Assembly: GCA_903843225.1 (NCBI GenBank)
Contig: CAIMOX010000017.1
Location: 1-35,431 of the forward strand
Length of the DNA: 35,431 nucleotides
Source: an uncultured Actinomycetes bacterium
GTDB lineage: Bacteria > Actinomycetota > Actinomycetes > Nanopelagicales > Nanopelagicaceae
Reading direction: 5' to 3'
Shown here: positions 1 to 35,431 of the stretch, one piece after another
Position numbering within the stretch: the first letter of the stretch is position 1
How the letters are laid out: each line of letters starts with the position of its first letter
Program-made: the position numbers and the translations under genes
Notes under the pieces: generated by a model
Seen by the model: only the letters and a program-made list of their open reading frames with translations
The model's database searches: none
What the model was told of the DNA's origin: nothing

Positions 1-479
1 AAGAAGAGAACCTTCGGGCGGATAATGAGAGATGCCGCTAAATCTAATCGGCGTCGCATTCCACCTGAATATGTTTTGATCGGCCGTTTCGCTGAATCAG
101 TGAGCGAGAATTGCTCAAGGAGCTCGCGAGCTCGCGTATTAGCAGCGGCAGAGCTGAGGTGATAAAGCCTTCCAAACATCACCAAGTTGTCCCAGCCGGT
201 GAGCGTCTCATCGACTGCGGCATATTGGCCTGAGAGCCCGATAATCTCGCGGACCGCCTTCGGGTTCTTGATGACATCGATTCCACCGACCATTGCCCGG
301 CCAGAATCTGGCTTCAGCAAGGTAGCGAGAACTCGGACAGTTGTGGTCTTGCCAGCGCCATTGGGACCTAAGACGCCTAGGACAGTGCCCTCTTCCACAT
401 CCAGGCTCAGCCCATCAAGGGCCTTAACGGCACCGTTACGGTAGGTCTTTACCAGATTCTCAGCAATTACCGACTTCAT
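1..479 (-). CDS. ABC transporter ATP-binding protein, DrrA-like (C-terminus cut by window edge)
   Basis: The visible N-terminal ~159 residues form an ABC ATPase: Walker A (GPNGAGKTTT) near residue 35-45, a Q-loop region, and the signature YSGGMRRRLDLAASLI near the window edge. The SGGMRRRLDLA form is typical of the DrrA/daunorubicin-resistance branch, which usually powers a separate ABC-2 permease; that permease would lie outside the window. Walker B and the H-loop are missing only because the window ends. The ATG at 477-479 is the start: a TACACT hexamer sits exactly 6 nt upstream and there is no Shine-Dalgarno, which suggests a leaderless transcript. It is divergent from the DHA2 exporter gene. 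The family is well supported; the exported substrate cannot be told. Confidence 0.93.
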   Translation of the reverse strand, partial: MKSVIAENLVKTYRNGAVKALDGLSLDVEEGTVLGVLGPNGAGKTTTVRVLATLLKPDSGRAMVGGIDVIKNPKAVREIIGLSGQYAAVDETLTGWDNLVMFGRLYHLSSAAANTRARELLEQFSLTDSAKRPIKTYSGGMRRRLDLAASLIIRPKVLF

Positions 480-485
480 ATCCCC

Positions 486-491
486 AGTGTA
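486..491 (-). promoter_or_regulatory. Predicted -10 box of leaderless ABC ATPase mRNA
   Basis: On the minus strand, TACACT is followed by 6 nt and then the ATG at 479. This matches the actinobacterial TANNNT -10 element placed so that transcription starts at or next to the start codon. Confidence 0.5.
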
Positions 492-512
492 TGCGAGCGC
501 GAAGGAAAATTG

Positions 513-545
513 CGTAGTAACCTACGATTGAAAGTTCAACAACTT
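513..545. promoter_or_regulatory. Two hyphenated palindromes in the ABC/MFS divergent region
   Basis: CGTAG-TAAC-CTACG (513-526) and AAGTT-CAAC-AACTT (532-545) are perfect inverted repeats with 5-bp arms and 4-nt spacers, lying between two divergent exporter genes. A third, ACTT-CAAC-AAGT, is at 593-604. Such repeats are the usual shape of TetR/MarR-type operators. No regulator gene is adjacent in the window, so the operator role is inference. Confidence 0.35.
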
Positions 546-651
546 AGCTCAGATATCCAAGATCGCGCGGGCCTACAACAACGGCTCCAGGCACTTCAAC
601 AAGTTGCCGCGAACTTCAGATTCTTATGCCGTATCGTTACGAAGGGTTCCC

Positions 652-2265
652 ATGACTGCTGAAAAAGCTCCTGCTCAACCGAAGGGTCAATTGACTCACA
701 AAGAGATCATGTTTGTTCTCTCAGGCCTGATGGTCGGCATGCTCCTTGCCGCTCTGGATCAGACAATCGTTTCAACCGCTCTCAAAAAGATCGTAGAAGA
801 TTTCAACGGACTCTCCCACTACACCTGGGTTGTGACCGCATATCTCCTGACATCGACCGCTTCGACGCCGCTCTACGGCAAGATCTCTGATCTCTACGGT
901 CGTCGTCCAGTATTTCAATTTGCGATCGTTACATTCTTAATTGGTTCGATTGCAGCGGGCGCAGCAACATCAATGAACCAACTCATTGCATTTCGTGCAA
1001 TTCAAGGTCTTGGTGCCGGTGGCCTCATGGCCCTCACCTTTGTGATCATTGGTGATGTCGTCAGCCCTCGCGATCGCGGCAAGTATCAGGGATACTTCGG
1101 CGGCGTCTGGGGACTCTCCTCTGTTGCTGGTCCGCTTCTTGGAGGCTTCTTCTCCGATCGCCACCACATCTTTGGTGTTGCCGGCTGGCGCTGGATCTTC
1201 TACATCAATATTCCATTTGGTTTAGCAGCACTTGTCATCACAACTGCTTCGCTTCATATTCCAAAGGTCGTGAAGAAGCACAAGATCGATTACCTCGGTG
1301 CCGTTCTCTTAGTTCTAGGCGTATCTGCGCTGCTGGTAGCGATCTCGGTCTATGGGCCTGAAAAGGGTTGGACTGCGACGAAGACGCTCATCGCCTTTGG
1401 AGCCGCTCTCGGTTTCATCGTTGCCTTCCTTGCGCAAGAGAATCGCGCTTCTGAGCCGATCCTTCCGCTCTATCTCTTCAAGAATCACACCTTCCGCACT
1501 ACATCGATCTTGGGCTTCATTATCGGTGCAGGTATGTTCGGTGCGATCGTGATGCTTCCGCTCTATCTCCAGCTCGTTAAGGGTAATTCTGCGACGACAT
1601 CTGGGCTGAAGTTGATTCCATTTATGCTCGGTATCGTCTTCATGTCGATCACCTCTGGAAAGCTCATCTCTAAGCATGGTCACTACAAGCGCTACCCAAT
1701 CATGGGTCTTACCTTGATGACTATCGGAATTGCGCTGATGTCTACTCTCAATGAGACAACGCCTTTCTGGCGCTTATCGATCTTTGCAATATTGATTGGC
1801 GCAGGACTTGGCCTCTCAATGCAGACAATCGTTATCGCACTGCAAAATGCGGTCGACTTCAAAGATATGGGAGTTGCGACTTCCTCCAACACCTTCTTCC
1901 GATCTGTTGGTTCAACTATCGGAGTTGCCATCTTTGGCTCAATCTATGCAAGCCGCTTGGCGCATTACCTGCCACAAGCAATCCAGAAGACTGCGGCAAC
2001 TGATCCAGCTGCGATGGTCGGAGCTACGCCACAGAAGTTCGCTCAAATTCAGAACAACTCTGCAATTTTGAAGACCTTCTCACCAACGCTCCAGCACAAT
2101 GTGCTCCATGCATTTGTGCAATCGTTCCATGTTGTCTTCTTGGCAGCGGCACCAGTGACTGCAGTTGGTCTCTTCTTCGCCTTTATGTTGAAGGAGACAC
2201 CTCTTCGTAGTAGTGCCGAACACCACGCAGCGAAGACTGAAGCTGCAGGGGAAGCGCTCGCCTAA
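652..2265 (+). CDS. DHA2-family (EmrB/QacA) MFS multidrug exporter
   Basis: This is an inner-membrane proton-antiport exporter of the 14-helix DHA2 type. With the ATG at 652 it has 537 residues, normal for the family. TM1 carries LDQTIVSTAL (D36), motif A is GKISDLYGRRP (about 76-86), and the segment GGVWGLSSVAGPLLGGFF followed by WRWIFYINIPFG is the typical DHA2 motif-C/TM6 region. I chose ATG 652 over the in-frame TTG at 604 because GAAGGG (641-646) gives a Shine-Dalgarno at good spacing and the family normally has a short hydrophilic N-terminus. Its stop codon touches the next MFS gene, so the two may be co-transcribed. Substrate unknown. Confidence 0.93.
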   Translation: MTAEKAPAQPKGQLTHKEIMFVLSGLMVGMLLAALDQTIVSTALKKIVEDFNGLSHYTWVVTAYLLTSTASTPLYGKISDLYGRRPVFQFAIVTFLIGSIAAGAATSMNQLIAFRAIQGLGAGGLMALTFVIIGDVVSPRDRGKYQGYFGGVWGLSSVAGPLLGGFFSDRHHIFGVAGWRWIFYINIPFGLAALVITTASLHIPKVVKKHKIDYLGAVLLVLGVSALLVAISVYGPEKGWTATKTLIAFGAALGFIVAFLAQENRASEPILPLYLFKNHTFRTTSILGFIIGAGMFGAIVMLPLYLQLVKGNSATTSGLKLIPFMLGIVFMSITSGKLISKHGHYKRYPIMGLTLMTIGIALMSTLNETTPFWRLSIFAILIGAGLGLSMQTIVIALQNAVDFKDMGVATSSNTFFRSVGSTIGVAIFGSIYASRLAHYLPQAIQKTAATDPAAMVGATPQKFAQIQNNSAILKTFSPTLQHNVLHAFVQSFHVVFLAAAPVTAVGLFFAFMLKETPLRSSAEHHAAKTEAAGEALA

Positions 2266-3467
2266 TTAATATCAATAAAAGCCAACTGCCGAAGGAAGTA
2301 TTTGTTCTTTCGGCAGTTGGCTTTTTTGTTGCCATAGGTTACGGCCTCATAGTTCCGGCGATTCCACTCTTCGCCAAGACCTTTCATGCAAACGCAACCC
2401 AAGTTGGGCTCATCATCTCGACCTTTGCATTGGCCCGCTTTGGCTCCGGGTTAGTCTCTGGAAAATTTGTCGACGCAATCGGTGAGCGACTCACACTAGG
2501 TTTTGGCCTCGCGATGGTCTCGGTATCCTCACTTCTCTGCGGCGTGGCACATTCCTATTGGCAACTACTCGTATTTCGCGCAGCAGGCGGCTTAGGTTCA
2601 TCGATGTTCTCGGTATCAGCTAGTGCTCTGCTGATGCGCTCAGTTAATAATGCACAGCGAGCCCATGCTCAATCGATCTATAACTCTGGATTCCTCATTG
2701 GCGGAGTGGTTGGACCTGCCTTTGGCGGCATCCTCTCGGCGATCTCACTTCGGGCGCCATTCTTCGTCTACGCACTAACACTTGTCCTGGCTTCCCTTAC
2801 ATCCCTTCTCTACCTCCATGAGAAGCGACTCGGAAAGTCAATTAAAAATAACCAAAGTACTGAGGATCGAATCTTGCTCCGGGAAGCGATAAAACTTAAG
2901 CCATATCAAATCGCTCTTGTCGTAACATTTCTCGCCAACTGGATTCTCTTTGGCTTGCGATCTTCGATCTTGCCGCTCTTTGTCACTAGCAAACTTCACG
3001 TTTCTACATCACTACTTGGCTTTGGATTTACCTTTGCCGCAATCGCGCAGGCATCACTCTTAGTCATAGCCGGAAGGCTTATTGATATTCGCGGGCGTAA
3101 ATTTGGATTACTTGTCGGTTCTTCTTTCCTCTTATCAGGAATGCTTGTACTTATTACTGCAACCGATCAGTGGTCGTATTTCGTTCTCATGATTCTCTTT
3201 GGGCTAGGTGGAGCATTTATGGGTACTGCGCCAGTCTCAGTAGTTGGAGATCTCTTTGGCGGTCGAGGTGGCCGTGTGATCGCGCTCTATCAGATGGCTG
3301 GAGATGCTGGGATGATCGCCTGTCCAATCATCGTTGGTTATCTCGTTGACCGATTTTCATATCGCATCGCTTTTGAAGTATCCACGGTGCTCTTCCTCTA
3401 CGCAATCTTCCTAGCCTTCAAACTCAAGGAGACACGCGCGGAATTTAGTGTCACCTTTAAAGAATAG
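2265..3467 (+). CDS. MFS transporter with a non-canonical start
   Basis: A 12-helix major facilitator protein, likely an exporter. The first ordinary start codon in frame is TTG 2430, but the codons upstream encode an obvious first membrane helix (VFVLSAVGFFVAIGYGLIVPAIPLF) followed by KTFHANATQVGLI. Starting at 2430 would delete TM1. The frame is open back to 2241, after a TGA at 2238-2240, and holds no ATG, GTG or TTG before 2430. The best candidate is ATT at 2265, which overlaps the last base of the upstream TAA and could be translationally coupled, about 11 nt after GGGGAAG (2248-2254); ATC 2271 or CTG 2286 are alternatives. The same codons form a terminator-like hairpin. The exact start is uncertain. 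Confidence 0.8.
   Translation: MNINKSQLPKEVFVLSAVGFFVAIGYGLIVPAIPLFAKTFHANATQVGLIISTFALARFGSGLVSGKFVDAIGERLTLGFGLAMVSVSSLLCGVAHSYWQLLVFRAAGGLGSSMFSVSASALLMRSVNNAQRAHAQSIYNSGFLIGGVVGPAFGGILSAISLRAPFFVYALTLVLASLTSLLYLHEKRLGKSIKNNQSTEDRILLREAIKLKPYQIALVVTFLANWILFGLRSSILPLFVTSKLHVSTSLLGFGFTFAAIAQASLLVIAGRLIDIRGRKFGLLVGSSFLLSGMLVLITATDQWSYFVLMILFGLGGAFMGTAPVSVVGDLFGGRGGRVIALYQMAGDAGMIACPIIVGYLVDRFSYRIAFEVSTVLFLYAIFLAFKLKETRAEFSVTFKE
2277..2327 (+). terminator. Terminator-like hairpin with T-run, inside the MFS N-terminal codons
   Basis: GCCAACTGCCGAA (2281-2293) pairs with TTCGGCAGTTGGC (2309-2321), followed by six T. By shape this is a strong rho-independent terminator placed 15 nt after the DHA2 gene. 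It also lies within the codons that encode TM1 of the next MFS protein. It may cut expression of the second gene or act as an attenuator. Confidence 0.75.
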
Positions 3468-3551
3468 TGAGAGTTATCGCAACGCAGGCTCAGTAGATCT
3501 ATTTTGAGCGTGAGCAGATCGAAATATTTGAATCGATATACGAAGACCCGC

Positions 3552-3557
3552 TAACCT
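3552..3557 (+). promoter_or_regulatory. Predicted -10 box of the NlpC/P60 gene
   Basis: TAACCT lies 6 nt before the GTG start at 3564, and no Shine-Dalgarno is visible. This fits a leaderless mRNA. Confidence 0.4.
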
Positions 3558-3563
3558 TCCTAG

Positions 3564-4577
3564 GTGCATAAAAAGAGCAAGGCGCTATTAACTGCGCTTG
3601 TGTTGGGTGGATCTATCCTCACCGCCGCAAGCCCAGCAATAGCTGCACAATCACTTGCCGATGTACGTGATCAAGTCACGCGATTACAGATTCAAGCTTC
3701 TGCTGCCGCTGAAGCGGGCCAGCAAGCGCAGGTAGAGCTTGGTCGCCTTACTCGCTCACTGAAATCGGTGCAGCAACAAGATGAACAACAGTCGACATCC
3801 ATAGCCGGCCTCAAAAAAGCACTCGGACAGATTGCAAATCAGCAATACCAGAACAATGGACTAAGCGAGAGCATGTCTCTGCTCTTCTCATCCGACCCAT
3901 CTCTCTATCTCCAAACTGCCGGAACTCTCAGTGTTGTAACCTCAAAGAAATCGCTTCAGCTCTCACGCTATGCCACTGCAGAGCAACGATTACGTGCAAC
4001 ATCCTTGACTTTGAATGATCAACTTGCACAGGTAGCTGCGGCTAAGGCGAAGTTTGCCAAGCAAGAAGCGCTGGCAGCGGCGAAATTATCACAAGCCGAG
4101 GTGCTCCTAGCGAAACTCACTAAGGATCAACGAGATGCCCTGGCAAAACTTCAAGCCAGCCAAGATGCATCCGACCAACAAGCATCTCTCGCTCTTGCCA
4201 GCCAAGGATTAAAAATAAGTGGACGTGCAGGTATTGCGATTCGCTATGCCCTCAAGCAACTAGGCTCACGATATCGATTTGGCGCTGCCGGAATCGTGTA
4301 TTGGGATTGTTCAGGGCTAACGATGCAAGCATTCGCTGCCGCGGGCGTTGCTCTCCCCCACTCTGCTGCAGCACAGTCGAGTTACGGAAAATATGTCCCA
4401 CTCAACAAGCTTCAACCAGGTGATTTAGTCTTCTTTGGACGGCCAATTTCTCATGTCGGTATTTATTATGGAAACGGAAGAATGCTTGACGCCCCACACT
4501 CTGGTGCGCGCGTGCGTATTGAAAGCTTCTCTTCATACTTTGGTGGCGAAAAATTCGTTGCTGCTCGCCGTTTTTAA
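3564..4577 (+). CDS. Secreted NlpC/P60 (C40) peptidoglycan endopeptidase with coiled-coil N-terminus
   Basis: Predicted exported cell-wall hydrolase that cuts peptide stems of peptidoglycan, like the RipA/CwlO group. Residues 1-28 are a Sec signal peptide (KKSKALL..., cleavage near AIAA). Residues ~30-210 are rich in Ala, Gln, Leu and Lys and look like a long coiled coil. The C-terminal NlpC/P60 domain (~218-337) contains the catalytic C249 in WDCSGL, H297 in SHVGIYYG and a third polar residue, probably H312 in APHSG. The length of 337 residues is normal for actinobacterial members, where the coiled coil is thought to keep the enzyme inactive until it is engaged at division. GTG start. Convergent with the SDR-DUF2867 gene, with a gap of only 3 nt. 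Confidence 0.92.
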   Translation: MHKKSKALLTALVLGGSILTAASPAIAAQSLADVRDQVTRLQIQASAAAEAGQQAQVELGRLTRSLKSVQQQDEQQSTSIAGLKKALGQIANQQYQNNGLSESMSLLFSSDPSLYLQTAGTLSVVTSKKSLQLSRYATAEQRLRATSLTLNDQLAQVAAAKAKFAKQEALAAAKLSQAEVLLAKLTKDQRDALAKLQASQDASDQQASLALASQGLKISGRAGIAIRYALKQLGSRYRFGAAGIVYWDCSGLTMQAFAAAGVALPHSAAAQSSYGKYVPLNKLQPGDLVFFGRPISHVGIYYGNGRMLDAPHSGARVRIESFSSYFGGEKFVAARRF

Positions 4578-4580
4578 CTT

Positions 4581-6053
4581 CTAGCTTCGCTCTCTCTCAA
4601 CCGATTCTGCCTCTTTAACAATATTTCGAAGCATCGTTGGAAAGATAAAGGTATGGAATGGAGCAACCGAGTACCAGTACAGCTGTCCACCAAGGCCCTT
4701 GGGTGAGAAAGTTGCAATCTGGGTTACGACTGTCTTTCCCTCTGCCTCTTCGACTCTAAATTCAAGCCAAGCCTTACCGGGAAGAATCATCTCGGCATAG
4801 AGTCGTAGCTTCTGATTCGGAATCAACTCTTCTACCCGCCAAAAATCTAAGGCATCCCCGACGTGCAGGTGATCCGGATCGCGCCGGCCGCGCCGGAGTC
4901 CGACACCCCCGATCATTCGATCGCCGAGCCCGCGTAGGAACCAGAGGAAGTCGGAGCCATACCAACCATGCTCACCGCCGATCTTCTCAATCGCAGCCCA
5001 GACTGAAGCTGCTGAGATATCGGTTTCAAGCTCGCGGCGATCTTCAAAGGTCTTCTCACCAGACCAATCAGGATCACTCTGTGCCTTTGCCCATGGCGCA
5101 GTCAGTGACTTTGCATCCGACCACCTGGTCTCAACGGTATGTGCAGAAATTTTTGAGAGCGCTAATTCAATTGCAGTCGCTAATGGAATGAGGCCGTGTT
5201 CTGGCTTTGGAATCACGGCATCGATCGACTTCTTGGGATCAGCAACTACTTCACTGATTAACGAACTTACTAATGGCCGAGCGATTGAGGTTGGGACCGG
5301 TGTCACGAGGCCAATCCACCTCGAGGAAAGGTTCGGAGTTAAGACTGGAATCTTGACGATGAGACGCTTGGGAAGGCCAGCTACGCGTGCAAAGGTCTGC
5401 ATCATCTCTTCATAGGTAAGGACTTCTGGTCCGCCAATATCAAAGATGCCGCGAACTGGTTTTTTGAGTGAACCAGCTTGAACCAGGTACCACAGGACAT
5501 CGCGGATTGCGATTGGCTGAGTAAGGTTCGATACCCATTTTGGGGTGGTCATTACTGGGAGTCGATGGGTCAGATGGCGCAGCATCTCAAAACTTGCTGA
5601 TCCTGAACCAATAATAATTCCAGCGCGAAGCTCCATCACGGAGACATGGGTGGATGCGAGTGATACGCCAGTCTGTTCACGTGATTTAAGGTGTTTGCTA
5701 ATATTTTTATCATTAGCGATACCACCCAAGTAGATAATTTGTTTCACATCTTGACGAGCAGCGGCTTCGCCAAAATTCTGTGCGATGCGTGCCTCGGTGA
5801 CATCGAAGTAGGCGCCAGTATTGATGGAGTGGATGAGGTAGTAAGCGGTATCTATGCCATTAAGTGCGGCATCAAGCTCGGCTGGATTCTCAGCACTTGC
5901 GATGACAACCTCAACTTTGTCGAACCAGGGATGGGTAGAGATCTTACGTGGATCGCGAACCATCACACGGACTTTGAACTTTTTCATCAAGAGCTCTTGG
6001 ACAAGTCTGCCCCCGACATAACCAGATGCTCCGGTTACAAGTATTCGCTTCAA
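4581..6053 (-). CDS. SDR-type NAD(P)-binding protein fused to DUF2867
   Basis: Two-domain protein of 490 residues. The N-terminal half is an atypical short-chain dehydrogenase/epimerase fold with the dinucleotide motif TGASGYVGG (residues ~7-15), IIYLGG and RAGIIIGSGS. The C-terminal half (~from residue 325) matches DUF2867, with landmarks GWYGSDFLWFLRGLGDRMIGG and LRLYAEMILPGKAWLEF. This fusion is widespread in actinobacteria and its reaction is not established. The start is TTG at 6051-6053, supported by GAAAGG 7 nt upstream on the minus strand. It lies 36 nt downstream of ribH in the same direction, so read-through from the riboflavin operon is possible, though no biochemical link is known. 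Confidence 0.88.
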   Translation of the reverse strand: MKRILVTGASGYVGGRLVQELLMKKFKVRVMVRDPRKISTHPWFDKVEVVIASAENPAELDAALNGIDTAYYLIHSINTGAYFDVTEARIAQNFGEAAARQDVKQIIYLGGIANDKNISKHLKSREQTGVSLASTHVSVMELRAGIIIGSGSASFEMLRHLTHRLPVMTTPKWVSNLTQPIAIRDVLWYLVQAGSLKKPVRGIFDIGGPEVLTYEEMMQTFARVAGLPKRLIVKIPVLTPNLSSRWIGLVTPVPTSIARPLVSSLISEVVADPKKSIDAVIPKPEHGLIPLATAIELALSKISAHTVETRWSDAKSLTAPWAKAQSDPDWSGEKTFEDRRELETDISAASVWAAIEKIGGEHGWYGSDFLWFLRGLGDRMIGGVGLRRGRRDPDHLHVGDALDFWRVEELIPNQKLRLYAEMILPGKAWLEFRVEEAEGKTVVTQIATFSPKGLGGQLYWYSVAPFHTFIFPTMLRNIVKEAESVERERS

Positions 6054-6089
6054 GGGTCTGCCTTTCTCGTCTCTTCTTACAAAGTCACA

Positions 6090-6536
6090 CTATAAGAGTG
6101 CGAGCGCTGCAATCCCAGCATCGTAGCCCTTATCTTCCTTTGCGCCCGCCCCACCAATGCGCGCGATCGCCTGATCAAGATCTAGGCACATCAGAACCCC
6201 GAAACCAACCGGCTTCGACCGCGACAGTTGAACATCCATCACTCCCTGGGTCACGCCATTGCAGACATACTCAAAGTGTGGGGTCTCCCCCTTCAGTACT
6301 AATCCGAGAATCACAGCGGCATCAAAGCCATTATCAAGCGCCTTCTGGGCTGCTAGTGGAAGTTCGAATGATCCTGGTACATAAGAGATCTCATAAGCCA
6401 CCTGGTATTCAGCCATAGCCTTAACAGCGCCAGCGATGAGTGAGGCACAAATGTCGGAGTGCCACGAGGCGCTAATGATCGCAACCTTTGCATTCGCTGG
6501 TGGAGTGACTGTGAATTGAGGTGCGCTACCGGCCAT
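6090..6536 (-). CDS. ribH: 6,7-dimethyl-8-ribityllumazine synthase
   Basis: Condenses 5-amino-6-ribitylamino-uracil with dihydroxybutanone phosphate to give lumazine, the penultimate step of riboflavin synthesis. The 148 residues show the family landmarks ASWHSDI, VPGSFELPLAA, AVILGLVLKGETPHFEYV with the catalytic His in this last segment, and GFGVLMCL. It is the last gene of the ribD-ribE-ribBA-ribH operon, 10 nt after ribBA. ATG start at 6534-6536. Confidence 0.97.
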   Translation of the reverse strand: MAGSAPQFTVTPPANAKVAIISASWHSDICASLIAGAVKAMAEYQVAYEISYVPGSFELPLAAQKALDNGFDAAVILGLVLKGETPHFEYVCNGVTQGVMDVQLSRSKPVGFGVLMCLDLDQAIARIGGAGAKEDKGYDAGIAALALL

Positions 6537-6546
6537 AGTGATTTCC

Positions 6547-7743
6547 TTACTTGATCTCGAGTGTGTGGGACATACGCTTCTTCTTTGTTAATAAATACTC
6601 GCGATTTGATTCGTGAGATACAGTCTCAATCTCCTTTAGATGAACTGTGATCCCAGAACTTCGAAGTGCATCAGATTTAATTGGATTATTAGTTAAGAGT
6701 GTAAGTTCTGTGATGCCAAGATTTCTGATGATCTCAACAGAATCACTCCAATCTCGCTCATCCGCCTCGTGGCCAAGTGCGATATTGGCATCAACTGTAT
6801 CCATTCCTTGGTCTTGCAACACATAGGCGGCGATCTTTTGATGGAGGCCAATACCCCGACCTTCGTGGTCACGAAGGTAAATGATGTAACCAGAGCCGGC
6901 TCCTTCAATTGCGTCAAAGGCAGCTTGTAACTGATCTCCACAATCACAACGCTTGCTACCAAGTGCATCACCTGTGAGGCACTCTGAATGCAACCTGATC
7001 CATGGATTGTTAGTCGGAGTACCAAATCGAAGAATTGCATGCTCAGCACCACCAGCTGCTACATGGGTTGTAATCTCCCAATCAGCGCTCTCGCGCGGCA
7101 ACTTCGCCCAGGTGTATGAGAGCTGATTTTGCGTCAGTGGCTTCAAGTGCTGGTCGGCATACTCTTGGAGCTCGTGCATCGTGTGGATTGGGATCTGATA
7201 CTTCGCTGCAAAGTTTCGGAGCGCTTCGCCTCGAGCCATCGAACCATCGTCATTGACGATCTCACTTATTGCCGTGACTGGATAGGCACCGACAAGTTCT
7301 GCCATCACCACGCCGGCTTCGGTGTGGCCTTGGCGCGCCTTAAAGAGCTCACGATGGGCGACGAGCGGAAAGATATGTCCTGGGCGCATGAAGTCTGATG
7401 ATCGGGCAGTTGGGTTCGCTAAATGACGGATCGTATTAGCACGCTCTTGTGCGCTGATCCCAGTTGTCTGTCCCGCTAGAAGATCGACAGAGACGGTAAA
7501 TGCTGTTCGCTTCTCATCTTGATTGCGCTTTACCATCGCAGGCAAGGAGAGCTTTCGAGCGATCTCTTCAGTAATGGTTGCACAAATTACCCCTGAAGTG
7601 TGTCGAACCATAAATCCAAGTGCTTCGGTCGTCGCCTTCCCAGCGAGCAACATAAGATCGCCTTCATTTTCGCGCGACTCATCATCGGTAATGATGACAA
7701 ACTTACCCTTAGCGAAATCTTGTAACGATCTCTCGATACTCAT
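6547..7743 (-). CDS. ribBA: Bifunctional DHBP synthase / GTP cyclohydrolase II
   Basis: Makes both precursors of lumazine. The N-terminal half (~1-205) is 3,4-dihydroxy-2-butanone-4-phosphate synthase, with DDESRENEGDL and the RPGHIFPL...GHTEA segments. The C-terminal half is GTP cyclohydrolase II, with zinc-binding HSECLTGDALGSKRCDCG, the loop YLRDHEGRGIGL and the end motif LLTNNPIK. Both active-site sets look complete. The 398-residue length is usual for actinobacterial RibBA. The ATG overlaps the ribE stop (ATGA), with GAGGAG just upstream, so translation is coupled. Confidence 0.97.
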   Translation of the reverse strand: MSIERSLQDFAKGKFVIITDDESRENEGDLMLLAGKATTEALGFMVRHTSGVICATITEEIARKLSLPAMVKRNQDEKRTAFTVSVDLLAGQTTGISAQERANTIRHLANPTARSSDFMRPGHIFPLVAHRELFKARQGHTEAGVVMAELVGAYPVTAISEIVNDDGSMARGEALRNFAAKYQIPIHTMHELQEYADQHLKPLTQNQLSYTWAKLPRESADWEITTHVAAGGAEHAILRFGTPTNNPWIRLHSECLTGDALGSKRCDCGDQLQAAFDAIEGAGSGYIIYLRDHEGRGIGLHQKIAAYVLQDQGMDTVDANIALGHEADERDWSDSVEIIRNLGITELTLLTNNPIKSDALRSSGITVHLKEIETVSHESNREYLLTKKKRMSHTLEIK

Positions 7744-8342
7744 TCATCTCCTCGCTTCATGAGGCGCTCGACATACTTAGCTAGGACATCGACCTCAATA
7801 TTTACCTTGGCACCTATTGCTAACTCACCTAGATTGGTCTTCCGTAGCGTCTCAGGGATTAACCAAACTGAGATCTGATTGCCTTTATCATCGAGTTCTC
7901 CGACAGTCAGAGATGTGCCATTGACACAGACCGAACCTTGCGGCTGGAGATATTTCATGAGGTGCGATGGGATTGTGAAATCCATTCGCTGCCATTTCGC
8001 GCCGAGTTCAATTCCGCTTACCTCGCCAACACCATCGACATGGCCTTGCACGATATGGCCACCGAGTCGATCAGAGACTTTCGCTGCCAGCTCCAAATTC
8101 ACGCGCGATCCCACTTTCAGTGAGTCGAGGGCGGTGAGTGCGAGCGTCTGCACCATGACATCGACCTCAAAGGTTTCAGCGGTCTTTGAGATAGCCGTGA
8201 GGCATGCGCCATTAACTGCGATCGAGTCGCCAATCTTGGTATCGCCAAGGAAGTCGGTGACTCGAAATTCAAAGATCGCGCTATCAGCCCCGCGTTCGAT
8301 AGATAAGACATCACCGACTGCCTGAATAAGTCCTGTAAACAT
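7740..8342 (-). CDS. ribE: Riboflavin synthase, alpha subunit
   Basis: Dismutates two lumazine molecules to riboflavin. The 200-residue protein has the two tandem lumazine-binding barrels: it begins [10 protein letters not shown], with NGACLT in the first repeat, GHIVQGHVDGVG at the centre, and NGTSLTV in the second repeat. Its ATG overlaps the ribD stop as TAATG. Some genomes name this gene ribC. Confidence 0.96.
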   Translation of the reverse strand: MFTGLIQAVGDVLSIERGADSAIFEFRVTDFLGDTKIGDSIAVNGACLTAISKTAETFEVDVMVQTLALTALDSLKVGSRVNLELAAKVSDRLGGHIVQGHVDGVGEVSGIELGAKWQRMDFTIPSHLMKYLQPQGSVCVNGTSLTVGELDDKGNQISVWLIPETLRKTNLGELAIGAKVNIEVDVLAKYVERLMKRGDE

Positions 8343-9340
8343 TAGCGTCCCATCGCAAGGTGAGTAACGAGATCATTGCCAATCTGGCGATGAGCTAAAA
8401 CTTTAAGATCGATTCGATCAGAGAGGGTCGTGATTCCAAGATCACTCACAAAACTAGGGCCTGCTCCCAAGATCGTTGGAGCTTGAAAGAGTAGAATCTC
8501 ATCGATAATTCCGGCAGAAAGCATCGCTGAGCCAAGCTCACTCCCGGCTTCAACAAGCACCTGCTTAACACCGCGCTCAAGTAACTCGCGATGGAGCTCT
8601 TCAAAATCATGAGTTGTAATCTTTAAGAGCAGAGCTCGATCATCGAGAACGTTCGACTCTGCCGGAATCTCTCGTAGCCCCATCACAACCCGAAGTGGGT
8701 TCTTGCTATCTTCATCATCGTGAGGCAAAAGCTCAGGATTATCAGCAATCACAGTTCCGGTCCCGACCAAGATCGCATCACTCTTACGCCTGAGCAGGGT
8801 GACATATTCACGCGCCGCTTCACTGGTAATCCATTTCGAGGTTCCATCTGATGCAGCGATTCGACCATCCAGTGTGGTGGCAACCTTCCAGATATAAAGC
8901 GGGCGTTGTTTTTCGATCACGCTAAGCCATGCGCGATTGAAGAAACGTGCTTCTTCTCCCATGACTCCATCGACAACTTCGATACCGGCGGTGCGCAATC
9001 GGTCGGCACCACCTGACGCGATTGGATTAGGGTCACTCGTTGCAAAGACAACTCGAGAAATTCCAGCATCAATGATCGCTTGGGTGCACGGGCCGGTCTT
9101 GCCTGTGTGGTTGCAAGGCTCAAGTGTCACAACAATCGTGGCGCCAGCTGGGATCTTCTTCGCATTCTTAATCGCCACAACTTCAGCGTGATCGCCGCCG
9201 GCATGAAAACCTTCTGCAAGAACGGTTCCTGTTGCATCAATAATTACGCTACCGACGATTGGATTTGCGCCAGTGCGACCTTCACCGCGCAAGGCAAGGG
9301 AGAGAGCGAGGCGCATCGCCTCGTGATCGTGAGTACTCAT
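8342..9340 (-). CDS. ribD: Bifunctional pyrimidine deaminase / reductase
   Basis: Performs the deamination and the NADPH-dependent reduction that follow GTP cyclohydrolase II. The N-terminal cytidine-deaminase-like domain (1 to ~145) has the zinc site DHAEV and [12 protein letters not shown]. The C-terminal domain (from ~150) is DHFR-like, beginning [17 protein letters not shown] and including the cofactor-site segment [12 protein letters not shown]. The 332 residues are slightly shorter than E. coli RibD. First gene after the FMN riboswitch. The ATG at 9338-9340 is preceded by a G-run (9345-9350) as Shine-Dalgarno, which a local hairpin can mask. Confidence 0.96.
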
Positions 9341-9344
9341 CTAT

Positions 9345-9367
9345 CCCCCCGTTTCGAATATAACCGG
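9345..9367 (-). promoter_or_regulatory. Possible hairpin masking the ribD ribosome-binding site
   Basis: In the mRNA, CCCCG is followed about 12 nt later by CGGGG, which overlaps the G-run that serves as Shine-Dalgarno for ribD. Folding would hide it. It sits between the riboswitch terminator and the start codon. Inferred from pairing only. Confidence 0.35.
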
Positions 9368-9410
9368 GGTGGGATCATCGTCGTGGCGCGAGCAAGAAGC
9401 ACGAACGGTG

Positions 9411-9431
9411 AAAAAAGGTACGGCAAGTACC
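9411..9431 (-). terminator. Rho-independent terminator of the FMN riboswitch
   Basis: On the minus strand, GGTAC-TTGCC-GTACC is followed by six T, starting 4 nt after the riboswitch P1 stem. It is the likely expression platform: FMN binding would let this hairpin form and stop ribD-ribE-ribBA-ribH transcription. The stem is short (5 bp), so some read-through is expected. Confidence 0.75.
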
Positions 9432-9435
9432 TTGA

Positions 9436-9558
9436 TAGCTCCCTCTCATCCGGACTTTAACCGTCGGTTCTGGAATCTCACCAGATCCACCGTTCGCTGG
9501 CTGCCAACGGGTCGCAGACTTTACTGCCGGTTCGGAATTACACCGACCCCGGAAACTA
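9436..9558 (-). ncRNA. FMN riboswitch (RFN element)
   Basis: The minus strand has the conserved RFN core in order: GGGGTCGGTGTAATTCCGAACCGGC, then CAGTAAAGTCTGCGACCC, a variable helix, GATCTGGTGAGATTCCAGAACCGACGG, and TTAAAGTCCGGATGAGAGGGAG. The closing stem P1 pairs positions 9551-9558 with 9436-9443. It senses FMN and controls the downstream ribDEBAH operon. It starts right at the transcription start predicted from the promoter at 9566-9593. Confidence 0.97.
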
Positions 9559-9565
9559 CTTGCTG

Positions 9566-9593
9566 AGTATATCGAGAAGTAGGGCTTCCCCAA
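9566..9593 (-). promoter_or_regulatory. Promoter of the riboflavin operon
   Basis: On the minus strand, TTGGGG (-35, 9588-9593) and TATACT (-10, 9566-9571) are separated by 16 bp. The -10 matches consensus closely, and the expected start (about 9559) coincides with the first base of the FMN riboswitch. Confidence 0.65.
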
Positions 9594-9663
9594 TCCAGCC
9601 GTCTTAGCTGCCAGCGGTCTAGTCGGCATTGCATAAGCGCAGGCGATAGCCGATACTCCCGCT

Positions 9664-10398
9664 ATGACTTATCAACTCAGAGATTTAAAAGACCAAGTAA
9701 TCGTCATCACCGGCGCTACCGCCGGAATGGGCGCCGCCACCGCTAAAGAGCTTGTCGAGCAGGGCGCAAAGGTCGTCCTCAATGCTCGCAATGAGGCCCG
9801 CCTCAAAGAGATCGTCGCATCATTAGGTGAAGCAAACGCTACCTATGTTGCTGGCGACTGCTCCGAACCAGATGTTTCTCGTGCCATTGCGAAGGCTGCA
9901 ATCGATAAGTTCGGAACCATCGATGCCGTTGTCCCTAACGCTGGTATCGGAATGTATGGATCAATCTTGGATTACAGCGATGATGAAGTGAATCGTATGA
10001 TGCGTACCAACTACGAAGGTACAGTCCACATTATTCGCGCCTGCTTACCAACCATGATTGCCAAGAAGGCTGGCGATATCGTGATCGTCTCATCTGTTGC
10101 CGGATTCCGTGGTGGTGGCGATGAATCGATCTATGCAGGTACAAAGCATGCACAAGTTGGTCTTGCCGGAGGACTCGATCGTGAACTTCGCGAGAAAGGT
10201 GTTCGTGTTGCACTTGTCTGCCCAGCAGGAACCGAGACTGAGTTTGCGATTGGCGCAGGACGCACAGAAGGCACACCAATCCTTGCCAGCTACCTCCGCT
10301 CTGAAGATATCGCCTTCCAGATCACAACCATTTTGAAGCAACCTCGCTCAGTCCGTACTCATATCTGGACTTTGTGGTCTATTAACCAACAGTCATAG
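9664..10398 (+). CDS. Short-chain dehydrogenase/reductase (classical SDR)
   Basis: A 244-residue classical SDR: cofactor motif TGATAGMG (17-24), PNAG (91-94) in place of the usual NNAG, catalytic serine in IVSSVAG (S143 or S144) and YAGTK (Y157, K161). The residues after the second strand (ARNEARL) favour NADP(H) over NAD(H). Substrate unknown; neighbours give no clue. The ATG has no Shine-Dalgarno. GATACT ends 6 nt upstream, matching the leaderless pattern seen elsewhere in the window. Confidence 0.9.
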   Translation: MTYQLRDLKDQVIVITGATAGMGAATAKELVEQGAKVVLNARNEARLKEIVASLGEANATYVAGDCSEPDVSRAIAKAAIDKFGTIDAVVPNAGIGMYGSILDYSDDEVNRMMRTNYEGTVHIIRACLPTMIAKKAGDIVIVSSVAGFRGGGDESIYAGTKHAQVGLAGGLDRELREKGVRVALVCPAGTETEFAIGAGRTEGTPILASYLRSEDIAFQITTILKQPRSVRTHIWTLWSINQQS

Positions 10399-10415
10399 TC
10401 GGGTTAAATCACCCG

Positions 10416-11387
10416 TTATAGCCAGCCTGACTGCTTGAACTTTCGAAATAGGAAGGCAGTCAGGCTCACCATTACTCCTAGCACTACGTAATATCCGTAT
10501 CTAGTGCTCAACTCAGGCATGTGGTGAAAGTTCATTCCATAAATACCAGCGAGCATTGTTGGACCTGATGCGAGAGCGACCCAGGCTGAAATTCGGCGGA
10601 CATCGATATTTTGCTGAACCTGAATATGCGCCAGATCAGCCTGCAATACCGACGTGATGAGTGAATCTAATCCGGATGATTGTTCAATCGCTTGGATTAA
10701 ATGATCTGATGTATCTCGGAAGAACGGCTTGATCCCTTCCGGAACAGTTGCGACAAAGCCACTAGATATCTTATTGATAGGAACTAGAAGTGGCTCGATG
10801 GAATGCTTGAACTCGATGATCTCCCGCTTAAGGAAGTAGATCTCTTGAGAAAAAGTTTGACGCTTTCCATTAAAGACCTTGTTCTCTACAGAGACAACCT
10901 CTTGTTCGAGTGAGGCACCAATACTCGTGTAGCCATCGATTACACGGTCTGCAACAGCATGAAGTACCGCAAATGGTCCAAGGGCAAGAATTTCAGTTTG
11001 TTGCTCAAGGTCATGCCGAACGGTGTCTAAGGCAGAGCCCTCACCGTGTCTCACAATCACAATGAAGTGATCTGCAATAAAGCACAGTAGTTCTCCGGTT
11101 GAGATCTCTTGCTCTCTTTGATCGAAAAAGACGGTCTTCATCACAAAAAACGTTAACCCGTCATAGTCTTCAATCTTTGCTCGCTGCTTTGCATTGATAG
11201 CATCTTCAACTGCAAGGGGATGGAAGTTGAGTTCACCGACAATCATGTCAAACTCATGCTGAGTAGGTTCGGCTAATCCGAGCCAGACAAATCCACCATC
11301 TCGACGTGCAATATCGACGAGATCAGAGATTTCAGCGGAGCCATCCACCCGATGGCCATTTTGGTAGAGAGCGACATCAACAATCAT
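10416..11387 (-). CDS. CorA-family Mg2+/Co2+ transporter
   Basis: Membrane channel for divalent cations, 323 residues. A long cytoplasmic N-terminal domain leads to two C-terminal helices. The pore signature GMN (in GIYGMNFHHMPE) lies at the end of the first helix, about residue 284, and the protein ends with the basic tail RKFKQSGWL. The acidic loop after GMN is HHMPE, close to the family MPE. The selected ion (Mg, Co or Zn) cannot be told from sequence. TAGAGT ends 6 nt before the ATG, so the mRNA is probably leaderless. Convergent with the SDR gene. Confidence 0.94.
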   Translation of the reverse strand: MIVDVALYQNGHRVDGSAEISDLVDIARRDGGFVWLGLAEPTQHEFDMIVGELNFHPLAVEDAINAKQRAKIEDYDGLTFFVMKTVFFDQREQEISTGELLCFIADHFIVIVRHGEGSALDTVRHDLEQQTEILALGPFAVLHAVADRVIDGYTSIGASLEQEVVSVENKVFNGKRQTFSQEIYFLKREIIEFKHSIEPLLVPINKISSGFVATVPEGIKPFFRDTSDHLIQAIEQSSGLDSLITSVLQADLAHIQVQQNIDVRRISAWVALASGPTMLAGIYGMNFHHMPELSTRYGYYVVLGVMVSLTAFLFRKFKQSGWL

Positions 11388-11393
11388 GTCGAG

Positions 11394-11399
11394 ACTCTA
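11394..11399 (-). promoter_or_regulatory. Predicted -10 box of corA-like gene
   Basis: TAGAGT on the minus strand, followed by 6 nt and the ATG at 11387, with no Shine-Dalgarno. Leaderless configuration. Confidence 0.5.
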
Positions 11400-11400
11400 G

Positions 11401-11424
11401 CGCGGGAAGGTAAATTATCCCGCG
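11401..11424 (-). other. Perfect 7-bp inverted repeat between zinc-ribbon gene and corA-like gene
   Basis: CGCGGGA and TCCCGCG flank a 10-nt loop. The repeat overlaps the stop codon of the zinc-ribbon gene and ends next to the corA-like -10 box. It could end the upstream transcript (though it has no T-run) or bind a regulator. Confidence 0.4.
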
Positions 11425-11585
11425 AGAAGTGTGATCGTGGTCGAAGAAAGATGTTCGTTAGCTGCCGTCAATGAGAAACCACATTCCACACATAGAACCT
11501 TTAAACCACTCTCTTTTGTGTAGAAAAGCTCGAGTTCAGTGGAATGACAGAAGCTGCATTCTGGGATATCAATAACCTGTTGCAT
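11415..11585 (-). CDS. Zinc-ribbon miniprotein, 56 aa
   Basis: A small protein with two CxxC knuckles (CSFC and CVEC) about 20 residues apart, the pattern of a zinc ribbon, followed by a Ser/Thr-rich tail ending TLLAG. The frame extends 14 codons further upstream, but the ATG at 11583-11585 has an excellent Shine-Dalgarno (GGGAGG, 11591-11596) 5 nt away, so the 56-residue form is preferred. Function unknown; such ribbons bind nucleic acid or other proteins. The upstream region carries several palindromes. Confidence 0.72.
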   Translation of the reverse strand: MQQVIDIPECSFCHSTELELFYTKESGLKVLCVECGFSLTAANEHLSSTTITLLAG

Positions 11586-11608
11586 GGTTGCCTCCCTTCG
11601 TGAACAGG

Positions 11609-11627
11609 CGTATAGATACGTGATCAC
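11609..11627. promoter_or_regulatory. Adjacent palindromes upstream of zinc-ribbon gene
   Basis: CGTAT-AG-ATACG (11609-11620) and the overlapping GTGATCAC (11620-11627) are perfect palindromes about 25-40 nt before the start codon, at the likely promoter or leader. Candidate operator; the protein that binds it is unknown. Confidence 0.35.
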
Positions 11628-11680
11628 CAGGGAAGTAATAAAATAGTTACACAGGGAGGTGAGAATTCTTCTATTCCATG

Positions 11681-11707
11681 GTTAACGTTTCGTTAACATT
11701 TATTAAC
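11681..11707 (-). repeat. Three GTTAA repeats at helical spacing
   Basis: On the minus strand GTTAAT, GTTAAC and GTTAAC occur 10-11 bp apart, so all three face the same side of the helix. This resembles the direct-repeat layout of actinobacterial PhoP boxes (GTTCACC every 11 bp) but differs in sequence. It lies between the tRNA and the zinc-ribbon gene. Confidence 0.4.
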
Positions 11708-11713
11708 TTGTTG

Positions 11714-11786
11714 TGCCCCGGGTCGGACTCGAACCGACACTGAAAGGATTTTAAGTCCTCTACCTCTACCATTGGGTTACCAGGGC
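11714..11786 (-). tRNA. tRNA with anticodon UAA (Leu by anticodon), short variable loop
   Basis: Full cloverleaf of 73 nt, CCA not encoded. Acceptor GCCCTGG pairs with CCGGGGC; the D-loop contains GG; the anticodon stem GAGGA pairs with TCCTT around loop CTTAAAA (U33, anticodon UAA); the T-arm is GTCGG-TTCGAGT-CCGAC; the discriminator is A73. The anticodon reads UUA, a leucine codon that is used in genes here (for example in kduI). Leucine tRNAs normally have a long variable arm, but here it is only five bases (TCAGT). tRNA identity is certain as a structure; charging with leucine is expected from the anticodon and A73, not proven. Confidence 0.9.
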
Positions 11787-11817
11787 GTTTTTACATTGAT
11801 ACTCCGAAGGCCCTAGG

Positions 11818-12945
11818 TTACACGCCCAGAGCGGGGCCAGTTCCAGACTGAACAGCCCTGAGAATATTTCTATCCGGTGAGATTGCCGCAGCGATTGCAT
11901 TAAGCGCCAACCCCTGCCCCCATAGCTGCATTCTGTCGTTACGAATAACGCTGTACCCAAATGGAATCAGTTGCAGAACAGTTCCAGCGCTCGTTCGCGT
12001 GAGCGTTCCTGCTGCATCTACATATGTAAGGGAAGCTGCGATAGCCTTCATGCCAGTTGCTTGTAAGGCAGGTGCAATCTCAGGAAGATATTTCTGAGCT
12101 CGAATCATCGCCGCTCCGATTCCGGCAGTTGCTGATGTCTCTAAGATCCCAGCATTTTCTACTTGGTGATCCACGAGAACATCCCAAATCCCATACTCAG
12201 GAAGCAATGGAATGTGCGCTTGCAGATGGTCTTTGAGCGTCTCAAGAATCTTTGCTCGCTCATCTGGTGAAATCTCTAGCGCATCACATGCTTCCAAATA
12301 TTCGACCATCGATAACGCCATCCAGGCATTACCTCGACCCCAATAGTTCCAAAAGACTTCACCGCGATGTGATCCGTGGGCAAATAAGGAAGTATCTGGA
12401 TTGCGAAGAATCTCAATATGAGCGACTAATTGTTCACCGATAAAGCGAACAAAATCAGGGCGACTATTTGCAACGCCATGATTGAGCAGAAAAGTCCCCA
12501 TCATGTAACACGTATCCGCCCACACTCCGCCAGGCCAATGCTCCACTGCACCATTTGCCGATCTTGTTGCAGATTGTGGATCAACGACCCAGGTTTCAAG
12601 TGTGGAGATGACTTCACTAGCATCTAAATAACCAAGGGCATGGAGTCTGGCAGCGGCGGCTCCAGGTGCAACGTTGTTAATGTGCCCGGACGTAATAAGT
12701 TCTCTACTTGAATACCAATCAATGAGCTGTTGCGGTGGTTTCTCCCCTAACAACTCGTGGTAGCGCACTTGCGCTAAGAGATAAACGCCCTCTCCCCACG
12801 ACCATTGAGGAAGCCCAGCACGCCAGGTCGCATCAATAATTCGATCAGCACGCTCGCGTAAAAAATCAGGTGTTAGCTGCTCAGGAGTTAATGGCTCTAA
12901 TGGCTTCGGCTCGTACCAACTCGAGGTGTTATCTTCTCCCGCCAT
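11818..12945 (-). CDS. GH88/GH105-like unsaturated glucuronyl hydrolase
   Basis: Predicted cytoplasmic glycosidase that removes the 4,5-unsaturated uronic acid left at the non-reducing end of oligosaccharides by polysaccharide lyases. 375 residues, an (alpha/alpha)6-barrel of normal length. Landmarks are WSWGEGVYLLAQ (48-59), GVWADTCYM with D144 at the place of the catalytic Asp143 of B. subtilis YteR, and WGRGNAWMAL. The position expected for a second Asp reads HINNVAPG, with Asn, as far as I can align by eye. No signal peptide. Last gene of the ABC arm, 3 nt after the 904-residue gene, and divergent from kduI/kduD, which process the product. GH88 versus GH105 cannot be settled by eye. Confidence 0.85.
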   Translation of the reverse strand: MAGEDNTSSWYEPKPLEPLTPEQLTPDFLRERADRIIDATWRAGLPQWSWGEGVYLLAQVRYHELLGEKPPQQLIDWYSSRELITSGHINNVAPGAAAARLHALGYLDASEVISTLETWVVDPQSATRSANGAVEHWPGGVWADTCYMMGTFLLNHGVANSRPDFVRFIGEQLVAHIEILRNPDTSLFAHGSHRGEVFWNYWGRGNAWMALSMVEYLEACDALEISPDERAKILETLKDHLQAHIPLLPEYGIWDVLVDHQVENAGILETSATAGIGAAMIRAQKYLPEIAPALQATGMKAIAASLTYVDAAGTLTRTSAGTVLQLIPFGYSVIRNDRMQLWGQGLALNAIAAAISPDRNILRAVQSGTGPALGV

Positions 12946-12948
12946 CGA

Positions 12949-15663
12949 TCAAGCCTGTGAATCTGGGGAGATTCGCTTGCCCTCAATTAAATCGATGACT
13001 AACTTCTCGCCCCCAAACGCTGCACTCAAAATCGAATCAGTCGCACTAACAACTGTTGCAGGATTGGCCAAACGAGGTGGAACTTCGGGCAATCCATTAC
13101 TGAGAGTCACGCTCTTACCATCAACGAAGAATGGACCATCCCAGGTGAGAGAGAATTCACTCTTCTGTTTGAAGGTGATGCTCTGACTCTTATCGTCAAA
13201 GATAGGCTCACCAAGTTTCTTTACAAAGCTATTGAAATCCTTGTACTCCTTTTTATCGCCAAGGATTGCAACATAGAGCGCACCACGGCCTTGAGGAATC
13301 CACTCCTGCATAGCTGTATCGCCCTTAATTAATGGGCGGAATCCGCCTGCAGTCGCTACAGCGACGTAACCATCTCCCACTTGACCTGCTATCCAAGAGC
13401 CCTTCTGCACGAATTTATCCATCCATGGAGTTGGGAACCATAGATGCGTGAAATTTGGGAGCAACTCATCCTTCAATGGATACATCGCAAGAACAACATT
13501 CTTATGCTGACGAACCCTTGGAAGTACGAGGTGGCCCGCCCATGCATTTGGTCTAACCGAAGTTGCGTGGCCAAATGATGCTGGGTAACTCGCAAAGACT
13601 TGCACTTCAGTCGATAGCGTTGCACCCCAGACATGCTCCTGCAAACCTGGAAGTCCAGCTCGATAATCTTGTACAGAAGAGAGCATTCCACTCTCAGTTC
13701 GCCATATATGCAGATCTGATGCATAAGGACGTTCAAGGAGATCGCTTGTAAATCGATATTTACCTCTATAAACCTGACGACTTTGCCACTTACTTTGGAG
13801 AGAATGAGCAACCTTCACAACAAGTGGAGGCAAGGTATATTTCTTTGCAGTGATAAGGGTGGTAACAGGTAGCACTGCAAGATTGAGTGCACCCATTCCC
13901 CACAGCGCCCACATGATTGGCGCGGTCTCTTCAAATCGCGATGAGCGAAGAGTCGTGGTGTAACTGCGGCCATGCGCAGCTCCATGAATTCCTCGCCATG
14001 AATTACTTGCCAAAGAGAACATGAGCTTATCCAGAAGCGCCTCAGAGAATTCGCGGATTGTTTTATCTGGTGAGTACTCAAAGAGGGAGACAAGTGCCAG
14101 AGTATCGATAGCTAAATATGCATTTGAATCATATTCGCTAAATCCACCCTCTAACTTTCGCTTCAACCATTCAAGTGCCATGGCGCGCCCGCGTTCGGCG
14201 TGATCAGATCCCGAGCGATCTGCATTAGTGAATCGCTCTGTCTTGAAGTAACTTCCAATCAAATGTTCAGCGGTATGCCATACAAATTGGTGATTCTCGG
14301 TGAAGTAACACATAGCATCTAGGCCAGGATCTTCGATCCAATACTTAAATGAGAGAAGTGTCTGCTTTACCTCTTCCTTGAGCCCCGCTTCCCATTGATG
14401 ATCTGGGAATCTATGCAAGATATGAACGAGTCCAACTGCTTCAAAATCGGCACAGTCTGCGCGCGATGTAATCATGGAAAGCGCAGGGGCTAAATCCTCA
14501 CGAGTCACGGTATAGGTGCTGTCCTGATCAAGACGTGCCAATGCGCGAGCTGATGAGGCATAACTCTGCGCAACATGGTCAATAACCTCTTTGCGCCATA
14601 CCTCTGGCTTACTCCGTGGAACCGTTGTCCGTACTCGCTCTGGGACTCTTGCGGTGCGGAATGTACGAAATACCGGTGAGCGCTCATCATCCACGCGAAC
14701 TTCAAGGAAGACTTCTCCAGTATCTAACATTGTTGCGGTTACATCCCCCTCGATTGAATCAGAGGAACCTTTCATGGCAGCCTTTGCTGCTTCGCGAATC
14801 TTTGTGATCGTGGTGCTTGCTTTACTTTTTTCAAGAGTAAGCGCAACTCCATTGCCAATTGAGTTTCTCTCCTTGACCCGAATTTTTAGCCCTTGTGATC
14901 CGGCAAAGGTAATCTTGTCGTTATCTCTAGCCCATCGCTCAAGCGCGATGCTCTCTAATTCGCGTTCGGCGCTCTCAGAGATGTATTCATCTGCACCAAG
15001 AGTAGGAATGACTACTCGGACTGGTAGTCCTTCAACTTTCACGCGAACCGCGTGACGCACTTCGCGAAGTGAGATCTGCCATTGAGAGATGATCAGCGTA
15101 GAAACACCTGAAGGGAGCAACGTCTCGATCTCATGTGAGAGTGGCTGCATATAACCAAAAGTCTCGGTCGAAAGCACCAACTCTCCATTGAGCCAGACCT
15201 GAACTGGCCCTTGGCTTTGCACAATAAGTTTGCGCCACTCTGGTTGGTCTACTTCGATCTGTGCTGCCATCAAAGAGTGACGATATTCAGGTGTGTAGGA
15301 GAAATGGCTCCAGTCAGCATATCCATCATGTCCTGTATGGATTCGTACCCAACTATCCTTCACAACTTCGCCTGTACCAGGAGTTCGCCATTCAACTGGG
15401 CCACCCTCAATTACCTTTGGCATCAATTGATCTTTGATAAATGGGCGTTGCTGATAGATCCGGCCCTTCAGTGGGGCAATATCTGGGCCGTTGGTGAGTA
15501 CCCATCGCCCATTTTCACCGAATGGATCTCCCGATGCTTCTAGCAACTTTCCGAGGTCATTCGCAGGTGAAATCCACGCGCGGGTAATCAACCAATCTCG
15601 GATGAATCCGTGTGAATCAAGTAGGTGGATTGTGCGATCAAAGTTGTCGGTAAAGGCAGTCAT
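12949..15663 (-). CDS. Large cytoplasmic protein, candidate (alpha/alpha)-toroid glycan-active enzyme
   Basis: 904 residues and no signal peptide. I do not recognise the family. The first ~350 residues look beta-rich (IRDWLITRAW near the start, then TGHDGYADWSHFSY and VQVWLNGELV), like a jelly-roll that binds sugar. Residues ~355-670 are helical with repeated aromatic/His motifs: ENHQFVWHTAEHLIG (456-470), SEYDSNAYLAID (509-520) and RGIHGAAHGRSY (557-568). The remainder is beta-rich again. This order recalls heparinase- or alginate-lyase-type toroid enzymes, whose catalytic residues are Asn, His, Tyr and Arg. Its place between the sugar permeases and the unsaturated glucuronyl hydrolase suggests it cuts the imported glycan. 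GAGGA 8 nt before the ATG supports the start. Confidence 0.8.
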   Translation of the reverse strand: MTAFTDNFDRTIHLLDSHGFIRDWLITRAWISPANDLGKLLEASGDPFGENGRWVLTNGPDIAPLKGRIYQQRPFIKDQLMPKVIEGGPVEWRTPGTGEVVKDSWVRIHTGHDGYADWSHFSYTPEYRHSLMAAQIEVDQPEWRKLIVQSQGPVQVWLNGELVLSTETFGYMQPLSHEIETLLPSGVSTLIISQWQISLREVRHAVRVKVEGLPVRVVIPTLGADEYISESAERELESIALERWARDNDKITFAGSQGLKIRVKERNSIGNGVALTLEKSKASTTITKIREAAKAAMKGSSDSIEGDVTATMLDTGEVFLEVRVDDERSPVFRTFRTARVPERVRTTVPRSKPEVWRKEVIDHVAQSYASSARALARLDQDSTYTVTREDLAPALSMITSRADCADFEAVGLVHILHRFPDHQWEAGLKEEVKQTLLSFKYWIEDPGLDAMCYFTENHQFVWHTAEHLIGSYFKTERFTNADRSGSDHAERGRAMALEWLKRKLEGGFSEYDSNAYLAIDTLALVSLFEYSPDKTIREFSEALLDKLMFSLASNSWRGIHGAAHGRSYTTTLRSSRFEETAPIMWALWGMGALNLAVLPVTTLITAKKYTLPPLVVKVAHSLQSKWQSRQVYRGKYRFTSDLLERPYASDLHIWRTESGMLSSVQDYRAGLPGLQEHVWGATLSTEVQVFASYPASFGHATSVRPNAWAGHLVLPRVRQHKNVVLAMYPLKDELLPNFTHLWFPTPWMDKFVQKGSWIAGQVGDGYVAVATAGGFRPLIKGDTAMQEWIPQGRGALYVAILGDKKEYKDFNSFVKKLGEPIFDDKSQSITFKQKSEFSLTWDGPFFVDGKSVTLSNGLPEVPPRLANPATVVSATDSILSAAFGGEKLVIDLIEGKRISPDSQA

Positions 15664-15689
15664 CTTTTAATCCTCATTCTTAATTGTGA

Positions 15690-16568
15690 TTACTTCATAC
15701 CTGTTTGGGAGATACCTTGGACAATCTGTCTCTGCATAAATACAAACATAAAGAGAACTGGGATGATCGACATAACAGACATCGCGATAATGATGTTGGT
15801 AGGAACTGCAAGACGACCATTTAACTGAGCTAAAGCTACTGGGAGAGTATAAAACTTCTCATCTTGGGCTACTAAGAGCGGCCAAATGAAATCGTTCCAG
15901 CGCCACAGAATCGAGAAGATTGCGACAACAGCAAGCGCTGGGCGAGCTAAGGGAAGAACTATTCGAGCATAAATCCTAAACTCCCCCGCACCATCAATGC
16001 GAGCAGATTCAATCAACTCATCGGGAATCGTTAGCATGTACTGCCTGATGACGAAAACCCCAGTGGGGGTTGCTGCCGCGGGAATGATCAATCCCCAATA
16101 GGTATTTACCATGCCAAGTTGGGCGACCACCAAGTAAATAGGAATCAAGATCACTTGAAGTGGGATCATAATCATCGCGAGGGTAAGGACAAATAAACCG
16201 TCGCGGCCTCGGAAGTTATATTTAGCAAAGGCATAAGCTGCCATTGAATTGATAACTAGAGTGAGGATTGTTGCAACGGTTGTAACAAAGACGCTATTGA
16301 AAAAATAACGCTTGTAGTTATAACTCTTGAGCGCTTCTGAGTAATTATCGAGTGAGAAAGATTGCGGTAAGAAGTGAGGTCTTCCACCGAGTTCAGCCAA
16401 GCCCTTGAAAGAAGAGAGCGTGAACCAAATGACTGGTGCTAAAACCACAAAGGTCATACCGATTAAGAGAGCAGTACGAAGGATTTCTGCTGTCTCTGGC
16501 GTACGTCGACCTGAGGTAGATGTCCAATTATTTTTTGCATTTGCATCAAAGATTCGAAGTAGTTTCAT
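15690..16568 (-). CDS. Carbohydrate ABC transporter permease, MalG/UgpE type
   Basis: Inner-membrane subunit of a CUT1-family sugar importer, 292 residues with six predicted helices. The EAA loop that contacts the ATPase is clear: ESARIDGAGEFRIYARIVLPLARPALA. The protein ends GISQTGMK, close to the usual QGLTAGAVK. The ATG overlaps the stop of the first permease gene as ATGA. Works with the permease and binding protein upstream. No ATPase gene is in the locus, so a shared MsmK/MsiK-type ATPase elsewhere is presumed. Confidence 0.95.
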   Translation of the reverse strand: MKLLRIFDANAKNNWTSTSGRRTPETAEILRTALLIGMTFVVLAPVIWFTLSSFKGLAELGGRPHFLPQSFSLDNYSEALKSYNYKRYFFNSVFVTTVATILTLVINSMAAYAFAKYNFRGRDGLFVLTLAMIMIPLQVILIPIYLVVAQLGMVNTYWGLIIPAAATPTGVFVIRQYMLTIPDELIESARIDGAGEFRIYARIVLPLARPALAVVAIFSILWRWNDFIWPLLVAQDEKFYTLPVALAQLNGRLAVPTNIIIAMSVMSIIPVLFMFVFMQRQIVQGISQTGMK

Positions 16569-17470
16569 ACTGCGTTGCGCCTTCTTCCTACGATGAAATT
16601 CAACGCCGTGAAGGCAAAAATGACTAAGAAGAGGATAACTCCGGCGGCACTACCCAATCCATAACGAATTGGTACTCCGAAGGCTCGTTCGTAAATGTAT
16701 TGAACGATCAAGGTTGTTGCTCCAAGCGGGCCGCCACCTGTCAGTGTGTAGATAAAGTCAAAGGATTGGAAACCATGAATCGTGGCCAGGATGATGATGA
16801 CCAAGGTGGTTGGCTTGAGCAGTGGCAAAATAATTTGCCTAATTGTTTGCATGCGCGAAGCGCCATCGATTGAAGCCGCCTCAAGAACGCTTCGATCGAT
16901 TCCTTGAAGTCCAGCAAGCAAAATGATGGAGTAGAAACCAACGTGGACCCAGAGTCCAACGAATACCACTGTGACCATGCCGAGATTGGTATCCACCAAC
17001 CAGCCCGGGGCGCCACCACCAAGCATTTTTATAGCCGCGTTGAGAGGCCCGTGTTTGCGATCAACGATATCGCTCCAGATTAGCCCAACAACGACTGGTG
17101 AGAGCATGACTGGCATAAAGAGAATTGCCCTAAAGAAACCCTTAGCAAACTTCTGCTCATTGACCACCAAAGCGAGAGCTATTGAGATCGTAATCGCAAG
17201 CAGTACGTAGAAGAAGACATAGGTAATTGTGTTCCGAGCGACCTGAGAGATCGTTGGATCATGGAGAATCTCTTTAAAGTTGGCATTGCCTACATATTTA
17301 AAATGAACTCCGTCGGTACTGTCAAAGAATGAAATCCAGAAACCGCGGATCGCTGGCCAAATAATAAAGGTTAAAAAAATTGCAAAATTGGGTGCAACAA
17401 ATAGATATGGAACAAGCCGTCGGGACCAGCTTACGCTGGATCCACGACGGCTTGCCTTCTTAATTAACAC
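16565..17470 (-). CDS. Carbohydrate ABC transporter permease, MalF/UgpA type
   Basis: Partner permease of the CUT1 importer, 301 residues. The N-terminus ends its basic stretch before the first helix (YLFVAPNFAIFLTFIIWP). The EAA loop is LEAASIDGASRMQTIRQIILPLLKP. A GTG start at 17468-17470 fits the usual family N-terminus; the Shine-Dalgarno is weak. It follows the binding-protein gene by 31 nt and overlaps the next permease by 4 nt. Confidence 0.95.
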   Translation of the reverse strand: MLIKKASRRGSSVSWSRRLVPYLFVAPNFAIFLTFIIWPAIRGFWISFFDSTDGVHFKYVGNANFKEILHDPTISQVARNTITYVFFYVLLAITISIALALVVNEQKFAKGFFRAILFMPVMLSPVVVGLIWSDIVDRKHGPLNAAIKMLGGGAPGWLVDTNLGMVTVVFVGLWVHVGFYSIILLAGLQGIDRSVLEAASIDGASRMQTIRQIILPLLKPTTLVIIILATIHGFQSFDFIYTLTGGGPLGATTLIVQYIYERAFGVPIRYGLGSAAGVILFLVIFAFTALNFIVGRRRNAV

Positions 17471-17501
17471 AGAAACTCTCGAAAGATATCTCTTCTCTCG
17501 A

Positions 17502-18821
17502 TTACTTCTTCAACGTCGCGAGCTGCGTATCAATGTAAGTGATCTGCTGCGCGATAGCTTGATCTGCCGTGATCTTCTTTGTCATGACGAGTGTCATCAA
17601 ATCACGGATATTGTTGTAGATGTTGCCAGCCAAAGTTGGTACTGACTGGATTCCATAGGCAGCCGCAGGAGTTGCTGCAGCATCTGCTAGGTAAGTGTTC
17701 ATATCTGTTTGGCGTGAAGAGTATGTAATTCCCTTAGCAACAAGGTCATTACGAGTAGGAAGCCAGAATGCGGCCTTGTCCATACGCTCCATTTGAGCTG
17801 GTTGTGCCAACCAGTTTGTGAAGTATGCAGCTAAGTCAGCGTTCTTGCTCGCCTTAAAGGCCATCAAGAACTTTCCTCCTGGCCATCCTCCGCCATTGAG
17901 TTCCTTTGGATTTGGAACAACTGCAAAGTTGAACTTTGCGCTGGCGTTAATGGTTGCAAGGTTGAAGTTACCTGAGAAGAAGACAGGGACTGCACCTGCG
18001 ATAAAGACGTTTACAGGTGAGGAATATTTTGTTCCAGTACCAACCCACAAATCACGTGGTGCGAGATCAGCAGCATAGAGATCTGTGATCAGCTTGAGTG
18101 CCTTCGCTGCACGGTGTTGTGATGTTGGAAGAACGTTCTTCTGGTTCTTATCGACCATGAATGCGCCGAATTGGCTCATAACAGTTGAGAAACGGTGACC
18201 GGACTTATCCATTGCAAATGCATAGTCAGTACCGCCTGCAGCCTGTGCCTTCTTAGCATCGGCAATTAAAGTCGCCCAGTTCCAAGAAGTAGGGATTGCA
18301 ATTCCGGCCTTCTTAAATAGATCAACGTTGATGATTGGACCGTTGACTGAAAGATCATATGGAAGACCAATAAGGTGAGAAGTCTTTGGATCCTGCACCT
18401 GAAGAGTTGAACCCTTGAGGAACTCAGACTTATATGTACGACCAAAGTATGTCTCGAGATCGAGAGCAACATTCTGGTAGAGACCAGGGTTGTTGAGGCG
18501 GGCTACATCTGGAGTGTTTCCAGCGGCGATGCGTGCCTGGAGTTGCTGATCAAGAGTTGTGTAAGGGACATCATCTAGTTTGACAGTTGCACCAGTGAGA
18601 TTTTGGAAGTCTGTGATCATCGCGTTGGTTGTGTCAAGTTCGGCTTGACTATCGTGGTAGAAGTAGTAAGTAATTGTCTTACCCTTCCACGCAGCTAACT
18701 GAGCAGCAGTTGGTTTTAGAGTTGAAGTATCTGCGTGCGCGCTTGGAAGTCCAGTCACGACAAGGCTGGCGACAAGTGCGAGTGCGCTCGAGATCGCAAT
18801 CTTCTTTCGAATATTTTTCAT
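17502..18821 (-). CDS. Extracellular sugar-binding protein of the ABC importer
   Basis: Family-1 extracellular solute-binding protein, 439 residues, that captures the glycan fragment outside the cell. A Sec signal (1 to ~31) ends in LPSAHA, then the mature protein begins DTSTLKP. There is no lipobox cysteine, which is odd for a Gram-positive binding protein. Landmarks of the family include ITYYFYHDSQAELDTTNAMITDF at the first strand, AARIAAGNTPDVARLNN-like text (ARIAAGNTPDVARLNNPG) and GGWPGGKFLMAFKASKNADLAAYF. First gene of the minus-strand arm, with its own promoter upstream. The ligand is inferred from context to be a uronate oligosaccharide. Confidence 0.95.
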   Translation of the reverse strand: MKNIRKKIAISSALALVASLVVTGLPSAHADTSTLKPTAAQLAAWKGKTITYYFYHDSQAELDTTNAMITDFQNLTGATVKLDDVPYTTLDQQLQARIAAGNTPDVARLNNPGLYQNVALDLETYFGRTYKSEFLKGSTLQVQDPKTSHLIGLPYDLSVNGPIINVDLFKKAGIAIPTSWNWATLIADAKKAQAAGGTDYAFAMDKSGHRFSTVMSQFGAFMVDKNQKNVLPTSQHRAAKALKLITDLYAADLAPRDLWVGTGTKYSSPVNVFIAGAVPVFFSGNFNLATINASAKFNFAVVPNPKELNGGGWPGGKFLMAFKASKNADLAAYFTNWLAQPAQMERMDKAAFWLPTRNDLVAKGITYSSRQTDMNTYLADAAATPAAAYGIQSVPTLAGNIYNNIRDLMTLVMTKKITADQAIAQQITYIDTQLATLKK

Positions 18822-18858
18822 GGTGATTCTCGTGAACCCTTCTATCGGTGAGGTACCA

Positions 18859-18874
18859 AGCGATCTATTTCGCT
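18859..18874. promoter_or_regulatory. Inverted repeat in the leader of the binding-protein gene
   Basis: AGCGA-TCTATT-TCGCT is a perfect 5-bp inverted repeat just downstream of the predicted -10 box of the ABC arm, a typical repressor position. A second, long-range pair, TAATCCT (18889-18895) and AGGATTA (18943-18949), flanks the promoter region. Operator role is inferred. Confidence 0.3.
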
Positions 18875-18884
18875 AGTTGGGGCA

Positions 18885-18914
18885 TATTTAATCCTGATTC
18901 CTAATGTAAAACAA
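18885..18914 (-). promoter_or_regulatory. Predicted promoter of the ABC/glycan-hydrolase arm
   Basis: On the minus strand, TTGTTT (-35, 18909-18914) and TAAATA (-10, 18885-18890) are 18 bp apart. This gives a leader of about 55-60 nt before the binding-protein gene. Confidence 0.45.
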
Positions 18915-18962
18915 GGGTATAAGGCCCACTGACTAGCCCTTTAGGATTACCCAGATATCCCT

Positions 18963-18968
18963 TAGACT
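18963..18968 (+). promoter_or_regulatory. Predicted -10 box of kduI
   Basis: TAGACT is followed by 7 nt and the ATG at 18976. No Shine-Dalgarno. Leaderless configuration for the kduI-kduD-eda-kdgK arm. Confidence 0.5.
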
Positions 18969-18975
18969 GCTGGCT

Positions 18976-19791
18976 ATGGAGATCAGAACACCCATTACGC
19001 CAGATGATGTGCAGAGTAAGAGCGCGGATTACCTACGAGAGAAGCTGGTAATCAGCAATCTCTTTGTAACAAATTCTGTCACATATCTCTTATCGCACCA
19101 CGATCGCATACTCATCGGTGGGGTGACCCTTAAGAATTATAAAGTTTTGTTACAAAGCCCAGAAGAGTTACGGGCTGCCTATCTTCTCGAACGTCGTGAG
19201 TTGGGTCTTGTCTGTCTCTCAGGCTCTGTTGAGGTTCTCGCTGATGGCTCCACGCATCGACTAGAAGCAGAAGATATTCTCTATATCGGTCGCGGTACTC
19301 GCGAGGTAACCATTGAAGGAACTGGCGATATCTACTTCACCTCGAGTATGTGTCACATTGACTTCCCAACGACTCTGATCAAAAAAGAAGATTCAAACGC
19401 AACGGTCCTTGGAGTGAAGAAAAACTCCAATGAACGAACTCTTCGAAAATATATCCACGACCAAGGTGTCGCCTCAAGTGCGATGGCTATGGGAATCACA
19501 ACAATTCACGAAGGCAGCAGTTGGAACACCATGCCATGTCACACGCATGAGCGTAGAACTGAGGTCTACCTTTACTTTGATATTGATGAGAATGAGAAAG
19601 TCGTTCACCTCTTTGGTCGACCAGATTCAACTCGCAATCTCATATTGAGTAATAAAGAAGTTGTAATCAGCCCAGCCTGGTCAATTCATACAGGTTCTGG
19701 AACCGCAAATTATAAATTTGTCTGGTCCACTGCTGGAGAGAATATTCTCTACTCAGATCTCGATGCAGTAGCTACCAAAGATTTACGATAA
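18976..19791 (+). CDS. kduI: 5-keto-4-deoxyuronate isomerase
   Basis: Converts 5-keto-4-deoxyuronate, the form taken by a released unsaturated uronate, to 2,5-diketo-3-deoxygluconate. The 271-residue cupin has the zinc ligands of the family: H189 and H191 in CHTHERRTE, E196 in the same motif, and H238 in SPAWSIHTGSG. ITTIHEGSSWNTMP is also characteristic. First gene of the plus-strand arm; kduD follows after 4 nt. Cytoplasmic. Confidence 0.96.
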   Translation: MEIRTPITPDDVQSKSADYLREKLVISNLFVTNSVTYLLSHHDRILIGGVTLKNYKVLLQSPEELRAAYLLERRELGLVCLSGSVEVLADGSTHRLEAEDILYIGRGTREVTIEGTGDIYFTSSMCHIDFPTTLIKKEDSNATVLGVKKNSNERTLRKYIHDQGVASSAMAMGITTIHEGSSWNTMPCHTHERRTEVYLYFDIDENEKVVHLFGRPDSTRNLILSNKEVVISPAWSIHTGSGTANYKFVWSTAGENILYSDLDAVATKDLR

Positions 19792-19795
19792 ATAG

Positions 19796-20563
19796 ATGTC
19801 GAATTGGATTGAAGATCAATTTTCGCTCAGTGGTAAACGAGCCCTCGTCACTGGTGCAAGTAAAGGCATTGGCGCAGCAATCGCAGTTGCGATGGCGAAC
19901 GCTGGTGCTGATCTGATCCTTGTGGGTCGAACCTCCGAATCACTCGCGCAGACAAAGGGTGAAATAGAGAAACTTGGCAGAAAAGCTACAGAGATGATCT
20001 GCGATCTCTCAGAGACAGATGAAATTGCCCGAGTATTTTCTGACGTTGATTCTCTTGAGGTCGACATCCTTGTTAATAATGCAGGAACCATAATTCGCGG
20101 ATCATCACTTGAACTCCCGCTCTCAGAGTGGCGCCGCATCTTAGATACTAATCTCAACTCTGCATTTCAATTGACTCAGCTATGCGCAAGATCGATGGTT
20201 GAACGAGGATATGGACGAGTCATTAATATCGCTTCCCTTCTCTCTTTCCAAGGAGGGCTCAACGTCTCGGCATACACAGCAAGTAAGCACGGCATCGCCG
20301 GCCTGACAAAGGCTCTTGGAAATGAACTTGGTGCTCGAGGTGTAACTGTTAATGCAATCGCTCCTGGCTATATCGAGACTGATAACACTCAAGCGCTACG
20401 CGATGATCCCGAGCGAAACAAGGCGATTAGCGCCAGAATTCCAGTAGGCCGATGGGGCAAGCCAGAAGATATTAGCTCTGCTGCAGTCTTCTTGGCATCT
20501 AAAGCAGCGGGGTATATCAACAGCGAGATTCTGACCGTCGATGGTGGCTGGATGGCCCGATGA
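19796..20563 (+). CDS. kduD: 2-deoxy-D-gluconate 3-dehydrogenase / diketo-deoxygluconate reductase (SDR)
   Basis: Classical SDR of 255 residues that reduces 2,5-diketo-3-deoxygluconate to 2-keto-3-deoxygluconate with NAD(P)H. TGASKGIG (19-26), NNAG (94-97), S147 and YTASK (Y160, K164) are intact, and the C-terminus GYINSEILTVDGGWMAR is typical of KduD. The specific assignment rests on similarity plus its place directly after kduI. Overlaps the aldolase gene by 4 nt (ATGA). Confidence 0.93.
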   Translation: MSNWIEDQFSLSGKRALVTGASKGIGAAIAVAMANAGADLILVGRTSESLAQTKGEIEKLGRKATEMICDLSETDEIARVFSDVDSLEVDILVNNAGTIIRGSSLELPLSEWRRILDTNLNSAFQLTQLCARSMVERGYGRVINIASLLSFQGGLNVSAYTASKHGIAGLTKALGNELGARGVTVNAIAPGYIETDNTQALRDDPERNKAISARIPVGRWGKPEDISSAAVFLASKAAGYINSEILTVDGGWMAR

Positions 20564-21177
20564 TTGAGATTATCTCTGCAAAGCGAGTTGTTCCTGTGAT
20601 TACAATCAATGACTCTGCGAAAGCAAAAGAGCTAGCAGATTGCCTTGTCGAAGCTGGGCTTCCTATCGCTGAAATAACGCTCAGAACTCCCGAAGGAATA
20701 AAGGCGATCGAACTCGCGGCTACCAACTCCTCTCTTCTTGTTGGAGCAGGATCTCTTCGTAACGCAGATGATGCAAAAGGTGCAATAGCTGCAGGGGCAC
20801 GCTTCTTGGTATCCGCTGGTTTCTCCCAAGGCATTGCTAATGAAGCGATAAAGAATAATGTTCAATATTTTCCAGGAGTAGCTACGCCGACAGAGATCAT
20901 GCAGGCACTTGAAGCAGGAATCACCACTGTGAAATTCTTTCCAGCTGAGACTCTCGGTGGCTTAGCCGCCCTTAAAGCAATCTCTGCACCATTTCCGGGA
21001 GTTGCATTCATGCCAACTGGCGGTATCACTCTTGCCAACGCCGCCAAGTATTTAGAGTTCTCTCCTGTGCTTGCCGTAGGCGGAACATGGATGGTTGCGA
21101 AAGAGCTGATTGATAATGGAGACTTTTCAACAATTTCTAGATTAGCGAGTGAGGCAGTAGAGGTGTGCGAACGATGA
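20560..21177 (+). CDS. eda: KDPG/KHG aldolase
   Basis: Class I aldolase splitting 2-keto-3-deoxy-6-phosphogluconate to pyruvate and glyceraldehyde-3-phosphate. 205 residues, normal length. Catalytic Glu in AEITLRT (E38) and the Schiff-base Lys in VKFFPAE (K125) are present, as are the phosphate-binding motifs FMPTGGI and VGGTWM. Translationally coupled to kduD upstream and to the kinase downstream (ATGA overlaps on both sides). Confidence 0.95.
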   Translation: MIEIISAKRVVPVITINDSAKAKELADCLVEAGLPIAEITLRTPEGIKAIELAATNSSLLVGAGSLRNADDAKGAIAAGARFLVSAGFSQGIANEAIKNNVQYFPGVATPTEIMQALEAGITTVKFFPAETLGGLAALKAISAPFPGVAFMPTGGITLANAAKYLEFSPVLAVGGTWMVAKELIDNGDFSTISRLASEAVEVCER

Positions 21178-22265
21178 ATATTCTGAGTAAAGAAAAATGT
21201 CGCTTCGATGAGATCTCTCTCGGTGAGGTCATGCTTCGCCTCGATCCAGGTGAAGGACGGATAAAGAGCGCCAGAAGTTTCAATGCATGGGAAGGCGGCG
21301 GTGAGTACAACGTCGCTCGCGGACTCCGACGTTGTTTTAATTTGCGCACATCCGTCGTAACCGCCCTTGCTGATAACGAAGTAGGACGATTGATCGAAGA
21401 TTTCATTCTGCAAGGTGGCGTTGATACAAGCTACATCCAGTGGAGTAAATACGATGGAATCGGTAGAAGCGTGAGAAATGGTCTCAACTTCACAGAACGA
21501 GGATTTGGCCTGCGAGGTGCAATCGGCGTATCAGATCGCGGAAATACTGCTGCTTCTCAACTGCGTTCAGAATCAATTGATTGGGATGCAATTTTTTCAC
21601 AAGGAGTCAGATGGCTCCATACTGGCGGGATCTTTGCGGGATTATCTTCAACGACACCCGATGTGATTGAAGCAGCGATGATGAGTGCAAAGAAACATGG
21701 GACAAAGATCTCTTACGATCTCAACTATCGTCCAAGTCTCTGGAGCGCGATCGGCGGCCAGGAAAAGGCTCAAGCAGTCAACAAGGCTCTCGCTCCTTAT
21801 GTAGATGTAATGATCGGAAACGAAGAAGACTTCACACAATCACTTGGATTCCACGTCGCTGGCCAATCTTCAGATTTTAAAGAAATTGATCATTCGGCAT
21901 TTGGTGACATGGTTGCTGAGGTAGTGAAGAGCTATCCAAATCTTGAAGTGATAGGCACAACGCTGCGGAAAGTAAATTCAGCATCAAATAACGATTGGAG
22001 CGCAATCGTCTGGTCGAAAGAGAGCGGTCTTCTGCTTTCAAAGCAGTACAACAATCTAGAAGTTCTCGACCGCGTTGGAAGTGGAGATAGTTTCGCATCG
22101 GGATTGATCTTTGGCCTTCTTGATGGACGTCCGCTTCAAGAAGCGCTCGAACTTGGCGTTGCTCACGGAGCGCTCGCCATGACGACCCCTGGTGATACAT
22201 CTATGGCTTCTCTCTCCGATGTTGAGAAGCTTGCACGTGGTGGCGGAGCTCGAGTAGAGCGCTAG
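21174..22265 (+). CDS. kdgK: 2-keto-3-deoxygluconate kinase (PfkB family)
   Basis: Phosphorylates 2-keto-3-deoxygluconate to KDPG, the substrate of the aldolase upstream. 363 residues from ATG 21174, which overlaps the eda stop as ATGA; a GTG at 21165 is the alternative. PfkB-type features: GGEYNVARGL near the N-terminus, DLNYRPSLW, and the C-terminal signature DRVGSGDSFASG with catalytic D305. Last gene of the plus-strand arm; no clear terminator follows. Confidence 0.93.
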   Translation: MNILSKEKCRFDEISLGEVMLRLDPGEGRIKSARSFNAWEGGGEYNVARGLRRCFNLRTSVVTALADNEVGRLIEDFILQGGVDTSYIQWSKYDGIGRSVRNGLNFTERGFGLRGAIGVSDRGNTAASQLRSESIDWDAIFSQGVRWLHTGGIFAGLSSTTPDVIEAAMMSAKKHGTKISYDLNYRPSLWSAIGGQEKAQAVNKALAPYVDVMIGNEEDFTQSLGFHVAGQSSDFKEIDHSAFGDMVAEVVKSYPNLEVIGTTLRKVNSASNNDWSAIVWSKESGLLLSKQYNNLEVLDRVGSGDSFASGLIFGLLDGRPLQEALELGVAHGALAMTTPGDTSMASLSDVEKLARGGGARVER

Positions 22266-22442
22266 TTGAGAGCGCCATATAGCCATCTCCAATAAAAGCT
22301 ACATTTCTTCTCATCCATGGCGCAAGGCATAACGACTGTTGAGCGAATATTCGCGAAGGCATTTGGCGTAGCGCGGAGCCTACTAGAGGCGATCGACCGG
22401 CAGTATTAATGTTCACGAACTACTCAATCCTTGATGAATTGA

Positions 22443-22592
22443 CTAGTTGTTCTTCACATATTCAGATGCATGCGGGAAGCCATTGGCTGCAAGCTTCTCA
22501 GCGATATCAGCCTTCACAGCCTGAACAACTTTATGTGTTCCGTTGCAATTTTTCTCTGGATCTGTGCTGTAACCACATTGGCAACTGCCCAT
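22443..22592 (-). CDS. CDGSH-like Fe-S miniprotein, 49 aa
   Basis: Short gene reading MGSCQCGYSTDPEKN then CNGTHKVVQA and ending in ...SEYVKNN. The N-terminal motif C-x-C-x2-S-...-P-x3-C-N-G-T-H closely follows the CDGSH [2Fe-2S] signature (C-x-C-x2-S/T-x3-P-x-C-D-G-S/A/T-H) with one extra residue in the middle and Asn for Asp. Three Cys and one His are the expected cluster ligands, at C4, C6, C16 and H20. A helical tail follows. ATG at 22590-22592; a possible -10 (TACTAT) lies at 22622-22627 on the minus strand. Divergent from the DUF305 gene. Confidence 0.7.
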   Translation of the reverse strand: MGSCQCGYSTDPEKNCNGTHKVVQAVKADIAEKLAANGFPHASEYVKNN

Positions 22593-22728
22593 GAAATTCT
22601 CTTTTCTCTAACGGTTGCCTTATAGTAACCTGAGACTCGCGCACCCAAGCGCTACACGCTCTCCCCAAGACGAATTAAATGGCTAGATTCAACGAGAAAT
22701 CCGTATTGGATAGTGCAAAACTTAAAGT

Positions 22729-22995
22729 ATGAAACTTCGCCCTTTCCTCGTCTCGTTACTCGTTAGCGCCGCACTTATTCCAGTAGTTGGCGCTCATGCA
22801 GCTGGTCCATATACAGCCGAAGGGGTTCACTTCGCCCAAATGATGATTCCACACCATCAGCAGGCGCTCTTAATCTCTCAATGGGCTCTCAAGCAGGGCA
22901 GTAATCCTGCAACGAAGAAACTTGCCGCCAAAATCATCGCAGAGCAGAGTCCAGAGATCGCCCAGATGCGTCGGATCATGACGACCGGTAAGTAA
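22729..22995 (+). CDS. Short secreted DUF305 protein
   Basis: 88 residues: Sec signal (1 to ~25, ending AHA), then FAQMMIPHHQQALLISQWAL, the core helix of DUF305 with its M-x-x-HH metal-binding signature, and a second helix ending AQMRRIM. DUF305 proteins are ferritin-like bundles, usually ~150 residues or more with two such repeats; this one has about half. It may work as a dimer or bind metal at the cell surface. Convergent with the HNH-like gene, 3 nt apart. Confidence 0.85.
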   Translation: MKLRPFLVSLLVSAALIPVVGAHAAGPYTAEGVHFAQMMIPHHQQALLISQWALKQGSNPATKKLAAKIIAEQSPEIAQMRRIMTTGK

Positions 22996-22998
22996 CCC

Positions 22999-24636
22999 TT
23001 ACGGAAGCGTTGGCACTATCCCAAGAACATAGGTTTGATAAGCGGCGTACCAATTCGTTGCGATAGCAACCTGTGCTTTCTTTAACGAGATCTGATGCGA
23101 GCAAACTAGTAGGTGGAGCTTGTTCTCTAACTGATCCTTCTTTCTCGCACCAGTCGATCCAGCATAAGGCTCTGGCCATAAGTTCTTAGGACTAGTCGGA
23201 CTACCACCTAGCTCTAACGAGATGAGATGGTCTTCTTCGAAGAGCGATGTCTTGGTGCTGCCAAATGCAGAGTATGGAAGTGAATTGAGCTGTTGAATCT
23301 TCAGTTTTGTCGTGTAAGAAGACGGTGGCCTAATTTTCTTGGTGTAACCAATCGTACAGATTGTTGACCCGATATTTTCTTGCGTTACCGCCGGATTGAT
23401 CGCCCCAGGAGTCACTTTCGAATTTGGTAAAACTGGCCCAACTGCTTTAGCTTGCACAGCCACTACGGTTGGCGTGGGTGCAGGTGTTGCGACCTCGCTC
23501 TGAACAAACTTGAGGCTAACTGTCGGAGATGAGAGGTGAATCCCCTCAACGTTTACAACGTACTGATCGTTCACCAACTGACCGGTGTAAGTCTGTGTTT
23601 GAGACTGGCCATCAGAATCGTACAGAAGGGATATTTGAGCCTTGGACTGCTTTGTTAAGTCCACTCCCCACAAACATTGGGCCAGAGCCGTTGAAATCTT
23701 TGCCTGAAAATTCACATAATTAATCGATCCATCAGACTTCAAATGCGGTCCGGACAAAGCGACGTTAAGGGAACCGTTCTTGGAATCCCACTCGGGGAAG
23801 TTGTCCCAGAAGGCATTCGATACAACACTCACGCCCGATTTAATGGATCTACACGTACCAAAGTTCTGCATCCGAGAATCACTAAGACCCCAGATCCAAT
23901 AAGTGATTTGATCGTTTTCGAAATCTCCCCGCGTTGCCAATACAGCGCCGTTACAGCCGTATCCGGAATATTCTGATGGTTCGAGCTCCATATTGAGTAC
24001 GGTGTAATCAGAGTTAGGCGACTCAAACGTCACACCAGCGCTAGAAAGACCTCTTCCCAATCCTCCGGATCCAAGGGTCTGCATAACATTGTTTGGTACG
24101 CGAACTCTGACATCAAATTTCACTCCAGGACCAAATTCTGTTGGGACTGGACTGCCTGGGTAGTAGGTCTTTCCAACACAACTTTCGCTAGTAGGCGGGA
24201 AAACTTTCGGTTGTGGTCCACCTGGGGTTCGACTGCCAGGGGTTAGAACCGTTTCAAGATATTCGTTCCCTTGCACACAAGGCGTGTAGAAACAGTCCTG
24301 ATTACCCATTGGAAAATAGAAAATTCTTGGCATGGCAGTCTTCACATAACCATTATCGAAAGTAATTCCATCAAAAACATACTCCTGCCACTTTGCAGTA
24401 AGAATTGATTGAGGAGCATATGCTCGAGTTTCGGTTGAGATTTTGCCGTTTAGTTGACCTTTCACTTTGGCTCCATCTGATTTCGACGCATAAATAGCCT
24501 CAATGCAAAAAGTTGAATTGTCAGTTGAACAATCTAAGACCGCTTGTAATGGCTCAACCGCCCGTGCTACCGAAGGAAATGGATTAAGGATCGTAAGAGC
24601 GATCAATGACAGAACTGAAGCTAGAAACCGACGCAT
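22999..24636 (-). CDS. Secreted protein with HNH-like C-terminal domain
   Basis: 545 residues. A signal peptide (1 to ~27, cleavage near ARA) is followed by a large beta-rich region rich in Cys, Gly and Ser that I do not recognise, and a Pro/Thr/Ala-rich linker (~370-400). The C-terminal ~120 residues resemble a widespread small exported domain: GSTICTIGYTKKIRPPSSY, then EEDHLISLELGG (467-478) and KNLWPEPYAG (484-493). The DH...N arrangement recalls an HNH/beta-beta-alpha-metal nuclease, but nuclease activity is inference. AATAAT ends 6 nt before the ATG, which suggests a leaderless mRNA. Confidence 0.82.
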   Translation of the reverse strand: MRRFLASVLSLIALTILNPFPSVARAVEPLQAVLDCSTDNSTFCIEAIYASKSDGAKVKGQLNGKISTETRAYAPQSILTAKWQEYVFDGITFDNGYVKTAMPRIFYFPMGNQDCFYTPCVQGNEYLETVLTPGSRTPGGPQPKVFPPTSESCVGKTYYPGSPVPTEFGPGVKFDVRVRVPNNVMQTLGSGGLGRGLSSAGVTFESPNSDYTVLNMELEPSEYSGYGCNGAVLATRGDFENDQITYWIWGLSDSRMQNFGTCRSIKSGVSVVSNAFWDNFPEWDSKNGSLNVALSGPHLKSDGSINYVNFQAKISTALAQCLWGVDLTKQSKAQISLLYDSDGQSQTQTYTGQLVNDQYVVNVEGIHLSSPTVSLKFVQSEVATPAPTPTVVAVQAKAVGPVLPNSKVTPGAINPAVTQENIGSTICTIGYTKKIRPPSSYTTKLKIQQLNSLPYSAFGSTKTSLFEEDHLISLELGGSPTSPKNLWPEPYAGSTGARKKDQLENKLHLLVCSHQISLKKAQVAIATNWYAAYQTYVLGIVPTLP

Positions 24637-24693
24637 TCGCCAATTATTGAGTTGAAGGGGTGCTGCGGTACCGACAAACCCATCGATGACCAG

Positions 24694-25392
24694 TTAAATG
24701 TGCTGGCCCAACATGGTTCGCCACGTGAGGATCAAGACGAGAACGCCACAGAATAGAAGCACTGCGGCTACGGTAATCGAGCGCTTTCGACCCAAGAGTT
24801 GAGGTAGCCCAAGAATGCCTTGCGAGATATCCCAATCCAGATCTTTCATGACATTAAGGAAATGAAAGGCCGAGGCAAAGAGGATGAAGGCCAAGTAGAG
24901 CCAGACTGAAGGAACTTTTCCAGCACCAAGAAAGATCGCCCACGGTAGTGCACCGAAGGAGATCACATAAGGTGCGACTGAAAGTCGAGTCTTCTTCAAT
25001 CTAAAGTTATATGCAGTTGCACTCAGTAATCCAAGTGCGTGGATCGCGCTCCCCTTAAAACCTAACGGGCCAGCAAGTGAGAGCACTATTGCAGTAACAA
25101 GTGCTGTAGCTATCGCAGGCTTGAGTTGAGACGGCAGGACCTTGCCAGCTACAAGAGGCTTATTCATCCGGGTAGCTTGCGCATCGAGTGGATAGTCGAT
25201 GAGATCGTTACTCCAACCCACCACACATTGCCCGGCAAAGATTGCGGCTGCGACTTCGAGGGAACCAAGAATTGAAAACTGGGTAAGCGAGAGCAAAAAA
25301 GTTATAGCAACGACAAGAACTGTCGGACCACAGTGGGTAGCCTCAACAAGACCGATGAATCGCCCTCTATCCCAAGTTTCCCTAATATTCAT
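24694..25392 (-). CDS. UbiA-family prenyltransferase
   Basis: Multi-helix membrane protein of 232 residues. The first Asp-rich motif, NDLIDYPLD (N62, D63, D66, D70), which binds prenyl diphosphate via Mg2+, is followed by MNKPLVAGK. The second motif is NVMKDLDWDISQG. The family attaches prenyl chains to aromatic acceptors (quinone, heme O, chlorophyll-like). This one is shorter than the usual 280-300 residues, so the acceptor is unclear. I prefer ATG 25392 (TATATT 7 nt upstream) over TTG 25401. Confidence 0.85.
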   Translation of the reverse strand: MNIRETWDRGRFIGLVEATHCGPTVLVVAITFLLSLTQFSILGSLEVAAAIFAGQCVVGWSNDLIDYPLDAQATRMNKPLVAGKVLPSQLKPAIATALVTAIVLSLAGPLGFKGSAIHALGLLSATAYNFRLKKTRLSVAPYVISFGALPWAIFLGAGKVPSVWLYLAFILFASAFHFLNVMKDLDWDISQGILGLPQLLGRKRSITVAAVLLFCGVLVLILTWRTMLGQHI

Positions 25393-25399
25393 GTGGATC

Positions 25400-25405
25400 A
25401 ATATA
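25400..25405 (-). promoter_or_regulatory. Predicted -10 box of UbiA-family gene
   Basis: TATATT on the minus strand, 7 nt before the ATG at 25392. Leaderless configuration; supports the shorter start. Confidence 0.45.
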
Positions 25406-25456
25406 TTGTGAGCATAACCTCACAATCACGAGCCTTGCGGAGTCGATTGAAAGATA

Positions 25457-25462
25457 TAAGAT
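25457..25462 (+). promoter_or_regulatory. Predicted -10 box of the dehydrogenase gene
   Basis: TAAGAT followed by 6 nt and the ATG at 25469; no Shine-Dalgarno. Confidence 0.45.
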
Positions 25463-25468
25463 GAAGTT

Positions 25469-26707
25469 ATGACAACGGAGTCACCACTTAATACCGCCTT
25501 GGTACAACTTCGAGGCACAGTCGACAAATTAGGCCTCTCAGAGAACGATTGGCAGACCCTCTCCACCCCACGGCGCGTATTACAAGTCGCCGTCCCGCTC
25601 CGCCGTGATAACGGCGATGTTGAAATGTATGACGGTTATCGGGTGCAGTACTCGACCACCCGCGGTCCATCAAAAGGTGGCGTTCGCTATCACCCCGATG
25701 TAGACCTCGACGAGACAATCTCATTAGCAATGCTCATGACCTGGAAGTGCGCACTCACAAATCTTCCGTACGGTGGCGCCAAGGGTGGAATCGCAGTCGA
25801 TCCCAGCAAACTTTCGGCCCGCGAAAATGAACGCCTCACTCGTCGCTACACATCCGAAATCTTGCCGATCATCGGACCAGAGCGTGACATCCCCGCTCCT
25901 GATGTCGGAACCGATGAACGGAATATGGCCTGGATGATGGATACCTACTCTGTTAATGCTGGCTTCTCAGTCCCAAGTGTTGTCACAGGTAAACCAATCG
26001 TTCTAGGTGGATCGCTTGGTCGCACATCTGCGACCGGTGATGGAGTTGCGATCGCAACTCGTGAAGCACTTCGCGCACGCGGCATCGATATCAATGGCGC
26101 TACCGTTGCGATTCAAGGATTCGGAAAAGTTGGTTACTGGACCGCTGTTGCTCTCGAGAATATGGGCATGAAGGTCGTCGCAGTATCTGATGTCAATGGC
26201 GCCGTCACTGGATTCTCTTCAGTTGCAGATCTATGGAGTTACTTCCTAGCTAATGGCAACCTCGATATCCCCGGCTCTGATCGCCTCACTAACCAAGAAC
26301 TTCTTCATCTCGACGTAGATGTGCTTATTCCTGCTGCTCTTGCAGATGCAATCACTGGTGCGACCGCACCTGGAATCAAGGCAAAGATCGTTGTCGAGGG
26401 TGCGAATGGACCGACATCTCCTCTTGGGGATGCAATCCTGCAAGATAAAGGCGTACTCGTGGTCCCAGATATCTTGGCTAACTCTGGCGGTGTAATCGTC
26501 TCGTACTTCGAATGGGTTCAAGATAAGCAGAACTACTTCTGGTCAGCTGATGAAGTCCGCGAGAATCTCTCATCAATCATGATGCGCGCTCTCCACGAAG
26601 TTGAAGCAGTATCCAATACCAAGAGTGTTACGTGGCGTGATGCAGCGTTGATGATCGGCGTTGGACGAGTCGCTGAAGCGCACCATCTCCGTGGTCTTTA
26701 TCCGTGA
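25469..26707 (+). CDS. Glu/Leu/Phe/Val dehydrogenase (glutamate dehydrogenase-like)
   Basis: NAD(P)-dependent amino-acid dehydrogenase of 412 residues, typical of the short hexameric form. The substrate site includes KGGVRYHP and catalytic K105 in YGGAKGGI; D145 in APDVGTDERNM completes the active site. The Rossmann domain has GFGKVGYW. Most likely oxidatively deaminates glutamate or makes it from 2-oxoglutarate and ammonia, but leucine-type activity cannot be ruled out by eye. Confidence 0.95.
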   Translation: MTTESPLNTALVQLRGTVDKLGLSENDWQTLSTPRRVLQVAVPLRRDNGDVEMYDGYRVQYSTTRGPSKGGVRYHPDVDLDETISLAMLMTWKCALTNLPYGGAKGGIAVDPSKLSARENERLTRRYTSEILPIIGPERDIPAPDVGTDERNMAWMMDTYSVNAGFSVPSVVTGKPIVLGGSLGRTSATGDGVAIATREALRARGIDINGATVAIQGFGKVGYWTAVALENMGMKVVAVSDVNGAVTGFSSVADLWSYFLANGNLDIPGSDRLTNQELLHLDVDVLIPAALADAITGATAPGIKAKIVVEGANGPTSPLGDAILQDKGVLVVPDILANSGGVIVSYFEWVQDKQNYFWSADEVRENLSSIMMRALHEVEAVSNTKSVTWRDAALMIGVGRVAEAHHLRGLYP

Positions 26708-26715
26708 TCTCTCAC

Positions 26716-27444
26716 TCAGAATAAGGTCTCAGGCTCACCTAAGACGATCGGTTCAGGCAGATCGCTGCCAGAGTTCAGGGCGCTATTTACTCGTGATGAG
26801 ACTGGATGGAATGTGAGCCCAGCTTCTGGGTTCGGTAGATCCAAGAGCTTAAGAGTTCGTTCTTCATCACTACTCTGAATAGATTTCGATGATAACCATT
26901 GGCTCCATCGATCCTCTGGCAAGAAGACCGGCATCCGGTGATGGATCGTTGCTAATTGACCAACCGCTTCGCGCGTAATGATTGCTGTAGTCGTAATGAA
27001 CTCACCATTGGCTGGATTAACCCAGTGCTCATATAACCCAGCAATTGCCAGTGGGCTCTGATCGGCGTTGTGAATATAAAACGGCTGCTTCGGTGGATAT
27101 GGGCCAAGCTCTGTCGCCCATTCGTAATATCCGGTGACTGGAATCAAAGCACGGCGGGATTTAAAGGCTTCCCGGAAACTTGGCTTCTCTGCAATCGATT
27201 CGACCCGGGCATTGATCGCATTAGAGGCACGTGATGCATCTTTACTCCAGGCAGGAATCAATCCCCACTTTGCGATCTGCAAGCAGCGTTGCGTACCACT
27301 CTCATCTTCACCTTTGATGAAATAGATCGGTGTAGTGGGTGAGACATTGAAATTTGGTGGCACTGAGTCGATGGTTGGCTTTGCGGTACGGAACTGGCGC
27401 GCGAGCTCATCAGCACTCACTGTCAGAGTAAAGCGTCCGCACAT
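26716..27444 (-). CDS. SRAP-family protein (YedK/HMCES-like)
   Basis: Protects abasic sites in single-stranded DNA by forming a covalent DNA-protein crosslink. 242 residues starting MCGRFTL, with C2 exposed after Met removal as the crosslinking residue; N78 (NAINAR), E108 (GYYEW) and H168/H169 (IHHRMPVFL) match the known YedK active site. Convergent with the dehydrogenase gene. AATAAT ends 6 nt before the ATG. Other DNA-repair genes (UDG, mfd) are in the same window but separately transcribed. Confidence 0.95.
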   Translation of the reverse strand: MCGRFTLTVSADELARQFRTAKPTIDSVPPNFNVSPTTPIYFIKGEDESGTQRCLQIAKWGLIPAWSKDASRASNAINARVESIAEKPSFREAFKSRRALIPVTGYYEWATELGPYPPKQPFYIHNADQSPLAIAGLYEHWVNPANGEFITTTAIITREAVGQLATIHHRMPVFLPEDRWSQWLSSKSIQSSDEERTLKLLDLPNPEAGLTFHPVSSRVNSALNSGSDLPEPIVLGEPETLF

Positions 27445-27497
27445 GGCTCAATTATTACTCACAGAGCTATCTCAGCGCACCAACTGGAAGCTCGTAC

Positions 27498-27503
27498 TAC
27501 GCT
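27498..27503 (+). promoter_or_regulatory. Predicted -10 box of small secreted protein gene
   Basis: TACGCT followed by 6 nt and the ATG at 27510. Leaderless configuration in a 65-nt divergent gap. Confidence 0.45.
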
Positions 27504-27509
27504 GAAGCC

Positions 27510-28037
27510 ATGAAAAGAGTCCTCGCGCTTTCACTTGTTGTGCTCTCCCTGATCTCGAGCGCACCTGCATCACAGGCGATGGGTAGCGGCAATAAATATT
27601 CAGACTTGCAGACTGGCGTGACCTATGGGATCTATCAGCCTTCAAATACTCTCGGGCTGCCAGTGCTCAATTTTGAAGTCCGGCCATGTCGGTTATTCCC
27701 CAAGAAAGATATGTACCTTCTCGCAGGCTTTGGTGGAATGGACCGCGGTATCGCACTCGTCGAAACCGCAGCTGCTTTCAACTGCACCGGGGTAGACAAT
27801 CCGGTCTCGCTAGGCACAACCATGATCAACGGCATCAAGGCCCAGGTCGGTATTTATTGTGCGAGTAAGAGTTGTCCGGCAAGTAAGTTTTCACAGTACG
27901 GTGGCGAGATTACGTGGACCACTCCTAAGACAAAGACACTTGCTGCAACTTATATTCGACTCGGAACCCAAGGCGGTTTTACCTTGCAGCAACTCACTGC
28001 TTTTGCCACAGGACTCAAGCTAGTTGGCAAGAAGTAA
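27510..28037 (+). CDS. Small secreted protein of unknown function
   Basis: 175 residues with a clear Sec signal (1 to ~23, ending SQA). The mature part has four cysteines (in RPCRL, FNCTG, IYCAS and KSCPA), enough for two disulfides, and looks beta-rich with Gly and Thr. I do not recognise a family. Convergent with nnrD, 2 nt apart. Confidence 0.8.
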   Translation: MKRVLALSLVVLSLISSAPASQAMGSGNKYSDLQTGVTYGIYQPSNTLGLPVLNFEVRPCRLFPKKDMYLLAGFGGMDRGIALVETAAAFNCTGVDNPVSLGTTMINGIKAQVGIYCASKSCPASKFSQYGGEITWTTPKTKTLAATYIRLGTQGGFTLQQLTAFATGLKLVGKK

Positions 28038-28039
28038 CT

Positions 28040-28807
28040 TTAAAGAACGACTCTTGCTAAGGAGTCGAGTAAATCTGTAGCAACCAATGATCGCTTCGCG
28101 CGATAGGCACGTTTGCCGGCAAAGGCATGTGCCCGTGCAGCTTTAATGAGGACTTCAAGAACCGCACCTTCGTTATCTGGATTCCACGACGCTAACATCG
28201 ATCCAATAAAGCCCGCGAGAATGTCGCCAGTGCCAGCAGTCGCAAGCTCTGACCCACCGCTGCTTTCGACAAGTGTGAGCCCACCTGGTGTTGCAATGAC
28301 AGTATTGAAACCTTTTAGGACAACAAAGACGCCTAATTCACGTGCCGCCTTAAGCGCGAGTGGAATTCGATCATTGGGATGTTCGACTACATACCCCATC
28401 GATTTAAATTCACCTTCGTGTGGGGTAATCACCGTGAACTCTGCCTTGCTCTTCGATGCCATGTTCACTGCATCGGCATCGAGCACTACAAATTTAGTAG
28501 TGGGTAATGAGAATCTCTTAGGTAGCTTTGGCGCACCAGGCCCAATGACCCAGGCATTTGCCTTGCTCTCACTGATCGAATCAAGTAGAACGACATCCGG
28601 GTAAGAACCAATTACTAGATCAGCAACGCGCTTCTCAGTGAACAGGTAATTAATGTAGCCGGCCCCACCGCGGCGAGCACCACCTACGCAGAGAAGCCCA
28701 GCACCTGGGTATTCATCGCTACCTGCGATAACACCCACGACCCCATGCGTATATTTGTTGGCATCGATAGCCCTCGGGGCTAAGACTCGAATGCGTCGAT
28801 TAAACAT
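28040..28807 (-). CDS. nnrD: ADP-dependent NAD(P)H-hydrate dehydratase
   Basis: Repairs hydrated NADH/NADPH, using ADP as phosphate donor. 255 residues, ribokinase-like fold: GVVGVIAGSDEYPGAG at the N-terminus, VIGPG, DADAVN, TPHEGEF (H130), VLKG and the catalytic GTGD (192-195). The usual epimerase partner domain (YjeF_N/NnrE) is absent, so this is the stand-alone dehydratase. It follows the UDG gene by 19 nt, but TAGCCT 6 nt before the ATG allows a separate leaderless transcript. Confidence 0.93.
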   Translation of the reverse strand: MFNRRIRVLAPRAIDANKYTHGVVGVIAGSDEYPGAGLLCVGGARRGGAGYINYLFTEKRVADLVIGSYPDVVLLDSISESKANAWVIGPGAPKLPKRFSLPTTKFVVLDADAVNMASKSKAEFTVITPHEGEFKSMGYVVEHPNDRIPLALKAARELGVFVVLKGFNTVIATPGGLTLVESSGGSELATAGTGDILAGFIGSMLASWNPDNEGAVLEVLIKAARAHAFAGKRAYRAKRSLVATDLLDSLARVVL

Positions 28808-28813
28808 ATCAGC

Positions 28814-28819
28814 AGGCTA
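28814..28819 (-). promoter_or_regulatory. Possible internal -10 box for nnrD
   Basis: TAGCCT on the minus strand, 6 nt before the ATG at 28807, in the gap after the UDG gene. Confidence 0.35.
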
Positions 28820-28826
28820 CTCCTTG

Positions 28827-29528
28827 CTACTCGCTAAAGGAAGCGCCTTTCTTGATCACCACATCGAGCATCTTCTCGGTTAATTTACCCGTGAAGGTAT
28901 TCTGCTGGCTAGGGTGATAACTTCCGATCACCAATCGCTTCACGCCATCGCTGCCAACAAAGGTAAATGATGCGCCGTGACCAAACTTTGGACGAGGCTT
29001 CGGCAGCGCCTCACCCATCTCAGTAAGCGTTAAATATATTTGGGTCCACGCGAGGTTGCCGAGTGCTAAGAAAGTTCTTGCCGTCGGCATAAGAAGAGCA
29101 ATCTCATTGTGGAAGAAGGGTGCGCACGCTGCCTTCTCCTCCGTCGTCGGTTTGTTATCCGGTGGCGCGCAACGAACTGCGCACAAGATGCGGGTATTAA
29201 TTAACACTTGGCCATCATCTCGGGAGTCACTTGTTGGTAGCTTTGCGAGCCCTGCCTTATGCAGTGCGCGATAGAGCCAATCCCCTGATGAGTCACCGGT
29301 AAATACTCGACCCGTGCGATTAGCGCCATGTGCACCGGGAGCAAGCCCCAGCACAATAAAACTCGCATCTGCTGGCCCAAAGCCTGGGACTGGTTTACCC
29401 CAATACTTCTCATCTACGTATGCCTTGCGCTTCACAACTGCGACCTCTTCACGCCACTCCACTAATCGTGGGCAGAGCGTGCAGCGAATAATCGCCTTAT
29501 CTAAAAGAGGTAGCGATTTAGCGGGCAT
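28827..29528 (-). CDS. Family-5 uracil-DNA glycosylase (Fe-S)
   Basis: Removes uracil and related damaged bases from DNA. From the ATG at 29526-29528 it has 233 residues. CTLC (C16, C19), C120 and C135 are probable 4Fe-4S ligands. Motif 1, GLAPGAHGANRTGRVFTGDSSG, has the family-5 form rather than the GEAPG of family 4, and motif 2 is GSYHPSQQN. A longer reading frame up to 29690 exists, but it would bury 173 bases in the phosphatase gene and add a non-conserved N-terminus, so the short start (11-bp overlap) is preferred. Confidence 0.92.
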   Translation of the reverse strand: MPAKSLPLLDKAIIRCTLCPRLVEWREEVAVVKRKAYVDEKYWGKPVPGFGPADASFIVLGLAPGAHGANRTGRVFTGDSSGDWLYRALHKAGLAKLPTSDSRDDGQVLINTRILCAVRCAPPDNKPTTEEKAACAPFFHNEIALLMPTARTFLALGNLAWTQIYLTLTEMGEALPKPRPKFGHGASFTFVGSDGVKRLVIGSYHPSQQNTFTGKLTEKMLDVVIKKGASFSE

Positions 29529-30438
29529 CGATGGATAAGCCCCATGCGATTCCATCGAGAATATCTGACTCTGATGCGATGAATCCTGCGGTGCCGGTTG
29601 CATGCAAGACTCGTGAGAGAACAAGTGAACCAGCAGTAATGACATCGACTCGACCTGGGTGCATATAGCCAAGCGCAGCGATCTCATCACGAGTCATTGA
29701 TTGGAACATTAAGGCGACTTCATGGACCTTTGCTGCTGGAATATATGCCAAGTGAATTGCGTAACGATCGTATTCATCTAAGCCAAGCGCTGCCGCTGCA
29801 ACAGTAGTGGCGGTACCAGCAACACAGACGAGCGTCTTAGCGCTGGTAATAGCGACATCTTGTGCCGCTGATGCAATCGCGGCATCGATATCTGATGTCG
29901 CTGCAGCAATCGCATCTGCAGTAGGTGGCTGCAGATTCAAATGGCGCTCTGACATGCGCACGCATCCAATATTGACTGACTTCGCAGATTCAACTCTGGT
30001 GCGACCTAAGACAAACTCAGTTGATCCCCCACCGATATCTACGACTAAGAATGGTCCATCAGCTTCTTGTAGCTCTTTCGTTGCGCCCATGAACGAGAGC
30101 GCTGCTTCTTCGACCCCAGGAATTACTTCTGGTTCGATTCCAAGAATATCTCGCACACCATCGATGAAGAGATCACGGTTGGTGGCATCACGGGTAGCGC
30201 TGGTCGCGCAGAAACGAACTCGTTCGACACCCTTCGAAGCAATAATGGCTGCATACTCTTGAGTCACCTTGAGGGTGCGCTCAATCGCAGCTGGATCAAA
30301 GGCCTTGTTCTGATCTACGCCTTGGCCAAGTCTGACGACCTCCATGCGGCGATCTACCTCTTTAAAGGATCCGTCATGAATATCTGCGACAAGAAGTCTG
30401 ATCGAGTTAGTCCCGCAATCGATCGCTGCTACGCGCAT
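29518..30438 (-). CDS. Exopolyphosphatase / pppGpp phosphatase (Ppx/GppA family)
   Basis: 306 residues of the actin-like ASKHA fold. Hallmarks are MRVAAIDCGTNSIRLLVAD at the N-terminus, ATSATRDATN, GVEEA and VVDIGGGSTEFVLG. Ppx/GppA enzymes hydrolyse polyphosphate or pppGpp; this short single-module form is common in actinobacteria. It overlaps DUF501 by 10 nt and UDG by 11 nt, so it is translated from a shared mRNA. Confidence 0.94.
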   Translation of the reverse strand: MRVAAIDCGTNSIRLLVADIHDGSFKEVDRRMEVVRLGQGVDQNKAFDPAAIERTLKVTQEYAAIIASKGVERVRFCATSATRDATNRDLFIDGVRDILGIEPEVIPGVEEAALSFMGATKELQEADGPFLVVDIGGGSTEFVLGRTRVESAKSVNIGCVRMSERHLNLQPPTADAIAAATSDIDAAIASAAQDVAITSAKTLVCVAGTATTVAAAALGLDEYDRYAIHLAYIPAAKVHEVALMFQSMTRDEIAALGYMHPGRVDVITAGSLVLSRVLHATGTAGFIASESDILDGIAWGLSIDAR

Positions 30439-30923
30439 GGCTCACCTTCCCACCACTGAGGCAGCGCAGCAAGTGCTTCATCGCCGAATGGGTTGACACC
30501 AGGACCAGCACCTAATGAATGTGCGACTAATGAGTGCAGACACTTCACACGCGTTGGCATTCCACCTGCGGTGATTCCCTCTACCTCAGGGACATCCATT
30601 CCGAGTGCGCCACGTGCTGCTAGGTAATCCTCGTGCGCAGCCAGGTATTGACCGGCGACTTCAGGATCAGTACCAAGTCGTGCTTCCATCTCGGCCATCA
30701 TGCCAGTGGTCTCGAGCGTTGAGATTGCACCAGTGAGCTTTGGACAGGTTGCATAATAAAAAGTTGGGAAGGGTGTGCCATCAGATAATCGTGGTGGCGT
30801 CTCAACTACAGCTGGCTTGCCACATGGACAGCGATAGGCGATCGCATGGACATCACGCGGGGTACGACCGAGCTGGCGGCCGATTGCATCAAGATCAGCT
30901 TCAGTGGGTTTATCAGTAGACAT
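30429..30923 (-). CDS. DUF501 protein
   Basis: 164-residue actinobacterial protein of unknown function. Cysteines occur in RCPCGKPAV and TCPKL, plus one in VKCLHSLVAHSLGAGPGVNPFGDEAL; these probably bind metal. It is almost always found between ftsB and ppx, as here. The start ATG is 3 nt after the ftsB stop. Confidence 0.92.
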   Translation of the reverse strand: MSTDKPTEADLDAIGRQLGRTPRDVHAIAYRCPCGKPAVVETPPRLSDGTPFPTFYYATCPKLTGAISTLETTGMMAEMEARLGTDPEVAGQYLAAHEDYLAARGALGMDVPEVEGITAGGMPTRVKCLHSLVAHSLGAGPGVNPFGDEALAALPQWWEGEPCA

Positions 30924-30926
30924 TAA

Positions 30927-31322
30927 TTAGGGATTCACATTCGTACTTGTAATAGATGAGATCACCTTGGAGTACCACGGTAGACCTGATGGAATATCGG
31001 TGGAGATCACTCCAGCAGGTTGACCTTGCTTTGAATTCTCAGTAGCCGCACCGATCACGATGTATTGATGCTCCCCCGGAAAGATGTAGTGAAGTCTGGT
31101 GCGCGCTTGTGATGCGACATAGGCCGGGTCGTTCCACTTGGCTAGCTCATTTCTCGCAGCATCTAACGTTGCCTGCGAATCATGTAGCTGGACTTTGAGT
31201 GCATTGATCTGTGCCCGCTGCGCAAAGTATCGCTGCATCGGTGGTGCGAGAGTGATTGCGACAACGAAGAGCACTGATGCCACCGCAAGGTTGCGACCAG
31301 ATACTCCCCGAAGCCACTTCAT
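30927..31322 (-). CDS. ftsB: Septum formation initiator, FtsB/DivIC family
   Basis: Single-pass membrane protein of the divisome, 131 residues. Basic N-terminus, one transmembrane helix (~11-30, LAVASVLFVVAITLAPP), a coiled coil (~35-62, QRAQINALKVQLHDSQATLD) and the family motif ARTRLHYIFPGE. The periplasmic tail is Ser/Thr-rich. Partners would be FtsL and FtsQ. The name rests on family membership and the conserved eno-ftsB-DUF501 order. Confidence 0.88.
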   Translation of the reverse strand: MKWLRGVSGRNLAVASVLFVVAITLAPPMQRYFAQRAQINALKVQLHDSQATLDAARNELAKWNDPAYVASQARTRLHYIFPGEHQYIVIGAATENSKQGQPAGVISTDIPSGLPWYSKVISSITSTNVNP

Positions 31323-31336
31323 AGGATTGTGAGTTA

Positions 31337-33269
<1,933 letters not shown>

Positions 33270-33313
33270 CTGATCTCCCCTCTTGGCCACCGATACAACC
33301 GAAATATTTTTAA

Positions 33314-35431
33314 CTACTTGAGAATCGAATTAAGAACTTCCATCGCCCACGGCAGGATCGAAGTATCCCCTAGATCATCACCTACCTGCCAGTTTGGCGC
33401 AGCAGAGCGTGCGACTAAGAGCGATTGGGCCGCACTCTTGATGAGCGACCCCGGATACATTCGAGCTAGCCTGATTTGGAGCGACTCCGGCAAGGTCACT
33501 GGCGCTAGTTTCAAGAACTTTCCTTGCAAGACAACTTCTGTTAACCCAAGCTCTTTCGCCCGGACTCGAAGCCGTGCGACATCGATCAACGTGCTGGCAG
33601 GTTCTGGGAGCTCACCAAACCTGTCGACAAGTTCTTCAACGATTGCATCGAGATCTTTATTTGCACTTGCATCAGCCATCCGGCGATAGAGATCAAGACG
33701 AAGCCGCTCTGATGGTAGGTATTCGACCGGCAGATGCGCGATTAACGGGAGCTCTACCTTGCACTCCTTTACGCGTGGTTCGACATCGACATAGCCAGTC
33801 TTAAACTCTTCAACCGCTTCACCGACCATGCGCATATACAAATCAAAGCCAACTTCAGCGATATGTCCTGATTGCTCACCACCGAGCAAGTTACCGGCGC
33901 CGCGAATCTCAAGATCCTTTAAAGCAACCTGCATACCCGACCCGAGATCAGTATTTGTAGCGATTGTTGTGAGGCGATCATGTGCGATCTCGGTCAGTGG
34001 CTTATCTGCTGAATATAAGAAGTAGGCATAGGCACGCTCTCGCCCGCGACCCACACGACCTCGTAACTGGTGCAACTGTGAGAGACCAAATTTATCGGCG
34101 CGATCCACGATGAGAGTATTGGCATTCGGGATATCGATACCGCTCTCGATAATCGTGGTAGATACCAAGACATCGAAATCCTTCTCCCAGAATCCAAGGA
34201 TCACATCTTCGAGCTCTCGCTCACTCATCTGACCGTGTGCGACGCGGATACGAGCTGCTGGTACCAAGATGCGAAGGCGCTCTGCCACAAAATCGATATC
34301 TTCGACTCGGTTATGAACAAAGAAGATCTGACCATCACGAAGTAACTCGCGGTGGATCGCAGCCATCACCTGCTTATCATCATAAAAGCCAACATAGGTC
34401 AGTACCGGATGGCGTTCTTCCGGCGGCGTCGTGATGTTCGACATCTCGCGGATTCCGGTAATCGCCATCTCAAGTGTGCGTGGGATCGGCGTCGCAGACA
34501 TCGACAAGACATCGATATTGGTGCGAGCCTTCTTGAGCTCTTCTTTATGCTCGACACCAAAGCGCTGTTCTTCATCGACGATGACAAGCCCAAGGTCCCT
34601 GAACTGCACATCCTTTGAGAGCAATCTGTGGGTTCCGATCACGATATCGATCGAACCGTCAGCGAGCCCCGAGATGATCTCTTTACCCTCTTTCGGTGTA
34701 TTAAAGCGAGATAACCCAGCGACCTTGAGTGGGAAGCCGGTGTAACGATTCAAGAATGTTGATAGATGCTGCTGCACAAGCAAAGTCGTCGGAACAAGTA
34801 CTGCTACCTGTTTGCCATCTTGCACTGCCTTAAATGCTGCACGGATAGCGATCTCAGTCTTGCCATAACCCACATCGCCACAGATGATGCGATCCATTGG
34901 GTGCGAGGCTTCCATATCGCGCTTTACTTCTTCGATCGTCGAGAGTTGGTCAGTGGTCTCGACATACGGAAAAGCATCTTCAAGCTCTCGCTGCCACGGC
35001 GTATCTGCCGAGAAGGCGTAGCCCGGTGCTGCCATACGTGCCGCATAGAGCTGAATCAGCTCTGCTGCGATCTGCTTCACAGCCTTACGAGCGCGGCGCT
35101 TGGCGTTCTGCCAATCTGCGCCACCGATACGGTGGACCGCCGGTGCTTCACCGCCGACATAACGCGTTACTTGTTCGAGTGAATCAGTCGGGACAAAGAG
35201 TCGATCCCCGGGCTGACCACGCTTTGATGATGCATACTCGATCACGACATATTCGCGTGAACTCTTACCGACAGTGCGCTGCACAAGTTCGACATAGCGA
35301 CCAACACCATGCTGCTCATGCACCACGTAGTCACCAGGCTTGAGTTCTATCGGATCGACCGCCTTCTTACGCCGTGATGGCATCCGGGCTTGATCCTTAT
35401 TTGAGCTGCGCTGACCAGAGATATCTTTCTC
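33314..35431 (-). CDS. mfd: Transcription-repair coupling factor (N-terminus beyond window)
   Basis: SF2 DNA translocase that pushes stalled RNA polymerase off DNA and recruits UvrA. The frame is open to the window edge; 705 C-terminal residues are seen. In order: the RNA-polymerase-interacting Tudor-like domain ([15 protein letters not shown]), Walker [10 protein letters not shown], the DEEQRFG box, [38 protein letters not shown], and a C-terminal TRCF domain. The UvrB-like N-terminal part lies outside. mazG follows after 44 nt. Confidence 0.98.

Follow-up and report, generated by a model that had tools for sequence, protein, structure and literature searches.

Many GH88/105-KduI-KduD gene clusters, in rhizobia and roseobacters as well as in actinobacteria of soil and small actinobacteria of fresh water, encode a hypothetical protein where a lyase is needed. 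One such cluster lies in a stretch of 35,431 nucleotides (the window) from an uncultured Actinomycetes bacterium of the Nanopelagicaceae. The question of what its 904-aa protein does was addressed using sequence relatives, a predicted structure and gene neighbourhoods.

The gene and its uronate cluster

The open reading frame was confirmed to be real. It spans positions 12949 to 15663 on the minus strand (read from 15663 down to 12949), and the plus-strand frame over the same interval contains many stops. A chance ORF is excluded, since a genome scan identified 73 loci with genes for relatives; about 45 of these proteins are close to full length, with identities of 43-78% in freshwater and soil actinobacteria. 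No signal peptide was evident by eye at the N-terminus.

The gene is the fourth in a tight run of five, which encode a binding protein, two permeases, the candidate lyase and a GH88/105-family enzyme. It starts 26 nt past the second permease gene and ends 3 nt ahead of the GH88/105-family gene, and this order confirms the location between sugar permeases and an unsaturated glucuronyl hydrolase given in an earlier note on this DNA. A divergent run of four genes follows beyond the binding-protein gene. The genes of both runs are:

17502-18821, minus strand: ABC solute-binding protein (PF01547; relatives in the PDB)
16565-17470, minus strand: ABC sugar permease A (PF00528)
15690-16568, minus strand: ABC sugar permease B (PF00528)
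12949-15663, minus strand: candidate uronate-oligosaccharide lyase (ORF, relatives and model)
11818-12945, minus strand: GH88/105-family unsaturated uronyl hydrolase, the partner enzyme (PF07470, E 4e-31; GH105 entry 3qwt best)
18976-19791, plus strand: KduI, 5-keto-4-deoxyuronate isomerase (PF04962; 320 bits with the NCBIfam equivalog model, the cut-off of which is 250)
19796-20563, plus strand: KduD-like SDR (best NCBIfam model kduD, 322 bits, slightly under the cut-off of 339)
20560-21177, plus strand: KDPG aldolase (PF01081; TIGR01182 above cut-off)
21165-22265, plus strand: pfkB-family kinase, probably KDG kinase (PF00294; best NCBIfam matches are KDG kinases, below cut-off)

Among proteins of solved structure, GH105 entries were found to be nearest to the partner glycosidase. 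In the alignment to 3qwt its W-x-D-T motif is kept, and together with the PF07470 match this assigns the enzyme to GH105. The Asp of the motif is presumably the catalytic one, as in YteR. No gene for a transporter ATPase was found in the cluster; the ATPase is assumed to be encoded elsewhere and shared. The neighbouring genes belong to the pathway of unsaturated uronyl hydrolase, KduI and KduD (PMC12838403), whereas the candidate lyase family is absent from the papers that the literature searches retrieved.

Sequence relatives and distribution

No match to the 904-aa protein was obtained in Pfam, NCBIfam or the PDB sequences with a single sequence or with a profile, in agreement with its earlier description as a protein of unrecognised family. 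Four distant relatives scanned against Pfam matched no family, and a search of phage genomes identified no relatives. One weak Pfam match, to a haem-binding domain, has an E of 0.17; it falls below the cut-off and was taken as chance.

The Anaerolineae relatives share about 29% identity with the protein. Plasmids contributed 199 further records, mostly from Rhizobium and roseobacters at about 27%, with Haladaptatus at 31%, and where these plasmid relatives are annotated they are hypothetical proteins. The Haladaptatus plasmid relative (L111, 9797-13730) and a distant Actinomycetota relative (L108, 4-3459) were found to be without the N-terminal domain. The N-terminus of the L108 protein resembles by eye a lipoprotein/Tat-like signal, which suggests that secreted versions may exist. 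One locus (L004), in a record titled as a Bifidobacterium breve MAG, carries a freshwater-type cluster at 75% identity; its organism name is probably wrong.

Among 150 genomes of the window's close kin, the gene was present in three, including the genome of the window itself, and it was absent from all the other genomes listed for that genus. The cluster is therefore an accessory trait. Its G+C content (window 10001-22000) is 0.46-0.49, compared to 0.49-0.52 in the flanks, and given this slightly lower value and the rarity among relatives the cluster is possibly an acquired island.

Predicted structure

The AlphaFold2 model of the whole protein has a mean pLDDT of 90.5 and a pTM of 0.90. It comprises a jelly-roll (residues about 8-225), a mixed linker to about residue 340, helices at residues 353-619 and a beta-sheet domain at residues 626-900. 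The domains correspond to the following positions:

14989-15642, minus strand: N-terminal jelly-roll, residues about 8-225, GH2 sugar-binding/PA14-like (DSSP of the model; VIA matches)
13804-14616, minus strand: alpha/alpha toroid domain, residues about 350-620 (models and fold matches)
12964-13788, minus strand: C-terminal beta-sheet domain, residues about 626-900 (models and fold matches)

The VIA matches to the jelly-roll cover residues 7-220 with Z of about 9-10. When the whole chain was searched with Foldseek, the matches were GH2/GH78-type enzymes, found through this domain. They would fit a glycoside hydrolase that trims an imported oligosaccharide with the jelly-roll as its GH2-like sugar-binding domain and without beta-elimination. 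These matches mainly cover the jelly-roll (residues about 7-220), no hydrolase appears among the best 50 VIA matches of the catalytic half, and the invariant residues (Asn, His, Tyr, Arg and Glu, see below) are lyase-like, so that a hydrolase of this type is considered very unlikely. The whole-chain Foldseek result was regarded as misleading because the jelly-roll dominates it, and the catalytic half was modelled alone instead.

The model of residues 345-904 reached a pLDDT of 90.6 and a pTM of 0.92. Its best Foldseek match was the PL35 enzyme GAGase VII (8khw; E 9e-5, prob 1.00), and PL8, PL12, PL33 and PL15 enzymes were also among the top matches. A match to a toroid plus beta-sandwich lyase, which had been proposed as a check of the fold, was thus obtained for this half. 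Already in the whole-chain VIA alignment, residues 350-850 were matched to PL35, PL17, a chondroitinase and human dermatan sulfate epimerase. For the half model, the best 50 VIA matches are all toroid/beta-sheet lyases or human dermatan sulfate epimerase, with Z of 7.4-9.5, 330-448 aligned residues and an rmsd of 5.4-8.0 Å. Besides a chondroitinase, they include families PL8, 12, 15, 17, 21, 23, 35, 39 and 40. The VIA list is a re-ranking of Foldseek candidates, and further PL families may come equally close in structure. With Z-scores of middling height (below 10 for the half model, under 11 throughout) and an rmsd of 5-8 Å, the fold is shared at a large distance. In the models, membership of the toroid plus antiparallel beta-sheet lyase superfamily is very well supported, and no single PL family is favoured by structure. 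A viral fold library gave weak matches of no use.

Human dermatan sulfate epimerase 1 (6hzn) ranked high among the structural matches (Z 9.1-9.3), and abstraction of the C5 proton is common to lyase and epimerase chemistry. The protein could accordingly be read as a uronyl C5-epimerase, or another non-lyase on the toroid/beta-sheet scaffold, that acts ahead of a separate lyase. The cluster would then be without a maker of unsaturated ends for GH105 and KduI, the conserved gene set shows no other lyase, and the bacterial relatives are repeatedly paired with GH88. This reading is judged very unlikely.

Conserved residues and the proposed active site

Conservation was analyzed in a set of 59 sequences and in 23 more divergent ones, which go down to about 20% identity. 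Invariant in the 59 sequences are D403, D406, K440, W442, the stretch C452-Y-F-T-E-N-H-Q459, E510, S513, N514 and Y516, as well as H564, R566, Y568, Q675, E676, R704, W708 and W757. Across the 23 divergent sequences, E456, N457, H458, E510, S513, Y516, G565, R566 and Y568 are still invariant, Q675 and H740 are nearly so, and N514 and H564 are not. All invariant positions of this second set but one fall within residues 403-591. The main motifs are:

14287-14298, minus strand: E456-N457-H458-Q459, located where a toroid helix starts, with N457-H458 as the pair proposed to neutralise the carboxylate (invariant)
14116-14136, minus strand: E510-x-x-S513-N514-x-Y516, with Y516 as proposed catalytic acid/base (E510, S513 and Y516 invariant)
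13960-13974, minus strand: H564-G-R566-x-Y568, proposed substrate-binding motif (G565, R566 and Y568 invariant)
13633-13641, minus strand: Q675-E676-H677 of the beta-sheet domain, with H677 as possible base (H677 in 57 of 59)
13444-13446, minus strand: H740, a nearly invariant His of the beta-sheet domain (58 of 59; above 90% in the divergent set)

The residue clusters proposed earlier carry correct numbers for the 904-aa protein and were largely retained. N457, H458, N514, Y516, H564, R566 and Y568 are invariant in the 59 sequences, and H463 (57/59) and H560 (55/59) are nearly always present. H467 was found in only 7 of 59, and Y511 is replaced by F or W in 53 of 59; both were therefore dropped from the proposed site. 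The His/Tyr/Asn clusters are not lost among the homologs, and their key residues (Asn, His, Tyr and Arg) are invariant.

The catalytic residues of toroid lyases are an Asn, a Tyr and a His of the beta domain, namely N192/Y246/H401 in GAGase II, N201/Y258/H413 in PL17, N186/Y239/H405 in PL39 and N183/H233/Y242 in PL8 (PMC12088678). In PL17 the residue next to the Asn is a His, and the two share the neutralising role (PMC12336832). Not every family of the superfamily has a catalytic His on its beta-sheet domain. In the model, N457-H458 start the helix 456-472, and Y516 is located in the first turn of the helix 514-530, two helices later. N457 and Y516 thus stand at the N-termini of toroid helices, as the catalytic Asn and Tyr do in this superfamily; the fit is one of position and conservation rather than of superposed coordinates.

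The spacings were likewise taken from published residue numbers and the secondary structure of the model, without superposed coordinates. The distance between Asn and Tyr is 59 residues, compared to 53-59 in PL35, PL17, PL39, PL12 and PL8 (PMC12088678). From the Tyr to the toroid end there are 103 residues (published range 85-125), and from there to the beta-domain His (H677) 58 residues (published range 38-51; PMC12088678). Based on spacing, helix position and conservation, N457, Y516 and the other residues named are proposed to occupy the catalytic positions. H677 is replaced by Thr in one alphaproteobacterial branch (Roseobacter/Shinella), in which the Tyr may therefore act as base as well as acid.

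Comparison with known lyases

The best Foldseek matches, the PL35 enzymes GAGase II and VII (8khv/8khw), share the toroid plus beta-sheet fold with the 904-aa protein, and also the toroid Asn and Tyr and possibly the beta-domain His, which are similarly spaced. The protein differs from them by the additional N-terminal jelly-roll and by an Asn-Tyr distance of 59 instead of 54. Neither phmmer nor a profile search detected a match to PDB sequences at E <= 10, and nothing in the protein evidently corresponds to the PL35 Mn ligands H403/D405.

The PL17 oligoalginate lyases (Alg17c 4nei/4ojz, 7bjt) have in common with the protein the fold (Z 9.2-9.8), the adjacent Asn-His, proposed here as the neutraliser pair that it is in PL17, and the action on oligosaccharides that is proposed for the protein. 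No sequence match to them was found, and they yield monomers and need no GH105, whereas GH105, KduI and KduD follow here. PL8 (chondroitin AC, hyaluronate and xanthan lyases) shares the fold (Z 7.4-8.6) and the Asn-Tyr spacing of 59. This spacing may be a coincidence, since PL8 has a His nine residues before the Tyr, where Gly507 is found here; in addition, Pfam Lyase_8 was not matched and the hhalign probability was 0.3-1%.

The fold is also that of the PL12/PL15/PL21 heparinase-type lyases, which are PF07940 proteins. One PF07940 protein (L085) has motifs, N-H and E-R-S-P-A-Y, that resemble N-H and E-x-x-S-x-x-Y here, but neither the 904-aa protein nor the four distant relatives matched PF07940 (Hepar_II_III; PL12/15/17/21 type), with an hhalign probability of 0.2-2.5%. 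Across the PF07940 and PL8 sets, hhalign gave no usable residue mapping (0.2-2.5%). The protein appears to represent a known kind of lyase but an unclassified family.

Gene neighbourhoods of the relatives

Of 52 actinobacterial loci, 44 have a GH88/105 gene no more than 1.7 kb downstream of the relative, and the relative is preceded by the second permease in 40 of 51 and by the binding protein in 38 of 48. KduI was found within 9 kb in 34 of 53 loci and a KduD-like SDR in 29 of 53.

All eight annotated alphaproteobacterial plasmids carry GH88 beside the relative or in the same cluster, five of them with KduI and four with KduD. The relative occurs together with GH88, kduI, kduD and a TRAP transporter in Pseudosulfitobacter and Salipiger, with GH88, kduI, kduD and an ABC transporter in Shinella and Gemmobacter, and with GH88, kduI and an ABC transporter in Pannonibacter. 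In Rhizobium etli, Rhizobium Pop5 and R. anhuiense, which are three close relatives, it lies in a cluster with GH88, GH28 and an ABC transporter. The ABC and TRAP transporters of these plasmid clusters are unrelated. As the enzymes are kept together while the transporter varies, the enzymes form a functional unit. TRAP uptake would point to a small acidic substrate, and GH28 hints at pectin-type material in the rhizobial clusters.

GH88 alone does not predict the candidate lyase, since the GH88 genes of four close relatives without it (L150-L153) are found in other surroundings, one of them beside a GntR regulator; no relative of the candidate lyase was identified in these surroundings.

For the Anaerolineae relatives, GH105 and KduI neighbours were not found nearby. 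Two of these loci (L064, 10863-12206; L071, 10691-12091) carry, immediately after the relative, a gene whose product has the C-terminal domain of L-fucose isomerase, followed by transporter genes, and L071 also has a transaldolase-like gene. Gfo/Idh/MocA and sugar-phosphate isomerase genes adjoin the Haladaptatus relative, and a Gfo/Idh/MocA-like oxidoreductase is encoded just upstream of the distant Actinomycetota relative L108. Because the Anaerolineae and archaeal neighbours differ, the family is broader than one pathway, and part of it may do something else than uronate lysis. The oxidoreductase genes at these two relatives would fit an eliminase with 3-keto-glycosides, or some other compound that is not a uronate, as its substrate. 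In the window's own clade, the neighbours GH105, KduI and KduD handle unsaturated uronates, and such a function is highly improbable for the 904-aa protein.

Proposed function and pathway

The 904-aa protein is quite likely a cytoplasmic lyase, which would cut imported uronate oligosaccharides by beta-elimination; this assignment draws on the modelled fold, on the residues that are invariant and on the gene linkage with GH105, KduI and KduD. Of the earlier suggestion of a lyase or hydrolase, the lyase is strengthened by these three points and the hydrolase is now the weaker half. A lyase that makes unsaturated ends for the GH88/105 enzyme, as had been supposed, fits the linkage conserved in many lineages.

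The ABC transporter (17502-18821, 16565-17470 and 15690-16568) would import a uronic-acid oligosaccharide, most likely a short acidic one derived from plants or algae. The lyase would hold it in the groove between the toroid and the beta-sheet domain, where R566 and Y568 may bind the substrate and the GH2 sugar-binding-like jelly-roll may position it. N457-H458 are proposed to neutralise the C5 carboxylate and so to lower the pKa of H5, which Y516, perhaps together with the beta-domain residue H677 acting as base, would abstract before protonating the leaving O4. The beta-elimination would leave a 4,5-unsaturated uronosyl end, to be taken off as 5-keto-4-deoxyuronate by the GH105-type enzyme of the next gene. 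KduI, the KduD-like SDR, the pfkB-type KDG kinase and KDPG aldolase would convert this product to pyruvate and glyceraldehyde 3-phosphate. The proposed route is cytoplasmic uronate-oligosaccharide lyase, GH105, KduI, KduD, KdgK and KDPG aldolase.

The candidate family ranges over Actinomycetota, Chloroflexota, alphaproteobacterial plasmids and haloarchaea and is marked by the proposed active-site motifs N-H, E-x-x-S-x-x-Y and G-R-x-Y. On balance, we favour a large unclassified PL family, intracellular, acting on imported oligosaccharides and carrying a GH2-type jelly-roll, which may supply the lyase step that is missing from many GH88-KduI-KduD clusters. That this family is new is a probability rather than a result, as the absence of matches was established for Pfam, NCBIfam and the PDB sequences. 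The assignment, if true, would complete a uronate-oligosaccharide pathway in environmental bacteria, enlarge the toroid lyases by a further enzyme family and provide a marker for the use of uronic-acid glycans in fresh water and the rhizosphere.

Elsewhere in the window (22999-24636, minus strand), a secreted-looking protein of 545 aa without a Pfam match is encoded, the C-terminus of which has by eye the look of an HNH-type nuclease domain.
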